From Fuerstiella marisgermanici (GTDB taxonomy: Bacteria > Planctomycetota > Planctomycetia > Planctomycetales > Planctomycetaceae), in the NCBI RefSeq assembly GCF_001983935.1, contig NZ_CP017641.1:682001-746000 (forward strand): a stretch of 64,000 bases of DNA, written 5' to 3'. Shown in pieces: positions 1 to 64,000 of this stretch. The position numbers were made by a program, and so were the translations under genes. Below the pieces are notes generated by a model. The model was not told the origin of the DNA. It was given only the letters and a program-made list of their open reading frames with translations, and did not search any database. The first letter of the stretch is position 1, and every line of letters begins with the position of its first letter.

Positions 1-315
1 CGGATGCTGTACTTTGAGTGTCCTTTCGAGGTTCTGGAAAAGCGAATTCTGGCCCGTGCCAAGTACACCGGACGAAGCGACGACAACGTTGAGAGCATGA
101 AGCTAAGGTTCGACACGTTTAAGTCGGAAACATTGCCGACTGTTGAGTTATTCCGAAGCAAAGGCCGATGCGTTGAGATCGATACGAGTCAGGATCGACA
201 GACCGTCTACGCGCTCGTCGCCAGCAATCTCGCTGAGTACACCGATCAGAAACTCGCCGCTCAACCGCTTTCTGAGAGAGCAGAAATGTTGCTCGGCCTG
301 CGACCATATTCGTGA
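1..315 (+). CDS. UMP-CMP kinase family nucleoside monophosphate kinase, 5' end missing
   Basis: Cut by the left edge of the window; about the last 104 residues remain. The segment has the LID/C-terminal part of the adenylate-kinase fold: an arginine-rich stretch with RAKYTGRSDDN, then ESMKLRFDTFK and ETLP, which is the pattern of UMP-CMP kinases (transfer of phosphate from ATP to UMP/CMP in the cytoplasm). The wording is closer to the eukaryotic UMP-CMP kinase type than to bacterial Cmk, from memory of the family. The P-loop lies outside the window, so activity cannot be judged. No downstream partner is close; the next gene starts about 260 bp later. Confidence 0.8.
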   Translation, partial: RMLYFECPFEVLEKRILARAKYTGRSDDNVESMKLRFDTFKSETLPTVELFRSKGRCVEIDTSQDRQTVYALVASNLAEYTDQKLAAQPLSERAEMLLGLRPYS

Positions 316-579
316 ATGTCTATCCGTTGATTCGAGGCGCGGCTTTGCGAACCAATGGGTGAGCCGGATGGCGGACGACCAGGCGGACGATCAGATTGCT
401 GAACAGATATCTCGCAACGCGATCGCATAGCGGACAGAATTCGCGGGGTTGGAAGGATTCGATCATGGAATCTGCTGCCCACATCCGTGTTTTTGGGGGA
501 ATTTGTGGCTGAAGCCGCGGTGGCTGTTTAGTCTGTGGCTTCGATTATTCTTTCTTCTGCTTTCCGGAATCAGCCGACC

Positions 580-1785
580 ATGAAACTTCGCTTCCGCCTG
601 AACTCGTTCATCCTCGCCGCATTGATTTTGCCGAGCAACTTGATAGCTCAGGACACCCCGCCTGCGACCACGGATGCAGCCGCGGCGTCGGAAAAAGAAG
701 TTCCTCAGGATGCTGCTGAGAAAAAGACGTCTGGTAAACCTAAAAAGGCGGATTCAAAAAAACGCAAGTCTAAGACGATGGTCGTGCTACCGGGCAAGGG
801 ACCAGCGTTCACTGAGCCTCCAACCGACGATCTCAATTTTGACTTGATGGGTGAATTTATCGGCCCAATTTCGACAGGTCAAGAAAACGAATACGAATCG
901 CTCGGCTTGCAGATTCGCCCGCTTGCCGACAACAGTTTTCAGGCGATCGCATACTTTGGTGGCCTACCTGGTCAACAGAAGCATCGCAGCGAAATGGTGC
1001 GAATGATCGGCCAACGTTCGGACGACTTCCTGATTCTGTCCGGAGGACCGTGGGCGATTATTGTGGAGAAGTCCGGCTGCCTGATTATCGACCGCAAGGG
1101 ACAGCAGTTGGGGCGTTTGGAACGAATCGAACGCGTTAGCCCTACCTTGCACGCCAAAGCTCCCGCAGGTGCAGTTGTTATGTTTGACGGATCGGGCGTC
1201 GATCAGTTTTCCAACGCCAAAATGAGCGAAGAAGGTCTGTTGCTGGAGGGATCTGATTTCAAGCCAATGTTCCAGGACTTTAATCTTCACGTCGAGTTCC
1301 GGTTGCCTTATATGCCTCAGGCCGACGGGCAGCAACGTGGCAACAGCGGACTTTATTTGCAGAGTCGATACGAGTGCCAGATTTTGGACTCCTTCGGCAC
1401 GGAAACAATGATCAACGGAATGGGGGCTTTGTATCAAACGAAGAAGCCTGAATTGAACATGAGCTTTCCACCGCTTGTCTGGCAAACTTACGATGTGCAA
1501 TTCACAGCCCCGCGCTGGTCATCAGACGGGGCGAAGATTCGCGACGCTCACATCACGTCGTGGGTGAACGGTGTCAAAGTTCAGGACAACGTGGCTCTTC
1601 CGAACAAGACGGGGGCCGGCAAGGCTGAAGAACCGTTGCTACTTCCTATTCGTCTGCAAAACCATGGCGACCCTGTGCGTTTTCGAAACATCTGGGTCAT
1701 TGACCGGGGCCTAACGGTGGCTGATGAATTCCCCGTGTTGTCGCCGAAAGAGGCAGAGACGGAGAAGAAAGCCGCTGAGAAATAG
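580..1785 (+). CDS. Secreted DUF1080 (3-keto-disaccharide hydrolase-like) protein
   Basis: About 401 residues. The ATG at 580 is preferred over an in-frame GTG at 535 because residues 1-24 from 580 form a normal signal peptide (KLRFR then a hydrophobic run ending IAQ). A Lys-rich, low-complexity linker follows (roughly residues 25-75). The C-terminal 200 residues carry the DUF1080 lectin-like fold: VVMFDGSG, FNLHVEFRLPY, GNSGLYLQ, YECQILDSFG and a closing PIRLQNHG..VRFRNIWV. The family, greatly expanded in planctomycetes, is proposed to act on 3-keto-glycosides or bind glycans outside the cytoplasm. Substrate is unknown. It stands alone on the plus strand. Confidence 0.85.
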   Translation: MKLRFRLNSFILAALILPSNLIAQDTPPATTDAAAASEKEVPQDAAEKKTSGKPKKADSKKRKSKTMVVLPGKGPAFTEPPTDDLNFDLMGEFIGPISTGQENEYESLGLQIRPLADNSFQAIAYFGGLPGQQKHRSEMVRMIGQRSDDFLILSGGPWAIIVEKSGCLIIDRKGQQLGRLERIERVSPTLHAKAPAGAVVMFDGSGVDQFSNAKMSEEGLLLEGSDFKPMFQDFNLHVEFRLPYMPQADGQQRGNSGLYLQSRYECQILDSFGTETMINGMGALYQTKKPELNMSFPPLVWQTYDVQFTAPRWSSDGAKIRDAHITSWVNGVKVQDNVALPNKTGAGKAEEPLLLPIRLQNHGDPVRFRNIWVIDRGLTVADEFPVLSPKEAETEKKAAEK

Positions 1786-2026
1786 TCCGCACAGGCTACA
1801 AGAGCTTCGCGATTTTCGGGTCGACGTAGACAGCGTCGTTCGCATCACCGATAAGAGCCCCCTGCAAGTCAGTTCACGGGGTGGCTGTTTAGGACGAAAG
1901 GGAATCATTTTCCAAGTGAATGGTTGAAGCACCCAAATACCGCACGCCCTCAGAATATTTCGGCTCGTCAAACCGGACATTACATCTACAACGGGAGATC
2001 TCGAATCAACTTGCAGAGTTCTACCC

Positions 2027-3304
2027 ATGCGGATTGCCATTATCGGATCAGGGATTTCCGGCCTCGTCGCGGCTCACAAATTGAGCGATGCGCACGAGGT
2101 GGTTGTATTTGAAGCGAACCGCTATGTCGGTGGCCACACGAATACGGTCGACGTGGAGCTCGACGGCGAATCACACGCGATCGACACCGGTTTCATCGTG
2201 TTTAACGACCGTACCTATCCCAACTTCTGTCAGCTGCTGGACGAACTTCAGGTCAAGTCGACTCCGACAGCGATGAGCTTCAGCGTGCGATCTGATCGCG
2301 AGAATCTGGAGTACAACGGCAGCTCTTTAAACGGTCTGTTTTGTCAGCGTCGGAATCTCGTTCGGCCTTCGTTTTACCGGATGGTCCGCGACATCATTCG
2401 GTTTAATCGTGAATCACCTAAGATTCTCGAGGGCGCTGACGGTGCCATGACCGTGGCGCAATATCTCAAAAGCTACGGATACTCTCGGCAGTTTGCCGAC
2501 CACTACCTGCTGCCGATGGGGGCTGCAATCTGGTCGTGCCCGACTGCGACGTTTGAGGCCTTCCCAATCCAGTTTATTGTCGCGTTCTATCGTAACCACG
2601 GACTTCTTAGCCTGAGTAACCGGCCAACCTGGAGAGTAATTAAAGGCGGTTCGAGGCAATATGTCGACGCGATCACGCGGAGGTTTCGCGGGGAGATACG
2701 CCTGCAGAATCCCGTGATGAACGTCACTCGCGCGAACGAATGTGTCAAGGTGACCACCCAGTCTCAGACGGAAGAATTCGACGAGGTTGTATTCGCCTGT
2801 CATAGCGATCAGGCTTTGTCGATTCTTGGAGGCAATGCGACGACTACCGAGGAAGTCGTTCTTGGGGCGATTCCGTACGAATCGAATACGGCAGTGCTGC
2901 ACACGGATGAGTCGGTGTTGCCTCAGTGCAAAGAAGCGTGGGCGAGCTGGAACTATCACGTACCCGTCGGCCCTGCGTCGAAGTCGACTCTGACGTATAA
3001 CATGAATATCCTGCAGCACATCAAGTCGAAGCACACATTCTGCGTCACACTCAACGAAGAACCGTCGCTCAACCCGGACAAGGTGCTCAGGACATTCCGG
3101 TACAGTCACCCCATCTTCACCATCGAACGCGAAGATGCTCAGCGGCGTCACGAAGAACTCATTCGGCAAAACCGCACATCTTTCTGCGGCGCGTACTGGG
3201 GGAATGGCTTCCATGAAGATGGAGTTAACAGCGGGCTGAAGGTGGCTCAAGCGTTTCAGCGAGAGCGGGAACAGACCTCAGTTAAGGGGATGTGCCGTGC
3301 ATAG
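2027..3304 (+). CDS. FAD-dependent amine-oxidase-fold oxidoreductase of lipid-modification operon
   Basis: 425 residues. The dinucleotide-binding motif GSGISG sits at residues 7-12, followed by an acidic strand end (VVVFEAN) and GGHTNTV, the signature of the NAD(P)/FAD-dependent amine-oxidase/desaturase-like superfamily. It opens a five-gene run with overlaps of 4-8 bp or a 4 bp gap, so it is certainly co-transcribed with the genes downstream. Flavoproteins of this type next to DUF1365 and cyclopropane-synthase-like genes are known in proteobacterial stress regulons, where the clusters act on unsaturated phospholipid acyl chains. The exact reaction here (desaturation or other oxidation of a methylated chain) is inference. 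Confidence 0.85.
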   Translation: MRIAIIGSGISGLVAAHKLSDAHEVVVFEANRYVGGHTNTVDVELDGESHAIDTGFIVFNDRTYPNFCQLLDELQVKSTPTAMSFSVRSDRENLEYNGSSLNGLFCQRRNLVRPSFYRMVRDIIRFNRESPKILEGADGAMTVAQYLKSYGYSRQFADHYLLPMGAAIWSCPTATFEAFPIQFIVAFYRNHGLLSLSNRPTWRVIKGGSRQYVDAITRRFRGEIRLQNPVMNVTRANECVKVTTQSQTEEFDEVVFACHSDQALSILGGNATTTEEVVLGAIPYESNTAVLHTDESVLPQCKEAWASWNYHVPVGPASKSTLTYNMNILQHIKSKHTFCVTLNEEPSLNPDKVLRTFRYSHPIFTIEREDAQRRHEELIRQNRTSFCGAYWGNGFHEDGVNSGLKVAQAFQREREQTSVKGMCRA

Positions 3305-4115
3305 CTGCATCTATGAAGGCACGGTCCGCCATCGCCGATTCCATGAGAAACATCACGAGTTTCAAAACCGCTTGTTTCTGATGTATCTCGATCTCGACGA
3401 ACTTTCGACGGTCTTTAAAGGCCGATGGTTTTGGTCAACCAGCCGCCCTGCTCTCGCACGTTTTCGTCGGGACCAATATCTGGGCGAAGCGGAAAAATCG
3501 TTGCCGGACTGCGTCAGAGATTTGGTGCAGCAGAAAACTGGTTATCGTCCCGAGGGGCCGGTTCGGCTGCTAACAAGCCTGCGATACTTCGGGTACCTTA
3601 TCAATCCGGTTAGCTTCTACTTCTGCTACAACGGCATGGGCGACCATGTTGAAGCAATCGTTGCAGAAGTGACTAATACGCCGTGGGGCGAACGGCACTG
3701 TTACGTGATCGACTCACGATCAGCAACAGATCAGACGTCGACGTCAAACGCCATTCGTGCCACCAACGCCAAGCAGTTTCATGTTTCGCCGTTCCTGTCG
3801 ATGGGCATGACGTATCACTGGACGATCCGTCCTCCTGGTGATCACTTATCGATTCATGTCGAGAACCGAGCTGAGTCCGAGCGAGCATTTGATGCGTCTT
3901 TGAGTCTCCGTCGACGGGAGATTACAGGCTTAAATCTTGCGAGGGCACTGGTCCGGTTCCCTTTCATGACGGGCCAAATTGCGGCCAGCATCTATTGGCA
4001 GGCACTTCGCCTCTGGTGGAAAAATGTTACCTTTTACCCGCATCCTGCGAAATCGCTCGCGGCAGACGCGATGAAGACCACTCAAACAATTGTTGGGACA
4101 GGACGGTCAAAATGA
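3297..4115 (+). CDS. DUF1365 family protein
   Basis: 272 residues, GTG start chosen because the product begins MHSCIYEGTVRHRRF, the standard opening of DUF1365. Conserved internal blocks are visible: RLLTSLRYFGYLINPVSFYFCY and EVTNTPWGERH, then KQFHVSPF. The start overlaps the flavoprotein stop by 8 bp and the stop overlaps the next ATG (ATGA), indicating translational coupling. The biochemical role of DUF1365 is not established; the family almost always accompanies a cyclopropane-fatty-acid-synthase-like methyltransferase and an amine-oxidase-fold flavoprotein, as here, so a part in acyl-chain modification is likely. Confidence 0.9.
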   Translation: MHSCIYEGTVRHRRFHEKHHEFQNRLFLMYLDLDELSTVFKGRWFWSTSRPALARFRRDQYLGEAEKSLPDCVRDLVQQKTGYRPEGPVRLLTSLRYFGYLINPVSFYFCYNGMGDHVEAIVAEVTNTPWGERHCYVIDSRSATDQTSTSNAIRATNAKQFHVSPFLSMGMTYHWTIRPPGDHLSIHVENRAESERAFDASLSLRRREITGLNLARALVRFPFMTGQIAASIYWQALRLWWKNVTFYPHPAKSLAADAMKTTQTIVGTGRSK

Positions 4116-5392
4116 ATTCAGCAGCAATGACTGCAGAACGTAACGAGATTGCTAATACACATTGCGCTGTTGATGGTGACTCATCATATGGCAACTGTGG
4201 CCAGCGGCGAGGTTGGGCGACCGGTGTCGTTCAGCAACTCGTTACGAGCCGCCTATCCGAATTGCAGGGAGGTCAGCTCTACCTTGACGATCAGTGCAAT
4301 CGTCACGTGCTGGGTACGAATGGCGTCGACGACTTAAACGCGACCGTTGTTGTTCGCGACGCAGACTTCTACTGGCGTTTGGCCACAGGTGGCAATCTCG
4401 GTGCAGCAGAATCATACCTCGATGGAGAATGGGACTGTGATGATCTAACGAGTCTGTTCCGCATCTTCTGTCGTAACATCGGTCGAGCGCAGCCAAACGC
4501 TGGATTGAACCGGCTGGTTCGTCTTGTCGGTCGCGCGAGGCACTGGAGGGCTCGAAATACGCCGGTCGGCAGCCGCAAAAACATTCAGGCCCACTACGAT
4601 CTTGGCAATGAGTTTTTCGAACTCATTCTTGATCCATCGATGATGTATTCTTCTGGCATCTATGAGACTCCTGACGCGACACTTGAGGACGCGCAGCTTA
4701 CTCGGCTGGATAGAGTTTGTACTGAGCTGGGCCTTCAACCTTCAGATCACCTTATCGAAATCGGCACCGGCTGGGGGGGGATGGCGATTCACGCCGCAAA
4801 GAACTTTGGCTGTCGCGTAACAACGACCACGATTTCAGAAAATCAACATTCCTACGCACTTCGACGCGTAGCTGAGGCGGGGCTTAGTGACCGCATCACG
4901 CTACTGAAGGAAGACTACCGCGACCTGTCCGGCAAGTACGACAAACTGGTTTCGCTTGAGATGGTGGAAGCCGTTGGGCCTCAGTTTCACGACACGTATT
5001 TTTCGAAGTGTGCAGAGTTGCTGAATCCCGGTGGACGGATGCTGCTGCAGGCGATTGTGATGCCGGAACAGCGCTACGGCGAGTACCTTAAGTCGATGGA
5101 CTTTATTCAAAAGTACATTTTTCCTGGCGGCAGCCTACCTTCAGTTTCTGCGATGCAGGCGTCGGTTGCGAAAACCTCAAGTATGCGGCTTCTGTCGATG
5201 AACGATTTCGCCGACGACTACGCTCGAACCCTGCGTGAGTGGCGGCGGCGGTTTCACAACCAGCTGGAGGCGGTTGCCAAGCTTGGTTACCCCGATCGGT
5301 TTGTTCGAATGTGGGACTACTACCTCGCCTATTGCGAAGCGGCATTCATGGAACGCGCGGTTGGCGTTGTTCATGCTGTTTGGGGGCGATAG
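4112..5392 (+). CDS. Cyclopropane-fatty-acyl-phospholipid synthase family methyltransferase (first copy)
   Basis: 426 residues from the ATG overlapping the DUF1365 stop. An N-terminal lipid-binding region (residues 35-130) is followed by the hallmark NIQAHYDLGNEFF (157-169), MMYSSGIY (177-184) and the SAM-binding loop EIGTGWGG (216-223); later blocks FSKCAELLNPGGRML and IFPGGSLPS match the family. Enzymes of this type transfer a methyl or methylene group from S-adenosylmethionine to the double bond of unsaturated acyl chains in intact phospholipids. Length is slightly above the usual 380-400. Whether the product is a cyclopropane or an internal methyl-branched or methyl-alkene chain cannot be told from sequence. 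The next gene starts 4 bp downstream. Confidence 0.9.
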   Translation: MNSAAMTAERNEIANTHCAVDGDSSYGNCGQRRGWATGVVQQLVTSRLSELQGGQLYLDDQCNRHVLGTNGVDDLNATVVVRDADFYWRLATGGNLGAAESYLDGEWDCDDLTSLFRIFCRNIGRAQPNAGLNRLVRLVGRARHWRARNTPVGSRKNIQAHYDLGNEFFELILDPSMMYSSGIYETPDATLEDAQLTRLDRVCTELGLQPSDHLIEIGTGWGGMAIHAAKNFGCRVTTTTISENQHSYALRRVAEAGLSDRITLLKEDYRDLSGKYDKLVSLEMVEAVGPQFHDTYFSKCAELLNPGGRMLLQAIVMPEQRYGEYLKSMDFIQKYIFPGGSLPSVSAMQASVAKTSSMRLLSMNDFADDYARTLREWRRRFHNQLEAVAKLGYPDRFVRMWDYYLAYCEAAFMERAVGVVHAVWGR

Positions 5393-5396
5393 TGCT

Positions 5397-6449
5397 ATGT
5401 CTTCGCTAGTCGTTCGAACATTGATGTCGGCCGCAGAAAAGGGGGCGCTACCGGATGCTGTGTGCCGTGCCGGGATCCGACGCCTGCTACGGAGTCGATT
5501 GCAGTCACTTAATACTGGCGACGTCGAATTGGAGGGCCAGCGATTCCGGAAGTTTATTGCAGACTGCCGCAACAGTGAGATCGCTGTGGTCCCCGAGCTT
5601 GCAAACGACCAGCACTACGAAGTGCCGGCACAGTTGTTCGAAAAAGTTCTGGGCGAGAACTTGAAGTACAGTTGCTGCGAGTGGACTGACGAAACGCAAA
5701 CACTCGATCAGGCGGAAGCCCGGGCGTTGGCAACGACTTGCGAACGAGCCGAGTTACAAGACGGCATGAGCATTCTGGAACTTGGCTGCGGTTGGGGATC
5801 ACTTTCCCTCTGGATGGCCCGCAAGTACCCGAATAGCCGGATTCTGGCGGTTTCAAACTCTGCGTCCCAGCGTTCGTATATCGAGCGTCGGGCGGAAGCG
5901 GCCGGAGTCAGAAACCTGACTGTGATTACCGCTGACATGAATGACTTTTCTGCGAGCGGTATGTTTGATCGCGTCGTTTCCATTGAGATGTTCGAGCACA
6001 TGCGAAACCACGAAGAACTGCTGCGGCGAATTTCCGGCTGGTTAAACCCGGACGGAAAGCTGTTTGTGCATATCTTTTGTCACCGCACTCACAGCTATCT
6101 GTTCGAATCCGTCGACGACCGCGACTGGATGGCTCGTCACTTTTTTAGTGGTGGTATGATGCCAAGCGAGAGTTTGCTCGCACACTACCAGACTCACCTG
6201 ACTCTGACTGATCGGTGGCGATGGAGCGGGAAGCACTATGAGCGAACCTGCAACGAGTGGCTAAAACGCCAGGACGCTAACGAAAATGAGCTTCTGAGTC
6301 TCTTTTCGCAGACGTACGGCGAAGAGAACGCAGTGATGTGGTTCAATCGATGGCGGATGTTCTTTATGGCGTGTGCCGAACTGTTTGGCTTTCGTGACGG
6401 CAATGAATGGCGGGTCGCTCATTACCTGTTCCAGAAGAGAACGCCATGA
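5397..6449 (+). CDS. Cyclopropane-synthase/coclaurine N-methyltransferase-like SAM methyltransferase (second copy)
   Basis: 350 residues. The ATG at 5397, 4 bp after the previous stop, gives the family's usual N-terminus. Motifs are DQHYEVPAQLFEKVLG (71-86), YSCCEW (91-96), SAM loop LELGCGWGS (127-135), and later MFEHMRNHEELL and FVHIFCHR. It is shorter than the first methyltransferase, lacks that protein's N-terminal domain, and resembles the CFA-like branch that includes coclaurine N-methyltransferase and bacterial relatives of unknown substrate. Being in one operon with a bona fide CFA-type enzyme suggests a second methyl transfer or a different acyl position. Its stop overlaps the next ATG (ATGA). 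Confidence 0.85.
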   Translation: MSSLVVRTLMSAAEKGALPDAVCRAGIRRLLRSRLQSLNTGDVELEGQRFRKFIADCRNSEIAVVPELANDQHYEVPAQLFEKVLGENLKYSCCEWTDETQTLDQAEARALATTCERAELQDGMSILELGCGWGSLSLWMARKYPNSRILAVSNSASQRSYIERRAEAAGVRNLTVITADMNDFSASGMFDRVVSIEMFEHMRNHEELLRRISGWLNPDGKLFVHIFCHRTHSYLFESVDDRDWMARHFFSGGMMPSESLLAHYQTHLTLTDRWRWSGKHYERTCNEWLKRQDANENELLSLFSQTYGEENAVMWFNRWRMFFMACAELFGFRDGNEWRVAHYLFQKRTP

Positions 6450-7234
6450 CTGAAATCCTGCTCTGGAACGCGGCTGTTGTGGCAACGCTGATGACAGGAA
6501 CCTGGTTAGTCAGTTTAGTCCTCCACAACGTCAGTATCGTCGACATTATTTGGGGCCTGGGTTTTGTCGCGATTGCGTGGACAACCTGGATGATCGCTCA
6601 TTCTGACAACAGGTCGCTGCTGCTCCCAACTTTGACCACCGTTTGGGGACTGCGGTTAAGCGGGCATCTGGCGTGGAGAAACCACGGGCAGCCGGAAGAT
6701 TTTCGTTACCGATCGATGCGCGAACGCCACGGTAAGCGTTTTTGGTGGGTCAGTGCCATCACCGTGTTCCTTCTTCAGGGAATCGTCATGTGGGTCGTCT
6801 CGCTGCCGATTCAGGCATCTCAATGCGGCTCCTTCCAGCATCAGGCACTCGTGCTCTTTGGCTGTGCGGTCTGGTTAGTGGGCTTGATCTTCGAGTCCGT
6901 CGGAGACTTGCAACTGGCGAGATTTCGGGCAAATCCTGAAAATTCCAACGCTGTAATGGACCAGGGGCTATGGCGGTTCACACGTCACCCCAACTATTTC
7001 GGCGATTTTTGTGTGTGGTGGGGAATCTTTCTGATCAGCTACGGCTGCGGTGCGGCCATTGCCACAGTGGCCAGTCCGGTGTTGATGTCTATACTCCTGA
7101 TGAAGTTTTCTGGAGTCGCATTGCTAGAGAAAACGCTGGTCAGCCGCCGTGAAGGCTATGCTGACTACGTTCAACGGACGAGCGCGTTTTTCCCGATGCC
7201 AGTGCGAAATCGGAATTTCGCGGAGAATCAGTGA
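6446..7234 (+). CDS. DUF1295 integral membrane protein (steroid 5-alpha-reductase fold)
   Basis: 262 residues. The ATG at 6446 overlaps the upstream stop by 4 bp. At least five hydrophobic segments are visible. The C-terminal block GLWRFTRHPNYFGDF..WWGIFL is the conserved NADPH/substrate region of DUF1295 and related sterol/isoprenylcysteine enzymes. Members sit in the inner membrane and are presumed reductases of unsaturated lipids. Within this operon it would act after the flavoprotein and methyltransferases on the same acyl chain; this is inferred from context. It is the last gene of the tightly coupled run; the next gene begins 177 bp later. Confidence 0.88.
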   Translation: MTEILLWNAAVVATLMTGTWLVSLVLHNVSIVDIIWGLGFVAIAWTTWMIAHSDNRSLLLPTLTTVWGLRLSGHLAWRNHGQPEDFRYRSMRERHGKRFWWVSAITVFLLQGIVMWVVSLPIQASQCGSFQHQALVLFGCAVWLVGLIFESVGDLQLARFRANPENSNAVMDQGLWRFTRHPNYFGDFCVWWGIFLISYGCGAAIATVASPVLMSILLMKFSGVALLEKTLVSRREGYADYVQRTSAFFPMPVRNRNFAENQ

Positions 7235-7411
7235 ACCGCCGGCGCGAGTGTAAACATGGAATTGCGCCCCGCGGCTGCGAACGACAGCATCGTCTACGAG
7301 AGGACCAATGCCTAGCCGGAACTGTTTCGCCGCTTACCGATGTGGCCTGATGGTTTGAAACAACGTAAATCGAGACACTCTTAGTGGCACCACCATCCTG
7401 AAACGGTCCCC

Positions 7412-8293
7412 ATGATTCAGACAGACATGATCGATTCGCCCGTCTTCTACATCGAGCACGAAGATTTTTCGTCGGCCGACGAAGATTCATTGTTGTACTG
7501 CGAGTCCGTAGACAGCATCTACAGCGACCGTATAGCCTCTGAGGAACTTGCAATTGACGGTGGTGGTGATTACGAGCTGCTGAACGATCTGCCGCTGCTG
7601 TCACCGACCGGTGAAACATTTCTGTTCCGGAAGATGAACTACTTAAAGTGCCGGGCTGAAAAGGTCAGGCTAAAACTGGTGTCGGGCGAATCCACGGCGG
7701 ATGAAGAGGAATTTGCAAATTTACTTGCGGATGCCGAAGCTGTTCGAAATCACATCGCAGAGTGCAACCTGCGGCTGGTGATCTCAATCTCGCGGAAATT
7801 CTCAACGTCATCCTGTGATTTCGATGACCTGATGAGCGAAGGAAACGAAATTCTGCTCAAGGCGATTGACAAGTTTGATTTTTCGCGAGGATTCCGCTTC
7901 AGCACTTACGCCACTCATTCTGTTCAGAGGCACTTCTACCGGTACACTCAGCGTCGCCATAAGCGGAATTCGACTGAAGTTAGATCGACTGTTGAGTTGC
8001 TTAACGAAGTTGCTGAGTCTGAAGCAGATGCGGCTATCAAACAATGGGTGCAGGAAGAACAGCGCATGACAGCGCTCATCGCTCGCATGGCCGAACGGCT
8101 TGACGAACGAGAGCGAGCAGTCGTCACTGGGAGGTTCGGTCTGGGGCATGGCGGCAGTGTCAAAACGCTGCGGGAATTGGCGGGCGACCTTAATCTTTCC
8201 AAAGAACGCGTCCGGCAGCTTCAGATGGCGGCCGTGGATAAGTTACGTGACTTCTTTGACGAGCTGCACTCTGAATTTGCAGCGGTGTCGTAG
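7412..8293 (+). CDS. Sigma-70 family RNA polymerase sigma factor
   Basis: 293 residues. Region 2 is clear: CNLRLVISISRKF, FDDLMSEGNEILLKAIDKFDFSRGFRFSTYATHSVQRHF, followed by the basic TQRRHKR. Region 4 is RpoD-like: LDERERAVVTGRFGL..KTLRELAGDLNLSKERVRQLQ. There is no large 1.1 region and no obvious anti-sigma partner next to it. The presence of region 4 with the RpoD-type helix-turn-helix makes it a group 2/3 factor rather than ECF. It stands between the lipid-modification operon and the redox fusion gene in the same orientation, so it may control one or both; that is inference from position. Confidence 0.88.
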   Translation: MIQTDMIDSPVFYIEHEDFSSADEDSLLYCESVDSIYSDRIASEELAIDGGGDYELLNDLPLLSPTGETFLFRKMNYLKCRAEKVRLKLVSGESTADEEEFANLLADAEAVRNHIAECNLRLVISISRKFSTSSCDFDDLMSEGNEILLKAIDKFDFSRGFRFSTYATHSVQRHFYRYTQRRHKRNSTEVRSTVELLNEVAESEADAAIKQWVQEEQRMTALIARMAERLDERERAVVTGRFGLGHGGSVKTLRELAGDLNLSKERVRQLQMAAVDKLRDFFDELHSEFAAVS

Positions 8294-8334
8294 CATCACA
8301 AAATTCGAAGGCTCCAGATGCGGAAGTCCTGCTT

Positions 8335-9366
8335 ATGAATGCTCCGAAAGTCACACACGACATCGTCCCGCCGACCACCAACGCACAGCCATGGATGCGG
8401 ACTGCGCTACTGCTGGCGGCGGGTTATAATATCGTGTGGGGGGCGATCGCAATTGTCGCACCATTGGCCATCTTTCGGATCACTGGTGCCAAACCGCTGC
8501 CCGCCTACCCAGAACTCTGGCAGTGCATTGGGATGATTGTTGGCGTTTATGGCGTCGGTTACGCGATCGCGGCACGAGCGCCTTTTATTCACTGGCCGAT
8601 TGTTCTTGTAGGTCTGCTGGGAAAGATTTTGGGGCCGGTTGGTTTTCTGCTGTCGATGAGTTCCGGGAGGTTGCCGGCAAAGCTTGGGTGGACAATTCTG
8701 ACCAATGACCTGATTTGGTGGATCCCGTTTACACTGATCCTTTGGCATGCAGCCCGATTTCATCAAAGTCGGCGAGAAGAAATTACCGTTCGGACACCGA
8801 CTCGTAAAATTGACCCGTTGGGACGCATGGTCAGTCAGCGCGGAGCGACTCTCATCGAGCTTTCGCGGCGGAAGCCTGTCCTCGTCGTGTTTCTCAGGCA
8901 TTCCGGATGCACGTTTTGTCGAGAAGCCGTGTCTGACATTTCGGCGGTCCGTCAGCAAATTGAGGGCGCCGGTACTCAAATCGCATTCGTCCACATGGGC
9001 CAGCAGGAACCTGTGGAGTTGATGGAGCGGTACCGTCTGACCGATGTTCATTCTTTCCGAGACCCGACTTGTAGCCTATACGATACGTTTGGTTTGAAGC
9101 TCGGCTCCTTCAACGAGTTGCTGGGGCCGCGTGTCTGGTGGCGAGGTACGCTGGCTTGGATGTCAGGACACACCTCCGGCGGATTCGATGGAAACGTATT
9201 CAGGATGCCAGGCGTGTTTCTGATGCACAACGGAGAGGTTGTACGAGGTTTCCGCCACCGGTCGGCGGCCGAGCGTCCCGACTACGTGAGGCTGTCGACT
9301 CTTCCGGACGCGGCAGAGCCTCCGCGTTGTGAAACGTCTGATGGTGTCACGGTTTCGATCCCGTAG
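8335..9366 (+). CDS. Membrane domain fused to peroxiredoxin-like (AhpC/TSA_2, SelL/PrxL2-like) domain
   Basis: 343 residues in two parts. Residues 20-145 hold about four hydrophobic segments (LLLAAGYNIVWGA, IGMIVGVYGVGYA, IVLVGLLGKILGPVGF, LIWWIPFTLIL). Residues 165-330 form a thioredoxin-fold domain with strand VLVVFLRHSGCTFCREA, giving a CxxC redox pair, then FRDPTCSLYDTFGL and PGVFLMHNGEVVRGFRH, the layout of the AhpC/TSA_2 (SelL/PrxL2) family. It follows the sigma factor by 41 bp. The membrane domain would put a thiol-redox domain at the bilayer surface, which fits reduction of lipid or other peroxides. The topology is not certain. Confidence 0.8.
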   Translation: MNAPKVTHDIVPPTTNAQPWMRTALLLAAGYNIVWGAIAIVAPLAIFRITGAKPLPAYPELWQCIGMIVGVYGVGYAIAARAPFIHWPIVLVGLLGKILGPVGFLLSMSSGRLPAKLGWTILTNDLIWWIPFTLILWHAARFHQSRREEITVRTPTRKIDPLGRMVSQRGATLIELSRRKPVLVVFLRHSGCTFCREAVSDISAVRQQIEGAGTQIAFVHMGQQEPVELMERYRLTDVHSFRDPTCSLYDTFGLKLGSFNELLGPRVWWRGTLAWMSGHTSGGFDGNVFRMPGVFLMHNGEVVRGFRHRSAAERPDYVRLSTLPDAAEPPRCETSDGVTVSIP

Positions 9367-9610
9367 TTCACCGACACGGCGCTTCAAAGTACGTAAGCCA
9401 GCTGATAACTCCCAAAGACACTCAGCGCCACAAATTTCGAGGCACTTTCTCCATCTGTAAGTGTGCGGAATGTGTCACTTTGGGCTGCCCCCGAGATTAG
9501 GTCCGGTTGTTATGAGAGTTGTGGGCTGACATTGGTATTGAATAATCTTCCAAACAAGTTGTGCTGAGCCCCGTCCGCCTTCGCTGTCGCCTCGGCCTTC
9601 AACGCGGAGC

Positions 9611-10501
9611 TCAGGTCGAGGTGATGGCGAAGGTGGTCGGGGCGGCTCCCGTCTGTCGAGCTCGAACCGAAGGCTGCATCGCCGCGAACTCATTCGGTGT
9701 CTGGTAGTCCAACGCGCTGTGCGGACGAACTTCGTTGTACTGACGTTGAAATTCCTTCGTCATCTGTACGGCATCGCGAACACTTTCAAACTCTTCCACG
9801 TTCAGAAATTCATCGCGAAGCTTCGAATTGAAACTCTCGGAATACCCGTTCTGCCACGGCGATCCCGGCTCGACGTACAGCGCCGAGACGCCTGTTTGTT
9901 TCAGCCACTTGCCAATCGCCTTCGCGATAAACTCTGGGCCGTTGTCGCTGCGAATGTGATTGGGCACACCGCGAGCAGCGATCAATTCACACAGCGTGTC
10001 GATCACGTCGTCGGCTTTGATACTGCGAGAAACTTTCAACGCAACGCACTCCCGAGTGAATTCGTCAACAACGGTCAGCCACTTCAACTGAGTTCCATTC
10101 GTTGTGTAGTCAAACACAAAATCCCACGCCCATACGTCGTTCTTTCCCCGCGATCGGTGAACATGACAAGCGTTTTTGCTGCCGCCAGTGCCACGCCGCT
10201 TCTTCGTTCGTCGACGAACTTTCAACCCTTCGCGACGCCAAAGACGATACACTCGCTTCCTATTCACCACGAATTCTTCGCGACGAAGAAGACGACAGAT
10301 ACGCCGATAACCAAATCGCGGATGCTCACGAACCAGCTCCAGCATTCGCTTCACCAACGCCGCCTCATCATCGCGAACAACGGGTTCACGACGATGAACC
10401 GAACGATGCTGACCAACCGTTCGGCACGCGTGACGTTCCGAAACGTCGAACTTCTCCTGCACATGTTTGACGGCCTCGCGTTTCCGGGAGACCGTCAGAA
10501 G
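9611..10501 (-). CDS. IS3-family transposase OrfB (DDE integrase domain)
   Basis: The reading frame is open from just after the orfA slippery site, entering as LLTVSRKREAVKHVQ, which matches the usual beginning of OrfB in IS407-type elements. A GTG at 10462 is the first conventional start and gives 283 residues. An HTH_21-like segment (FGYRRICRLLRRE) is followed by the rve catalytic core: WAWDFVFDYT, TVVDEFTRE, RSDNGPEF and NGYSESF, which supply the DDE residues. It catalyses cut-and-paste or copy-out of the element as the OrfAB fusion. The frame is intact and its key residues are present, so the element may still be active. Confidence 0.9.
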   Translation of the reverse strand, partial: LLTVSRKREAVKHVQEKFDVSERHACRTVGQHRSVHRREPVVRDDEAALVKRMLELVREHPRFGYRRICRLLRREEFVVNRKRVYRLWRREGLKVRRRTKKRRGTGGSKNACHVHRSRGKNDVWAWDFVFDYTTNGTQLKWLTVVDEFTRECVALKVSRSIKADDVIDTLCELIAARGVPNHIRSDNGPEFIAKAIGKWLKQTGVSALYVEPGSPWQNGYSESFNSKLRDEFLNVEEFESVRDAVQMTKEFQRQYNEVRPHSALDYQTPNEFAAMQPSVRARQTGAAPTTFAITST

Positions 10502-10779
10502 TTTCCCTCCGCGATCTCCTTCAGCATTGCCTTGTCGAGTTCCGCTTCCGCAAGCAGCTTCTTAAGCCGAGCGTTCTCAACTTCCAGTTCCTTCAGACGC
10601 TTTGCTTCCTCGGCCTTCATCCCGCCGTACTGCTGACGCCAGCGATGATACGTCGCTTCACTGACAGCCAGCGATTGAACAACCTCACCGAGCGACTTGC
10701 CGCTCGTCAGCATCGCATCCGCATCACGAAGCTTCCGAACAATCTGCTCCGGAGTGTGACGTTCACGTTTCTTCGACAT
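10495..10779 (-). CDS. IS3-family transposase OrfA (HTH_Tnp_1)
   Basis: 94 residues. N-terminal HTH: HTPEQIVRKLRDAD..GKSLGEVVQSLAVSEATYHRWRQQYGG, then a leucine-zipper-like coiled coil (LKELEVENARLKKLLAEAELDKAMLKE). This is the DNA-binding and multimerisation subunit of IS3-family transposase. Its stop lies three bases beyond the slippery heptamer GGGAAAC, so ribosomes can slip -1 into orfB to make the full transposase. Confidence 0.9.
   Translation of the reverse strand: MSKKRERHTPEQIVRKLRDADAMLTSGKSLGEVVQSLAVSEATYHRWRQQYGGMKAEEAKRLKELEVENARLKKLLAEAELDKAMLKEIAEGNF
10501..10507 (-). promoter_or_regulatory. Programmed -1 frameshift slippery heptamer
   Basis: On the minus strand, G GGA AAC in the orfA frame is followed by TTC TGA. 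It fits the X XXY YYZ rule. After a -1 slip the codons read CTT CTG ACG GTC, which is exactly the start of the OrfB open frame. Such sites are the standard way IS3-family elements make the OrfAB fusion. Confidence 0.8.
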
Positions 10780-10836
10780 CCTGAGTCTCCTGAGAATGAA
10801 TTCGTCAGTAGACTCTCATAGTGATGGACCTGTTCA

Positions 10837-11155
10837 AGGGGAGCATGCCAACTTCAGGCCGACGGCGCGCGGCTGTGTGACGTATCGGCACGCTTGAGCT
10901 GTTTCCAGCCGAACTTCAGGTCGCGTGAAGGCTCCTGTTCGCATTTCTGCATTCGGCGTCGGTCGAACCGAGCAAGGGCCGTACACGCGTAGCGACGGTG
11001 GTTTAACAAAGCGTGCACTGTGCGAAAACGGACGCCATCCGCGAGACGGCCAACTGTTCTGGCACAGCGATTGCGATGTCTGGTTGTCATGGGCTGCTTT
11101 TTGCAAGGCAGGCCGGAATTCCTGTGATTCTGTCAACCAGAAAGAACTCGACTAG
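10837..11155. other. Intergenic stretch, no gene recognised
   Basis: Between the IS right end and the CBS gene. Short open frames exist on both strands (for example minus 10854-11090, 78 codons, rich in Arg/Cys) but none resembles a known family. It could be debris of a gene disrupted around the insertion. No promoter or terminator stood out. Confidence 0.4.
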
Positions 11156-11575
11156 ATGAAGAAAAACGAATCGGTCACCAAGATCATGTCGGCCAACCCC
11201 GTATCAATCGGCCAAAATGAGCCGGTGTCGGCCGCGCGGAAGCTGCTGGACGAAAAGGGCATTCATCACTTGCCGATTACGGATGGTGATCAGCTGGTGG
11301 GAATCCTGACGTCTAACGATTTTCTTCGAGTTTCATTTGGCGAATTCGGCAATCAGGACGCTCGAAGTTTAGACGCCATTCTCGATCACACGTACAAACT
11401 GGCTGATCTGATGAACGCCGATCCCGTGTCGATTGGCAGCCATGATACGGTCCGCGACGCGGCCACAATTCTGGCCAACCACAACTTCCACTCGGTGCCC
11501 GTCGTTGACGGTGCCAGGCTGGTCGGAATCGTGACGTCTTCGGACCTCATCCAGTATTTGCTGGACCAGTATTAG
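11156..11575 (+). CDS. Two-CBS-domain protein
   Basis: 139 residues made almost entirely of two CBS domains: residues 7-60 (VTKIMSANPVSIGQNEPV..LPITDGDQLVGILTSNDFL) and 80-136 (LADLMNADPVSIGSHDTVRDAA..VPVVDGARLVGIVTSSDLI). Stand-alone CBS pairs bind adenine nucleotides and regulate partner enzymes or channels. There is no fused effector domain and no obvious partner in the neighbourhood, so the target is unknown. The ATG at 11156 immediately precedes the first conserved block. Confidence 0.9.
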   Translation: MKKNESVTKIMSANPVSIGQNEPVSAARKLLDEKGIHHLPITDGDQLVGILTSNDFLRVSFGEFGNQDARSLDAILDHTYKLADLMNADPVSIGSHDTVRDAATILANHNFHSVPVVDGARLVGIVTSSDLIQYLLDQY

Positions 11576-11651
11576 GAAGCATTTGGACCACGGCGTGTTT
11601 GCGTCGAAGGTTGCAGCCCGCCTAATCGATGCTGCGCCAATTCAGAATCAT

Positions 11652-11672
11652 GCTGGTTGGCGCCAGCCTTTT
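11652..11672 (+). terminator. Possible weak terminator after CBS gene
   Basis: GCTGG/CCAGC stem with a six-base loop, followed by CTTTTCTT, about 75 bp after the CBS stop. The stem is only five pairs, so this is tentative. Confidence 0.3.
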
Positions 11673-11715
11673 CTTGGCAACAGGATGCCGCTGCGCGTTT
11701 CGTTGCAGCGCTTGC

Positions 11716-12537
11716 TTATCCTGTACCAGGGTCGGCCAGAGCGTACTGAAGACTGATGTCGGGCTGCAGTAATTTGCTCCCGGTCCACATGCGAGTCAGG
11801 TCGCGGGCGGGTTCGAAGCCGAGTGACCGTGCCAGCTTTGCGGCGGCGACGTTGGGGCCGGGAATGTCCCAGTAGACCTCGTTCTCCGTTTGCGGCAAGA
11901 GTTTGCTAACGATTCTGGATGCGGCTTCAGGGGATTCCGCAGTGACTGGACCCAGATAATCGGCGTTCTGCCCGGAACGAAGCATTCCGAAGCCGTCGTT
12001 GTCAGCGACCAGCCTTGCTTCAGGTCGAAGCAGGTCCAGGTAACGTTGCCGACAGACCCCAAAGGCCGCTCGATCCAAATCACCGGATTCGAATGCAATC
12101 GGCGAACCATTCACGGCCCGCGGCTTCGCCACCCGGCGTGCGGTTCGTGTCCATCGATGAAACGTCCATTCCGTCTCGAAACCGAGTCGCTGGTAAACGT
12201 GCTGTCCCACTGGTGTGGCATCAAGTTTAATGCAGCGAATGCCCGTACCGTCCAGGAATTTCAAAGCTTCAGTCATCAGCGCTGTTGCGATGCCCCGGCG
12301 TTGGAAACTCAGATCGACCAGCATCATGCCGATCCAACCAAGTTCCCGTTCATAGCTGGTTGTGGTGACCGTGCCGACAATGTCGCCGCCCGATTCTGCG
12401 ACGAAACAGCCGTTGGGTTGATAACGAAGCAGCCGCAACCAGTCTGACGGCCGTTGATTCCAGCCCGCCTGCTGCCGCAATCGATCGGCTCCAGCGATGT
12501 CCTCTTCCACAAGGGCTCGAATTAGAAACTGCGACAT
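11716..12537 (-). CDS. GNAT family N-acetyltransferase, double domain
   Basis: 273 residues. The first GNAT domain (residues 1-125) has the acyl-CoA loop RRGIAT (80-85 region) preceded by WIGMMLVDLSFQ. The C-terminal half (about 150-270) resembles the second domain of tandem GNAT proteins (Acetyltransf_18 type), with GPVTAESPEAASRIVSKLL and AAKLARSLGFEPARDLTRMW. Acetyl-CoA-dependent N-acetylation of an unknown small molecule is expected. Its ATG overlaps the stop of the upstream membrane-protein gene by one base (TGATG), so the two are co-translated. Confidence 0.85.
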   Translation of the reverse strand: MSQFLIRALVEEDIAGADRLRQQAGWNQRPSDWLRLLRYQPNGCFVAESGGDIVGTVTTTSYERELGWIGMMLVDLSFQRRGIATALMTEALKFLDGTGIRCIKLDATPVGQHVYQRLGFETEWTFHRWTRTARRVAKPRAVNGSPIAFESGDLDRAAFGVCRQRYLDLLRPEARLVADNDGFGMLRSGQNADYLGPVTAESPEAASRIVSKLLPQTENEVYWDIPGPNVAAAKLARSLGFEPARDLTRMWTGSKLLQPDISLQYALADPGTG

Positions 12538-13034
12538 CAGTTCGCCCCGTGTGCTCGCTCAACAGGCGTTCGAACCGGGAATGCCGCCAGCAGCGTGGCG
12601 ATAAATGCGGCGGTCAAGTGGGTTTCGTTCGCACGTCGTGACCATATGTGCAGTTTCATGAAAGTCTGCGTCCGAGCCTGGCCTGGTGGAATGATAGAAT
12701 TCTGCAGCGGCGTATAGACGAAGTGATAATCCAGCATGAACATTGCAAACGATGCGAACACCAGCAACATCACCACCAGAAATCTGCGCGACGCGATCGA
12801 CTTTGCAGACAGCCACGTGAACACAGACAGGAATGCAACCGCAAAATGCACAACAAAGCCAAACTGGTAGTACAGCGGGAACCGTACTGTTGCCAATTGA
12901 TCGCGGACGACGGAATCAAATACCGACGCAGTTTGTTCAGCGACGCTGGTGATCACGTATAGGACGGCGGCACCAATCCACGCTGCCAGCAGCACACGCA
13001 GAAGCGTGAGCGAGATAGAAAAAGTCTTGTTCAA
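12537..13034 (-). CDS. Small integral membrane protein, four predicted helices
   Basis: 165 residues with hydrophobic segments near 7-28 (SLTLLRVLLAAWIGAAVLYV), 52-75, 83-105 and 135-152. The arrangement and the tail region resemble DUF4149-type membrane proteins, but I do not assign it firmly. It is upstream of and coupled to the acetyltransferase, and 17 bp downstream of queA, so queA, this gene and the acetyltransferase may be one minus-strand operon. Function unknown. Confidence 0.7.
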   Translation of the reverse strand: MNKTFSISLTLLRVLLAAWIGAAVLYVITSVAEQTASVFDSVVRDQLATVRFPLYYQFGFVVHFAVAFLSVFTWLSAKSIASRRFLVVMLLVFASFAMFMLDYHFVYTPLQNSIIPPGQARTQTFMKLHIWSRRANETHLTAAFIATLLAAFPVRTPVERAHGAN

Positions 13035-13050
13035 GGTCTAAATACACTTC

Positions 13051-14184
13051 CTAGAGAATCAGCATAGCATCGCCATAGCTGTAAAAACGGTACTTTTCTT
13101 CGACCGCTTTTCGATAAGCTTCCATGGTTAGATCATAACCAGCCAAAGCGGCGACGAGAACAATTAAGGTTGAACCCGGCAGATGAAAATTCGTCAGGAG
13201 TTGGTCCACGGCGCGAAAGCGAAAGCCCGGCTGAATAAATAAATTTGTCGCCCCCTGCCATTCGACCAGACTACCGTCCCGCGACATCACTTCCGCTGCC
13301 GACGCCTCAAGAGTTCTTACGCTGGTCGTGCCGACGGCCACCACGTTATTCCCGCTGGCTTTCGTCGTGTTGATGTCGGCAGCTGATTCGGCCGTCAAGC
13401 GGCACCATTCCGAATGCATCTGGTGTTCAGAAAGCCGATCGGTACTCACCGGCCGAAACGTTCCGATCCCCACATGCAGCGTGACTTCACTGCGCGAGAT
13501 CCCTCGGGCTGAACACATTGACAACAGGCCTGGCGTGAAATGTAAACCCGCCGTGGGTGCCGCGATCGCCCCTGTTTGTGATGCGAATACGGTTTGGTAA
13601 CGTTCAGAGTCCGCACTGTCCGCCACTTTGCGACCAATATACGGCGGCAACGGCAAAGTGCCGAATTCTTCCAGCAGTTGCAGTGTTTGCAAATTCAAAT
13701 CCGGTTCTGCCAACCAACTCCCGTCACTGCAGCGTTCTACCAGACGCAATTGCAGCGTCTCGGCTGCGGAGTAATCGTCGATGGTTCGCGACGGAGAGAA
13801 TTCAGTAGCCTGGACAATCGTCAGGCATTCGTCTTCCAGCAGCCGACCGCGCGTCTGGCCCGTGATTCGCCAGCGTTTGTCATCGGTTTGTTCCAGAAAC
13901 AGGCCTTCCCAGCGGCCGCCAGTGGAAGTTCGAAATCCGAACAAACGAGCGGGCAGAACTTTCGTATTGTTGAAGACAAGACGGTCGCCAGTCTGCAGAA
14001 TGTTCGGTAAATCGACGATCTGCCGATGCTCAATCTGACCAGTTTGACGTCGCACAACCAGAAGCCGCCCGCCATCGCGTTGTGAAGTCGGTCGAGCGGC
14101 GATTAGTTCCGGCGGCAATTCGAATTGCCACGCGGCGATGTGGTCCAGATCGGGATCGACATTCTTAGGGTCGGGATCGACCAT
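13051..14184 (-). CDS. queA: S-adenosylmethionine:tRNA ribosyltransferase-isomerase QueA
   Basis: Transfers and isomerises the ribosyl moiety of SAM onto 7-aminomethyl-7-deazaguanine at tRNA wobble position 34, making epoxyqueuosine. Family blocks are all present: FELPPELIAARP, VFNNTKVLPARLFG, GAIAAPTAGLHFT, LHVGIGTFRPV, HSEWCRL, GTTSVRTLE, FIQPGF and LTNFHLPGSTLI, ending YRFYSYGDAMLI. The Met at 14184 is chosen because the conserved region begins 14 residues later; in-frame starts at 14202 and 14226 would only add an unconserved tail and run into the divergent glycosyltransferase. Length (377) is normal for the family. Confidence 0.95.
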   Translation of the reverse strand: MVDPDPKNVDPDLDHIAAWQFELPPELIAARPTSQRDGGRLLVVRRQTGQIEHRQIVDLPNILQTGDRLVFNNTKVLPARLFGFRTSTGGRWEGLFLEQTDDKRWRITGQTRGRLLEDECLTIVQATEFSPSRTIDDYSAAETLQLRLVERCSDGSWLAEPDLNLQTLQLLEEFGTLPLPPYIGRKVADSADSERYQTVFASQTGAIAAPTAGLHFTPGLLSMCSARGISRSEVTLHVGIGTFRPVSTDRLSEHQMHSEWCRLTAESAADINTTKASGNNVVAVGTTSVRTLEASAAEVMSRDGSLVEWQGATNLFIQPGFRFRAVDQLLTNFHLPGSTLIVLVAALAGYDLTMEAYRKAVEEKYRFYSYGDAMLIL

Positions 14185-14231
14185 CGCTGGTGAATTCTGC
14201 ATTGAGTGAAGGTGACGGGAAACCACATGGC

Positions 14232-15365
14232 ATGAAAGACGCGGAGCTTAACGCATCAACGCGGATGTTCGACTCCAAACCGTCGATCACTTTGTGCATC
14301 ACGGAACTCGACGTCGGTGGCGCTGAGAAAGCGTTCGTTCGCATCGCGATTGGTCTTAAGAATCAAGGCTGGTCGGTGAGAGTGATCAGCCTGCGTGATG
14401 CGGGAGTCATGGCGGAGGACCTGAATTCGGCGGGAATTGACGTCGTCGCTCTTAGAGGCCACAGCCTCGCAGACGTCCGCATCTTTTGGCGGTTGTGGTC
14501 GCAGTTGAAGCGATTTCCGACGGACGTACTGCTGACATTTCTGTATCAGGCCAACTTTTACGGTCGCCTGGCCGGCCGTGCCGCCGGGATTCCCACAATC
14601 GTTTCGGGTATTCGAGTGGCCGATCGGCGGTGGATAGTGACGGCCAGCGACCAAATGACGAAATGTTGGACGAAGCACTACGTCGCCGTGAGCCGCCATG
14701 TTGCCGATGTGCATGCGAAGCTGTGTCGAATCGACGCTGACCGAATCACGGCAATCTACAACGGCGTCGATGCACAACCAGCACCTCTGCCTCAGGCCGC
14801 GTCTGCGAAGAAGCCGGTCGGCCGCCACGTGATTCTGTTCGTGGGGCGTTTGACCACGCAAAAGAACCCACTCCTACTGCTGAACGCGTTTCGCGGACTT
14901 CGCCCTGAACTTCAGGAATCCGCAGAAGTGTGTTTGGCGGGAGAAGGTCCGCTTCGACCTCAACTCGAACAGCGAATTCATCGGTGGCAGTTGAGTGATC
15001 GTGTTCGGCTGCTGGGACAGGTTTCCGACGTCCCAGCGCTGATGCGAGACGCGACGATTCTGGCCGTGCCTTCAAACTGGGAAGGTTTGCCAAACGTGAT
15101 CCTCGAAGCGATGGCCGTGGGCCTGCCCGTCGTTGCGACCGCCATCGACGGAGTTCCGGAGGTTTTGGAAGATGGAGTGACCGGCTGGTTGACGCCTAAC
15201 GGTGACGCAAAAGCATTTTCCCTCGCAATTTCCGAAGCTCTGACGCAGCCGGACGCTCGCCGCAGTCGGTCTGATGCTGCGCAAGTTGTTGTGACAGAAC
15301 GTTTTAGCTGGGACACAGCGATTTCAGAATACGACCAGTTGCTCCGTCGGCTGAGACAGATTTGA
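14232..15365 (+). CDS. GT4-type glycosyltransferase
   Basis: 377 residues, GT-B fold. N-terminal acceptor domain begins LCITELDVGGAEKAFVRIAIGL, with the glycine-rich loop typical of GT4. The C-terminal nucleotide-sugar domain shows VILFVGRLTTQKNPLLLLNAF, LAGEGPLRPQLE, VRLLGQVSDVPALM and SNWEGLPNVILEAMAVGLPVVAT with the E-x7-E motif. It transfers a sugar from an activated donor, probably to surface polysaccharide or lipid. It is divergent from queA and has no glycan-cluster neighbours. The start at 14232 is preferred over 14190 because the upstream extension overlaps the queA 5' region. Confidence 0.88.
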   Translation: MKDAELNASTRMFDSKPSITLCITELDVGGAEKAFVRIAIGLKNQGWSVRVISLRDAGVMAEDLNSAGIDVVALRGHSLADVRIFWRLWSQLKRFPTDVLLTFLYQANFYGRLAGRAAGIPTIVSGIRVADRRWIVTASDQMTKCWTKHYVAVSRHVADVHAKLCRIDADRITAIYNGVDAQPAPLPQAASAKKPVGRHVILFVGRLTTQKNPLLLLNAFRGLRPELQESAEVCLAGEGPLRPQLEQRIHRWQLSDRVRLLGQVSDVPALMRDATILAVPSNWEGLPNVILEAMAVGLPVVATAIDGVPEVLEDGVTGWLTPNGDAKAFSLAISEALTQPDARRSRSDAAQVVVTERFSWDTAISEYDQLLRRLRQI

Positions 15366-15367
15366 AT

Positions 15368-15389
15368 CGACTGCGGACGCTGGCAGTCG
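15368..15389 (+). terminator. Stem-loop after glycosyltransferase
   Basis: CGACTGC/GCAGTCG, seven perfect pairs with an eight-base loop, starting three bases after the stop. There is no following T run, so intrinsic termination is doubtful. A second perfect stem, GCAGGT-AACG-ACCTGC, lies at 15426-15441. Confidence 0.35.
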
Positions 15390-15522
15390 CGAATCTGAAA
15401 ATTGCTGAATTGACCAAATCCGTTGGCAGGTAACGACCTGCGCGCATTTGCATCCTCCGTATTGGAAGGTTCATGAGTAGCCCGGGTTGACGAAGTGGTG
15501 CTGGAGGTTAAATTGGTCCTCA

Positions 15523-15550
15523 GTGGTGGTTTGTGGGGAGAAGTGGGAGG
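15523..15550 (+). promoter_or_regulatory. Predicted MraZ operator: three direct repeats at 10-bp spacing
   Basis: GTGGT at 15523, GTGGG at 15533 and GTGGG at 15543 are in perfect 10-bp phase, upstream of mraZ. MraZ proteins are known to bind tandem TGGG-type repeats with helical spacing in front of their own gene and repress it. A TATAAA element lies just downstream at about 15564, so bound MraZ could block the promoter. Predicted from sequence only. Confidence 0.7.
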
Positions 15551-15623
15551 CTTACTCGCTTCGCTATAAATCACGACCACAAAAAGGTTTATGGCTCACA
15601 AAGGCACCGGAACGTGATCTGAA

Positions 15624-16091
15624 ATGGCACTGACCGGAACTTTCGAACGAGCCATTGACGACAAGCTGCGGCTGGCGATTCCGAAACCCCTAAAAGACGC
15701 CTTTGGAGTATCAGGATCTGATGAATTGTTCCTTGCTCCGGGCAATGAAGGCAGTCTGTCTGTGTACTCCGCAGACGGATTCGAACGCTTTGCCAGCCAA
15801 CTCGCCCAGGTTTCTCCGGGACGAGCCAATGTGCGAAATTTTCTGCGCTTGTTTTACGCACGTGCAGAACGAGTTGTGATGGATAAACAGAATCGAATTC
15901 GTATTCCGGAGCGGTTGATGTCGCACGCAGGGTTGCAGCATGAGGTTGTCATTCTGGGCGTCAACGACCATGCAGAAATTTGGGATGCGAAGACTTGGGA
16001 GCAGTTTCTAAACGGACATTCAGAGCAGTACGACGACTTGACAACGGAAGCACTCGATCGCGCTGCGTTCGGGCCGCCCATGGATGGGTAA
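15624..16091 (+). CDS. mraZ: MraZ-family transcriptional regulator (SpoVT/AbrB fold), not in a dcw cluster
   Basis: 155 residues with two swapped-hairpin AbrB-like repeats: residues 4-30 (GTFERAIDDKLRLAIPKPLKDAF) and 78-105 (ERVVMDKQNRIRIPERLMSHAGL), each with the K-x-R-[LI]-x-[IL]-P core that contacts DNA. MraZ normally opens the division/cell-wall cluster and controls mraW and neighbours. Here the next gene is a multihaem cytochrome behind a 267-bp gap with hairpins, so this copy is an orphan. The MraZ-type repeats in its own leader suggest autorepression. The ATG at 15624 is the only one that fits; an upstream ATG at 15590 runs into a stop after eight codons. Confidence 0.88.
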   Translation: MALTGTFERAIDDKLRLAIPKPLKDAFGVSGSDELFLAPGNEGSLSVYSADGFERFASQLAQVSPGRANVRNFLRLFYARAERVVMDKQNRIRIPERLMSHAGLQHEVVILGVNDHAEIWDAKTWEQFLNGHSEQYDDLTTEALDRAAFGPPMDG

Positions 16092-16166
16092 TCGTCATGC
16101 TGCCATGTCCTGAGAATGGGCACACTGCAATCGACCGCAGTCTTCACCGGGCTTCGCGGTAGACCT

Positions 16167-16267
16167 GATTGAGACATGGATGTCTCAATCGCGGCACGCG
16201 GTCTCGTCTGAGACCAACGGCCGTTCGCTTCGATGACCACACGGATGGTGGGAGAAGCGAACGGCCG
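16167..16267 (+). other. Three consecutive perfect stem-loops in the mraZ-cytochrome gap
   Basis: Stem 1: GATTGAGACA-TGGA-TGTCTCAATC (16167-16190), ten perfect pairs. Stem 2: GGTCTC-GTCT-GAGACC (16200-16215), six pairs. Stem 3: 14 perfect pairs between 16218-16231 and 16254-16267 (CGGCCGTTCGCTTC arm) with a 22-base loop. Stems 1 and 2 share the GAGAC/GTCTC core. No T run follows, so an ordinary intrinsic terminator is unlikely. It could be an RNA processing/stability element, an attenuator for the cytochrome gene, or a small non-coding RNA. Confidence 0.55.
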
Positions 16268-16358
16268 GATGTGTGCGTCTGACCGGGTCTTGCTCGCGTT
16301 TGTAGCATCACTGGTCCGTTGATTGTAGATTTCGTGCAGTTGGCATTTGCGCTGCAAG

Positions 16359-18317
16359 ATGCCAGTACGGCGCCACGAAATCAACATCTCGCCACTAGCG
16401 GAAGCACGTGTGAAATCTTCATTGCACAGGAACCATCGCCTGCAGGCCGTTGGACTGTTAAGCGCTGTCGTCATAGCCGCGGCATTTGTTGCGTTCCGTT
16501 CTGTGCAGAAGCCTGATCCACCAGCTACGCACTCTGCAGACTCCTCAGATGCATCTTCGCACCCAGGTTCTGGGCTGACTTCGAATGTTCCGCTGCCGCC
16601 CATTGATCCCGGGCCATTTTCCAACGCCTCGCACTCGGTGGCCTTCGTTGGAAGCCAGGTATGCGCAACGTGCCATGAAAACGAATACGCGTCGTACTTA
16701 AAAACCGCTCATAGCCGAGCGTTGGCGAAGGTTGCCCCGTCGGCCGAACCACCAGATGCCGAATTTATTCAGCAGGAGACCGGTCGGACATATTCTGTGT
16801 ACCGTAAAGATGGCGAGTTGCGACATCGGGAAGCGATCGGGGTCGGCGATGAGACGCTGCTGTTACACGACATGCCGATGAAGTACGTCATCGGCAGCGG
16901 CCATTATTCTCGCAGCTATATGGCTGAATCGCACGGTTTTCTGCTCGAATCACCGATTACGTGGATCGCATCGACAAACCGGTGGGACATGTCGCCAGGT
17001 TACGAACATGCGGGACACGCTGGCTTTCGCCGCGTTACCGATTTTGGTTGCGTTGTTTGCCACGCTGGGCGAGTCGAGCCGGTTCAGCACAATCGCTTCC
17101 GGCTGAAAATTCATGAACAGAGCATTAGTTGCGAAAACTGTCACGGTCCAGGTGGGCAACATGTGGACTACTGGAAGCAGCCGAACTCCACGTCTGACGG
17201 CCCGGACATGACAATTGTGAACTTCGGGCAACTGACTCGCCAACAGTCGGAAATGATATGTTCGCAGTGCCATCTGCGTGGCGCTGCAACAATTACAGTT
17301 AAAGACAGGTCGGTTTCCGACTATCTGCCAGGCATGCGGCTAACCGATTTTCGCGTGGACTATCGCCTGAAGGAATCGGGCAAGGCGATGAAGGTGACCG
17401 GGCATGTCGAACAAATGCGGCTGAGTGCGTGTTACCAGAATTCGCCGGAAATGAGCTGCACGTCATGCCACGATCCTCATGCTCCGCCGACGGCAGGCAA
17501 CCGCATTGACTACTTTCGCAATCAATGCCTTAACTGCCACGCTGAACAGGGATGTGCATTGACCGAAACGGATCGGTCGAAAAAGGACAACAACTGCGTC
17601 GCGTGTCACATGCCTTCCAGCCCCACGGATATTGACCACTTCGCATTCACTCATCACCGCGTCGGCATCCATGATGAAGCGCCGCCAGCACCGGCCGACG
17701 ACCCGATTGGCGATCTCGTACCGATTACGAAAATCGACCATCTGCCACTGCAAGAACAGCAACGAACACTTGGCCTTGCGTATCTGGAGTTCGCTGAAAA
17801 GCAACCTGACGACGCAGCGTTCGATGCGTACCGCAGTCGATCGTTCCAGGTGCTGACGGAACTTCGTCGCGGCGGTCTGCAGGATGTCGATCTGGAAGAA
17901 GCTTTGGCGCGGATGCACTGGGAAACGGGCAGGCTGCCTGATGCGATTCAGTTGGCCGAAAACGCGATGGCGATGACACCCGATCGCATCGCTGAACGCA
18001 CAAATTCACTATTTGTGCTGGCAGAATCACATTTGCGAATGGGGGCAATTGGCAAGGCGGTCCCGCACCTCGAAAAGTTAGTGAGGCTGCGCAGAGTTTC
18101 TGAAGACTGGAATTTACTGGCGATCTGCCGCGTGCAGTTGGGCAAACCTGCTGATGCCATCGCGGCTTTGGAACAGTCTGTCGAGATCGATCCTTACCGG
18201 ATCGACACAGTTCAAATGCTGGCTGAGTTGACGCAACAGCATGGTACGGCGGACGACCACCAGCGTTGGCAAAAGCGGCTGGAACTATTAAGGCAAGCGG
18301 CAGAATCGCCACCCTAA
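16359..18317 (+). CDS. Membrane-anchored seven-haem c-type cytochrome with TPR tail
   Basis: 652 residues from the ATG at 16359 (a TTG lies 12 bp upstream). A single N-terminal anchor, LQAVGLLSAVVIAAAFVAF, puts the rest outside the cytoplasm. Seven CxxCH motifs are present in order: CATCH, CVVCH, CENCH (with GPGGQH), CSQCH, CTSCH (DPH), CLNCH and CVACH (MP). Domain wording resembles cytochrome c554/doubled-CXXCH proteins. The last 200 residues form tetratricopeptide-like helices (AIQLAENAMAMTPD, AIAALEQSVEIDPYRID). It likely moves electrons or binds a periplasmic redox partner. The substrate is unknown and no complex partners are adjacent. Confidence 0.88.
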   Translation: MPVRRHEINISPLAEARVKSSLHRNHRLQAVGLLSAVVIAAAFVAFRSVQKPDPPATHSADSSDASSHPGSGLTSNVPLPPIDPGPFSNASHSVAFVGSQVCATCHENEYASYLKTAHSRALAKVAPSAEPPDAEFIQQETGRTYSVYRKDGELRHREAIGVGDETLLLHDMPMKYVIGSGHYSRSYMAESHGFLLESPITWIASTNRWDMSPGYEHAGHAGFRRVTDFGCVVCHAGRVEPVQHNRFRLKIHEQSISCENCHGPGGQHVDYWKQPNSTSDGPDMTIVNFGQLTRQQSEMICSQCHLRGAATITVKDRSVSDYLPGMRLTDFRVDYRLKESGKAMKVTGHVEQMRLSACYQNSPEMSCTSCHDPHAPPTAGNRIDYFRNQCLNCHAEQGCALTETDRSKKDNNCVACHMPSSPTDIDHFAFTHHRVGIHDEAPPAPADDPIGDLVPITKIDHLPLQEQQRTLGLAYLEFAEKQPDDAAFDAYRSRSFQVLTELRRGGLQDVDLEEALARMHWETGRLPDAIQLAENAMAMTPDRIAERTNSLFVLAESHLRMGAIGKAVPHLEKLVRLRRVSEDWNLLAICRVQLGKPADAIAALEQSVEIDPYRIDTVQMLAELTQQHGTADDHQRWQKRLELLRQAAESPP

Positions 18318-18413
18318 AGCAGCTGGCAGATTATGTTCCGCTTGGCGGCAGATAACCGATTTTGTTTGTGATGGCTAAACGCCGAATCGCGTCCGCGGAT
18401 TTGGTGCGGGCGA

Positions 18414-19196
18414 CTACTTTCGGCGGAGAACGAACACTGTGTCGCCCAGTTCGTCCGACAGTTCCAGCGGCTCGTCGATGTCGTACCAGAAGTCGTAGAC
18501 ATCCAGCAGTTCAAAGTCGCCAACTTTTTCGAACAGGCTTCTTGCTTCCTCTGCTTCGTAAAGCCGCATGTCGTAGTCGGTCTGAAATTCGTGTTGCGGA
18601 CGGCCGGCTGAGTCCTTCACGATCATTTCGAACCGAAGCGTTTCGCGCCGCGTGCGTCGGCAGCAGAACGTGACGTCCAGCTTGATTTCGATCGTCACGT
18701 CGTCGACTTCTACCGCCCATTCTTCTTCGTCGTCTTCATCGGCATCAGGCGGCAGCATATGCATCCCGACAATGTACAGGCCGCCCGGCCGCAATGCGGC
18801 AGCAACGGTTTTTAGGTGAGCGATCGCACTCTCTTCCGTCAGTAAATGACGAAAAGTGTTCACCAAACAATAGGCGACGTCGGCAGGTTCCGTCGGTGTG
18901 GCGTTCTGCATGTCGGCCACAGCAGCCTGGCCTTGCAGGTTTTGTTTTGCGAGCTGCTGATTCGCGTATTGCACGGCCGCTTCGGACAAATCCCAGCCCT
19001 CGACAAGGTAGCCTCGACTGGCCAGTTCGAGCAGCAATCGGCCGCCACCGCAGCCCGGTTCCAGCAATCGTTGAGGTTCAAAGTCGCAGTATTTCTTTGC
19101 GGCGGCCACAATGAAGTCCGCTTCCAGCTTCGTGTCTTCACCAAAAGCCAGGTCCCAGTACTGTGGATGGTCGTAGCAGTCGACAGCGTAGGTCAT
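18414..19196 (-). CDS. Class I SAM-dependent methyltransferase
   Basis: 260 residues. The SAM loop is LLEPGCGGGRLLLELA near residue 42, with the acidic strand-2 end VEGWDLSEAAVQYA and post-I block VAYCLVNTFRHL. The acidic stretch PPDADEDDEEEW in the middle is unusual. The Rossmann core is complete; the C-terminal half has beta-rich content (VDDVTIEIKLDVTF, RRETLRFEMIV) seen in small-molecule methyltransferases. Substrate unknown. It is transcribed divergently from the sulfatase downstream. Confidence 0.85.
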   Translation of the reverse strand: MTYAVDCYDHPQYWDLAFGEDTKLEADFIVAAAKKYCDFEPQRLLEPGCGGGRLLLELASRGYLVEGWDLSEAAVQYANQQLAKQNLQGQAAVADMQNATPTEPADVAYCLVNTFRHLLTEESAIAHLKTVAAALRPGGLYIVGMHMLPPDADEDDEEEWAVEVDDVTIEIKLDVTFCCRRTRRETLRFEMIVKDSAGRPQHEFQTDYDMRLYEAEEARSLFEKVGDFELLDVYDFWYDIDEPLELSDELGDTVFVLRRK

Positions 19197-19391
19197 TGTT
19201 GTACTTCGTTTGCTGGCGGAGAAAGACCGTCGCGGTCGGGCGATTGTGAATATGAAGAGAGGCCGCAGATATTGTCTGCGAGCAGGCTGCTTGTCAACTG
19301 ATCTGTTCTGCCGTTCAGGACTTGTTCTTCAGGCCGTCGAGCCCTAAGGTTTGGGGTCCGCTCGTTGACCGTTTTCGTTCGGGATATGCCC

Positions 19392-20834
19392 ATGAATCTG
19401 CTCCCACATTTGACGCGTTTCGTTTTCGCTCTGCTCGTCGTAGTCGGCGGGCCGACTGTTATAAGTGCAAAGCAAACTCCTAACGTTGTCGTAATCTTTA
19501 TGGACGACATGGGCTACGCCGACATTGGGCCGTTTGGCGCCGAAGGGTATGACACGCCGCATCTGGATCGCATGGCGAAGGAGGGGCGGATCTTCACCGA
19601 CTTCTACGTGACTCAGGCCGTCTGTTCTGCATCGCGAGCGGGTTTGCTGACCGGCTGTTACAACGTGCGTGTCGGCATCGGCGGCGCTTTGGGGCCAAAG
19701 TCAAAGATCGGCATCCACGAAAATGAGGTCACTCTTGGGGAGATCGCGAAGCAAAAGGGGTATGCAACCGCTTGCTACGGCAAGTGGCACCTTGGTCATC
19801 ACAAGAAGTTTCTTCCGATGCAGCATGGCTTCGATGACTACTTCGGGCTGCCATACAGCAACGACATGTGGCCGTATCATCCGGGAGTGCGTCACCTGTC
19901 GGTGGAAAAACGCATTGAGAGATGGCCCCATCTTCCGCTGATCGATAAGAATGAAGTCATCAATGCAGAAGTCTCGCCGAAAGACCAGGAACAGCTAACA
20001 ACTCAATACACCGAAAAGGCGGTTCAGTTTATCAAGGACCATAAAGAGGAACCGTTTCTGGTTTATCTGCCTCACAGCATGGTGCATGTTCCGCTTTACG
20101 TTTCGGAGAAGTTCAAAGGCCAGAGTGATCGCGGCCTGTTTGGCGATGTGATGATGGAAGTGGACTGGTCCGTCGGACAGATTCTGGACACTCTGCGACA
20201 GCACGACCTGCAGGATAATACGCTGGTGATCTTCACATCTGACAACGGGCCGTGGCTTAGTTACGGCGACCACGCGGGCAGCGCAGGCCCGCTTCGTGAA
20301 GGCAAAGGAACGATGTTCGAAGGCGGCTGCCGTGAGAGTTGCGTGATGTGGTGGCCGGGGACGATCCCAGCGGGAACAACGTGCACTGAGCCCGCGATGA
20401 CGATCGACATTCTGCCGACTGTTGCTTACCTGATTGGGGCAGAATTGCCCGCTCACAAAATTGACGGCAGGAACATTTGGCCCCTGATAGCGGGCGAAAA
20501 TGATGCGAAGTCGCCTCACGAGGCATACTATTTCTACTACGGAAAACAGTTGCAGGCCATTCGTAGCGGCAAGTGGAAGATGCACTTCCCTCACGGCTAT
20601 CGAACGATGGCTGGAAAGCCTGGCGGAATGGACGGTAATCCCACAGCTTATTCTCAGCGGAAAATCGGTCTGGAGCTGTTTGATCTGGATGCTGATATCG
20701 GTGAAACAACCAACGTGGCCGACCAGCATCCTGAGGTCGTGAAGCGGCTGAACAGGCTGGCGGATGCAATGAGACGAGATCTTGGCGACAATAACGTCAA
20801 GGGAGCCGGAATTCGCCCTGCAGGTCAGCTGTAA
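19392..20834 (+). CDS. Secreted formylglycine-dependent sulfatase
   Basis: 480 residues. Start at the second ATG of ATGCCCATG because it gives the best signal peptide ([20 protein letters not shown]). The metal/active-site pocket is intact: [11 protein letters not shown] with tandem Asp, the formylglycine motif C78-S-A-S-R82, GKWHLGHH, and TSDNGPW. The cysteine-type motif needs conversion by formylglycine-generating enzyme or anSME. The protein resembles arylsulfatase A/N-acetylgalactosamine-6-sulfatase types, which planctomycetes use in large numbers on sulfated algal polysaccharides. No glycan-utilisation genes are adjacent. Confidence 0.93.
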
Positions 20835-20964
20835 ACATTCGATAGTTAGATGCAAGTTTCTGCAAACGGCGGGCTGCTTTGGTCGACTTCACTCCGTCAT
20901 GGCCCGTGCGTTTGCAACACTTAACCTTCACCAACGCCAACTCTAAGTTAAAGGAAACCGATCC

Positions 20965-21936
20965 ATGAGCGCACTCGATCAACTTAAGCAGCACACAACC
21001 GTCGTTGCCGATACGGGCGACATCGATGCCATTGCCGAGCACAAGCCTCAGGATGCCACGACGAACCCGTCGTTGTTGTACAAAGCCGCTCAGATGCCGC
21101 AGTACCAGCAGTTGGTAGATGACGCCATCAGCTATGGTCAGGCACAGGCTCATAGCGAAGAGCAATTATTGAACGCCATCATCGACAAATTGAGCGTCAA
21201 CTTTGGCTGCAAAATTCTGGAGATCATTCCGGGACGAGTCTCCACGGAAGTCGACGCTCGACTTAGCTTTGACGAAGCTGCCACAGTTGCCAAAGCGAAA
21301 GAACTGATTGCGTTGTATGACGACGCGGGAGTTCAGTCAGATCGCATCCTGATCAAAATAGCCAGCACCTGGGAAGGGATTCGAGCTGCCGAAAAGCTGG
21401 AGCAGTCAGGCATCCATTGCAACCTTACGCTACTGTTCGGCTTTGGCCAGGCCGTCGCCTGCGCAGACGCCGGGGTCACTTTGATCAGCCCGTTCGTGGG
21501 CCGTATTTACGACTGGTATAAGGCCGATCGCGGTGTTGACGATATCCCCGTGGACGAAGATCCGGGCGTCGAATCTGTGACTCGCATTTTTGAATACTAC
21601 AAGAATCACGGCTTCAAAACAGAAGTCATGGGCGCCAGCTTCCGTACCAAAGAGCAGGTAATGGCTCTCTGCGGCAGCGACCTGCTGACGATTTCCCCCA
21701 ACCTGCTGGCCGAACTGTCGTCGCTGGAAGCTGACGTGCCGAAGCTACTGGACGCCGACGCGGCCAGGCAAAAGGACATTGCGAAAGTGGACATGGACGA
21801 ATCCACGTTCCGCTGGATGTTAAACGAAGACGCCATGGCCACTGAAAAACTGGCTCAAGGCATTCGAGGCTTCGCAGCCGACTTAGACAAGCTGCGAGCG
21901 TTCCTGGCTCAGCGGATGGAAACGGCGGCCGTTTAG
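20965..21936 (+). CDS. tal: Transaldolase
   Basis: 323 residues, the length of the TalB subfamily. Swaps a dihydroxyacetone unit between sedoheptulose-7-phosphate and glyceraldehyde-3-phosphate in the non-oxidative pentose phosphate pathway. Motifs: [12 protein letters not shown] (30-41), the Schiff-base Lys131 in [30 protein letters not shown] and [11 protein letters not shown]. An AAGGA-type ribosome site precedes the ATG. Its 3' end (21886-21944) recurs in degraded form at 23504-23562. Confidence 0.96.
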
Positions 21937-21944
21937 CTGGAGGC
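21886..21944 (+). repeat. Transaldolase 3' end, parent of the copy at 23504-23562
   Basis: By hand alignment about 46 of 59 bases match 23504-23562. Similarity appears to continue weakly for some 50 bp past the stop. This is the left-hand member of a T-X-S'/T'-Y-S tandem arrangement with the SDR tails. Confidence 0.7.
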
Positions 21945-21984
21945 CGGTTTCGCGCGGGCGTCACTGTTGTGAAGGATTAGATGA

Positions 21985-23403
21985 ATGAAACGATTCATAC
22001 AGACGATCCTGATGCTTTGGATATCTGCGAATGTTCTGGGGCAGGACATCCGACAGGCCAAGGTGGAGCAGTTTGAAGTTCGCCTAAAAAGCCACGCCGA
22101 CGCATTTCGTAACTGGGTGGACAATCAGCTTGATCTGACACCAGAACAGAAAGCAAAGCTTGAGGAGCTTGTTGCCGCAGAGTTGCAGAACTCATCAGAC
22201 CGAAGGAGGAAGGCGGGCGTTGTCCGTTCATTCAGGTCGCTGCCGAGCACGACGCCCATTTGGTTTACTCTTTCAAGAAATATCGAAAACTTCCTTTGCA
22301 ACGCATGGATGAGATCGCAAATACCGGAAATGCTGAGCGATCAACAACAAATCGCCTGGCACGATGCCACAACGGAACGACAACGATGGACCTTGTCGGT
22401 GAATTCGAACTTCGTGATCGCAGTGCTGGACGACTTGATTTTCCTGAGTGATCGGCAGCGTGATTCTATGTCTGAGGCGGTTCGCCTGGTGACGGATGAA
22501 AGCCGCCGCAAACGGTTGGAATTAGAATCCGGGATATTCCGCTTCCCTCCAGAGAGTAGCATACTGCCGACGGCTCAGCGCTACCTCTTCTTGTCGGGGC
22601 CGCCGCGAGATGTACTAAACTCTGGCCAAAAGCGCATCCTTTACGGCCACAGCACCCGAGTTGTTGGTGGCGGTCGACCTAATACGCGTGTGCCGCTTCC
22701 AATTGATGCTGTCGATGAAAAGCGTATAAAGGAGGTGATCGTTGAATTTCGCGACAAGCACCTCCCGGACTTCGCCGAATATGTCGAAGAGCGCGTCGCG
22801 GTTATGCACGAGGAACTCGCACTGACCGAGAGTCAACAGCGACATCTGGTCGTCGCAGGGAGGGGAGCCACGAAACAGTGTCTGTTTCAATGGCAGACGA
22901 TCACAATCGACAACCTGCTGCAGATGGGAAAACAGATTCAGGGACTGAATAGACCAGGCATGGGGACGATCGCGAGGAAAGTTTACGGGCCGTCGGTGCG
23001 CGTAATAGAACTGGAATTGATCTGGCAACATGCAATCACTGAAATCACGTCGAGCATTGATGTACAGCGTAAGCGTCCATTTCGCCGGACGGCCATCGTC
23101 GAGTACGTCACCGCGATGCTCGACAAAGAACTTTGGCTCAGCCCTGATCAACGGGAACCTCTTGCTGCTCTGGTCGACGCCAGCTTCCCGCCCGCAATCA
23201 ACATCGAACAACCGCAGGCCAGAGAGTTGGGATTGTTGGTGACGCCTCTTTTTCGAATTCCGGACGATGAACTGGCGCCAGTGCTTCGCGAGTCGCAGAG
23301 AAGGGCGTGGAAGTCTTTACAGGCCGAGTTTAAACGTCGCGGCGATCACGTTGTTCTGCCTCTGAAGGATGGCAGTGAGGTCTTGTTCCACGTAACGCCC
23401 TGA
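21985..23403 (+). CDS. Secreted protein of unknown function
   Basis: 472 residues. An N-terminal signal peptide (MKRFIQTILMLWISANVLG) is followed by QDIRQAKVEQFEVRLKSHADAF and repeated segments of the type LTPEQKAKLEELV, LSDQQQIAWHDA, LTESQQRHLV, LSPDQREPLAALV. These recurring 'L-[ST]-x2-Q' helices suggest an internally repeated helical repeat, but I recognise no family. It lies between the transaldolase end and a duplicated transaldolase/SDR tail and may be a lineage-specific insertion. Confidence 0.75.
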   Translation: MKRFIQTILMLWISANVLGQDIRQAKVEQFEVRLKSHADAFRNWVDNQLDLTPEQKAKLEELVAAELQNSSDRRRKAGVVRSFRSLPSTTPIWFTLSRNIENFLCNAWMRSQIPEMLSDQQQIAWHDATTERQRWTLSVNSNFVIAVLDDLIFLSDRQRDSMSEAVRLVTDESRRKRLELESGIFRFPPESSILPTAQRYLFLSGPPRDVLNSGQKRILYGHSTRVVGGGRPNTRVPLPIDAVDEKRIKEVIVEFRDKHLPDFAEYVEERVAVMHEELALTESQQRHLVVAGRGATKQCLFQWQTITIDNLLQMGKQIQGLNRPGMGTIARKVYGPSVRVIELELIWQHAITEITSSIDVQRKRPFRRTAIVEYVTAMLDKELWLSPDQREPLAALVDASFPPAINIEQPQARELGLLVTPLFRIPDDELAPVLRESQRRAWKSLQAEFKRRGDHVVLPLKDGSEVLFHVTP

Positions 23404-23434
23404 CGCACTTGGAATCAGTCAATAGCTTGCTGGT

Positions 23435-23562
23435 TCACGCCGCGCCGCGTTTCTTCATTTCGCGAGTCAACTTTTGTCGCAGACGCTGCATGCCGCAGAT
23501 TTCGACAGGCTGCGAGACTTCGTGGCCCAGCACATGGAAACGCCAGCCGTGTTGCTGCTGGC
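23435..23562. pseudogene. Chimeric remnant: SDR 3' tail (minus) joined to transaldolase 3' tail (plus)
   Basis: 23435-23500 copies the last 66 bp of the SDR gene (24287-24352) including its stop codon, with only three mismatches by eye. From 23504 to 23562 the plus strand copies the end of the transaldolase gene: translated, D-R-L-R-D-F-V-A-Q-H-M-E-T-P-A-V against [16 protein letters not shown]. The junction sits at shared GCCGC-GAT-like bases. The order T, X, S', T', Y, S is that expected from tandem duplication of a segment spanning the two convergent gene ends. Confidence 0.7.
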
Positions 23563-23638
23563 ACTGTGCATGAGAATGGCCGTGACTTGTGATGACGATT
23601 CCGTAGAATGAAGCCATCTCGCTAAAAAGGACGCCTAC

Positions 23639-23890
23639 ATGCTATCAGACGAATCCCAGCGAATTGCTGCCGAAGCAAAACAACTGTACGACGAGCAACT
23701 CCGCGAGCGTCTTGAGTTAAGTGACCACGGGAAGTTTGTTTGTATTGAACCGAAGTCCGGCGAGTACTTTCTCGGAAACACGTTCGACGATGCGGTCAAT
23801 CAGGCAATTGACGCCCACCCGGATCGCCTGACCCACACCTTGCGGATCGGCCATTCCGCAGCGCTGCACATTGGAGTTATGTTTCAGTGA
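23639..23890 (+). CDS. Small conserved-type protein preceding aspartic protease
   Basis: 83 residues: SDESQRIAAEAKQLYDEQLRERLEL helix, then KFVCIEPKSGEYFLGNTFDDAVNQAIDAHPDRL and a short IGHSAALHIG tail. Small proteins of this build (helix plus a beta segment that mentions a displayed 'value' and a periodic A/D pattern) are commonly found immediately before clan AA aspartic-protease genes. Its stop TGA overlaps the GTG of the next gene, so the two are translationally coupled. Function unknown; a toxin-antitoxin-like or accessory role has been neither shown nor excluded. Confidence 0.7.
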   Translation: MLSDESQRIAAEAKQLYDEQLRERLELSDHGKFVCIEPKSGEYFLGNTFDDAVNQAIDAHPDRLTHTLRIGHSAALHIGVMFQ

Positions 23891-24249
23891 AAGGAGTTGT
23901 CGATGACGACCTGCGAGCGTTGATTGAAGTGTCTGTCTGCGGTGAACCAGACGGCGAAAAATCGTCCGTCTTCGCATGGATCGACACGGCATTTAACGGT
24001 GGGCTGGTTCTGCCGCGTCATGAGATTGACAGGTTAGGACTCAAGGAATACTCATCGACGCCTGCAATTCTTGCGGATGGTCAAGAGGTCGAGTTGCCAA
24101 CCTTCACGTGCCACGTTGAGTGGTTCGGGAAGGAGTACCGTACTCAGATCGTGGCGAATGAAGGTGCCCATCCATTACTGGGTACCATGTTGCTGGATGG
24201 CCACGATTTAAGTGTCAGCTATAAGCGTAAGACGGTCGATTTGATCTGA
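23887..24249 (+). CDS. Clan AA (retropepsin-like) aspartic protease
   Basis: 120 residues, GTG start overlapping the preceding stop (GTGA). The catalytic segment is FAWIDTAFNGGLVLP with Asp33-Thr34-Ala35, the D-T-A/G triplet of retropepsin-fold proteases, and a later hydrophobic strand HPLLGTMLLDGHDLSV forms the psi-loop half. One such monomer would need to dimerise to give the two active-site aspartates. Bacterial members of this AF_0612-like group have no established substrate. The pair sits inside a duplicated segment between transaldolase and the SDR gene. Confidence 0.82.
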   Translation: MKGVVDDDLRALIEVSVCGEPDGEKSSVFAWIDTAFNGGLVLPRHEIDRLGLKEYSSTPAILADGQEVELPTFTCHVEWFGKEYRTQIVANEGAHPLLGTMLLDGHDLSVSYKRKTVDLI

Positions 24250-24286
24250 CGAACGACCGTCACGGCACATCGCAGAGTCGCTACCC

Positions 24287-24352
24287 TCACGCCGCGTCGC
24301 GTTTCTTCATTTCGCGAGTCAACTTTTGTCGCAGGCGCTGCATGCCGCGGAT
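24287..24352. repeat. SDR 3' tail, parent of the copy at 23435-23500
   Basis: 66 bp that include the SDR stop codon and the last 21 codons (QRLRQKLTREMKKR region). It is repeated in the same orientation 852 bp upstream with three mismatches by eye. Confidence 0.85.
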
Positions 24353-25078
24353 CCAGCGGTCGTGGTCGTCGGTCTTCAATGAGAAGAACTCGGCCACTTC
24401 CGGATGAGGCAGGATCAGAAACTGCTTTTCGCGCATCCCGTTAACGACCGATTCGGCAACGTCGTCAGCCGTAATCGCGTGCAGGTGCAGGTAACGGTGG
24501 ATGGGGTCGTCGTTGTCCAGAAAGTCGGTGGTCACTCCCAATGGACAAACACACGAAACATTGATGCCCTGACGGCCGTAACAGACCGATAGCCATTCGG
24601 CCAACGCGACGTCGGCGTGCTTGGTCACCGAATACGAGGCCGAACCGATTTCAGTCAACACGCCGGCGGCTGAAGCGGTATGCACCAGATAGCCGCTGCC
24701 CTGTTCCAGCATCATGGGCACGACTGCACGAGCGGCATACAGACGCGACATGACGTTCACGTCCCACATCTGCATCCAGTCTTCGTTGGGGCTTTCAATG
24801 CCACCTTTAACTGTGATACCAGCATTGGAGCAGAACACGTCGATACGGCCGCATTCGTCAACCGTTTGCTTAACGAGAGCCTGAATCGACGATTCATCAG
24901 CGACGTCACATTGGATCGCGAGCCCACCGATTTCTTTGGCCACAGCTTCGGCGTTGGCCATGTCGATATCTGAGACCACAACTTTGGCGGCCTGTTCCGC
25001 CGCAAATCGTCGACAAAGGGCCGCACCAATTCCGTTGCCTCCACCCGTGACGACGACAACTTTTTCGCGTAATTCCAT
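24287..25078 (-). CDS. Short-chain dehydrogenase/reductase
   Basis: 263 residues. The ATG at 25078 is chosen because a GGAGG Shine-Dalgarno lies about ten bases upstream and the protein then begins MELREKVVVVTGGGNGIG; a longer frame to 25174 adds only an unconserved leader. Classical SDR motifs: TGGGNGIG (cofactor), CDVAD, NAG (in SNAGITVKG), and the catalytic Ser-Tyr-Lys in TASAAGV..SYSVTKHA. NAD(P)H-dependent oxidoreductase of unknown substrate. The basic C-terminal tail is the part duplicated upstream. Confidence 0.9.
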   Translation of the reverse strand: MELREKVVVVTGGGNGIGAALCRRFAAEQAAKVVVSDIDMANAEAVAKEIGGLAIQCDVADESSIQALVKQTVDECGRIDVFCSNAGITVKGGIESPNEDWMQMWDVNVMSRLYAARAVVPMMLEQGSGYLVHTASAAGVLTEIGSASYSVTKHADVALAEWLSVCYGRQGINVSCVCPLGVTTDFLDNDDPIHRYLHLHAITADDVAESVVNGMREKQFLILPHPEVAEFFSLKTDDHDRWIRGMQRLRQKLTREMKKRDAA

Positions 25079-25209
25079 GACGCTGTTCCTCCGTGAATAT
25101 GCCGCGACTTGGCGAATTTCGCTGACTTGCGGCCGCGTAATAAGCGGTATTGTACGATGAAGGCTGTTCTCCACGAGCCCGAACCGCCCGCATCAAAAAG
25201 TTAATTGCT

Positions 25210-25428
25210 CTAGCCGCCCGTGCGTCGATGAGCGACCGTGGGTTTTTGTGATTGCACCTGAGCCTTCTGCTTCACACCGGCCGTAATAACTTTGGTACCG
25301 CGCGGAATGCCGGAAGTCGTGTCATCCGTCTTATTGGCGACTTCGCGGCGTTTCGCTGCATTCGCCAGTTTCTGCTTGGCGACTCGCTTTTCGCGATCTT
25401 TTTTCTTCTGTTGTTTACTCTTGGCCAC
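25210..25428 (-). CDS. Small basic protein, unknown function
   Basis: 72 residues, GTG start with an AGGA about ten bases upstream. Very Lys/Arg/Gln rich (MAKSKQQKKKDREKRVAKQKL) with an N-terminal helix and a short C-terminal GIPRGTKVITAGVKQ segment. No cysteines. The composition suggests nucleic-acid or ribosome binding, but there is no family I can name. Confidence 0.6.
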   Translation of the reverse strand: MAKSKQQKKKDREKRVAKQKLANAAKRREVANKTDDTTSGIPRGTKVITAGVKQKAQVQSQKPTVAHRRTGG

Positions 25429-25610
25429 CGAAGGAATTCCTGCAAGACAGTTGTTCGAATTTCAAAGGCGTAGTGTACAGATTTTCTATATCAAAAGGCG
25501 AGCCGAATTCGCAAACATCTTGCGAACGGAGCCTTCCGCTGCAAAAGCGGTATCTGGCATCGGCGAAGACAATCCTGTGCGTAGCGGGTTCCATTTTCTA
25601 TCATCCGCGA

Positions 25611-26186
25611 ATGCTACACCTTCATTCCACATCGCCTGACCGCTGGCTGCAACAGGTCGACCAGCACCTGCACGAAATCCTGATCGACCACGCTCATTGC
25701 GAACAAAAAGCGGCCGCCGCCGCGATGGATCTGATGTTTGACTATGTCGAATATGAAGATCTGGCTCGCCAAATGACCGAAATCGTGCGCGAAGAACTTG
25801 AGCACTTTCACCTGGTGCTCGACATTTTGAAACGCCGCAATATCCGGTTCTATAAGTCGAAACCGGGGACCTATGGCCGCAAGCTGAAGGAACTGGCTCG
25901 CCGTCAGGAACCTCACAAAGCCGTTGACCGACTTCTCATCGCAGGCCTTATTGAAGCTCGCAGTTGTGAACGCTTCGTCCTGCTGCGCGACCATGTCAAC
26001 GACGAAGAACTGACAACCTTCTACGGCAGCCTGTACGAATCAGAAGCTCGCCATCACGCCACCTACGTCCGACTCGCCATGCACTACGCTCCGGAAGCCG
26101 AGGTTCGGGCTCGCTTGGAAGAACTCTCAGCCGCCGAGGCCGCCATCATCACCGAAGGCTGCCCGCTCCCCCGCATGCACTCCTAG
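25611..26186 (+). CDS. miaE: tRNA-(ms2io6A)-hydroxylase-like di-iron protein (MiaE family)
   Basis: 191 residues from the ATG at 25611 (MLHLHSTSPDRWLQQVDQHLHEIL). Ferritin-like four-helix fold with di-iron ligands visible as HAHCEQKAAAAAMDLMF, EIVREELEHFHLV, AGLIEARSCERF and YESEARHHATYV. MiaE hydroxylates the isopentenyl group of ms2i6A at position 37 of tRNA, using O2. An in-frame extension to 25473 is unconserved. The gene faces the flagellar operon and is followed by a long inverted repeat. Confidence 0.88.
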   Translation: MLHLHSTSPDRWLQQVDQHLHEILIDHAHCEQKAAAAAMDLMFDYVEYEDLARQMTEIVREELEHFHLVLDILKRRNIRFYKSKPGTYGRKLKELARRQEPHKAVDRLLIAGLIEARSCERFVLLRDHVNDEELTTFYGSLYESEARHHATYVRLAMHYAPEAEVRARLEELSAAEAAIITEGCPLPRMHS

Positions 26187-26210
26187 CCGGGCCGGTACGC
26201 ACCGGCGGGC

Positions 26211-26477
26211 GATTGGCGTGGCAGGCGGGTGACGGTGTGGAAGCTGAAGCGCCGGCGGTGCTGCCGTTGGTCGCTGGCAGGCCAGTGCGCTGTAGCAAGC
26301 GGTTGGCTTGGTAGGACGTATTTGTCAGGTCTGGCAGACCGCAATGTGCTCGACTCGGAGATTCGAGCCACAAAAACCACAGCACAAACGTCCTCGCCGC
26401 GCCGTTGTCACCAGCGACCAACGGGAGCACCGCCGGCGCTTCTGCCATTGTCCCGTCACCCGCCCACCACGCCAACC
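26211..26477. repeat. Long imperfect inverted repeat between convergent miaE and flgL
   Basis: Arms at 26211-26277 and 26411-26477 are both 67 bp and match in about 55 positions by hand, including perfect runs of 17 and 14 (core GAAGCGCCGGCGGTGCT). The 130-bp interior holds two further short palindromes (GGTCTGGCAGACC near 26329 and CTCGA..TCGAG near 26350) and a weak ACAAACGTCC pairing. It fills almost the whole 310-bp gap between the two stop codons. It could be a bidirectional transcription stop/RNA hairpin or a non-autonomous mobile element without a transposase. Confidence 0.7.
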
Positions 26478-26496
26478 GGCCGGCGGGCCGCCCCGC

Positions 26497-27936
26497 CTAC
26501 TGGATGAACTGGAGGAGGTTTTGGGAGAAGACTTTTGAGATGGATGCCATTGTGAACTGTTGCAGGTTCAGTAGCTCCTGCATGCGGACGGCCGCTTCTG
26601 CTAGGTCTGCGTTCACGGTTTCGCCGTACTTAATTTTCTGTTCGAGTTCCTGGTCTTCCGTACGAATTTCCAGACGCTCCATTTGCTGCAGTGCGACACC
26701 CTGGACACCGATTTCGTCCAGCAGATGATTTTCGATTCGTTCGATATCGCCGAGACGACGGCTAAACGCTGCGTGAAGCTGGTCGCCGGTCAGGTCGCGT
26801 GTGTTTCGCAGATCGTCGCGCAAGGCCATCATCACCTGAAACGCGTCCGTCGTTCCGGGGAACTCAACGGAATCCTCACCCGTTTTCTTAAGTGTTGTCG
26901 TGTCGAAGTGGACGACGGTGCCGTTAGCGGGAATTGTGATCGTTTCGCTGTCGCTAAATGTAATTGGCTGCGTCGTCGCACCGCCGTCGACAGACAGAGT
27001 TCCGTCGGCTGTAACGGCAACCGTGCCATTGAATCCGGCTGTGATCGCTGTTGTGTTCAGATGAATCAGTTCGCCAGTTGGTCCACGTACCTGCAGATCG
27101 GTATCAGCGTTGGTGAACGCGATCGGGCCACCTCCGTTGAGAGTAATCGTGCCCGATGCACCGGTGCCACTGGTGTCTGTGATCGTCAGTTCGTGAATAC
27201 CAACGAGCGTATCGCTGCCGACGGAGCTGTCGCCGATTGACACTCCGGACGCCCCGGCGAATGACGTGGCCGTGTGACTCACTGTAACGGTCAGTTCTGC
27301 TTTGGCGGTATCGGTGCCGACGCCCGGACTCAGGCCCGTATCGCCAATAATGATGGTGGGTTCGCGCACGACGGACTGAAAGACGTGGTCACCCGACGTC
27401 AGTGCTTCGCGTGGGATGTCGCCGGTCACGTGCAGTTGAGAATTCGCGGGTGTGCCGGTGTATTGAACGCTGTCGATGCCCGTTGAGCGTTCAACAGCGA
27501 AGGGCTTTGTTTGAGTCGCTGTGCCGGCAAACAGATAGCCTGATTCGTCAGACGCATTGGCAAGGCTGACGAACTGATCGAGCGTTCCTTCCAGTTCACT
27601 GGCCAGCGCATTCAGTTCGGCGGGTTCAGTAGCCTGCGCGGCCGATTGGGCGATCCCGCGGACACTCACGAACAATTGCTGAGCTTCGCGCAGCTGCACG
27701 TGAGCCTGACTGACCCGTGCTTTGACATGGTTCACGGATTCAACGTGCGTTTGCAAACGCGACAGTTTGTCTTTCTGGACAATACTGCGCCGCGTCGCGG
27801 CCGGATCGTCGGACGGGCGATGAAGACGAATGCCGGTCGAAATTTGTTGCTGAGTCCGCTGCAGTTCGGCCGCCTGTTTGGCCAGTTCTGACGTGGCCAG
27901 GTCAATGCCCACTCGCGGGGTCACTCGAAAATCCAT
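26497..27936 (-). CDS. flgL: Flagellar hook-associated protein FlgL (HAP3)
   Basis: 479 residues. N-terminal flagellin-like helix bundle: FRVTPRVGIDLATSELAKQAAELQRTQQQISTGIRLHRPSDDPAATRR; C-terminal helix ends EAAVRMQELLNLQQFTMASISKVFSQNLLQFIQ. FlgL joins hook to filament. Between residues about 190 and 350 a beta-rich, Gly/Thr/Asp-rich insertion (for example TVTVSHTATS, TITLNGGG, VAVTADGTLSVDGG) makes it longer than the 300-residue enteric protein, as in other planctomycetes. Last gene of the nine-gene minus-strand operon. Confidence 0.93.
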   Translation of the reverse strand: MDFRVTPRVGIDLATSELAKQAAELQRTQQQISTGIRLHRPSDDPAATRRSIVQKDKLSRLQTHVESVNHVKARVSQAHVQLREAQQLFVSVRGIAQSAAQATEPAELNALASELEGTLDQFVSLANASDESGYLFAGTATQTKPFAVERSTGIDSVQYTGTPANSQLHVTGDIPREALTSGDHVFQSVVREPTIIIGDTGLSPGVGTDTAKAELTVTVSHTATSFAGASGVSIGDSSVGSDTLVGIHELTITDTSGTGASGTITLNGGGPIAFTNADTDLQVRGPTGELIHLNTTAITAGFNGTVAVTADGTLSVDGGATTQPITFSDSETITIPANGTVVHFDTTTLKKTGEDSVEFPGTTDAFQVMMALRDDLRNTRDLTGDQLHAAFSRRLGDIERIENHLLDEIGVQGVALQQMERLEIRTEDQELEQKIKYGETVNADLAEAAVRMQELLNLQQFTMASISKVFSQNLLQFIQ

Positions 27937-28027
27937 GGTGTTTATCCCAAGCTGCTATTTCATAGGACCGGCAAACCGTAGCCACCGAAACGAAAAAAAA
28001 GCATTCGTCGGTCTGCGTTTCGCTCTG

Positions 28028-29998
28028 CTATCTTATAATCTGCATAATTTCGTCGTACGTCGCTTCCACCGTATTGATGAACCTCGCCGCCGCCTGAAAT
28101 GCGCGTTCCACTTCCAGCATCTTCAGAAATTCTTCGTCGGTGCTGACTCCGGAGACGGAGTTTTGTGTTTCTTCCAGTCGCTGGCCGTATGCTTCAAGTT
28201 GTTCTTTCTGACTTGCCGCCTGAGCTGCATCCATACCGACGTCGGCCGTGAAGTCGGCCAGCTCTTCGACGAACGTCTGGTCATCCAGCACGCCAAACCG
28301 CAGGTCTCGCAAATTGGCCATTGCAGCGACGTTGCTGGCGTCGCCGGGGAAACCGGTCGTCGAAGTCGACAGCAAAGTCGAATCGGCAGCGATGTCTGAT
28401 CTCAACGCGTAAGTGCCGATCGAAGCGCCCGAAAACAGACTGTTGATTCCCAGCGCCGCGAGCAAACCTGTTGTGTCAGAATCGGGCGTCACCACGACGT
28501 CCGCCACATCGGTGGCGTTGATCGTGCCGGAGCCAAACTGCAGGAACACGCCGTCTGCGATCGCCATCGGGGTGTTCGCTTCATAGTCTGTTCCCACGTT
28601 CACCGTGGCGACCACCTGGCCGTTGGAATTGCGGATTGTTGCCTCCAGCCCATCGGTCACTCCAACCGTTCCGGATTGATTGAACGAAATGTCCCATGTG
28701 TCGAGATTCGGGCCTTCGTAGCTGCCGGTAAACTGAGGAACAGACGACCCCGCCCACGACGTCAGGTCCGGCACATTGTCGACTCGGCCGGCAAAATCGA
28801 TCTGCTTTGAACCCTCGCCCGCCAGCGTCAAACGCCCGTTGTCTGAGTTCAATACAGCCGTGACGCCAGCAATTGCGTCGAACTTGGCTGTCACGTCAGC
28901 CAGCGATTCCGTATACGGGTCGACATCGATCGCATGTGACGAGCGATGCCCGGTTGTCGGATCCGTCACCGTGATCGTGACGTTGCCACGCTCCACAGGG
29001 AACGCAATGCCGCTGTACGCGAGTGGAGTGTTGATCGATTCCACACGTCGACTGGCGCGCAGCGTGTCGTGAGCGCCGTTATCCTTCAGGCCTTTGGCAT
29101 GCTGCTGATCAACCGAGCTTACGATTGTTTGAGCCAGTTGTTCCAGCCGATCGAGCGTATCCGGAATCGCATTGTTTACGGCATTCAGCAAGCCACCGAC
29201 TTTGCCTCCGGCAAGTTGTAGGGGATGGCCGGAACCGGACATCTGCAGATCCCATCTGTCGCCCACTCGAACAACTTCAATTGTGGAAGGAATCTCACCA
29301 ATCGCGCCGAAGCTACCGCCAATTGTGACGATGTCTTTGCCGTTTAGATCTTTCCGAATGCTGACGTCTGTCAGTTCGGCCAGTTCGTTTAGAATCTGGT
29401 CACGGCGATCCAGCAACGAATTCGGATTGCGATCGTGAGTCTCCGCAAACCTGATTTCTTTGTTTAGTTCCGCGACTTCGGCGATGGACGAATTGATCTG
29501 CTCAACGGAATCACGCAGTTCAGAAAGTCGAGCTCCCGATTGGGTCTGTAACGCACTGCGGATGTTGTCAAACTGAAACAGCAGGTTCTCCGCACTGGCC
29601 AGGAACTCACCACGCACAGTTGGGACCTCGGGCGAATTCGCGACGGATTCCAGCTTGTTAAAGAAGTTGCTGAAGTACTCGTGAATCGAACTGTCGCCCG
29701 GCGTGAACAGAGATTCAATATCGCCAGCGATCGACAGATCTGCAGAGCTCGCTCCCAGCAGCGACTGATTGCGCAGAATCGCAGCGTCCGTGGCTTCGTC
29801 GACGACTCGACGAATCCCGGCGATTTCAACGCCTGTCCCAATCAGATGCTGACCATCCAGTTGTGGCGCGCGAGTGGCCAGGTCGACACGCTCGCGGTGA
29901 AAACCGGGAGTCGCGGCGTTTGCGATGTTGTTGCCGATCACGTTCAGCGTTGTGGAATGTGTCCGCAGCGCCGAAAGTCCAATTTCGTAGCCTCGCAT
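28028..29998 (-). CDS. flgK: Flagellar hook-associated protein FlgK (HAP1)
   Basis: 656 residues. Begins MRGYEIGLSALRTHSTTLNVIGNNIANAATPGFHRERVDL, the flagellar rod/hook N-terminal motif, and ends EEFLKMLEVERAFQAAARFINTVEATYDEIMQIIR, the matching C-terminal helix. The middle includes a D2-like region LLDRRDQILNELAELTDVSI and a variable beta-rich domain. First junction protein between hook and filament; binds FlgN for export. Seven bases separate it from flgN upstream. Confidence 0.95.
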   Translation of the reverse strand: MRGYEIGLSALRTHSTTLNVIGNNIANAATPGFHRERVDLATRAPQLDGQHLIGTGVEIAGIRRVVDEATDAAILRNQSLLGASSADLSIAGDIESLFTPGDSSIHEYFSNFFNKLESVANSPEVPTVRGEFLASAENLLFQFDNIRSALQTQSGARLSELRDSVEQINSSIAEVAELNKEIRFAETHDRNPNSLLDRRDQILNELAELTDVSIRKDLNGKDIVTIGGSFGAIGEIPSTIEVVRVGDRWDLQMSGSGHPLQLAGGKVGGLLNAVNNAIPDTLDRLEQLAQTIVSSVDQQHAKGLKDNGAHDTLRASRRVESINTPLAYSGIAFPVERGNVTITVTDPTTGHRSSHAIDVDPYTESLADVTAKFDAIAGVTAVLNSDNGRLTLAGEGSKQIDFAGRVDNVPDLTSWAGSSVPQFTGSYEGPNLDTWDISFNQSGTVGVTDGLEATIRNSNGQVVATVNVGTDYEANTPMAIADGVFLQFGSGTINATDVADVVVTPDSDTTGLLAALGINSLFSGASIGTYALRSDIAADSTLLSTSTTGFPGDASNVAAMANLRDLRFGVLDDQTFVEELADFTADVGMDAAQAASQKEQLEAYGQRLEETQNSVSGVSTDEEFLKMLEVERAFQAAARFINTVEATYDEIMQIIR

Positions 29999-30005
29999 GA
30001 GCTGC

Positions 30006-30545
30006 CTATGACCTTGCGTTAAATTTGACGGAATCAGCCGACATCGATCGCCGCCCCGATGCGTCGTAGCGGTCAGAAGCCACTTCGCCGCCCACGTGCT
30101 GAAAAACGGCGTGGCGTATCTGTCGCTTCTCAGACAACACCCAGGCCGTGTTCGCAGAAATGCCTTGAATCTGCCGCGTCAGTCGCAACAGCCGCCGCCG
30201 CGATTCCCTTAACGATTGAGCGATCGCGGGAGCGCTGACGTCGTAAAGCCGGATGAGATGGCGCACAGAAAAGTCGGTTTGCGGAATTCCGAATGCTGCG
30301 GCGGCCGTCTGAATCAGCAGCGTCGCATCCTGGTTCAGCCGCTGACATAAGTCGCTGGCCGCGTCGATTCGGATTCGAAGATTGCGGTGCGAGACGTCGT
30401 CTTCGGGACTGTTGCCGATATCAACTAACAGACTTTTGAAGGCCAGCATCGCGGCTTCCTGAGCGTCAAAGTGACGCAACAGCGACTGCACGTGGTGCTG
30501 ATTGTCCTGCAAACTGTTCGTGCTATTGTCCGATGGTGAGTGCAT
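30006..30545 (-). CDS. flgN: FlgN-like export chaperone
   Basis: 179 residues, all helical: LLRHFDAQEAAMLAFKSLLVDIGN and ESRRRLLRLTRQIQGISANTAWVLSEKRQIRHA. The C-terminal helix pattern (ANTAWVL) is typical of FlgN, the cytoplasmic chaperone that escorts FlgK and FlgL to the export gate. It overlaps flgJ by 23 bp and abuts flgK, which supports the assignment. Sequence similarity of FlgN proteins is low in general. Confidence 0.8.
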   Translation of the reverse strand: MHSPSDNSTNSLQDNQHHVQSLLRHFDAQEAAMLAFKSLLVDIGNSPEDDVSHRNLRIRIDAASDLCQRLNQDATLLIQTAAAAFGIPQTDFSVRHLIRLYDVSAPAIAQSLRESRRRLLRLTRQIQGISANTAWVLSEKRQIRHAVFQHVGGEVASDRYDASGRRSMSADSVKFNARS

Positions 30546-30939
30546 TCTGATATGCCTTGATCTGCTGAGTGTTGCCGCTGGAACGCTGTCCAGCTTCGGC
30601 CTGGTCGGCCGCCTGTTGAATTTCGCTTAACGCGCGGGTCAGGTCGCCACCGGAGATACCGGTCGATTGAATCATTTTTGCCATGCCGATGCCGCCGCTT
30701 TCGGCGATGTGTTCGCCCATAAAGGAATCGAACATTCCGCCGAATGTGTCACTCTTGTCGCCGGCGAACATGTCTTCAGACATGGACTGCCGCATCGACT
30801 TCAGCATCATCGACACAAATAGAGCTTCAAACTCCTTCGCGACCTTGGCGGCTTTGTCGTCCGCGCGATTCGCTTCGGAGAACTGTGAGAACGGTGACTG
30901 AGCGTCAACGGTAGTAGGAACTGATGTCGTGGCTTGCAT
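30523..30939 (-). CDS. flgJ: Rod-binding protein FlgJ, N-terminal domain only
   Basis: 138 residues. The rod-scaffold domain is clear: KVAKEFEALFVSMMLKSMRQSM..SDTFGGMFDSFMGEHIAESGGIGMAKMIQ. The C-terminal glucosaminidase (peptidoglycan hydrolase) domain of enterobacterial FlgJ is absent, so a separate hydrolase must open the wall, as in many non-proteobacterial flagella. It lies six bases after flgI and overlaps flgN. Confidence 0.9.
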   Translation of the reverse strand: MQATTSVPTTVDAQSPFSQFSEANRADDKAAKVAKEFEALFVSMMLKSMRQSMSEDMFAGDKSDTFGGMFDSFMGEHIAESGGIGMAKMIQSTGISGGDLTRALSEIQQAADQAEAGQRSSGNTQQIKAYQNALTIGQ

Positions 30940-30944
30940 GTGGT

Positions 30945-32090
30945 TTACTTAATTTCCAGCTCTGCGTGCAGCGCGCCGGATTCCTTTAGCATCTGAAATA
31001 TGGCACTCAGGTCACGCGGTGACACGCCCAAAGCGTTCAACGATGCGGCGAGGTCGTGAACCGTGCTTGTGTTACTCATCACGTTGATCGCTCGAGTTTC
31101 TTCCATGACGTCAACTTCTGTTCGCGGCACGATGGCGGTTTGTCCATCGCTGAACGGTTCTGGCTGAGATACCTGAGGTGACTCCATCGTGCGGACGATC
31201 AAATTGCCATGAGTAATCGCAATCGGCGACAGTCGCACGTTTTCTGTGAACACAACGGTGCCCGTGCGTTCGTTGATGATGACTCGCGCAGGAGCGTCGG
31301 GCGTGATACGGACTTTCAGGCATTCGGCGATGTACTGAAACGGCGCGGCGATAAACTTCTGAGGGATATGCACCGACACCATGCCCGGTGTTTCAATCCA
31401 TGCCACGTCCGGCATCAGCATATTGATCGCTTCACAAACACGACTGGCGGTTTCGACGCTGGGTTCATGCAGCAGTAGATGAAATTTGCCTTTGTGGATG
31501 ATCTTCGTCGGCACTTCATGTTCGACGATCGCTCCGTTAGGAATGCGGCCGACCGTGGCATGATTCTTTGTGATGGTGGCCGCCTGGCCTCCAAAATTGC
31601 CGCCGTTGGTAGAGATGGAACCACTGGCCAGGGCATAAACCTGCCCGTCCACGCCAACCAGCGGAGTGCGCAATAGCTGGCCGCCGTTCAGGCTTTCGGC
31701 ATCGTCCAGCGTGGACACCACGACGTCTATTCGCTGCCCCGGCATGGCGTGTGGCTTCAGCATGGCTTTGACAATCACCACCGAGATGTTGTCGGTCTTC
31801 TCACGAGCTTGCTGAATTAAGGCACGCGTTTCCGGGTCGGCTCGCAAACCCATTTTTTGCAGGACTTCCACCGCCGCTCGCTTTGTGGATTCACTTTTTC
31901 CGCCCGTGCCGTCCAAGCCTGTTACGAGGCCGAGGCCTGTGAGTTCGTTGGGGTGTTCGCCGGCGATGTCGGTGATGTCACGAACCTGCACCATCGGGCG
32001 AAGCTGAGCCGAAGCGCTGCTGATGAACGCTTGCGTCAACGCGAACGTTGCCAGCAAAGCGAGGGCTTTATGTCGTCGTGAATTCCGCAT
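30945..32090 (-). CDS. flgI: Flagellar P-ring protein FlgI
   Basis: 381 residues from the ATG at 32090, which gives a signal peptide (RHKALALLATFALTQAFISSASA); the longer frame to 32183 is unlikely. Core blocks: VRDITDIAGEHPNELTGLGLVTGLDGTGGKS, KNISVVIVKAMLKPHAMPGQRIDVVVSTLDDAESLNGGQLLRTPL, ASGSISTNGG, and near the end VMSNTSTVHDLAASLNALGVSPRDLSAIFQML. FlgI assembles in the periplasm around the distal rod. Presence of both FlgI and FlgH indicates P and L rings, hence an outer membrane and a peptidoglycan-like layer. Confidence 0.95.
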   Translation of the reverse strand: MRNSRRHKALALLATFALTQAFISSASAQLRPMVQVRDITDIAGEHPNELTGLGLVTGLDGTGGKSESTKRAAVEVLQKMGLRADPETRALIQQAREKTDNISVVIVKAMLKPHAMPGQRIDVVVSTLDDAESLNGGQLLRTPLVGVDGQVYALASGSISTNGGNFGGQAATITKNHATVGRIPNGAIVEHEVPTKIIHKGKFHLLLHEPSVETASRVCEAINMLMPDVAWIETPGMVSVHIPQKFIAAPFQYIAECLKVRITPDAPARVIINERTGTVVFTENVRLSPIAITHGNLIVRTMESPQVSQPEPFSDGQTAIVPRTEVDVMEETRAINVMSNTSTVHDLAASLNALGVSPRDLSAIFQMLKESGALHAELEIK

Positions 32091-32226
32091 TGTTGTGATT
32101 TCACTTAGTTTCGATCGGTCGCCTGCTGTCTGAATACCGGCGCCTCTGCTGTGTCGGCCAGGTCGTGAGGGTTTGTGTGCCACTGCACTCCCAATTCCAC
32201 AAGGATCTATTTGGCGCCGTTCCGTG

Positions 32227-32868
32227 TTAAAACGGCCAGATTTTGTTCATCTTGCGTCCCAGCCAGCCCTGCCGAGTGAAATGGCGTTCGGCACCGCTGT
32301 CGTCATACGAGGTCTGCATGTTCGCGACGAACCGTGAACTCACGGTGTTGTCGGGGCCAATATCGACAGGTCGAACCATGCCGGAAATTTTCAGAGTGCG
32401 TTTTTCGCCAGCGATCGACATCGTCCGACCGCCGCAGACGACAAGGTTGCCGGCCGGAGTGACGCTGACCACCGTCACTGTGATACGGTCTGTGACCTCA
32501 CGCGAGTTCTGGTAGGTGGCTTGACCGCTGAAGTTGCGGTCCGTCGATTTGCTCATGTCCAACGCGGCTGAAGCGGCGCTGTCGCCAAATCCTGCGGCTG
32601 AAGACGCGGCGATATCAAACGTGCCGGAGGCGCCTGTCGATTTGTCCAGCGCCTTGTTCTCGCGGTTTTGGACTTCCGTCGATTCGTTGATGATGATCGT
32701 CACCAGGTCGCCCGGTCGCCGCGCGCGGGAGTCTTCAAACAGGAATGCTTTTTGTGGACGGTGGCGTCGCCATAGCGAATCGGCTCGCACAAAGTCCATG
32801 CCCGGCACTGCCAGAGCCGCGCACGCCAGTGTGAGGATGCGCCGTCGAGTGAGGGGTTTGCGTTTCAT
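32227..32868 (-). CDS. flgH: Flagellar L-ring protein FlgH
   Basis: 213 residues. Export signal (KPLTRRRILTLACAALAVPG) is followed by ARRPGDLVTIIINESTEVQNRENKAL, the FlgH core, then FSGQATYQNSREVTDRITVTVVSVTPAGNLVVCGGRTMSIAGEKRTLKISG and PDNTVSSRFVANMQ. The cysteine in TLAC may be a lipid site, but the preceding residues do not make a canonical lipobox. The outer-membrane ring of the flagellum. It lies between flgA and flgI in the operon. Confidence 0.93.
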   Translation of the reverse strand: MKRKPLTRRRILTLACAALAVPGMDFVRADSLWRRHRPQKAFLFEDSRARRPGDLVTIIINESTEVQNRENKALDKSTGASGTFDIAASSAAGFGDSAASAALDMSKSTDRNFSGQATYQNSREVTDRITVTVVSVTPAGNLVVCGGRTMSIAGEKRTLKISGMVRPVDIGPDNTVSSRFVANMQTSYDDSGAERHFTRQGWLGRKMNKIWPF

Positions 32869-32943
32869 CGGTTACCTTCCGTGGTATGTGTTTGGGTGGC
32901 GCCTGCGACGCGGTATGGGGCGCCGTAGGCTTCCAGCCATGCG

Positions 32944-33975
32944 TTATCGCAGTTTGATTTCTGCCTGCCCGGGAGCGACAACCCGAGCGGTGATGACTTC
33001 TTTGGAATCCAGGTTTCGTAGTGAAATGAAATCGCCGATGTGTCCGTCTTCCAGTGCTTCCGCCTGTCGCAGACGAACTCGCAAAGCACCGCTCACAGCC
33101 GTGACTCGCACCTTACTGCGTCTCTTCACGACCACTTCCGCACGTTCCTGAGCGGGCGGGACGACGTCTCGCAACGACAGTACTTCGCCCGGACCAAGAT
33201 TCGTTCGTACACGCTGTCCGTAGATGTCTTCGTCAGTCGGTTCATCGGCTCGGGTGGCCAGAAATCGATTTTCAAACTGGACGTTGGATTTTTCGATCGT
33301 GGATTCGCGCTGCAACGAAACTCTAGTCACCGCGACTCGATGCCGTCGCAACACTTCAAACCTTCCAGCTCGTTTCAGCAACAAATTGCCGCCGTCCCAC
33401 AGCATGACGTTTAAGCTGGACGTGCCCAGCCGTGCGGATGAAGGGGGCATCACTTCGACTCGCAGATCCGGCCGCTCACGAATTTGTGTCGGCAGCGCTG
33501 AAACAAACGGATTCGCCAACCGAATACGCAGTTCTTCTTCCGGAACACCAAGCATCTGCTGCATCGTGCGAGTGGCTGCGATTTCGATGTCGGTATCGGC
33601 CAACGGTTCGGGTTCTTCGAATTCAACGAAGATTTTCTCTGGCCCGGACACTCGAAGTTCATCTGAACCCCAGCCAGCCACCATCAGCCGAATGCGCACG
33701 AACGACCGATTGAGAAACAGAGACGACTTGGTGTTGTCGAAATCAGCGAGATCTATTTGCCCGGCGATGACGGCTTCGTTATTGGTCGTTGCCGAAATAT
33801 CAGCGACGTCGGCCAGCGTGACTTGACGGCAATCGACGACGGGGTTTGCACGCAATTGCACGATCAATTCTGCGCACGCGGCCGCTGGCAGCATCAACGC
33901 GACCAGCGCCGCGCAGAAGCTGGTGGCAAGTCGTGTTAAGGCCGGGCTTATTGAATTATCGTGGATCAACTTCAT
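32944..33975 (-). CDS. flgA: Flagellar P-ring assembly chaperone FlgA
   Basis: 343 residues from the ATG at 33975 (a TTG one codon upstream is less likely). Signal peptide TRLATSFCAALVALMLPAAACA. The SAF/FlgA C-terminal domain is recognisable: HRVAVTRVSLQRESTIEKSNVQFENRF, GQRVRTNLGPGEVLSLRDVVPP, VVKRRSKVRVTAVSGALRVRLRQAEALEDGHIGDFISLRNLDSKEVITARVVAPGQAEI. It is longer than the enteric protein because of an extra N-terminal domain. Chaperone for FlgI in the periplasm. It starts four bases after flgG. Confidence 0.9.
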   Translation of the reverse strand: MKLIHDNSISPALTRLATSFCAALVALMLPAAACAELIVQLRANPVVDCRQVTLADVADISATTNNEAVIAGQIDLADFDNTKSSLFLNRSFVRIRLMVAGWGSDELRVSGPEKIFVEFEEPEPLADTDIEIAATRTMQQMLGVPEEELRIRLANPFVSALPTQIRERPDLRVEVMPPSSARLGTSSLNVMLWDGGNLLLKRAGRFEVLRRHRVAVTRVSLQRESTIEKSNVQFENRFLATRADEPTDEDIYGQRVRTNLGPGEVLSLRDVVPPAQERAEVVVKRRSKVRVTAVSGALRVRLRQAEALEDGHIGDFISLRNLDSKEVITARVVAPGQAEIKLR

Positions 33976-33979
33976 CAAA

Positions 33980-34780
33980 CTATCTCACAATATCAGCCGA
34001 TGTCGACAGCATCTCATCGCCCGCCCGAATGGCTCGTGAGTTGATTTCGTAGGCTCGCTGAGCAGAGATCAGCGAGATTAGTTCTGTAACGACTTCTACA
34101 TTGGAATTTTCCAGGTAACCCTGGCGCAGCAGCCCGAAGCCTGCGTCGCTGGGGTTGCCAACCACGGCCGCTCCGGATGCTGGTGTTTCAGCAAACAGGT
34201 TCGAACCTTCGCTGGACAGGCCAGCGGCGTTTAGGAAAGTGACCACCTGAATTTGTCCGAGCGACACTGGTGTTCCGGAACTGTTGCTCGATACGCCTTC
34301 GACGCTGCCATCACTGCCGATGCTGATCTTGCTGATGTCAGTTCCCTGAGTAATCGTGATCGCCGGGTTTAGTACCAGACCATCCGGGTTGACCAGGTTT
34401 CCGCTGTTCGCATCGACCTTAAAGTTACCGGCACGCGAATAGCGAAATTCGCCGTTGGGATGCAGCAGTTGGAAGAAGCCGTCTCCCTCGATTGAAACAT
34501 CCAGCGAGTTGCCCGTTTGTTCGAGGGCTCCCTGCGTGAAGTGCTTCGTCGTTGATACCGCTCGCACACCGTTACCGATTTGCAGTCCGGTTGGTGACAC
34601 TTGCTGATTGGTGACGGCTGTTCCGGGCTGACGCATCGTGTTGTAGACCAGATCAGCAAAGTCCAGGTGACTTTTACGGAAACCGGTAGTGTTCACGTTC
34701 GCCAGGTTATTCGCCGTGTTATCAATCATCAGCTCCTGAGCCTTCATGCCCGTGGCGCTGGTGTAGAGAGCTCGTAACAT
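33980..34780 (-). CDS. flgG: Flagellar distal rod protein FlgG
   Basis: 266 residues, standard length. Starts MLRALYTSATGMKAQELMIDNTANNLANVNTTGFRKSHLDFADLVY and ends VEVVTELISLISAQRAYEINSRAIRAGDEMLSTSADI, the paired terminal helices of rod proteins. The FlgG-specific central region includes ALEQTGNSLDVSIEGDGFFQLLHPNGEFRYSRAGNF. Forms the distal rod. Confidence 0.96.
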   Translation of the reverse strand: MLRALYTSATGMKAQELMIDNTANNLANVNTTGFRKSHLDFADLVYNTMRQPGTAVTNQQVSPTGLQIGNGVRAVSTTKHFTQGALEQTGNSLDVSIEGDGFFQLLHPNGEFRYSRAGNFKVDANSGNLVNPDGLVLNPAITITQGTDISKISIGSDGSVEGVSSNSSGTPVSLGQIQVVTFLNAAGLSSEGSNLFAETPASGAAVVGNPSDAGFGLLRQGYLENSNVEVVTELISLISAQRAYEINSRAIRAGDEMLSTSADIVR

Positions 34781-34820
34781 TCTGAGTTACTTTCGTTGTG
34801 AACGAGTTTCAGGTTTTAGA

Positions 34821-35570
34821 TTAGTTTCCGTTGATGCGTCGGCCGACGGCGTCGTCGATTGTCTTCAACGCTTTCTGAGACATTTCATACTGCCGCGATG
34901 CCACAAGAATATTCACGAGCTCGTCCATTTGAGCCACGTTTGCGGATTCGGCAAATCCTTGTAGCACACTGCCTTCAGCCTCCTGCACGTCGGCGTTCGG
35001 CCCGGCTTTGAACAGCGACGCACCGGTCGCGATCAGTTGTTCGGGGTTGGAAACTTCAACAAACTGAAGCTGACCAAATTCGACGCCATTCGCAGACAGT
35101 CGACCGTCTCGGGAAATGGAGATCGCTTCGGCGGACGTGTTGGGTGGAATCCGGATTGGCGCGTTTCCACCAGACACCGTCAGGCCGTCGATGGTGACCA
35201 ACTGGCCATCGGGGTGAGCCTGAAACGAACCGTTGCGTGTATACATGGGCCCGTCCGGACCATCGACCACGAAGAAGCCGTCTGATTCGATGGCGACGTC
35301 TAACGAACGGCCGGATGCCTTTAAGGGGCCGTGCGTGAAATCGATGGCAATTTTGCGAGTTTGCAGACCATCAGCCGCACGTTCAGGCCGCTCCATAACG
35401 GTCGCCTGGCCGTTGCGTTGAGCTTCCAGAACAGTACCGAAAGTTGTTTGGTGCAGCACCCGCCGCCGAAACCCTGGCTGGTGCGCATGCGCAAGGTTTT
35501 CTGCCGATGTTTCGTGTCGAGTTGCCGCCGCGTCCATGCCGGTCGCGGCGCTATATAGTCCGGAAATCAT
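34821..35570 (-). CDS. flgF: Flagellar proximal rod protein FlgF
   Basis: 249 residues from the ATG at 35570 (MISGLYSAATGMDAAATRHETSAENLAHAHQPGFRRR), which has a G-rich sequence just upstream; a frame open back to 35807 adds an unconserved leader. Central block GPLKASGRSLDVAIESDGFFVVDGPDGPMYTRNGSFQ, C-terminal helix MDELVNILVASRQYEMSQKALKTIDDAVG. Its motif set is FlgF/FlgG-like; position before flgG supports FlgF. First gene of the flgF-G-A-H-I-J-N-K-L operon. Confidence 0.88.
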   Translation of the reverse strand: MISGLYSAATGMDAAATRHETSAENLAHAHQPGFRRRVLHQTTFGTVLEAQRNGQATVMERPERAADGLQTRKIAIDFTHGPLKASGRSLDVAIESDGFFVVDGPDGPMYTRNGSFQAHPDGQLVTIDGLTVSGGNAPIRIPPNTSAEAISISRDGRLSANGVEFGQLQFVEVSNPEQLIATGASLFKAGPNADVQEAEGSVLQGFAESANVAQMDELVNILVASRQYEMSQKALKTIDDAVGRRINGN

Positions 35571-35914
35571 GACAAGCCCCCCTGCTGTCTGTACCAGTTC
35601 TTCGGAATTTGAGGGCGTCGACAATGTCTGGAAGATGGCTGCAATCGGCGTGTTACACGTTATTACCCAGTCTGAGCGAGCCGGTTGACCAGGCAGGAAA
35701 AACGCCGCTGCGACGAGTGACGGGCGGCTTCCGTGAGTGGTCTGCGCGTTCCTGCAGGGCGACTGAAGTCGAGCAAGTCGCGTTGCCGGCATCGCGGTCG
35801 CATTCATGAATGAATTTCGCAGTGACCGGCATTTTTTTCAGAAACCTGTACGAAAACCGTCGGCCGCTCGCACTAAACAAGATGGCACCGCACCATTTTG
35901 TAAAGAGTCATCTC
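35571..35914. other. Divergent promoter region between flgF and the anti-sigma-like gene
   Basis: 344 bp separate the two start codons. Neither a sigma-54 nor a sigma-28 type pair was convincing on the flgF side by eye, and no T-rich terminator is present. A run of seven T occurs near 35830. Confidence 0.4.
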
Positions 35915-38125
35915 ATGAAACTCACACTTCGAACACTTTTGGCCTACCTCGACGATCGGCTGTCTCCGGGGAACGCTCGCGAATTGGGGCAGAAACTGGC
36001 GACCAGCCCCTTTGCGACGGAGCTTGCCGACCGCATTAAGAGCGTCGTTCGCCGCCGTCGTTTGGCCAGTGAATCTGCCGAACACAAAACGATCGACGGG
36101 AACCTCATTGCTGAGTATCTGGACGATCAGCTCACGCCGGAACTGGTCGCGTTGATTGAGAAGGAGATTCTTTCGTCTGATCATTCGCTGGCCGAAGTTG
36201 CGGCGACGCATCAGATTCTGGGCCTGCTAAGCGACCCGGTGGAAATTTCTGCCGATTTGAAGACTCGGCTGCACAAACTGGATCCCAGTGTCGTCAAGGA
36301 AGCGACCGACGATGGTGCTGCCGCCTCCACGGTTCAGCCCGCCAAGGCTGGCGAATGGACGCCGCTGCAGAAGCAAAACGAATCTCAGAAACGTTCGCCG
36401 ATGCTGTTGCTGGCCGTGATGGTGCTGGGCTGGCTGGGTTTGCTGGCAACAGATTCGAATCTGTTTCGCAGTGACGACGATAGAACTGTCGCGACAAACG
36501 TGCCAGCAGACGGTAATGAACCGGCATTGGCGCAGTTCGACGATGGTGCCGATCCTCCGCAGGTTGCAGCCCCCGAAACACAACCAGCGGCGGGCGACGC
36601 TGCGGTCGCTCAAACAGACGCGACACCTAGAAACGCAGCGCAGCCGACGAGTCCTCAACCAACGACCGTGCCGAATGGTGGCGCGGCTGCGACTAATGCT
36701 GAACCGGGCCGCACACCCACTCCGGCTGGTGCGGACATGGCCGCTACAACTCAGCCCGCGACGAATCCAGCGGCTGTGCCTGCGACCGATTCCACTGCGC
36801 CAGACAAGCCGATGGAGCCAGCGCCTGCAGCGGATTCTTCAACAGCAACTGGCGATGCTTCGGTTGCCAGTGCGGCGGACGGTGCTCCAGTAGCGACCCC
36901 CACGCCGCCCGCGGCACCGGTGGCTCGATTCGAATTGATTGACAACAACGGCATGGTGGCTTTGCGAGAACCCAAACAGGCTGCGTGGGCGTGGGCATCG
37001 AGTCTAGGTATATCGCCCACAGGCAGTTGGTCGAAGCCGCTGAGCGAAACATTTGCCACCATCGCGGAACCGTTTACGGCGCGCGTTGTCGCTCCAAATT
37101 CCGGCTGGTCGGCTCAACTCTTGGGGCCGGCCGTGTTTCAAGCGGTGACCGAACCAGCAGCGGCCTTGCGAGTTGTTGAAGGCCGCCTCTTGTTGCGACG
37201 TTCCGCCAAGGAAGGGGCCGCCGATTTTCGATTGGTGACCGGACGGCGAGCTTTGAATGTTTCGATCCCGGATGAGGGTGACGTTGTGGGCCTGGAGGTC
37301 ACAATTTTGCCAGCTAGCAATTTGACTGTTGAACCCGATGCAGAAGAAAGTACGCCCTTGTTTCCGACGGAAAATAATCGCGTTATCCGAATTGCGGCCG
37401 CCGACGGCGACGTGCAGGTTTCAGTTGACGGCAACGACACGCCCATCACGATTCCTCGCGGGTCGGAATGGATCTGGAACACAACATCAGACGTCGTTAC
37501 CGCTGGTGCGGTGACTGTTAATTCAGCAATTCCAGCATGGCTATTTGCCGCTCGCAATCCCCCGATCGAAATGCAGGCCACGCTAATTGCAGAAACTGTC
37601 GCCGCCTATCCGAAGTCGGAATCCGTAACAGGGGCAGCGATGGCTTTGACGACCAACAAAAACCCACAGATTGCGGACTATGGTGTGCGGCAGTTGACGC
37701 TTCTCCGCAGCGTGAACGACCTTATCACAGTCATGCTGCAAACCAACGACGACCCGACTCGCCAATCCGCCATCGTCGGACTACATCAGCTGGTTCAACA
37801 AAGGCCGGCAGACATGCAGCGGATTCGAGACGCGTTGGCCATGCGGCTACCCGAAATGGAACTCGACAATGCCATGACAATGCTGCAGGGCATGAGTCGA
37901 TCGGACGGGCAGGATCCTCGTACCAGCGAGTTTCTTGTATCGATGCTGGAACACAACCGAGCGGCGCTGCGGGCAATGGCGATTTTCAATCTGGAACGCC
38001 TGACCGGTGAACGTCGTGGCTTCTTTGTCAGCGACGACACGGGGCGCCGAGATGCTGCCGTTCGCCGTTGGAAGCGAGACCTGGCGAAGAACGACGGCCG
38101 TTTGATCCCGGCGTCGGCGGAATGA
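35915..38125 (+). CDS. Large single-pass membrane protein with anti-sigma-like N-terminus
   Basis: 736 residues from the ATG at 35915. The N-terminal cytosolic part contains two repeats: LLAYLDDRLSP (8-18) and IAEYLDDQLTP (65-75), each followed by a helix, reminiscent of the short helical modules of zinc-less anti-sigma factors. One membrane helix lies at about 163-180 (MLLLAVMVLGWLGLLATD). Then a 150-residue Pro/Ala/Thr-rich spacer and a 350-residue extracytoplasmic domain with no recognised family; the end has an armadillo/HEAT-like feel (AIVGLHQLVQQRPADMQRIRDALA). Role unknown; signalling across the membrane is inference. Confidence 0.7.
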   Translation: MKLTLRTLLAYLDDRLSPGNARELGQKLATSPFATELADRIKSVVRRRRLASESAEHKTIDGNLIAEYLDDQLTPELVALIEKEILSSDHSLAEVAATHQILGLLSDPVEISADLKTRLHKLDPSVVKEATDDGAAASTVQPAKAGEWTPLQKQNESQKRSPMLLLAVMVLGWLGLLATDSNLFRSDDDRTVATNVPADGNEPALAQFDDGADPPQVAAPETQPAAGDAAVAQTDATPRNAAQPTSPQPTTVPNGGAAATNAEPGRTPTPAGADMAATTQPATNPAAVPATDSTAPDKPMEPAPAADSSTATGDASVASAADGAPVATPTPPAAPVARFELIDNNGMVALREPKQAAWAWASSLGISPTGSWSKPLSETFATIAEPFTARVVAPNSGWSAQLLGPAVFQAVTEPAAALRVVEGRLLLRRSAKEGAADFRLVTGRRALNVSIPDEGDVVGLEVTILPASNLTVEPDAEESTPLFPTENNRVIRIAAADGDVQVSVDGNDTPITIPRGSEWIWNTTSDVVTAGAVTVNSAIPAWLFAARNPPIEMQATLIAETVAAYPKSESVTGAAMALTTNKNPQIADYGVRQLTLLRSVNDLITVMLQTNDDPTRQSAIVGLHQLVQQRPADMQRIRDALAMRLPEMELDNAMTMLQGMSRSDGQDPRTSEFLVSMLEHNRAALRAMAIFNLERLTGERRGFFVSDDTGRRDAAVRRWKRDLAKNDGRLIPASAE

Positions 38126-38201
38126 CCGAATGCGGCGGGATACCTGGGAGCGTGTTGCACACGCCCAAGTACCCTTCCGTTTGGCTTCACTTCTTAAACG
38201 A

Positions 38202-39536
38202 CTACCCGATATCCAGCGGTCCGGTGCTGTCGCCGAGTTCTTTGATGTTTGCGCCGACTCGTTCCGCCATAGAAAGAAACAGATTGTTCAAAGGCGTTTC
38301 TTTCGGGTAGTGCAGAACTCGGCCGGACTTAATTGTGCCGCCGCCTTTGCCCGCGACAAGGATTGGCAGGTCGTCATGCGAATGCCGCATCCCGTCTGAG
38401 ATTGCACTGCCGTACAGAATCATGCTGTTGTCCAGCAAATTGCCATCGCCTTCCTTCACTGCCTTCATCCGCGACAGGAATGCCGCAAACTGTTCTGTCA
38501 GATAACGGTCGATTTTTGCGATCTGAGCGATCTTGTCTTTGTCGCCGCGGTGGTGCGACAGTTCGTGGTGCCCATTCTTGACGTCAACATCACGATAGCT
38601 GCGGTTGCAACCGGCATCGCCCACCATGAAGGTTGTGATACGAGTTGAATCGGTTTGGAAGGCCAGCAGCATGATGTCGTACATCAATCGCAGATGCTCC
38701 TTCAATTCTGACGGCACGCCTTCTGGCAGCTGCATCTCAGGAATTTCCTTTGGTCGCAGATGATTGGCTCGATCAATTCGCTGTTCGATCTCTCGCACGC
38801 TGGTGAAGTACTCGTCCAGTTTGTGCCGGTCGGTTCCGCCCAGCTTCTGCTGCAAACGTGCCGCGTCGTCGGCGACGAAGTCCAGAATACTTTTGCGAAA
38901 CTTGTTGCGGCGTTCCTGAGTCGCCGCACCTTCGGGAGTGCCAAACAGGCGTTCGAAGGCCAGGCGAGGATTCACTTCCTTCGCATTCGGCGTGTTGGGT
39001 GACTTCCAGCTGATGTTGGTGGAGTACGCACAGCTGTAACCCGAATCGCAACTTCCGGCATTGCGGCCTCGTTCGATCCCGAGTTCCAGCGATGGCAGTC
39101 GAGTCTTATCGCCGATCAGTTTGGCGGCCGCCTGGTCGATGGAGACACCAACCTCAATGTCGGCACCGGCCGTTTTGCGTGGCTGAGCTCCCGTCAAAAA
39201 CGCGCTGGCGTTGCGGGCGTGATCGCCTCCGCCGTCCCCGTTGGCTCGCGCGTGATTTTGGGTCAGCCCGGTCAACAGCAGAAGATCCTGCTGGTGCGGT
39301 TGCAGCGACTCCATGGTATCGTTCAGTTTGAAGTCGCTGCCTTCGCCCTCCGGCTTCCAACGATCCATAATCGCGCCGTTGGGAAAAAAGACGAATGCCA
39401 TGCGACTTGGCGCAGTTGCAGCATTGGCTGCTGCGGCAGCCGCTGCTGTCTGCGGCCGCATAATGTCCAGCAGCGGAAGAGAAACGGCGGCTCCGGCACC
39501 GCGGAGAACGGTGCGTCGATTAAGTGAGGTATTCAT
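38202..39536 (-). CDS. DUF1552 domain protein, Tat-exported
   Basis: 444 residues. The N-terminus NRRTVLRGAGAAVSLPLLD is a twin-arginine signal. DUF1552 is identified by MAFVFFPNGAIMDRWKPEG, LLLTGLTQNHA, AFLTGAQPRKT, SIDQAAAKLIG, LELGIE, RNKFRKSILDFVADDA and the closing DLPILVAGKGGGTIKSGRVLHY. It sits 4 bp after the DUF1592 gene. In planctomycetes the two families are nearly always paired; their joint biochemical role is not established, and a secreted enzyme/carrier complex is the usual guess. Confidence 0.92.
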   Translation of the reverse strand: MNTSLNRRTVLRGAGAAVSLPLLDIMRPQTAAAAAAANAATAPSRMAFVFFPNGAIMDRWKPEGEGSDFKLNDTMESLQPHQQDLLLLTGLTQNHARANGDGGGDHARNASAFLTGAQPRKTAGADIEVGVSIDQAAAKLIGDKTRLPSLELGIERGRNAGSCDSGYSCAYSTNISWKSPNTPNAKEVNPRLAFERLFGTPEGAATQERRNKFRKSILDFVADDAARLQQKLGGTDRHKLDEYFTSVREIEQRIDRANHLRPKEIPEMQLPEGVPSELKEHLRLMYDIMLLAFQTDSTRITTFMVGDAGCNRSYRDVDVKNGHHELSHHRGDKDKIAQIAKIDRYLTEQFAAFLSRMKAVKEGDGNLLDNSMILYGSAISDGMRHSHDDLPILVAGKGGGTIKSGRVLHYPKETPLNNLFLSMAERVGANIKELGDSTGPLDIG

Positions 39537-39540
39537 GGTG

Positions 39541-42000
39541 TTAGCCTTTCGTTGCAGTATCTAAGCCACTTCGTTTTAGAAACGAATCGGACAATACGAG
39601 ACTTTCAATCAATGCGGAAAAACGATTTCCATTCGCAGCCATGTCGGCCACGCAATCTTCAATGACGCATTTGTCGTAAAATTCTGTGCCACGCCCGAGA
39701 GCGTAGACGAGTAGTTTTTCGGCCAGTGTGCGAAAGAACTTCTCACGACGTTTCTGAATGATGGCAATCAGTTCGATCGGGCCGTTAAAGGATTCGCCGG
39801 ACGGCAGTTGCCCGGATGCGTCAACCGTGTGGTCACCGTCTTTGTCTCGCCAGCGACCAATTGCGTCAAAGTTCTCCAGCCCGAAACCCAGTGGGTCCAT
39901 TACGACGTGGCAAGACGCACAACCGGGATCTTCTCGATGCTTCGCGAGCTGCTCTCGCAACGTCGCATTCGGAGCCGCCTCTGCGGTCGCCTCCAGCTCC
40001 GGCACATTCGGCGGTGGCGGTGGTGGAGCTTCGCCCCACATGTTTTCCATAATCCACTTGCCTCGTTTGACCGGACTGGTGCGGCCGGGATTTGAGGTAA
40101 GCGTCAGAATGCTGGCATGAGTCAGCACGCCCGTCCGGTTGGTGCCTTTCAGTGAAATGCGTTCGAAACTGTCGCTCTTCACACCTTCGATTCCGTAATG
40201 ATCGGCCAGGCGTTTGTTCAGGAATGTGTAGTCTGCCGACAGCAGTTCTTCTACGCTGCGGTCTTCCTGCAGGATTGAACCGAACAGCAACTCTGTTTCA
40301 CGCCGCATGTCGTGTTTGAGTTTGCTGTCGAAATTCTTAAACACGTCGGGGTTTGGAGTGACGTCGTCGATGTTTCGCAGATTTAGCCATTGGGCCGCGA
40401 AGTTTTGAACCAGAGCGTCTGCTTTGTCATCCTTCAACATCCGTCGAACCTGTTGGCGGAGCGTGTCAGCAGTAGTGAGTTTCTTTTGACGGGCAAGCTC
40501 AAACAACTCGTCGTCAGGCATGCTGCTCCAGAGGAAATACGACAACCGACTGGCTACTTCAAAGTCGTTCAACGTTCGTTCGGGCGTTCCGGCGGGCGGG
40601 TCTTCTTCCAGACGGAACAGGAATTCGGGCGCCACCAGAATCGCTTGCAGACTAAGCGATAGCCCACCTTCGTATGTTTCTCCCAGATCAGCCACAGCGT
40701 GTTGCACCAGGCCGACGTAGCCACTGACTTCTGCATCTGTACACGGACGTCGGAATGCTCGGTCCAGCAATGGACGCAACACCTTTTCAGCCGCCTGTTT
40801 CACAGACACATCCGCACCAGGTTGGGCCACAACCAATCGTCGAAACGCGTCCGACCGAAAGGGAACCGCAGCGCCGATTGGTCCATGCAGCTCCATCTTC
40901 GCAACGGCAAAGTTTCGGTCCTGCTTGTTTTTCGGTTCGTACGCGTCGTTTAAGAATGCCGCCCCGATCTTCACCTGCTGCGAATCCAGTTTCAGGGGTT
41001 GTTTGAACACTTCGTCCTTTGCGTGTTCGATAACTTCGAACTCACGCTGTCGCTTTCCGTCGACGCTAAGGCCGAATTTTGCTTTTTCGTCACCCATCTG
41101 AGTGGCCTGAGCCGTGATGCGAAGTTCGTATTCGCCCGCCGCCGGAACTTCAAACGTTCCGAATATTTCGCCGCTGCTGGGCAGCCACAGCAGCGTGCCA
41201 GACGGCTTCCTGCCGTTTGACGTCGTCAGCTGATCCACACCAAGGGGAATCGTCTGCGGCTTTGAGTAATCCGTCGAATCAATGACGGCGTCAGCAACCT
41301 GTTCGGCCGCGTTCAGGTACTTTTCCATCAGCAGCGGCGGCAATGACAATACGTCTCCGTTGTTGTCGAATCCTTCGCCCACGTCGTCAGCCGGAAAGTC
41401 GTTGGCCGGTGTGATACTGACACCGAACAAATCACGAATCGTGTTGTTGTATTCGGACCGGTTCAGCCGCTGGACTGTCGGCCGACCGGGTTTGTAGACC
41501 AGGTCGCAATCAAAATTGAAGAGCTCGTCATGCAGTAGTTCGGAAACCTTCTGTCGTTCTTCGGCGGACGGCAGCGGATCGTGATCGGAAGGTGGCATCG
41601 CTCCGACACTGATCATCCGATACACGCGTTCCCACGTCTTTCGTTCGCTTAAGAACTGGTCAACGGATTTCAACTCGGACACCACAATTCCGGCGTCCTG
41701 CGATTCGAGCCCATGACAGTCGATGCAGTACGTTTTCAGAAACGGTTGAATCTTCTGGACCAGCTGCTGTTGCCGGTCGGCGACGGTTTGTTGGCCTGCC
41801 GCTGATTTGGTGTCAGCCGGTTCTGCCGCCTCTACTGAAAATCCCGTAGCGGTCACAGCGGCAATCGATACGGCAACGATCGCGAGCGCTCGTCCGCCTG
41901 CCTGGCAAAGTGTCCTCACGCATCGCTCAACATGGCGAGCGATTGCATGAAAGCGGTGAGCGCAAACTGGCAGCGCATAGTTTGGGGCGAAGCGAAACAT
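39541..42000 (-). CDS. DUF1587/DUF1592/DUF1588/DUF1585 planctomycete cytochrome-like protein
   Basis: 819 residues from the ATG at 42000, chosen because a hydrophobic export segment (ALAIVAVSIAAVTATGF) then lies near residue 40; the frame is open to 42171 but the extension looks non-coding. Domains in order: a haem-type C92-I-D-C95-H96 (PSCyt1-like), DUF1587 (VQRLNRSEYNNTIRDLFGV), DUF1595 (DRAFRRPCTDAEVSGY), DUF1592 (EVASRLSYFLWSSMPDDEL), DUF1588 with a second C-A-S-C-H (DPLGFGLENFDAIGRWR) and DUF1585 (EKLLVYALGRG). Paired with the DUF1552 gene. Confidence 0.92.
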   Translation of the reverse strand: MFRFAPNYALPVCAHRFHAIARHVERCVRTLCQAGGRALAIVAVSIAAVTATGFSVEAAEPADTKSAAGQQTVADRQQQLVQKIQPFLKTYCIDCHGLESQDAGIVVSELKSVDQFLSERKTWERVYRMISVGAMPPSDHDPLPSAEERQKVSELLHDELFNFDCDLVYKPGRPTVQRLNRSEYNNTIRDLFGVSITPANDFPADDVGEGFDNNGDVLSLPPLLMEKYLNAAEQVADAVIDSTDYSKPQTIPLGVDQLTTSNGRKPSGTLLWLPSSGEIFGTFEVPAAGEYELRITAQATQMGDEKAKFGLSVDGKRQREFEVIEHAKDEVFKQPLKLDSQQVKIGAAFLNDAYEPKNKQDRNFAVAKMELHGPIGAAVPFRSDAFRRLVVAQPGADVSVKQAAEKVLRPLLDRAFRRPCTDAEVSGYVGLVQHAVADLGETYEGGLSLSLQAILVAPEFLFRLEEDPPAGTPERTLNDFEVASRLSYFLWSSMPDDELFELARQKKLTTADTLRQQVRRMLKDDKADALVQNFAAQWLNLRNIDDVTPNPDVFKNFDSKLKHDMRRETELLFGSILQEDRSVEELLSADYTFLNKRLADHYGIEGVKSDSFERISLKGTNRTGVLTHASILTLTSNPGRTSPVKRGKWIMENMWGEAPPPPPPNVPELEATAEAAPNATLREQLAKHREDPGCASCHVVMDPLGFGLENFDAIGRWRDKDGDHTVDASGQLPSGESFNGPIELIAIIQKRREKFFRTLAEKLLVYALGRGTEFYDKCVIEDCVADMAANGNRFSALIESLVLSDSFLKRSGLDTATKG

Positions 42001-42421
42001 ACATGTGAGGCTATTGGGCCAGCCGGGTGGGATTGGATCGGTGGCCTGAAGGTGGGAAGCAGCCGTTGTCGCCAGCACAATCTGGCCGGTCTGCCATACG
42101 TCTAGTCTATCATCGCGCGGCACCGTCGTCCACATTTCGGATAAGAATGACGAAAGTCGACCAGCTCGCACGCGTGATGGTTGCAGCGGTCGACGTGGCT
42201 ACTCGGATTCTGAGAGGTGTCCAGTAGCTGAACTTGCGAGCAATTCCGGGGAAATCCCGAAGTGACGAGAAGGGCGGTTCAAGGCACCATGTGGCGAATT
42301 CAGGCGATTGTGGATGACTTTGAGGCCGCATTCTCCGCCATCAATCTTTGCCCCGTTTGACTGCTGTGACGCCACTACGAAGCTCGAAATACCGCCAGAA
42401 GACCCGCTTTGGGGTAGGGCG
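42001..42421. other. Intergenic stretch, no gene recognised
   Basis: Upstream of both the DUF1592 gene (minus) and the hydrolase operon (plus). Short open frames on both strands lack family features. A sigma-70-type promoter for the plus strand begins at 42422. Confidence 0.4.
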
Positions 42422-42450
42422 TTGACACCCTTTTTAGACAGGTGTAGATT
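42422..42450 (+). promoter_or_regulatory. Sigma-70-type promoter
   Basis: TTGACA at 42422-42427, a 17-base spacer, then TAGATT at 42445-42450. Perfect -35 and optimal spacing, four of six -10 positions. Transcription would start near 42457 and reach the small reading frame at 42540 and the hydrolase at 42763. Confidence 0.7.
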
Positions 42451-42539
42451 TCTCTGCCGCTGCTGCACGGAGAGGCTGTGAAAGCAGCGACCAGTATTCG
42501 ATCGTTCGCGGAAATGGCCGCGTGGCAGTATCAGACAGA

Positions 42540-42770
42540 ATGAATGCATTGCCGCGAAGCCGGAACGTTGTACGGGTGCTTGCGACAGCCGCTGTTCTGC
42601 TGATTGTGATGACCGTTTCGTCTGCGGTGATTGCTTCAGGTGACGACGTTCCAAAATCGAGTTTGTCTTACAACCCCCAGAAAGTTGCTTTCGCCAGCCA
42701 GTCCGATTCCGGTAATCTGCCCGGCACTGTTGGTAACTTTTTTATCACGGAAGTGTTTTGTCATGTTTAA
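42540..42770 (+). CDS. Small putative membrane/exported peptide upstream of hydrolase
   Basis: 76 residues from the ATG at 42540 (a GTG 18 bases upstream is an alternative). Basic N-terminus MNALPRSRNVVR, one hydrophobic segment VLATAAVLLIVMTVSSAVIAS, then a polar tail. It lies directly downstream of a good promoter and its stop overlaps the start of the hydrolase by 8 bp, which suggests translational coupling. No Shine-Dalgarno is evident and no family is recognised; it could instead be a non-coding leader. Confidence 0.45.
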   Translation: MNALPRSRNVVRVLATAAVLLIVMTVSSAVIASGDDVPKSSLSYNPQKVAFASQSDSGNLPGTVGNFFITEVFCHV

Positions 42771-43566
42771 TCGACTTCAGTCTCAGTCTTCGTTTCAGGA
42801 AGATCTGTCGTTTCTGATTCCGCCGAATCAGATCAACCAGATGCCGCTTGAGCTGCAGGAATTGTGCGAGCTATACAACGCCGACCATTGCAACGACGTG
42901 GACAAGGCTGATTCGGCCGCCACATCAGACTGGCCTGTGTCGCTGTTTGTGCCGACTCAGTACGAAGAAAATTACGCCTACCCACTGCTGATCTGGTTCC
43001 ACGACGATTTCAGCAGCGAAAACGAACTCGACCTCGTCATGAACGCCATTGGCGATCAGAACTACTGTGGACTGGCCATTCGCGGTAACAAGGCGTTGAA
43101 GGAACACGACACGTACGGTTGGAGTCGTGATTCGCTGGAGTTTGGCAAGGTGCCGTTAAAGCAGTTGGTAAACGTGACGGCTCGACGACTGCGACGAGCG
43201 TTCCACATCCACAGCGAACGCATTTTCGCGGCCGGTTGTGGCAGCGGAGCAGACGTCGCCCTGCAATTGTTCGCCGAATGCCCCGAATGGTTTGCTGGTG
43301 CGGTCGCCATCGATCCTGCCTGCCGTTCAGACTTGCATCTGGGCAATCCCGATGATCTACGCGGGAAGAACGTGCTGCAAACCGTGTCGCGAACCTCCAG
43401 CAACGAAACGCTGGCTAATAATTTGAATTCAGTCCGCCTGCTGCGGTCGACCGGCGTCGATATCGATGTCCGAGTGACTGAAGAGCCACTTGATCCATGC
43501 TGCAACGACGCCCGGTTTATCGACAACTGGTTGTTGTCAAAGCTGCGTTGCGAGACGTTTGTTTAG
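42763..43566 (+). CDS. Alpha/beta-hydrolase-fold esterase-like protein
   Basis: 267 residues from the ATG at 42763. The fold is visible in PLLIWFHDDFSSENELD (strand and oxyanion region), IRGNKALKEHDTYGWSRD, and the nucleophile-elbow-like FAAGCGSGADVALQLF. The expected nucleophile Ser is placed as G-C-G-S-G, which fits a phospholipase/carboxylesterase or PHB-depolymerase-like enzyme. A later His/Asp could come from VRVTEEPLDPCCND, not certain. No signal peptide. cmoB follows 12 bp later on the same strand. Confidence 0.7.
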   Translation: MFNRLQSQSSFQEDLSFLIPPNQINQMPLELQELCELYNADHCNDVDKADSAATSDWPVSLFVPTQYEENYAYPLLIWFHDDFSSENELDLVMNAIGDQNYCGLAIRGNKALKEHDTYGWSRDSLEFGKVPLKQLVNVTARRLRRAFHIHSERIFAAGCGSGADVALQLFAECPEWFAGAVAIDPACRSDLHLGNPDDLRGKNVLQTVSRTSSNETLANNLNSVRLLRSTGVDIDVRVTEEPLDPCCNDARFIDNWLLSKLRCETFV

Positions 43567-43578
43567 AACTTATCGCAA

Positions 43579-44568
43579 ATGCCCCTCGATGCTGCGAAGC
43601 TGTTTGACTTCGACCGCTTATTTGAAGATCTCACCGCCGAAGGATTCGGCGATTGGGCCGCGACGCTAAAACGCGAAACCGCAGCCGCTCTTTCCAGCGA
43701 CGGGCACGGAAGCCTGACCACGTGGATTGATGCCTGGACAAAATTGCCAGACATCGCAGCCGACACCATCCGCCTGGATCAGGGTGCGGTCGAAGCGACT
43801 GGCCTCATCAGCGACGATGAACGTGCAGAACTGCGGACGACACTGCAGCAGTTTCATCCATGGCGTAAAGGCCCGTTCAGGCTGTTCGATATCGACATCG
43901 ATACCGAATGGAGGTCCGACTGGAAGTGGGACCGGCTGCAGAACCATGTTGAACTTCGAGATCGGCGCATTCTGGATGTTGGCTGCGGCAACGGCTACTT
44001 CGGATGGCGAATGTTGGCCGCCGGGGCAAGTCTGGTGCTCGGGCTGGATCCCTTTCTGCTGTACGTGATGCAGCATGAAGTCCTTCGCCGCTACCTCGGG
44101 CCAAGCTGCCCGAATTACGTTCTGCCCGCGACAGATGCGATAATTCCGCCACGCCTGAATGCGTTTGACGTCACGTTTTCGATGGGAGTTCTATACCATC
44201 GGACCAGTCCAGTCGACCACCTTAAGGCGCTGCACGACAGCCTGAAAACCGGCGGACAGTTGGTGCTCGAGACGTTGATTGTCGATGGCGACGCAAGGCG
44301 CGTGCTGGTACCGGAAGGTCGTTACGCCAAGATGCGCAACGTATGGTTCCTTCCCACCGTGCCGATGCTGGAACTGTGGCTACGACGGACAAAGTTCACC
44401 GACATCCGTCTGATCGATATCACAGCGACATCCACCGACGAACAACGCAGCACGGATTGGATGACCTTCGAGTCGCTGCCCGATTTCCTCGACCCGGCTG
44501 ACCAGACCAAAACAATTGAAGGCTACCCGGCTCCTGTGCGAGCGATCCTGACCGCCACAGGTACCTAG
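43579..44568 (+). CDS. cmoB: tRNA U34 carboxymethyltransferase CmoB
   Basis: 329 residues. Uses carboxy-SAM to turn 5-hydroxyuridine at tRNA wobble position 34 into 5-oxyacetyluridine. Family blocks are near-identical to the enterobacterial protein in several places: FHPWRKGPF, DTEWRSDWKWDR, ILDVGCGNGYFGWRM, FSMGVLYHRTSPVDHL, LVLETLIVDGD, LVPEGRYAKMRNVWF and TIEGYPAPVRA. No carboxy-SAM synthase gene (cmoA) is adjacent, so it must be elsewhere or this enzyme uses another donor. Confidence 0.94.
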   Translation: MPLDAAKLFDFDRLFEDLTAEGFGDWAATLKRETAAALSSDGHGSLTTWIDAWTKLPDIAADTIRLDQGAVEATGLISDDERAELRTTLQQFHPWRKGPFRLFDIDIDTEWRSDWKWDRLQNHVELRDRRILDVGCGNGYFGWRMLAAGASLVLGLDPFLLYVMQHEVLRRYLGPSCPNYVLPATDAIIPPRLNAFDVTFSMGVLYHRTSPVDHLKALHDSLKTGGQLVLETLIVDGDARRVLVPEGRYAKMRNVWFLPTVPMLELWLRRTKFTDIRLIDITATSTDEQRSTDWMTFESLPDFLDPADQTKTIEGYPAPVRAILTATGT

Positions 44569-44602
44569 CTTGTTGGCGATGCAACTGCGGCTGAGCCAGC
44601 AA

Positions 44603-45427
44603 TTACTCAGCCGGTGAGTCGGTCGCTTGCGTGCCACGTCGACCTGGCTTGAAGTAGCGTTTGGATTCGTTGACGGCCGTCCGCCGCGTCGCGATTCGCA
44701 CCAGCAAGCTGACGAAGTAATCCTTCCAGCCGGGAATTACATACTGACGCCGCTTTTCCAAAGCCGCCAGCGCTGTCCGAACGACTCTTGACGGAGTCTG
44801 CGATGAGTGCTTTTCCAGCCAGCCCGGTGCTCCTGCGGTACTGAAGAATTCCGTTTCGGTCACACCAGGACACAGTGCCAAAACAGTGACGCCTCGACTG
44901 CGAGCTTCCGCCCACAGGGCTTCGCTGAAATGCAGGACATAGGACTTGCTTGCCGCATAGGCGGCCATGAATGCGACCGGCTGAAAACCGGCCACAGACG
45001 ACACGTTAACCACTGCCCCGTGCTTGCGTTCGAGCATTCCAGGAAGTGCTCGGTAGGTCAGGTCGGTCAGCGTGTTGACGTTCAGGTAGATCATCCGCTG
45101 AACCTCAGCCGGATCCGTCGTGTCGATTTCGCCAATCATCCCAATGCCAGCGTTGTTGATCAGTAGTTCCAGATCAACGCCCAGATTTTCGACTTCGTCA
45201 TACAGCTTCTTTGCTGCGTCCGGAGTCGCCAGATCGATGGTCACGATATGACATTTCGTGCCATGCTTCGTCAGCAGATCGTTGGCCAATGCATTCATCC
45301 GTTCCGTGCGTCGCGCCGCCAGGATCAAATGCATGCCTCGCCCCGCCAGCCGCGCAGCGAACTCCGCGCCGATGCCCGATGAGGCACCCGTCACAAGAGC
45401 CCAACGATCGTTAAATGTGTCCAGCAA
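44603..45427 (-). CDS. Short-chain dehydrogenase/reductase (SDR)
   Basis: 274 residues, TTG start at 45427 with GGAG about ten bases upstream; no in-frame ATG precedes the cofactor motif. ALVTGASSGIGAEFA, NNAGIGM, VVNVSSVAGFQPVAFMAAYAASKSYV (catalytic Ser, Tyr, Lys) and CPGVTETEF make it a classical SDR. Substrate unknown. The C-terminal part (PGWKDYFVSLLVRIATRR) suggests membrane association like SDRs acting on lipid substrates. Convergent with cmoB. Confidence 0.88.
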   Translation of the reverse strand: MLDTFNDRWALVTGASSGIGAEFAARLAGRGMHLILAARRTERMNALANDLLTKHGTKCHIVTIDLATPDAAKKLYDEVENLGVDLELLINNAGIGMIGEIDTTDPAEVQRMIYLNVNTLTDLTYRALPGMLERKHGAVVNVSSVAGFQPVAFMAAYAASKSYVLHFSEALWAEARSRGVTVLALCPGVTETEFFSTAGAPGWLEKHSSQTPSRVVRTALAALEKRRQYVIPGWKDYFVSLLVRIATRRTAVNESKRYFKPGRRGTQATDSPAE

Positions 45428-45644
45428 AGGAAACAGGTCTCCATTTGATCAACGTCGAACAGCGGTCACTTGGTGAATCGCACCACTGGCGCGTATCCTA
45501 TCACTTTCTCAGTGGCCGTCATGGCTTTCCCGCAAATTCCTTCTCGGCTTCTGCCAGGATTCAACTTTCAGTGCGTTCTGCGGGGTGTTGTTGTACGTGG
45601 CGAAGGCCTGTTGTCGGTCAAGACAACGTATTTGGACTTGGACA

Positions 45645-46349
45645 ATGACAGAAGACAGGCAGCTTTGGATGACGCGTGAGGAGTCGCGACAAATCGATCA
45701 GGCGGCCGTCAGTGAACTCGGACTCACCGGCCCGCTACTGATGGAAAATGCAGCTCGGGCCGCTTGTGATGTGATTCTGCGGATGTCAATTACGGGAAAC
45801 ATCACAATCGTGTGCGGACTGGGCAACAACGGTGGCGATGGTTTTGCCCTGGCTCGCCAACTTGCTGCTGTGGGTGTGATTCCTCAGGTCGTTTTGATGA
45901 CTGGCGGCAAAGATCTGTCTGACGACGCCAGCTTTAACCGCAGTGTTTGGCTGGCGGCAGGTTTTGATGTTTTAGACGCGGACAAATCTGGACAGCCTCA
46001 CGCGGCCGTCGGTGAACTCGGCGAAAACGACCTGATCGTTGACTGCTTACTGGGCACTGGAATTCGAGGTTCAGCTCGGCCACCATTTTCCGAATTCATT
46101 TCCGCCATCAACTCATCAGCAGCTCGAGTTCTTGCCGTGGACGTTCCATCCGGACTCGATTGCGAAACGGGCGCCGCCGCTGGCGAAGTTGTTCAAGCCA
46201 ACCAAACAGTCACATTCGTCGGCATGAAGGTCGGATATCGGAACGCGGCCGCCAAACGATTCACCGGAGCGATCGAAGTTGCACCGATCGGCATTCCCGA
46301 CCGATGGGTCCGCGACTGGCTCCAGCGCTATCGTTCGTCAGCGTCCTGA
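45645..46349 (+). CDS. nnrE: NAD(P)H-hydrate epimerase (YjeF N-terminal domain)
   Basis: 234 residues from the ATG at 45645. Interconverts R and S forms of damaged NAD(P)HX for repair. Recognised by MTREESRQIDQAAVSELGLTGPLLMENAARAA, VCGLGNNGGDGFALARQL, LIVDCLLGTGI and VLAVDVPSGLDCETG. The dehydratase domain (NnrD/CARKD) is absent, so this is the stand-alone epimerase. The last 22 bp overlap the 3' end of the convergent TPR gene. Confidence 0.93.
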   Translation: MTEDRQLWMTREESRQIDQAAVSELGLTGPLLMENAARAACDVILRMSITGNITIVCGLGNNGGDGFALARQLAAVGVIPQVVLMTGGKDLSDDASFNRSVWLAAGFDVLDADKSGQPHAAVGELGENDLIVDCLLGTGIRGSARPPFSEFISAINSSAARVLAVDVPSGLDCETGAAAGEVVQANQTVTFVGMKVGYRNAAAKRFTGAIEVAPIGIPDRWVRDWLQRYRSSAS

Positions 46350-47212
46350 ACGGCCGGTTCCGTCAACAAAGCTTCCAACTGCACTCGCCCAACATGCCAC
46401 ATAAAATTAGGACCATAGCCGGCAGTGCGCGGCCGATGGCGAGCGACCGCGCGAGCCAAATATCGTCGAGCCTTATCGGGTTTTTCCTGCACGACCATGT
46501 GCATTCCAATGTACAGTTCTGTGTAGAACAGCCGCTTGTCACGTTCAGTCGCCGGAAGATCTGCGGGAATCTCCGCCAGTGCTTCGTCTGGCGACAGGGT
46601 GCCGTCAAACATCCGGTAGACGGCTGGAAACGGCTCGCGATCGTCTTTGTCGTAACGAAGCAGTTCTTTTTTTGCCGTCTGGGCGTCGCTAGCTTTGTAC
46701 TGAGACAGGTATCTCCAGATTCCGTTCTCACGGTCGACGTCGTCAAATGAATGATACTTTTCAAACTGAGCCACCGCCTGCTTCGGCTGATCGGCAAAGA
46801 ACAGTGCGATGCCCAGCCGCCAGTGCGAAGCATCCTGAGTCGGATCGAGCTGCACCATGGCCTTGTATTCTTTGACAGCTTCCGGAAACCGCCCCAGAAA
46901 GAACAACGCATCTCCACGCCGCGAATGAATCCGAACAGTGCCGGCCGCGGACGCTTCCGGCGTGGGCAGCGATTTCAAAGTCGCCTCAAAATCCCGCCGC
47001 TGTGTTCGTCGTTCTGCTTGCGATAACGGGTGCTCTTCGCGCAAAGGTTTACCATCGAGGCTGTCATCGGCAACAACAAGTGCACTGCTAACGGAGAGAG
47101 AGACAGCTATCGGCAGCACGGTTAGCAAAGCATTCTCGAAACTGAGCACGGCAGCTTTGGGATAGTTGCGGATCAATAAAACGTTTTCGTTAGGCACTGA
47201 AATGGATTTCAT
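46328..47212 (-). CDS. Tetratricopeptide-repeat protein
   Basis: 294 residues. N-terminal hydrophobic/export-like segment (ALLTVLPIAVSLSVSSALVVA) preceded by basic residues, then TPR-like units: IHSRRGDALFFLGRFPEAVKEYKAMVQLDPTQDASHWRLGIALFFADQPKQAVAQFEKY and LYIGMHMVVQEKPDKARRYLARAVA. The layout resembles NlpI-like extracytoplasmic TPR proteins; no lipobox cysteine. Scaffold or adaptor of unknown partners. Divergent from the DUF1559 gene across an AT-rich 156-bp gap. Confidence 0.8.
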   Translation of the reverse strand: MKSISVPNENVLLIRNYPKAAVLSFENALLTVLPIAVSLSVSSALVVADDSLDGKPLREEHPLSQAERRTQRRDFEATLKSLPTPEASAAGTVRIHSRRGDALFFLGRFPEAVKEYKAMVQLDPTQDASHWRLGIALFFADQPKQAVAQFEKYHSFDDVDRENGIWRYLSQYKASDAQTAKKELLRYDKDDREPFPAVYRMFDGTLSPDEALAEIPADLPATERDKRLFYTELYIGMHMVVQEKPDKARRYLARAVARHRPRTAGYGPNFMWHVGRVQLEALLTEPAVQDADER

Positions 47213-47368
47213 TGAGACTACGCAAGAGTATTTTATTATTATTTTACTCGTTTCGAAAATAAAAGGTATTTCTCACACAGTACTGTCCCTAACTATTGAT
47301 TGAAGTTATCCTTACGGTTCTCGACGCCAAGTCTTTTTTCTTGTTCTGGTTTTCTTAGGAGATTTGAG

Positions 47369-48391
47369 ATGCCCCGTGAAAGAACCCGACGTGCGTTTAC
47401 GCTGATCGAGTTGCTGGTTGTCATTGCGATCATCGCGATCCTGATTGCCCTGCTGCTGCCTGCCGTCCAACAGGCACGTGAAGCCGCTCGACGGACACAG
47501 TGTAAGAACAACTTAAAGCAGTGGGGGTTGGCCCTCCACAATTACCATGATGTTACGAACACTTTTCCGGCCGCACTTATTAATTCGGCGCGCTACAACA
47601 ATGCGGCCTTTTATTCGAACGGTAACTTCGTGAAAAACACTACCGGGTGGGTCATGCTGTTGCCGTACATTGAACAGGGTAACCTGTATGAGGCCTATAA
47701 TCATGATTTCGCGGGCGGTCGCGCTGGTGGCTACGGTCACCCGTTTACGCCGTTGGATCCCATGGGCGCTGCCAATGAAGTTGTCACTACAGCCAGAGTT
47801 GCCGAACTTGAGTGTCCTTCGGACCCAGTTGCCGGCGAGACCTCAAGCTATGCTGGAGGCACGCCACACTACCATCGCCAGGATGCGCGGCGATCGAGTT
47901 ACCTTTTTGCAACGGGAGTTTATACAGACTATAGCGCCCCATATTCGGCGTATAGCTCCAGTGTGCGTCGCGGTGCCTTCGGCAACAACGGGGCAGCCAG
48001 AATTCGAGACATAAAAGACGGCACCAGTAATTCAATCGCAATCGGCGAATCGATTGGCGGCAACTACAAAACCTCTTCCCATTATGGCCCTTGGGGCCTG
48101 CAGGGTGTGCACACGGGTGTTCATGGTCGCGTTGTCAGCAACTCTGACACCGCTATAGACGTTGCCAATACAAACACTAACAACTACCCGCGGGACTGGA
48201 GTATCAATTCAGCGTGGGAGGGGCGGGCTGACGGAAAGAACTATGCTTGGGTCTTTGGTAGTGCCCATACCGGCGGTGCTCAATTCCTCATGGCCGACGG
48301 ATCTGCTCGTTTCCTGAGTGAGAACATCGACTACCATACGTTTGTCCTGTTGAACTACATCCGCGACGGACAGCCCATCGGTGAGTTCTAA
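47369..48391 (+). CDS. DUF1559 prepilin-like (type II pseudopilin) protein
   Basis: 340 residues, ATG at 47369 after TTAGGAGATTTGAG (good ribosome site). The prepilin leader RRAFTLIELLVVIAIIAILIALLLPAVQQAREAARR is complete, with cleavage expected before Phe-Thr-Leu-Ile-Glu. Typical DUF1559 blocks follow: CKNNLKQWGLALHNYHDV, FPAA, GWVMLLPYIEQGNLY, ISG-like ARIRDIKDGTSNSIAIGE, GAQFLMADGSARFLSENID. A planctomycete hallmark with many paralogues; believed to be an extracellular pseudopilin-like structure. Terminator downstream at 48529. Confidence 0.95.
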   Translation: MPRERTRRAFTLIELLVVIAIIAILIALLLPAVQQAREAARRTQCKNNLKQWGLALHNYHDVTNTFPAALINSARYNNAAFYSNGNFVKNTTGWVMLLPYIEQGNLYEAYNHDFAGGRAGGYGHPFTPLDPMGAANEVVTTARVAELECPSDPVAGETSSYAGGTPHYHRQDARRSSYLFATGVYTDYSAPYSAYSSSVRRGAFGNNGAARIRDIKDGTSNSIAIGESIGGNYKTSSHYGPWGLQGVHTGVHGRVVSNSDTAIDVANTNTNNYPRDWSINSAWEGRADGKNYAWVFGSAHTGGAQFLMADGSARFLSENIDYHTFVLLNYIRDGQPIGEF

Positions 48392-48753
48392 GGTGCTAAG
48401 CACCACACCGTTTGATCTACCAAGGGAATTGAAGCCGCTTGGGTGTTCGAGTTTCATCCTTGGCCGAATCGAATGTTCTTCGCCGACGAAACGACGTTTC
48501 TTTAGAGTGTGACCAGACGAATGGAATGGACCGGTGCAGTAGCGCGACTGCTGTACTGGTCTTTTTTCTTGAGATCGTCAGGTATATTCCTGGGCAACTT
48601 AATGGAATAGGTTGTGTTGTGAACGGATTCTGATTATCAACGAGCAACCAGATTTTCAACGGTGACACCGATATTGAATGCTTTGAAATCACGTCACAGA
48701 AGTTTCGTCATCGTTACGCCCACCTGATCCTCGATTGCATGGAGAACCCGAAA
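48392..48753. other. Intergenic stretch between DUF1559 gene and lipoprotein gene
   Basis: Begins with a perfect GGTGC-TAA-GCACC stem (48392-48404) just past the stop. Contains the terminator at 48529-48567. Nothing else recognised; the lipoprotein therefore likely has its own promoter. Confidence 0.5.
48529..48567 (+). terminator. Strong intrinsic terminator for DUF1559 transcript
   Basis: A 13-pair stem (arms 48529-48541 and 48549-48561, all positions pairing, three as G-T) with a seven-base loop, followed directly by six T and CTT. It is about 140 bp after the DUF1559 stop. Confidence 0.88.
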
Positions 48754-49242
48754 ATGACCCACCGGAATTTGGCCCGAATTATCATGGGCTCACTTCTTAC
48801 ATTGACTATGGCTTTCGCCGCGACTGGATGCGGAGGAGGAGGTGCAGCTGGAGCGGTTCAGGCCGGCGGCACCGTTAAGCTTGGAGGAGAACTCCTGGGC
48901 TCCGCCGAAGTGTCACTCATCTCCGGTACAAATGGCTACACGGCCGTGACAGACGGACAAGGGTACTACGATATCAAGGGTGGAGCTGTTCCCGGAAAGT
49001 ACACCGTTACAGTAAGCAAGTTTGTGAACGCTGACGGAACCCCGATGACCGTTAACGAAGAAGACGGCATGGATTTTGGCCAGTTCGAAGCGATGGACAT
49101 GGGGGCGGGGGCCGGTGGTAAGGATGGCGGTCCAAAGCAACTTGTTCCCGACAAGTTCACGGCGGAAGCGGACAGCAGTCTTTCGGTGATCATTCCTGAT
49201 GGTGGAACACACGAAGCGAACGTTGATATCCCAGCCGAATAG
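48754..49242 (+). CDS. Small secreted lipoprotein, carboxypeptidase-regulatory-like fold
   Basis: 162 residues from the ATG at 48754 (a further ATG at 48739 is in frame). Signal peptide with lipobox ...AFAATGC26 followed by a Gly run. A beta-sandwich like carboxypeptidase regulatory domains: GGTVKLGGELLGSAEVSLISG, AVTDGQGYYDIKGGAVPGKYTVTVSK. The wording and the location after a DUF1559 gene are the usual planctomycete pairing. Likely attached to the outer membrane; partner of the DUF1559 protein by context only. Confidence 0.85.
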   Translation: MTHRNLARIIMGSLLTLTMAFAATGCGGGGAAGAVQAGGTVKLGGELLGSAEVSLISGTNGYTAVTDGQGYYDIKGGAVPGKYTVTVSKFVNADGTPMTVNEEDGMDFGQFEAMDMGAGAGGKDGGPKQLVPDKFTAEADSSLSVIIPDGGTHEANVDIPAE

Positions 49243-49326
49243 CTTTCAGATCTAGGTTTTGCTGTGGCTTAACGCGGAGAGTCCCCGCAGCCCATTCGAG
49301 CTAACCACGGTCAGGTCCCTCGAGTT

Positions 49327-49800
49327 TAGGTCCGGTTGTTATGAGAGTCGTAGCCTCACAGTGGTAGTGAATAAATTTCCAAATGTGTTGTGCTGAGCCC
49401 CGTCCGCCTTCGCTGTCGTCTCGGCCTTCAACGCGGAGCTCAGGTCGGCGTGATGGCGGGACGGCTCAGGTCTGTCGAGCTCGAGCTAAAGGCTGCACGG
49501 CCGCGAACAGTTTCGGTGTCTGGTAGTCCAACGCACTATGCGGAAAGACTTCGTTGTAGTGGCGATGAAAGTTCGTCGTCACCCACACCGCATCACAAAC
49601 ACTTTCAAATTCGTCTACGTTCAGAAACTCATGACGAAACTTCAAGTTACAGCACTCGAAATATCCATTCTGCCACAGTGATTCTGCCTCAACATACAGC
49701 GCCGAGACACCTGTTTGATCCAGCCACTTGCCAATCGCTTTCGCAATGAACTCCGGGCCATTGTCGCTGTGAATGTGATTGGGAACACCGCGAGCTGCTA
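49327..49800 (-). pseudogene. Truncated, decayed IS3-family copy
   Basis: Parallels 9497-9977 of the complete element: TTAGGTCCGGTTGTTATGAGAGT end, TTGTGCTGAGCCCCGTCCGCCTTC, and the C-terminal part of orfB (minus strand). It breaks off in the GTTCCCAATCACATTC region near 49800 where unrelated sequence starts. Numerous substitutions and indels; the frame is not intact, so it is inactive. Confidence 0.8.
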
Positions 49801-50418
49801 CTTTGTCGTCCCTGAAAGAGTCCGGTCTTTCCTGGCGCGTGGAATTTCAAAATCGTGATGGGCGGCTCGCAGAGGCAGGCGGCGGCAGTGTGGTGCGTCG
49901 CTGTGTGCTGCTTTGCTAGGAAATCCACGGCTCCAGCCGCGTGACGAGCCATGAGATCAGCGCATGCGCAATCACGCGCAGCAGCTTCTGTAAGTTTGAT
50001 CCAGCGGCAGTTAGAACCGCATTGATCTCGTCCGCCTGGCTCCCACACGGACAATCTCGTCGAGCGGACTCCGCTGGTCGCACTGAGCCCGAAAGGAAAT
50101 CACTTCGGGATTAAGCGGTTGGCCCGCTGGCACTTTGACTCGGTCTGTTTTAGTCTGGCTCAGGGCGTATTCCTTTGCCTACTTCGGGCCGTTGGAGGGG
50201 AGAAGTTCCAACAGGATGCGCCACCTTTCTCATTCACTCAAGAACACAACTTTCGACATTACCTCAATGTACAACAGCAGCCTTCGCAACATGGTCGCGA
50301 TCCGTAGGCTGCGGGGTTGTTCCCAATGGAATCATTGGAATGGCAATCGTTGTCGTTGCAGGCGTTTCGTCTTCTGTGAACAAACCCGGAAGCGCTGCTG
50401 TTTGAAAATTCGTGCAGC
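49801..50418. other. Transposon debris without intact gene
   Basis: On the minus strand at about 49913-50053 one frame reads C-G-S-Q-A-D-E-I-N-A-V-L-T-A-A-G-S-N-L-Q and continues QKLLRVIAHALISWLVTRLEPW before a stop, which resembles the C-terminal end of a DDE transposase of another family (IS5-like). The rest (50060-50418) has short frames only, one of them (about 50290-50405, plus) hydrophobic. I see no functional gene here. Confidence 0.5.
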
Positions 50419-50859
50419 CTAACTTTGTACCGCGCACTGTCGCAGTTTGTTGGCAGTGAAGACGTTAAAGCAGAACGCGACGACCAGGCCGGGGGCGATG
50501 GTCATTGGTACGTTGGCGGTTCCCGCCACAAGATGAGCGACCGCCAGGCTGCTGCCAGTGACGGTTGTCGTCATGGCGGCGGGGAGAACCAGTCTGAGTG
50601 GATGATTGATTAATCGGCGGAATAGCCACGTGACAGAACGCACCATCAGCAGTGTGATCATGCAGCTGCCGATCCCCTGCACCAGTCCGGAAACAACGGC
50701 CGACTGGCCTCCAGCGGCTGGTGGCTGAGAATTCACAAACCACGCCCAACCGCCCCAGACGAAGAAAGCCAACGCCGCGGACGTGACCACGTAACGCCGA
50801 CTGGCGACGACGCGATGTGGTGTAACCGGCGCTGCTGTTTTGTCTGTCGCGTCGGGCAT
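50419..50859 (-). CDS. Small membrane protein of unknown function
   Basis: 146 residues from the ATG at 50859 (MPDATDKTAAPVTPHRVVASRRYVV); the frame extends to 51165 but overlaps the M42 peptidase 5' end. Four hydrophobic segments: VVTSAALAFFVWGGWAWF, VVSGLVQGIGSCMITLLMV, LVLPAAMTTTVTGSSLAVAHLVAG and IAPGLVVAFCFNVFTA. Family not recognised; composition resembles small transporters or DUF2798-type membrane proteins. Divergent from the peptidase. Confidence 0.6.
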   Translation of the reverse strand: MPDATDKTAAPVTPHRVVASRRYVVTSAALAFFVWGGWAWFVNSQPPAAGGQSAVVSGLVQGIGSCMITLLMVRSVTWLFRRLINHPLRLVLPAAMTTTVTGSSLAVAHLVAGTANVPMTIAPGLVVAFCFNVFTANKLRQCAVQS

Positions 50860-51100
50860 TTCGGAAGGCGGAATTGGCGGAGGCAATGACGATTTCGTTG
50901 CGTGAAGGATTCCTGCGGCGTGGCCAGCTCCAAATCGTAACGTTAGACTATCCTGCGGTGAAGGTGCTGAAGCGGTTGGGAGTCTTTTTCGTGCGAAACG
51001 CGGCCAATTGGTCGTTAGCCCATTCCGAAAACGACTTCCGACGGTCTTCAAATCTGGTCCGCCGATCAAAGCCGCCCCGTGACCCCGAGCAACAGGTCCT

Positions 51101-52150
51101 ATGCCCGACGCATTCCTTAAAAATCTACTCGCAACGCCCGGCACATCGGGGTTCGAGCAAAACATTCAGCAGGTCGTCCGCGACTTTACGTCGGAATTCG
51201 CCGACTCGGTCGAAACTGATGTCCATGGCAACGTGGTTGCAACTGTCAATCCGTCGGGCGGCACGAAAATCCTGCTTGACGCTCACTGCGACCAGATTGG
51301 ACTGCTGGTCCGCCACATCGACGAACAGGGCTTTCTGCGAGTCAGCGCGGTGGGTGGTTGGGACATGCAGATTCTGTTGGGGCAGAAGATGCTGGTTCAT
51401 ACAAAAAGTGGCTCAATCCCCGGCGTGATCGCGCGGAAGCCGATTCACCTGTTGAATGACACGGAAAGGACGACCGTTCCAAAAATTCAGGAACTGTGGA
51501 TCGACATTGGATCTGCGTCGCCGGAAGAGACGGCTGAAGTTGTGAGCATCGGAGATTCCGTAACACCGGAACCTTCGCTGCGAGAACTACGCAACGGGCG
51601 AATTTCCGGAGTCGCGATGGACGACCGCACCGGCGTTTGGGTCATCATGACGGCACTGAAAATGGTGGCCGCTCGGAAGCCATCGTCTGCCGTCTATGGT
51701 GTGTCGTCAGTACAGGAAGAGATCGGCCTGCGGGGCGCTCAGACGAGTGCCTACAACGTGAATCCGCAGGTTGCGATCGCTGTCGACGTGACTCATGCGA
51801 CCGATTGTCCTGGTATTGACCAAAACCAATTCGGTAAAATCTCGATTGGCGGCGGCCCGGTGATTGTCCGCGGCGCCAACGCCAACCCTCGCGTTTTTGA
51901 TTTGCTGATTTCGACGGCCGAATCGCACGGCATCCCGGTACAAATTAACGCTCTGGCCCGGCCGGCCAGCAACGATGGTGCTGCTATTCAGGTCAGCCGT
52001 GGCGGTTGTGCGACGGGGCTTGTGACGATTCCCAACCGCTATATGCACAGCCCGGTGGAAGTTGTTGCGGAATCCGATCTGGAAAACGCGGCTCGACTTT
52101 TGGCCGAATTCTGTCTCGCAATTGACTCCGACACGACGTTGATTCCGTAG
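51101..52150 (+). CDS. M42-family metallo-aminopeptidase
   Basis: 349 residues. Co-catalytic metal residues are all placed as in the family: His62 in LLDAHCDQIG, Asp174 in MDDRTG, Glu206-Glu207 in QEEIGLRG, Asp229 in VDVTHATD and His316 in YMHSPVE. Such TET-like peptidases trim short peptides in the cytoplasm; some members act as deblocking aminopeptidases or were mislabelled as cellulases. No signal peptide. Confidence 0.92.
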   Translation: MPDAFLKNLLATPGTSGFEQNIQQVVRDFTSEFADSVETDVHGNVVATVNPSGGTKILLDAHCDQIGLLVRHIDEQGFLRVSAVGGWDMQILLGQKMLVHTKSGSIPGVIARKPIHLLNDTERTTVPKIQELWIDIGSASPEETAEVVSIGDSVTPEPSLRELRNGRISGVAMDDRTGVWVIMTALKMVAARKPSSAVYGVSSVQEEIGLRGAQTSAYNVNPQVAIAVDVTHATDCPGIDQNQFGKISIGGGPVIVRGANANPRVFDLLISTAESHGIPVQINALARPASNDGAAIQVSRGGCATGLVTIPNRYMHSPVEVVAESDLENAARLLAEFCLAIDSDTTLIP

Positions 52151-52268
52151 TGTTTGTTTGAAAACGAAATGAGTCGCACGGCTGGTCCACTTCACTCGGC
52201 CTTCGCGACTTGCTGCGCCTCCCTTCGTTCTGATTTATTCGCCCTCCTGCCTAAGATAAGGTCCTTAC

Positions 52269-55200
52269 ATGCCCACCTTTCCAACGCGGCTATTCCTCAT
52301 CGCCGTCCTACTGTTATCGTTTATCCCAACAGCCAAGACTCACGCTGCCGACACGTATGACGTCGGCATTGGCGTGGTCGATATCACGCCGGACTATCCG
52401 ATTCGCCTGAATGGATTTGGCAACCGTCGCGAAGAATCCGAAGGCGTGTCGCAGCCGATTCACGCGCGAGCGATCGCGATTTCGCAGGGAGACCAACCGC
52501 CGCTGGTTTTGGTCGTGCTGGACAGTCTGGGCATACGTACTCCCATGGTTGACGCTGCTGCCGCGAGCATGGCGGAAACTCACAAGCTGCCACGCAAGAA
52601 TTTGGCCGTCACCTTTTCGCATTCTCATTGCACACCCAAAGTCAACGGAGCGTGTGACAACATCTTCAGTTCGGCGATTCCCGCTGAACACCAAATGCAT
52701 ATCGATCAATACACCGAAGCCCTGACCAGCCATATCGCAACGGCCGCCGCCAAAGCGATTGACTCGCGAAAACCGGCGACTCTGCACTGGGCTGTTGGTG
52801 AAGCGAAATTCGCGAAGAATCGTCGCCAGGTCGGCGGACCGGTGGATCACGATTTGCCCATGTTAGTTGTGAAGGACGCTGAAAGCGGAAAGCCGCGAGC
52901 CATCTATGTGTCATACGCGTGCCACGCTGTGACACTTTCGTTTAATCAAATTAGCGGCGACTGGCCCGGCTACGCGGCCGCGATGATCGAACGTCAGGTG
53001 CCCGGCGTTACGGCGATGGTTTCTATCGGAGCGGGTTCGGACCAAAACCCGGTTAGTGGCGTCACCGGCGATAAAGTGGATGTGGCGGCACAGCAGGGCG
53101 TGGAAATCGCGACCGACGTGAAGCGGATGCTGGAGGGTAAGTTGCGTCCGATCACAGGCCAACCGTCTTCTGTATTAAGCAGCATCGAACTGCCGCTAAA
53201 CGACCTGCCAACTCGTGAACAACTGGTCGAACAAACCGGAAAGGGCCGACCGACCGACAAGTATAATGCAACGACTCAGCTAGCCCGCCTGGACCGTGGC
53301 GAAGAACTGATTTCAAAGATCGACTACCCGATTCAAACATGGACCTTCGGCGACAGCTTTTGCATGACGTTTCTGGCAGGCGAAGTTTGCGTGGATTACG
53401 CTCTGCGATTGAAGACGGAAATTGATCGCGATCGCTTTTGGCTGAACACGTACAGCAACGACTTCTGTTCTTACATCCCATCAGAACGACTGGCGAAGGA
53501 AGGCCGCTACGGGGGCGGGGCTGAAGTTCCCTACTTTGCATTGCCCGCTACGCTAAAGGCCGGACTGGAACAGAAGATTGTCGACGAAGTTCACCGGCAG
53601 GTGCCGGACAGTTTTGAACCGCCCGATGTAAAGCCGGCCGACGATACTGCCGCCAAGGGAACTCAGGGAGTACCGCCGAAGCCACCAGAAGATTCACTGA
53701 ACTGCATTCAGGTGGTGCCGGGTTTGAAGGTCGAATTGGCGGCGGCAGAACCGAATGTGTCGGATCCGGTGGCCATCGACTTCGGAGCTGACGGTCGGCT
53801 GTGGGTGGCTGAGATGAACGACTACGGTCAAGGCGTGTATGAAACGTTTCAACAGACCGGTCGGATTCGATGGTTGAAAGACGCCGACAACGATGGCCAA
53901 TTCGAAACGGCAGGAACCTTCGTCGATGGTCTGCGGTTTCCTACCGACGTGAAGGTTTGGCGCGATGGCGTTTTGATTTGCGATGCGCCGGATATCCTTT
54001 TTGCACGCGATGAAGACGGTGACGGCAAAGCTGATTCGACGGAAAAGCTGTTTTCCGGCTTTGAGGTACGGAACGCTCAGGCGCGAGTTAACAGTTTACG
54101 TTGGGGGTTAGACAATTGGGTCTACGGAGCTGGCGGCTTGTTTGGCGGCAATATCGTATGTCACAAAACTGGTCAGACCGTTGATTGCCGTAACCGCGAC
54201 TTTCGTATCAATCCAGACACAGGCGAAATTCAGGCTGTCTCGGGCAGAACGCAGCAGGGCCGAAGTCGCAATGATCGAGGCGACTGGTTTGGCTGTTCTA
54301 ACGGAACACTCGTTCGAGCCATTCCGTCAGACGAAAACTACGCAGTTCGCAATCCCCTTTCACCGCCAGCGACGCCACCCGGGCTGTCAGCCGACGCGAA
54401 AGCTCACCAACTGCTGCCGCCTGAAAACCTGGTGACGTTCGAACTTTCCGGCGCACCGGGGCGAGCGACCTCAGCCTGTGGACTTGGAATTTATCGGGAT
54501 GTCGTATTGGGTCAGCAGTTTCACAACGACACCTTTACCTGCGAACCCGTCCATCAGTCAGTGCATCGCATCGACGTTACTGAAAACGGGCACGGCTTTA
54601 CAGGACAGCGCGGAACCGACGAAGTTGATCGTGAATTTCTGAGTTCCACGGATCGCTGGTTCCGTCCTGTGCAGGCACGCACGGGGCCGGACGGAGCTCT
54701 CTGGGTTGTGGACATGTACCGCTACGTGATCGAACATTCACGCTGGATCCCTCAGTCCACACTCGCCGAAATCGACGTCAACGCTGGGAGGGGGCGAGGC
54801 CGAATTTACCGAGTCACACCTGCGCGGGAGGAAGACGAACCACGTCCCGTCATTCCCGATCTGCAGTCGCTGTCGAACGCGGAACTTGTGACGCAACTGG
54901 ATTCGCCGAACGGGATCGTGCGGGATTTGGCTCATCAAATGCTGCTCTGGCGCAAGGCTAACGAGACGACGCCAGAACTGCAGCAGCTGGTCCCTGAAGG
55001 TACGTCCGACTTTGGGCGAATCCATGCGTTGGCCGTGTTGGACGGCTTGCAAAACCTCGGCGGCGGCAGCAACAAAGACAGCAAGGAACTTAAAGCTGCA
55101 CTGCTTTCCGCTTTGAAGTCCGGCCGTCCCGAAGTTCAGCGATTCGCCGTAGGTTTAAGCGAACAGTTCTCCGGCAACGATGCCATCGTCAACGCCGTTT

Positions 55201-57302
55201 TGGCACTGGTCGACAGCGACAATGTGCGAGTGAGACGCCAGGTTGCGTTGTCGCTGGGCAGCTTTGCAGCACAAGCTGATCAACGTCGAACTGAAATTAC
55301 ACTCTCAATCTCGCGGCTACTCAGTCAAAAAGAAAACGACAACTACGTGCGCTCGGCAGCGCTTAGTTCCGTCACGGGTGACATTGTGGACCCCGTGCTT
55401 ACAACATACTCAAAGTTTCCAGCGGTCGATCAGAACGGCGGTATGTCTCAAAGCCTGGATCTGCTGGCCGCACGTGTCTGTGATTTGGACTCACTGACCG
55501 AGTGGCTGCCTGAAATTGTGAAGCGTTCGGCTGCCGCACCCAACGACGTCGCCACCAGAATCCTGACAGCATTGGACGCTCGATCGGACGCTGCAAAAAT
55601 CGAATCCGATGAAGTATCACATGACCATATTCTCACGCTGTATCAAACGGCGGCGTCGTCTCTTGCAGAAGACGAAGTGACGGACGTCAATCAAGCGATA
55701 GCCGCGTTGAAATTTATTGGCCGCCGCAACGGGGCATTCACATCATCGATCCTGAAGCAGGAAGACTTTTCTGCCAGTGCCCGAGCAGACTTAGTCAGCC
55801 GCTTTCTGTCGGCTCGCTTTCCAGTCAGCTTACAGAATGCGGCTGCCAGCGCGATCGCTTCAGTTGGTGTCGACGATACGACAGACGTGCTGTTGGAAGC
55901 GCTTCCGGCCATTAGTCCTGAAGTTCGCAGTGAAGTTGTTTCTGAGCTCTTGAACCTAGGTGACGGTCCGTCCGCGTTGCTGACGTCGATCGAACAAGGC
56001 TCCGTGCGTCCGGAACTGCTGGATGCCGCACAACGCGACAAGCTTTTAAATCACTCGTCCGAGAAGGTTCGATTATTGGCCAAAGCAACACTCGGGGCAG
56101 AACGCGAAACTAATCGCACGGCTGTCGTCGCTTCGCTGCAGGGGTGCCTGGATCTGCCCGGCGACGCGAAACGCGGTGAAGCTGTATTCCGCAAGCGATG
56201 TTCGTCATGCCACAAGCTGCAGGATCACGGGTTCGTTGTTGGTCCCGACCTACAGGCGCTGACGAATCGCGATCCTAAATGGTTGCTGACCACGATTCTC
56301 GACCCGAACAAAGAAGTCGATGCCCGGTACGTTTCGTGGACGGCGGCGACAACTGCCGGCCGAACGGCTTCCGGATTGATTGTGGAAGAATCGGCGAACG
56401 AAGTGCGTCTCCGCGAATCCGGCGGCAAAGAACACGTCATCCGTCGCGCCGACATTGACGAGTTCCGCTCATCGCAGAAATCCGTCATGCCTGAAGGTTT
56501 GGAAAAAGACATGACACCTCAGGACCTAAGCGACGTGATCGTGTTTGTGTCCAGCCTGAAGTCGACCGCTAAACCGCCCGCAACTACTCAAACGCTGCCA
56601 CGCCGCGCACCTGAAATCGCACCATTCCTATTGGACGAAACGCAATCTGTTGAGCGGCGTCAGGAAGCGATCGACGCTCGACCGGGGATGGGGCCAGCCA
56701 TTATTTCGCTTCTGGTCGCAGACTTACCGTCCGACGCGACGTCGGCAGAAACGCTGAAAGAAGAGTACCGTCGTATCCCGTGGATCTGGCGAGTCGCTCT
56801 GGCAGTCGGCAAACGTAACGACGGAGGCGAGATTCGTGACCTGTTGGAAGTTTGTTTGCCTGGCGATGGTCAACCCTTGCGAGATTGGCAGGCAGTCGTG
56901 ATTGGCGGTGGAATCATCAACGGGCTAAGTCAGCAAACGGTTTGGCCGCGTCCGCGAATTGAAGAAGTGCTTGCGGGACTTCCGGCCGTGAAAGCAGCGT
57001 GGCCTCGAACGCTGCAACTGGCTTCCGAAATGGCGGACGATGAGGCCGTGAAGCCGGGGACTCGCTACGACGCCCTGCGAATGGTTGCGCTGCGGGACGC
57101 TGAAATAGCGATTCCGCAGTTGAAGAAGTACCTGACTGCGACAACACCGAATGCACTGCAAATGGGAGCTGTCAGCGGTCTGGCGGACATCAATTCGCCG
57201 GACGCTGCGGCGCTGCTGACCGATGCACTCACATTCCTCAAGGGCCGAAATCGTGAGCTGGCTGTTGACGGCTTGAAACGCTTGAAGCGGAATGAGCCAT
57301 AG
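52269..57302 (+). CDS. Giant secreted fusion: neutral-ceramidase-like domain, PVC dehydrogenase-like domain, HEAT repeats and haem-binding domain
   Basis: 1677 residues. Signal peptide PTRLFLIAVLLLSFIPTAKTHA. Residues 28-460 look like the neutral/alkaline ceramidase N-terminal family (VGIGVVDITPDYPIRLNGFGNRREES, VVLDSLGI, SHSHCTPK, YACHAVTL). From about 480 the planctomycete membrane-bound dehydrogenase-type beta-propeller follows (GLKVELAAAEPNVSDPVAIDFGADGRLWVAEMNDYGQG, LWVVDMYRYVIEHSRWIP). HEAT-like repeats then run to about 1270, and a haem site C1311-S-S-C1314-H1315 with GFVVGPDLQALTNRDPKWLLTTILDPNKEVDARY matches the Pirellula/Verrucomicrobium haem-binding domain. Joining the first domain to the others is unusual. 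Confidence 0.88.
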   Translation: MPTFPTRLFLIAVLLLSFIPTAKTHAADTYDVGIGVVDITPDYPIRLNGFGNRREESEGVSQPIHARAIAISQGDQPPLVLVVLDSLGIRTPMVDAAAASMAETHKLPRKNLAVTFSHSHCTPKVNGACDNIFSSAIPAEHQMHIDQYTEALTSHIATAAAKAIDSRKPATLHWAVGEAKFAKNRRQVGGPVDHDLPMLVVKDAESGKPRAIYVSYACHAVTLSFNQISGDWPGYAAAMIERQVPGVTAMVSIGAGSDQNPVSGVTGDKVDVAAQQGVEIATDVKRMLEGKLRPITGQPSSVLSSIELPLNDLPTREQLVEQTGKGRPTDKYNATTQLARLDRGEELISKIDYPIQTWTFGDSFCMTFLAGEVCVDYALRLKTEIDRDRFWLNTYSNDFCSYIPSERLAKEGRYGGGAEVPYFALPATLKAGLEQKIVDEVHRQVPDSFEPPDVKPADDTAAKGTQGVPPKPPEDSLNCIQVVPGLKVELAAAEPNVSDPVAIDFGADGRLWVAEMNDYGQGVYETFQQTGRIRWLKDADNDGQFETAGTFVDGLRFPTDVKVWRDGVLICDAPDILFARDEDGDGKADSTEKLFSGFEVRNAQARVNSLRWGLDNWVYGAGGLFGGNIVCHKTGQTVDCRNRDFRINPDTGEIQAVSGRTQQGRSRNDRGDWFGCSNGTLVRAIPSDENYAVRNPLSPPATPPGLSADAKAHQLLPPENLVTFELSGAPGRATSACGLGIYRDVVLGQQFHNDTFTCEPVHQSVHRIDVTENGHGFTGQRGTDEVDREFLSSTDRWFRPVQARTGPDGALWVVDMYRYVIEHSRWIPQSTLAEIDVNAGRGRGRIYRVTPAREEDEPRPVIPDLQSLSNAELVTQLDSPNGIVRDLAHQMLLWRKANETTPELQQLVPEGTSDFGRIHALAVLDGLQNLGGGSNKDSKELKAALLSALKSGRPEVQRFAVGLSEQFSGNDAIVNAVLALVDSDNVRVRRQVALSLGSFAAQADQRRTEITLSISRLLSQKENDNYVRSAALSSVTGDIVDPVLTTYSKFPAVDQNGGMSQSLDLLAARVCDLDSLTEWLPEIVKRSAAAPNDVATRILTALDARSDAAKIESDEVSHDHILTLYQTAASSLAEDEVTDVNQAIAALKFIGRRNGAFTSSILKQEDFSASARADLVSRFLSARFPVSLQNAAASAIASVGVDDTTDVLLEALPAISPEVRSEVVSELLNLGDGPSALLTSIEQGSVRPELLDAAQRDKLLNHSSEKVRLLAKATLGAERETNRTAVVASLQGCLDLPGDAKRGEAVFRKRCSSCHKLQDHGFVVGPDLQALTNRDPKWLLTTILDPNKEVDARYVSWTAATTAGRTASGLIVEESANEVRLRESGGKEHVIRRADIDEFRSSQKSVMPEGLEKDMTPQDLSDVIVFVSSLKSTAKPPATTQTLPRRAPEIAPFLLDETQSVERRQEAIDARPGMGPAIISLLVADLPSDATSAETLKEEYRRIPWIWRVALAVGKRNDGGEIRDLLEVCLPGDGQPLRDWQAVVIGGGIINGLSQQTVWPRPRIEEVLAGLPAVKAAWPRTLQLASEMADDEAVKPGTRYDALRMVALRDAEIAIPQLKKYLTATTPNALQMGAVSGLADINSPDAAALLTDALTFLKGRNRELAVDGLKRLKRNEP

Positions 57303-57503
57303 CTCGGTGGACAGTGATCGGCAATTCCTGCCGATGTGAATTCAAGTGAGGAAGTCTGGGCGGTTTCTGCACGGCGGGACCGGGCTAACCCATACGAACG
57401 GTTCATTCGCGTCAAGTCGCATAACGCGGCACTCCGATATCGATGGCGTAAGCGCACAGGAATCTCAGTGCGCAGATTTCGGGGCCAACGAAGGACCGTT
57501 GGA

Positions 57504-59414
57504 ATGAAGCTGCAGGAATTCGTACGTCGTTTACAACGAGGTTTCGCCGGACTGGCACTCTGTGGTGCCGCCTGGTCCGGCGTTGTCGGAGCAGAAGAAG
57601 CTTGCGCCGGCGATCCGTTGATGACGCGCAACACCACCTTCCGCATTCCATTTGCGATCGAAGCGGCCGGCGATTCGCCCGTGCAAAGCACGGCCATTCT
57701 GTTTGCATCAGTGGACGGCGGGCCGATGGAACCTGCGCTGCGCGTTCCAGCGACCGCTGGCGGATTCCAGTTTGTTGCGCCGGCCGATGGACTGTACGGA
57801 TTCGCTGTTCGGATGACCGATGCCAGCGGGCGAGTTCCCGGCGAAGCAGAACCATTGACTCCGGAACTGGAAGTCATTGTGGACACCGTGGCTCCCGATC
57901 TAAATCTTCAGCTTGTGGAGACGGCCCCCGGTCAGGTCGATGTCGTCTGGAACAGCGGACAATCAAAGATCGCGCCTGGTTCGGTGCGTTTGGAATACGC
58001 TGAAGGTGCAAACGGTCGCTGGCAACCCATTCGTGAGGCCGTGGATTCAACCGGCCGAGTATCCTTGAAAACTCAGCCAGGAACATCCGTTTCTGTGCGA
58101 GGCTTTCTGACGGACCTTGCAGGAAACGAAGGCAGCGGAACCGCTCAAGTGGTGCTTGCCGCCAGACCTGAGCCAACCGCTACAAGCTCTCAGTCGGCGG
58201 GAAACCAGGCGGCTGCAAACAACCTCGGGCAGCTGAACACTCAACAGCAAAATTCATCTTCACTTCTCGGCCCGAATCCGTTTGCTGCGACTGCACAAAA
58301 CGCGACTGCCGCGCCTCTGCAAATCCAGCGAACTCAGCAAACACAACCTCAGATTGGGACTGGTTCCGGACCTGCCAACTCACCTGTTCAATCTCAGCAG
58401 CAGCCGAATCCATCGCACCAGCAGACGCGTCAGGTGGCGGCACCGCCGCAGCATGTTCAACAGCCACGGCAACAGATGCAGGCGCCGCCACCGCAGCCAC
58501 GGCAATCTGCACCGCAGCCGCCGCAGCAAGTGGCTCAACAGATGCCAGCTCATCGCTACGCGCCTCCGCCGCAGGTTCGCCAGCAACCGCCACAGAACTT
58601 TGTTCAGCCGGGACGACCTTCTGCCGCTGCTATGCCGGCGATGACGATTCGCCCTTCGCCGTCGGGCAGCAATACGGTCAGCGCACATCCGGCCGCATTT
58701 GGTGCGCGAACCGCCAACCCAACATCTGGCGGCCCGATGGGCAATGTCGCAATTAGCAACCAAACCTATAACCCGGAAGTGGGCGGCCAACTCGTGACCA
58801 GCCCTCAATTTGACCTCGCTTACGAACTGGAAGACGTGGGACCGTCCGGCGTGAGTGCCGTGGAATTGTTCGTCACCGAAGACAACGGTCAGCACTGGTT
58901 TCGCTACGGAACAGACGTGGACGTTCGTTCGCCGATGCAGGTCGACGCTCGAGGCGAAGGTACGTTCGGCTTTGCGGTCCGCGTGCGAAACGGGATTGGC
59001 TTTACCGAGCCGCCGCCGCAGCCGGGTGACACGCCATCAATTGTCGTAACTGTCGACCAGACTCGACCAACAATCAATCTGGGAACCCCACGCATTATCG
59101 CGGATGGTCGCGGACGAATTCAGCTGGACTGGCAGGTCGGCGATCGTAACGCGTCCGCCAGCCCGGTGCGGCTGGAATTTTCAGACAGTCCAACGGGACC
59201 GTGGACTCCACTGTTTGATTGGCAACTTGATGCAGGAAGCTACGAGATGCCTGTTCAACCAGGCTTGCCGACGGCCATCTTCTTTCGCCTGCACGCTCGC
59301 GACGCGGCTGGCAATGTCGCCACGTCACAAACGCCTCAGGCCCTGGTCGTCGACCAGCAACGACCACGTGCTCGGCTGCTGCGTGTTGAACCGGTTTCGA
59401 TCAGCAATCGATAG
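57504..59414 (+). CDS. Secreted protein with fibronectin-like repeats and Pro/Gln-rich linker
   Basis: 636 residues from the ATG at 57504, which gives a signal peptide (FVRRLQRGFAGLALCGAAWSG). Two similar beta-domain stretches flank the linker: RNTTFRIPFAIEAAGDSPVQ..DTVAPDLNLQLVETAPGQVDVVWNSG and FDLAYELEDVGPSGVSAVELFVTEDNGQHW..DQTRPTINLGTPRII..RIQLDWQVGDRN, each with VRLE[YF]..GPW/W-type cores as in planctomycete immunoglobulin-like domains. Residues about 230-400 are Gln/Pro-rich (PQPQQ, PPPQ runs). Probably a cell-surface or matrix protein; no enzymatic motif. Confidence 0.75.
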   Translation: MKLQEFVRRLQRGFAGLALCGAAWSGVVGAEEACAGDPLMTRNTTFRIPFAIEAAGDSPVQSTAILFASVDGGPMEPALRVPATAGGFQFVAPADGLYGFAVRMTDASGRVPGEAEPLTPELEVIVDTVAPDLNLQLVETAPGQVDVVWNSGQSKIAPGSVRLEYAEGANGRWQPIREAVDSTGRVSLKTQPGTSVSVRGFLTDLAGNEGSGTAQVVLAARPEPTATSSQSAGNQAAANNLGQLNTQQQNSSSLLGPNPFAATAQNATAAPLQIQRTQQTQPQIGTGSGPANSPVQSQQQPNPSHQQTRQVAAPPQHVQQPRQQMQAPPPQPRQSAPQPPQQVAQQMPAHRYAPPPQVRQQPPQNFVQPGRPSAAAMPAMTIRPSPSGSNTVSAHPAAFGARTANPTSGGPMGNVAISNQTYNPEVGGQLVTSPQFDLAYELEDVGPSGVSAVELFVTEDNGQHWFRYGTDVDVRSPMQVDARGEGTFGFAVRVRNGIGFTEPPPQPGDTPSIVVTVDQTRPTINLGTPRIIADGRGRIQLDWQVGDRNASASPVRLEFSDSPTGPWTPLFDWQLDAGSYEMPVQPGLPTAIFFRLHARDAAGNVATSQTPQALVVDQQRPRARLLRVEPVSISNR

Positions 59415-59502
59415 TTCGCGTCTGTGTGCTGTTGCACAGCACCTGGGCGCGACGCAGCGTTGCATAACGCGGTGAAGATTTGACAACTTCGCCGCAGCGA
59501 CC

Positions 59503-60630
59503 TTACGCCAGAACTGCTTCGGCGGCGTGCCATTTCGCTCCGTCGCGGATCACGTGTCGGTACAGTGTGTCTCGTTCGACAGGTTCGCGGCCGGCTTCGC
59601 GGATCATGCGATGCATCTGATCCACCGTCATGCCTTCCGGCGTTTTGGCGCCCGCGTCGTGGTAGATCAATTCGTGCACAACCGTGCCGTCGATGTCATC
59701 CGCACCGTAACTCAGGGCCATTTGAGCCGTCTGTTCGCCCAGCATAATCCAATATGCTTTCACGTGATCGAAGTTGTCCAGCATCAATCGGCCGACAGCC
59801 ATCATGCGAAGGTCGAACAGGCCGTCTGGCTTGCGGATGTTGTCCAGTTCAGTGTTTTCCGGATGGAACGCCAGCGGGATGAAGGTTTGAAAACCACCGG
59901 TTTCGTCCTGTAACTTTCGAAGCCTCAACATGTGATCGATGCGGTGCCTGGCTTGTTCGATATGTCCGTAAAGCATCGTTGCGTTAGACCGCAAGCCAAG
60001 TTCGTGAGCAGTGCGATGTACGTCGAACCAGACGTCGCTGTCTGCCTTGTGTTCGCAAAGCTGCTTTCGAATTTCCGGATCGAAAATTTCAGCACCGCCG
60101 CCGGGCATGCTGCCAAGGCCGGCTTCGATCATCTGCTCCATGACCCAGCGGATCGACTTTTTGGTGATGAAGCTGAACCAACTGATTTCGACCGGCGTCC
60201 ACGCCTTAATGTGAATCTCTGGGCACGTCTCGTGAATCGTTCGCACGAGATCCAGATACCAGTCGAACTTCTTTTTGTGGTGAAGTCCACCCACAACATG
60301 GATCTCTGTCGCTCCGGCCGCGCGACCTTCTAACGCTCGCGCACGAACACCGGCTTCATCAAACGTGTAGGCCTTTTCGTCCTTCAGGTCCGCTCGAAAG
60401 GCGCAAAAGCGACATCGATATACGCAGACGTTAGTCGGGTTCAAGTGGATGTTTGTGTTGTAAAACGCGGCGTTGCCACATTTGCGTTCGCGGACGATGT
60501 TGGCCAGGTATCCGAGCGTGTGCAGGTCGGCCGATTCGTCAAGGTAGACGCCGTCATCGAAGCTTAGACGTTCGCCTGCGATCACTTTGTCGGCGATGAT
60601 TTGGATTGGGGGATCGAGAGTCTGGAACAT
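59503..60630 (-). CDS. mqnE: Aminodeoxyfutalosine synthase (radical SAM)
   Basis: 375 residues. Adds the SAM-derived adenosyl radical to 3-[(1-carboxyvinyl)oxy]benzoate to give 6-amino-6-deoxyfutalosine in the futalosine route to menaquinone. The iron-sulfur motif is C69-x3-C73-x2-C76 (CVYRCRFC), with FRADLKDEKAYTFDE, HVVGGLHHKKKFDWY, PEIHIKAWTPVEI and GSMPGGGAEIFDPEIR typical of MqnE. Placing it with a UbiA-type gene supports the futalosine pathway. The start at 60630 gives the family's usual length. Confidence 0.94.
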   Translation of the reverse strand: MFQTLDPPIQIIADKVIAGERLSFDDGVYLDESADLHTLGYLANIVRERKCGNAAFYNTNIHLNPTNVCVYRCRFCAFRADLKDEKAYTFDEAGVRARALEGRAAGATEIHVVGGLHHKKKFDWYLDLVRTIHETCPEIHIKAWTPVEISWFSFITKKSIRWVMEQMIEAGLGSMPGGGAEIFDPEIRKQLCEHKADSDVWFDVHRTAHELGLRSNATMLYGHIEQARHRIDHMLRLRKLQDETGGFQTFIPLAFHPENTELDNIRKPDGLFDLRMMAVGRLMLDNFDHVKAYWIMLGEQTAQMALSYGADDIDGTVVHELIYHDAGAKTPEGMTVDQMHRMIREAGREPVERDTLYRHVIRDGAKWHAAEAVLA

Positions 60631-60672
60631 GCGAATTTGAAATTCTGGATTTTAGATTTGAAACTCTGGGCT

Positions 60673-61590
60673 TCAGAGTCGCTGCACCCATAGATCGATG
60701 CAGCCGAGGATCAGGATGCCGAAACTCACAATGGCATTCACGTTAAAGAACGCAATGTTGACTCGCTGAAGGTCGTCCGGCCGAACCAGCCAATGCTGGT
60801 ACAACAGCAGAACGCCTATCACTGCGACGCCGACAAGAAAGACCGTGCCCAAACCGGTCAACGACCACAACAGCACCAGCATTGCGATGGTTGCGAGATG
60901 ACTGACGAACGCGATCCGCAGTGCTCCGGCCACACCAAATTTTGCGGGAATACTGTACAGTCGGCGACCTTTGTCGAAGTCTGAATCCTGGCACGCATAG
61001 ATGATATCAAAGCCGCCTACCCAAAAGAAAATCACTCCAGCGAGCAGAGTGGGCTGCAACGCAAATTCGTCGCGAACGGCGATCCACGCGGCGATCGGAG
61101 ACATCATCAGTGCGGCCGATAGCCAATAATGGCACAGGCTGGTCCACCGTTTGGCGTAGCTGTAGCCGAGCAGAAACAACAGGACTGGAACTGCCAGCAG
61201 TAACGGCAGTCGCTTCGGCAGAAAGATCAGCGTCGACGCGACAAAGGCCACACTGCACAGCAGAGTAAACAACGTCACCGCCTTCACCGATAGCAGCCCG
61301 GCGGGAATATGCCTCACTGCCGTGCGAGGATTCTCAGCGTCCACGTCACGGTCGACCAGTCGATTGAACGCCATCGCTGCGGACCGGGCAAAGACCATGC
61401 ACAAAAGAATTCCAACGAGGTCACGAATCCGAAATTCTGAATCCGGCTGAACCCACGCCAGCACGGCCGCCAATGCCGCGAACGGAAGTGCAAACACGGT
61501 ATGACTGAATCGGATCAGTTCCAGAAAATGTCGGATAGTCTGTAGCACAGATTCGGCTGTTGAATTCGTTCGGAGCGGCGTTGCGATCAC
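60673..61590 (-). CDS. mqnP: UbiA-type prenyltransferase, probable MqnP
   Basis: 305 residues with about eight membrane helices. The two aspartate-rich prenyl-diphosphate sites are N-R-L-V-D-R-D-V-D (RLVDRDVDAENPRT) and D-S-D-F-D-K (QDSDFDKGRRLYSIPAKFG). In the futalosine pathway the attachment of the prenyl chain is done by a UbiA-like protein, and its placement 42 bp upstream of mqnE favours this role over ubiquinone (octaprenyl) synthesis. The name is by context. Confidence 0.85.
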   Translation of the reverse strand: MIATPLRTNSTAESVLQTIRHFLELIRFSHTVFALPFAALAAVLAWVQPDSEFRIRDLVGILLCMVFARSAAMAFNRLVDRDVDAENPRTAVRHIPAGLLSVKAVTLFTLLCSVAFVASTLIFLPKRLPLLLAVPVLLFLLGYSYAKRWTSLCHYWLSAALMMSPIAAWIAVRDEFALQPTLLAGVIFFWVGGFDIIYACQDSDFDKGRRLYSIPAKFGVAGALRIAFVSHLATIAMLVLLWSLTGLGTVFLVGVAVIGVLLLYQHWLVRPDDLQRVNIAFFNVNAIVSFGILILGCIDLWVQRL

Positions 61591-61666
61591 GGAGCGACAC
61601 GGCCTCAGAAAATTGGTGTCTTTCTACAATCGCCAGTGACTGGTTCTATCCGCATTTGTCCGTGGT

Positions 61667-62704
61667 TCAAGTCCCGACATAACGAGAATAAATGGCTCGA
61701 GCGGCTGCTGGGTCCTCGGTCCCCTTCACGATCGCTCGACCGTCCGGGAACACTGTCACTTCCAAGTCAGATTCTGCCACCGCGACTCGCACCAGAAACG
61801 GATTGGACGTCACAACGCCCGCTGATTCCAGCCGCTTCGCCAGTTCCGGCAGCGAAAGCCGGGTTTTCTCAGGCGGGGAAATCTGAACGGCATTGCGACC
61901 GCACAAAATCGTCGATCCGGCCGACTGCGCACCGTCCAGCCACAGCCGTTCCCCCTTCTTACAGGCTGGGCACTCGGTTGATTCTCGCAATTTGGAGACA
62001 TCCATCTGCCGGAACGACAGATTCCACACGTCGACAATCGTCAACTGTTGAGGAACCGCGTCTTTGTGACCTGTCAGGATTTTCAAGGCCATTGCGGCCT
62101 GCAGCGATGCGATCACGCCGATAGCGGGGCCAAGTACGCCGGCTGTGTCGCAGGTTTCCGTCGAACCGGGTGGGGGAGGATTCTGCATCAGACAACGCAG
62201 GCACGCCGTCCGGCCAGGAATCACAGGCATCATTTGGCCATGGCTGCCCGTGCAACCGGTGAAGATCCACGGGATGCCGGTCTCCAGCGAGACATCGTTA
62301 ATTAGGTAGCGAATCTCAAAGTTGTCCGTCCCGTCCATGATCAGATCCACGCCCTCCGCGAATCCTCGAACGTTGTTGAAGTCGGCATCCGCAACGATTG
62401 GTTCGATTTCAATTGACGAATTGATCCGCTGCAGACGGTTGACTGCTGCAATCGCTTTGGGCAGGTGAGCCGTCACGTCATCTTCAGTGAACAGCGTTTG
62501 CCGCTGTAGGTTGCTGAGTTCCACGAAGTCGCGATCGACGATTCGTAGAAAACCAACGCCGGCCCGTGTGAGAGCATCAGCTAGTACACAACCTAATGCT
62601 CCGCAGCCGACCAGCAGCACACGACGTTCGGCCAGCGCCTGCTGACCGGCCTGCCCGACGCCGTCGAACAGAATTTGTTTTTGATATCTTGAATCTGAAT
62701 TCAT
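61667..62704 (-). CDS. ThiF/MoeB/HesA-type adenylyltransferase
   Basis: 345 residues from the ATG at 62704. ATP-binding loop VLLVGCGALGCVLADAL (33-38), RIVDRDFVELSNLQRQTLF, DGTDNFEIRYLIND and a zinc site C-L-R-C ... C-P-A-C. It adenylates the C-terminus of a ubiquitin-like sulfur carrier (ThiS or MoaD) for thiamine or molybdopterin synthesis; which one is not decidable from sequence. A 90-residue C-terminal extension (LSLPELAKRLESAGVV..VTVFPDGRAIVKG) resembles the tail of ThiF variants that serve as their own carrier or sulfurtransferase acceptor. No carrier gene is visible nearby. Confidence 0.85.
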   Translation of the reverse strand: MNSDSRYQKQILFDGVGQAGQQALAERRVLLVGCGALGCVLADALTRAGVGFLRIVDRDFVELSNLQRQTLFTEDDVTAHLPKAIAAVNRLQRINSSIEIEPIVADADFNNVRGFAEGVDLIMDGTDNFEIRYLINDVSLETGIPWIFTGCTGSHGQMMPVIPGRTACLRCLMQNPPPPGSTETCDTAGVLGPAIGVIASLQAAMALKILTGHKDAVPQQLTIVDVWNLSFRQMDVSKLRESTECPACKKGERLWLDGAQSAGSTILCGRNAVQISPPEKTRLSLPELAKRLESAGVVTSNPFLVRVAVAESDLEVTVFPDGRAIVKGTEDPAAARAIYSRYVGT

Positions 62705-62724
62705 GGCGCGAAGTGTACGAACTT

Positions 62725-63030
62725 CTACAGCTGAACGCACACCTTGCCGTCCTGCACACTGGCTTCGTAGCTGGTTTGACACAGCGTTTCGTTTAGACAG
62801 TGTCGCCCGCTGGTGACGTCAAACTGCCATCCGTGCCAGGGACAGGTGACGATGCTGCCATCAAGAGCCCCCTTGCCCAACGGCCCACCAGCGTGAGGGC
62901 AGATGCCGTCCAGCACGTGAAACGTTCCGTCGACGTTGAAGACGGCAAAGATGCGACCGTCAGCAACGACTTCAGCGGACTCGCCCGGCGGAACCGATTC
63001 GGCATCGATAAGGGGAATCACTTCCGGCAT
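62725..63030 (-). CDS. Rieske [2Fe-2S] ferredoxin-like protein
   Basis: 101 residues from the ATG at 63030. Cluster ligands C44-P-H46 and C63-P-W-H66 (DGICPHAGGPLG, TCPWHGWQFDV). Small soluble Rieske proteins of this size act as ferredoxin partners of oxygenases or as NirD-like subunits. It begins four bases after the stop of the flavoprotein gene upstream, so the two may form a redox pair. Confidence 0.9.
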   Translation of the reverse strand: MPEVIPLIDAESVPPGESAEVVADGRIFAVFNVDGTFHVLDGICPHAGGPLGKGALDGSIVTCPWHGWQFDVTSGRHCLNETLCQTSYEASVQDGKVCVQL

Positions 63031-63034
63031 TCGA

Positions 63035-64000
63035 TCACGCCATTGCCGGCTGCTGTACAGGTTCGTCAGTCGACGGCTCATCACCTGACGGCATAATGTT
63101 TCCCATCACCTTGAAGATGTCTGAAACACCCGGCTTGAAAACGTCGCCGACCAGAATGTCGACCATATTCGACTTGTACTCAGGATACTCTCTTAGGAAC
63201 GTGCCGAAGCTGAAGTCTTCTGCATAGAACGCGTAAACCAGCTTGCGAAAGTTTTCAATGCCCTGCTTGTACAGCGGCTGCCACTGCCCGAGTCGCGGGG
63301 CCGTCAGGTCGCCTCGCTGCAATGCATCGTGAATCGCATCAGCCGCGAATTCGCCACCCTTGAGCGCGAGATAGACACCGCTGGAATAGACCGGGTCGAT
63401 AAAGCCGAACGCATCGCCCACGGACAGCCAACCGTTTCCTGCCGTTTCGCTCGAATAGTAGGAGAAGTCTTTCGTGGTGAAGAAATCCGTGCAACGTTCG
63501 GCATCGACCAGTCGTTTTTCCAGAGCTGGGCAAAGTTGCAATTCGCGCTGATACACGGTTTCAGCGTCACCGTTTTCTTTTCCGAACATGTGTTCCATGT
63601 TGCCTACGCAGCCAATGCTGACCACGTTGTCCGGCAATGGAATAAACCAAAACCATGACTTGTTGTCGGACGTCTGCATGACCAGCGTCGCGCCACCGTC
63701 CTTGCCGGGGTCCCGATAGGCGTTCTTCCAGTAGGTCCAGATCGTGCCCTTCTTCAGGTGCGGATCGCGGTCTCGTTGCCCGCGGCGGTTACCGATAAAC
63801 GCAGTTTGTCCGCTTGCGTCCACCACGACTCGACTGCGAATTTCGCGTTCCGTGCGGCCGCCATCTTCGTTTAGCAATCGACACTTCACGCCGACCGCTA
63901 CATCACCTTCAAATACGACATCCGTGGCATGTCCAGACGTGTGAACGACGGCTCCCAGTTCTGTCGCGCGGTCCAGCAGCATTTGATCGAACACACCTCG
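63035..64000 (-). CDS. FAD-dependent oxidoreductase (halogenase/geranylgeranyl-reductase-like), 5' end missing
   Basis: The N-terminal FAD GxGxxG lies beyond the right edge; about 321 residues remain. RVVVDASGQTAFIG and the late motif GWLSVGDAFGFIDPVYSSGVYLALKGGEFAADAI are those of flavin-dependent halogenases and of geranylgeranyl-reductase-type flavoproteins. Whether the halogenase lysine is present cannot be seen. Paired with the Rieske gene. Confidence 0.8.
   Translation of the reverse strand, partial: RGVFDQMLLDRATELGAVVHTSGHATDVVFEGDVAVGVKCRLLNEDGGRTEREIRSRVVVDASGQTAFIGNRRGQRDRDPHLKKGTIWTYWKNAYRDPGKDGGATLVMQTSDNKSWFWFIPLPDNVVSIGCVGNMEHMFGKENGDAETVYQRELQLCPALEKRLVDAERCTDFFTTKDFSYYSSETAGNGWLSVGDAFGFIDPVYSSGVYLALKGGEFAADAIHDALQRGDLTAPRLGQWQPLYKQGIENFRKLVYAFYAEDFSFGTFLREYPEYKSNMVDILVGDVFKPGVSDIFKVMGNIMPSGDEPSTDEPVQQPAMA

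Follow-up and report, generated by a model that had tools for sequence, protein, structure and literature searches.

A planctomycete gene cluster predicted to make methylated furan fatty acids, with a non-ECF sigma factor and a SelL-related membrane redox protein beside it

Furan fatty acids are oily molecules which react with singlet oxygen. Four proteins of their synthesis, UfaD, UfaO (a DUF1365 protein), UfaM, and FufM, are reported to have been assigned biochemically in Rhodobacter and Rhodopseudomonas (PMC7380195). In Pseudomonas mendocina, light is reported to induce phrB and ufaM 25- to 33-fold (PMC9758184). In the alga Chlamydomonas, the genes of CFA1, CFA2 (also called coclaurine N-methyltransferase), DUF1365, DUF1295, DUF2177, SOUL, and fasciclin proteins are described as needing SAK1 for their induction by singlet oxygen; this paper (PMC4067076) alone was found by a literature search combining DUF1295 and singlet oxygen. 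Searches pairing furan fatty acid with planctomycete, or DUF1365 with photolyase, found nothing.

The locus described here lies in a 64,000-nucleotide stretch of DNA from a Fuerstiella-type planctomycete, which was analysed as a whole and is called the window. It consists of seven colinear genes, all on the + strand, from 2027 to 9366; domain profiles return them with the coordinates and strand given in an earlier note on this DNA. The features are the following:

1964..1993, + strand: conserved promoter-like site CTCGTCA-N14-TCTACAACG, starting 63 nt 5' of the ufaD ATG
2027..3304, + strand: FAD amine-oxidase-fold oxidoreductase, ufaD-like, predicted methyl-fatty-acyl desaturase (PF01593, 92.8 bits)
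3297..4115, + strand: DUF1365 protein, ufaO-like, predicted furan-forming monooxygenase (PF07103, 272.8 bits)
4112..5392, + strand: methyltransferase 1 (MT1), UfaM-like, predicted first methylation (PF02353, CMAS, 280.5 bits)
5397..6449, + strand: methyltransferase 2 (MT2), CMAS superfamily, FufM/LIME1/coclaurine-NMT kind, predicted second methylation (150.4 bits)
6446..7234, + strand: DUF1295 membrane protein, steroid-5-alpha-reductase-like, partner of MT2 (PF06966, 233.9 bits; PF02544, 33.3 bits)
7412..8293, + strand: sigma-70 family factor with regions 2 and 4, RpoD/RpoS-like, not ECF (PF04542, PF04545)
8335..9366, + strand: SelL-related redox protein, four-helix membrane part and thioredoxin/PRXL2-like domain with CTFC (NF040769, 130.2 bits)

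Of the four junctions between enzyme genes, three are overlaps (of 8, 4, and 4 nt) and the fourth is a 4-nt gap, which makes the earlier description of five overlapping genes almost correct. The sigma gene begins 177 nt after the DUF1295 gene, and the redox gene follows 41 nt beyond it. DUF1365 is single-copy in the genome of the window, and Rfam at its gathering thresholds gave no match in the window.

With a probability of about 0.73, the genes serve to build a furan fatty acid with a methyl group, probably two, on the phospholipids of the membrane during photo-oxidative stress (singlet oxygen or light), from a promoter read by a sigma factor. Substrate and product are here read from the genes. 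A cis-monounsaturated acyl chain would be methylated by MT1 and given a second double bond by the FAD protein (UfaD), and the DUF1365 protein (UfaO) would put in oxygen from O2, closing the furan; the FufM-like MT2 would supply the second methyl, and the DUF1295 protein may help in this step. Oleate (18:1 delta-9) is common in planctomycetes, and if it is the native chain, the furan would be expected to bridge C8-C11. Transcription would start at TGGYCA-N14-TCTAMAA, read by the non-ECF sigma factor paired with the membrane-anchored SelL-related protein, the latter being a likely input or detoxifying partner.

Gene families and cluster conservation bear out the earlier view of a lipid-modifying operon of the furan or methylated fatty acid kind. 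The UfaD-type FAD gene adjoins the DUF1365 (UfaO) gene, as expected of the furan pathway, and its product is 40-45% identical to five FAD proteins of proteobacterial ufa clusters. In the tree, E. coli Cfa lies away from MT1, which groups with proteins in the UfaM position, their genes being next to ufaD and ufaO. MT1 carries S at C139 and Q at H266, two active-site residues of E. coli Cfa, and in this it departs from a cyclopropane synthase; in the alignment of planctomycete MT1 rows, S is found at C139 in 44/51 and Q at H266 in all 51. Both the tree and these residues speak against a cluster making cyclopropane or 10-methyl-type fatty acids, with MT1 as a cyclopropane synthase and the FAD protein as its partner, as in plant fusions. 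Plant CFA-type enzymes carrying an N-terminal FAD domain do make cyclopropanes, the best solved relatives of MT1 are CFA synthases, and its identity to E. coli Cfa is 36%; however, we know of no role for DUF1365 in cyclopropane synthesis, and such a product appears improbable. MT1 is predicted to be UfaM-like on family, clade, and reported identities. Genes 1-4 are predicted to match the known pathway (UfaD, UfaO, UfaM-like, and FufM-kind), from which a dimethyl-furan fatty acid is the predicted product. The product had earlier been considered not inferable, a view that is not upheld, since the pathway enzymes are reported as biochemically assigned (PMC7380195); the two methylases would then be accounted for, one adding the first methyl to a furan fatty acid and the other the second.

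The label "CFA-type", previously given also to the second methyltransferase, does not really fit, as coclaurine N-methyltransferases, its best solved relatives, score far above CFA synthase (280 vs 112 bits). MT2 forms a separate clade on the coclaurine-NMT side of the methyltransferase tree, and on family and clade its candidacy as a cyclopropane synthase was rejected. LIME1 is presumably a member of the coclaurine-NMT kind. From family, clade, and reported identities, MT2 is predicted to be a second methylase of the FufM/LIME1/coclaurine-NMT kind. It keeps C and H at Cfa C139 and H266, as well as Y317 of Cfa; H266 and Y317 are absent from the coclaurine enzyme. The DUF1295 gene adjoins the MT2 gene in 35/35 planctomycete ufaO loci having both, and it occurs without a nearby MT2 in eight ufaO loci. 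These eight loci are consistent with a different assignment, in which MT2 and DUF1295 stand outside the furan pathway and methylate or reduce another lipid (e.g., an amine headgroup, isoprenoid, or sterol-like compound) under common regulation. So are the N-methyltransferase relatives of MT2, the resemblance of DUF1295 to steroid reductases and phospholipid methyltransferases, the position of the MT2-DUF1295 pair divergent from ufaDOM in Rhizobium tropici, and the reported formation of a monomethyl furan by Rhodobacter without FufM (PMC7380195). This assignment is nevertheless somewhat unlikely, as FufM itself is reported to be 37.87% identical to Arabidopsis LIME1 (PMC10940516) and MT2 retains the H266 and Y317 that the coclaurine enzyme lacks.

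Conservation was followed over 56 planctomycete ufaO loci, the window counted among them and some being cut by contig ends. The order ufaD-ufaO-MT1 is colinear in 48, including the window, and all five enzyme genes occur together in 33. A sigma gene matching the window-sigma profile lies near ufaO in nine. Only a minority of loci have the seven-gene set, as sigma and SelL-related genes are both near ufaO in just 4/56; the earlier note had allowed that these two genes might never adjoin the enzymes elsewhere, which is not the case. A comparison of genomes for the seven-gene order found exactly that order again at locus L185 and, with a CarH-like gene inserted, at L226, whereas at L207, L222, L233, and L246 the sigma-redox pair is divergent from ufaD. 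The linkage of sigma, SelL-related, and ufa genes reappears in varied orders, also in another family (Blastopirellula marina), and the cluster association is real and beyond chance. The same five enzyme genes are clustered in Acinetobacter sp. WY4, in Cupriavidus, and on plasmids of Mesorhizobium terrae and Rhizobium tropici, the two last with an ECF sigma factor and ChrR. Queries for DUF2878, DUF3833, chalcone isomerase, MsrP, TspO, MFS, and ChrR (one query) each found 0/56 ufaO loci, and one ECF query found 1/56 (L073).

That the regulator is a non-ECF sigma factor instead of an ECF/ChrR system, as first noted, is supported: the best NCBIfam models of the window sigma are RpoS and RpoD, with scores far below their cut-offs, and an ECF sigma with adjacent ChrR was not found at the window. 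Its tree neighbours are mostly SelL-linked sigmas. The SelL-related protein exceeds the curated NF040769 cut-off of 120 bits. Its structure model (pLDDT 77.9) has a four-helix membrane part at the N-terminus and prostamide/prostaglandin F synthase as best fold match. Prostaglandin F synthase, the nearest fold by this model, is an endoperoxide reductase. Among 80 named SelL-related relatives, the best 80 of 505, CxFC is present in 79 (78 by pattern, one by eye; L263 is without it), and a sigma gene lies within the fetched flank in 24. The sigma gene and the gene of the SelL-related membrane protein recur together, a pairing new here, and are often in linkage with genes of photolyase, CarH-like, or ufa type; a literature search on SelL found nothing.

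The promoter-like site, of consensus TGGYCA-N14-TCTAMAA, was first spotted on inspection of the intergenic regions between divergent genes, then tested by pattern and matrix. A first motif search by shared 5+5-mers had been weak (at most 4/47 loci vs 2-3 in shuffles), and a sigma-70 consensus scan scored below shuffles. The window copy is one base off TGGYCA; with a leave-one-out weight matrix it scores 20.5 bits, a value reached in 0/1000 dinucleotide shuffles. The seed site of L043 is weak when left out (84/1000). At a 1% per-sequence shuffle threshold, the site precedes ufaD in 15/50 loci, or in 11/46 when the four seed loci are excluded. Among held-out loci it precedes ufaD in five of six, the sixth being without a sigma gene in the fetched stretch, and the sigma gene itself in only 7/21. 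With duplicates and training loci removed, it is found in 17/26 sigma-bearing vs 5/58 sigma-less SelL-protein loci (Fisher 1.6e-7). It is missing from all five of the ufa loci that have a sigma gene and no SelL-related gene (best 4.1 bits).

As a regulon finder, genome-wide pattern search was dropped, never rising above the backwards-read control. In the 8.92-Mb window genome, SGYCA-N14-TCTAMAA occurs at three places, one being the ufaD site, vs 8 in the control; a looser pattern occurs at 14 vs 32, and 12 of those 14 have no lipid or photo-stress gene recognisable by eye. The exact pattern has 0 places in this genome and 21 in 13 genomes vs 35 for the control. Of the 21, three lie before ufaD, three before a sigma gene of this kind, and one each before a lone MT2 (L270), a photolyase (L274), and a SOUL heme protein (L288), nine in all. 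A PF00875 search had wrongly indicated that the window genome lacks photolyase; a protein query found a relative of the TIGR00591-type (class II), with no site of 10 bits nearby.

The sigma-redox pair and the site seem to be a non-ECF photo-oxidative circuit predicted to do the job of RpoE-ChrR. Light or singlet oxygen is a better supported stress than heat or H2O2, by neighbours and homology. One of the genome's two sigmas would read the site. A second sigma-SelL pair lies elsewhere in the genome, with a strong site, at genome positions 3400023-3400049, before its operon; in the sigma tree, the window sigma falls in another part than the sigmas whose loci gave most training sites, and the second sigma is nearer to them. 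This second pair, and the sites before ufaD at loci without a nearby sigma, also suit control by another sigma or by CarH/LitR-like light repressors rather than by the adjacent sigma and redox genes. CarH-like genes, for regulators of the MerR-HTH and B12-binding type, are near 15/56 ufaO loci (vs 9 for the sigma), passing Pfam domain cut-offs in part, the one tested reaching 44 bits vs an NCBI CarH cut-off of 400; neither kind is near 36/56. Control from outside the operon is possible but doubtful, as a search of the window genome for CarH-like genes (without positive control) gave none, sigma, SelL-related, and ufa genes are linked again in other arrangements and as far as Blastopirellula marina, and about 0.3/56 loci would have a sigma nearby by chance (a rough estimate assuming two sigmas per genome and 20 kb in 7 Mb) vs 9 observed.

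A bolder version of control by the adjacent sigma is speculative and, as a whole, unlikely. In it, the planctomycete circuit arose independently of RpoE-ChrR, the furan lipid traps singlet oxygen as a furan endoperoxide, and the SelL-related protein senses or reduces the endoperoxide. The sigma released in this way would switch on the furan operon and its own gene again from TGGYCA-N14-TCTAMAA, and the gene set (ufa genes, MT2, DUF1295, DUF2177, SOUL, fasciclin, and photolyase) would be a single photo-oxidative toolkit that green algae have in common with planctomycetes.

By the main reading, Planctomycetota join the groups predicted to synthesise furan fatty acids. This reading would explain the paired methyltransferases, and "function unknown" gives way to a testable lipid. 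A non-ECF sigma factor gains a predicted promoter and targets, and its redox partner is named, with a fold modelled as lipid-endoperoxide-reductase-like. Gene kinds of the alga's singlet-oxygen response are linked to bacterial clusters holding them close together, so it can now be tested directly what DUF1295, DUF2177, SOUL, and fasciclin proteins do under photo-oxidative stress.

Among known systems, the Rhodobacter sphaeroides/Rhodopseudomonas palustris pathway, as reported (PMC7380195), shares an FAD protein, DUF1365, a CFA-family methylase, and a second, distant methylase; the planctomycete has all these genes plus DUF1295 in one operon, with another regulator and a product predicted from genes. 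The ECF11 RpoE-ChrR singlet-oxygen regulon, as described in PMC6852236, likewise combines a sigma gene with furan-lipid genes and has one promoter before both sigma gene and lipid operon, which in planctomycetes holds for some loci; plasmid ufa clusters with ChrR, and one with an anti-sigma factor, are of this type. In contrast, the planctomycete sigma is RpoD/RpoS-like, ChrR was not found near it, the partner is a membrane thioredoxin-fold protein, and the promoter would be TGGYCA-N14-TCTAMAA. The LitR/CarH light regulons of Pseudomonas (PMC9758184), with which Vibrio MerR/ChrR (PMC5241685) is grouped as a close system, are reported to place a ufaM-type gene and photolyase under light control; CarH-like genes stand beside planctomycete ufaO loci too, although not in the window genome as searched. 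The SAK1-dependent genes of Chlamydomonas are of the same kinds, a likeness by gene kind and not by algal sequence, in a eukaryote and under SAK1 control.

The seven plus-strand genes that the earlier note had described between 2027 and 9366 of the window (bases 682001-746000 of the single-contig genome of 8,920,478 bp) were all found in place. The five enzyme genes form one tightly coupled run, with three overlaps (8, 4 and 4 nt) and a single 4-nt gap. The sigma factor gene starts 177 nt after the end of the DUF1295 gene and is separated by 41 nt from the SelL-related redox gene. The starts chosen among in-frame codons are as follows.

2027, plus strand: ATG start of ufaD
3297, plus strand: GTG start of the DUF1365 gene (ufaO)
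4112, plus strand: ATG start of MT1, first methylase
5397, plus strand: ATG start of MT2, second methylase
6446, plus strand: ATG start of the DUF1295 gene

Immediately downstream of the redox gene, two minus-strand genes (9611-10779) resemble by eye an IS3-type transposase pair.

In PMC7380195, UfaM is a methylase, UfaD an FAD-type desaturase, UfaO (DUF1365) serves O2-dependent furan formation, and FufM converts the monomethyl to the dimethyl furan. Each of these enzyme kinds is present in the window, in the order D-O-M-M2. MT1 and E. coli Cfa share 36.4% identity; against four methylases from proteobacterial clusters MT1 reaches 37.5-43.6%. For MT2 the values are 45.5-51.3% with three proteobacterial methylases linked to DUF1295 and 29.9% with Cfa. 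A quick-method tree of 103 methylases places MT1 among UfaM-position proteins and separates it from E. coli Cfa (SH-aLRT 96); MT2 groups with the five DUF1295-linked proteobacterial methylases and coclaurine N-methyltransferase (support 100, the plant chain being a long branch). C139 and H266 have roles in E. coli Cfa. At these positions, planctomycete MT1 rows carry S (44/51) and Q (51/51), as do UfaM-position rows (7/8 and 8/8), and MT2 rows retain C in 30 of 36 and H in all 36. PMC10940516 gives FufM as 37.87% identical to Arabidopsis LIME1 and names homologues in Arabidopsis for UfaO and for UfaM-UfaD, the latter two fused in one protein. Judged from family, clade and reported identities, the window enzymes are probably a new lineage of the known furan fatty acid pathway, with a predicted dimethyl-furan product.

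DUF1365 is present in 56 of the 118 relatives searched, the own genome counted. Near ufaO in the corresponding 56 loci (the window and 55 fetched loci, some ending at contig ends) lie ufaD (51), MT1 (51), DUF1295 (43) and MT2 (37), and 33 loci hold all five enzyme genes. The ufaD-ufaO-MT1 order is colinear in 48, and MT2 adjoins DUF1295 in 35 of the 35 loci holding both; DUF1295 occurs without MT2 in eight loci and MT2 without DUF1295 in two. Plasmids of Acinetobacter sp. WY4, Cupriavidus, Mesorhizobium terrae and Rhizobium tropici also hold these five genes as a cluster, joined in the last two by an ECF sigma and ChrR, and Shinella HZN7 has the run sigma-ChrR-DUF1295-MT2 with DUF1365 close by. 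Neighbours of the 56 ufaO loci include CarH-like genes (15), sigma genes (9; sigma or CarH, 20), DUF2177 (7) and the SelL-related gene (4, all with sigma). Genes with a MerR-HTH and a B12-binding domain (CarH/LitR-like) lie beside the clusters of L033, L035, L042, L044, L049, L059, L061, L065, L066, L069, L078, L080, L081, L082 and L084; light control of planctomycete furan-lipid clusters by such genes is possible.

The window redox protein scores above the cut-off of the SelL-related model. Its AlphaFold2 model (16 sequences; mean pLDDT 77.9, pTM 0.61) combines a thioredoxin fold with four helices of membrane type. The best PDB fold match is human prostamide/prostaglandin F synthase (E 8.8e-7, TM by target 0.74; by sequence, an E-value of 0.76 only), followed by ResA and peroxiredoxin Q. 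Among the named SelL-related loci, which are the best 80 of 505 relatives and thus a biased part, CxFC is found in 79, and a sigma gene lies inside the fetched flank in 24. L185 has exactly the window order and L226 this order plus a CarH-like gene; the sigma-redox pair is divergent from ufaD in L207, L222 (the same locus as L043), L233 and L246 (Blastopirellula marina DSM 3645; the same locus as L076). L231, labelled Verrucomicrobia, has ufa genes and the redox gene without sigma. In the same best 80, photolyase/cryptochrome query matches occur in 15 and 5 loci, polyketide-cyclase-like genes in 11, CarH-like in 10 and fasciclin in 8. In 40 of these 80 the SelL-related gene also has a member of a small membrane protein family close by (for example L260, 9900-10400, plus strand).

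In divergent sigma/ufaD regions the same promoter-like sequence, TGGYCA-N14-TCTAMAA, was seen by eye on both strands; the window copy lies at 1964-1993. A matrix was built from 7 sites of 4 loci, with a threshold at 1% of per-sequence dinucleotide shuffles. Of the regions upstream of ufaD, 15 of 50 (51 less L046, too short) scored above this threshold, and 11 of 46 once the seed loci were left out; the site lies 61-125 nt upstream of the ufaD start in 14 of the 15 and 222 nt in one. With each locus left out in turn, the window site scored 20.5 bits (0/1000 shuffles), L076 and L085 gave 0/1000 each and L043 84/1000. In held-out loci the site precedes ufaD in 5 of 6 (the exception being L231). 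It precedes 7 of 21 sigma genes, a pair of near-duplicates among the seven, and is mostly absent where the sigma gene is divergent from CarH/cyclase genes. At 14 bits, with a match anywhere in the locus counting, duplicates and training loci removed, and sites from six further ufaO loci in the matrix, it was found in 17/26 sigma loci versus 5/58 sigma-less SelL-related loci (Fisher 1.6e-7). The five ufa loci with sigma and without the SelL-related gene (L059, L069, L075, L080, L082) have no site (best 4.1 bits). A site-like TGGCCA-N16-TATACT match lies inside the DUF1295 gene of the window (7068-7095) and stops 317 nt short of the sigma gene.

The genome holds a second sigma-SelL pair at 3.397-3.399 Mb, with a SpoIIE-type phosphatase gene before it and an Fpg/Nei-type DNA glycosylase gene after it. 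The phosphatase gene is in turn preceded by a site of 22.8 bits.

G000 (window genome) 3397082-3400049 = L165 8059-11052, minus strand: this second pair with its neighbours and site

The window sigma has regions 2 and 4, and its top NCBIfam models are RpoS and RpoD, with scores far under the cut-offs. It has four strong matches in its genome, counting itself and a long protein taken for RpoD. In a sigma tree of 52 rows (L069 not included) it groups at 100/100 with four SelL-linked sigmas, those of L114, L185, L168 and L151 (the L173 sigma), and with that of L161. At weak support (81/61), the genome's second sigma is placed close to the sigmas of B. marina, G075, L197 and L233; the sigmas of L059, L075, L080 and L082 fall elsewhere. 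The site occurs with both the window-sigma and the second-sigma parts of the tree, and so may be read by one of the two sigmas or by both. Reading by the window sigma would, from its position in the operon, create a positive loop.

Across 13 chosen genomes the exact pattern occurs at 21 places and its backwards control at 35. The window genome has no exact match; its ufaD site is off by one base. By reading, nine of the 21 precede ufaD (G113, G075, G003), a sigma of the window kind (G113, G075, G007), a lone MT2 (L270), a photolyase relative (L274; TIGR00591 382 bits, under the 550 cut-off) or a SOUL heme-binding protein gene (L288, G007 contig 258; PF04832 133 bits, start uncertain); no such gene was seen to follow the other 12. 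A looser pattern gave 14 places in the window genome, the sites of ufaD and of the second sigma among them, versus 32 for the control. The remaining 12, one searched by family, showed no recognisable photo-stress gene by eye, and several fall within reading frames. No site of 10 bits lies near the genome's photolyase gene. This gene (G000 1949134-1950603; L303, L304), of the class II (TIGR00591-like) kind and missed by Pfam PF00875, comes by eye after a polyketide-cyclase-like gene. The frequency of the site in genomes does not exceed that of the control, which slightly lowers the probability, to about 0.73, that this is a furan fatty acid operon under a non-ECF sigma with a redox partner, acting in photo-oxidative stress.

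Furans react with singlet oxygen to give endoperoxides, which is established chemistry, and prostaglandin F synthase reduces endoperoxides. From its modelled fold and gene place, we infer that the redox protein may act on a furan endoperoxide.

In their predicted regulatory role, the sigma, its redox partner and the promoter would make up a new form of furan-lipid response under sigma control. A literature search, mostly without subscription journals, found no paper joining these elements; for DUF1295 with singlet oxygen it gave the Chlamydomonas paper alone. Further literature drawn on is PMC12712439, PMC11313482, PMC5241685 and PMC9758184. In R. sphaeroides, as PMC6852236 reports, furan lipids are sigma-E regulon products and are also needed for activation of the regulon by singlet oxygen; the planctomycete arrangement would follow the same logic with unrelated parts. 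The Chlamydomonas SAK1 list in PMC4067076 includes CFA1, CFA2, DUF1365, DUF1295, DUF2177, SOUL and fasciclin genes. Each of these gene kinds occurs within the bacterial loci covered here, next to them or downstream of the site, SOUL being common to the site-bearing L288 and the algal singlet-oxygen list; the comparison with the alga is one of gene kinds.
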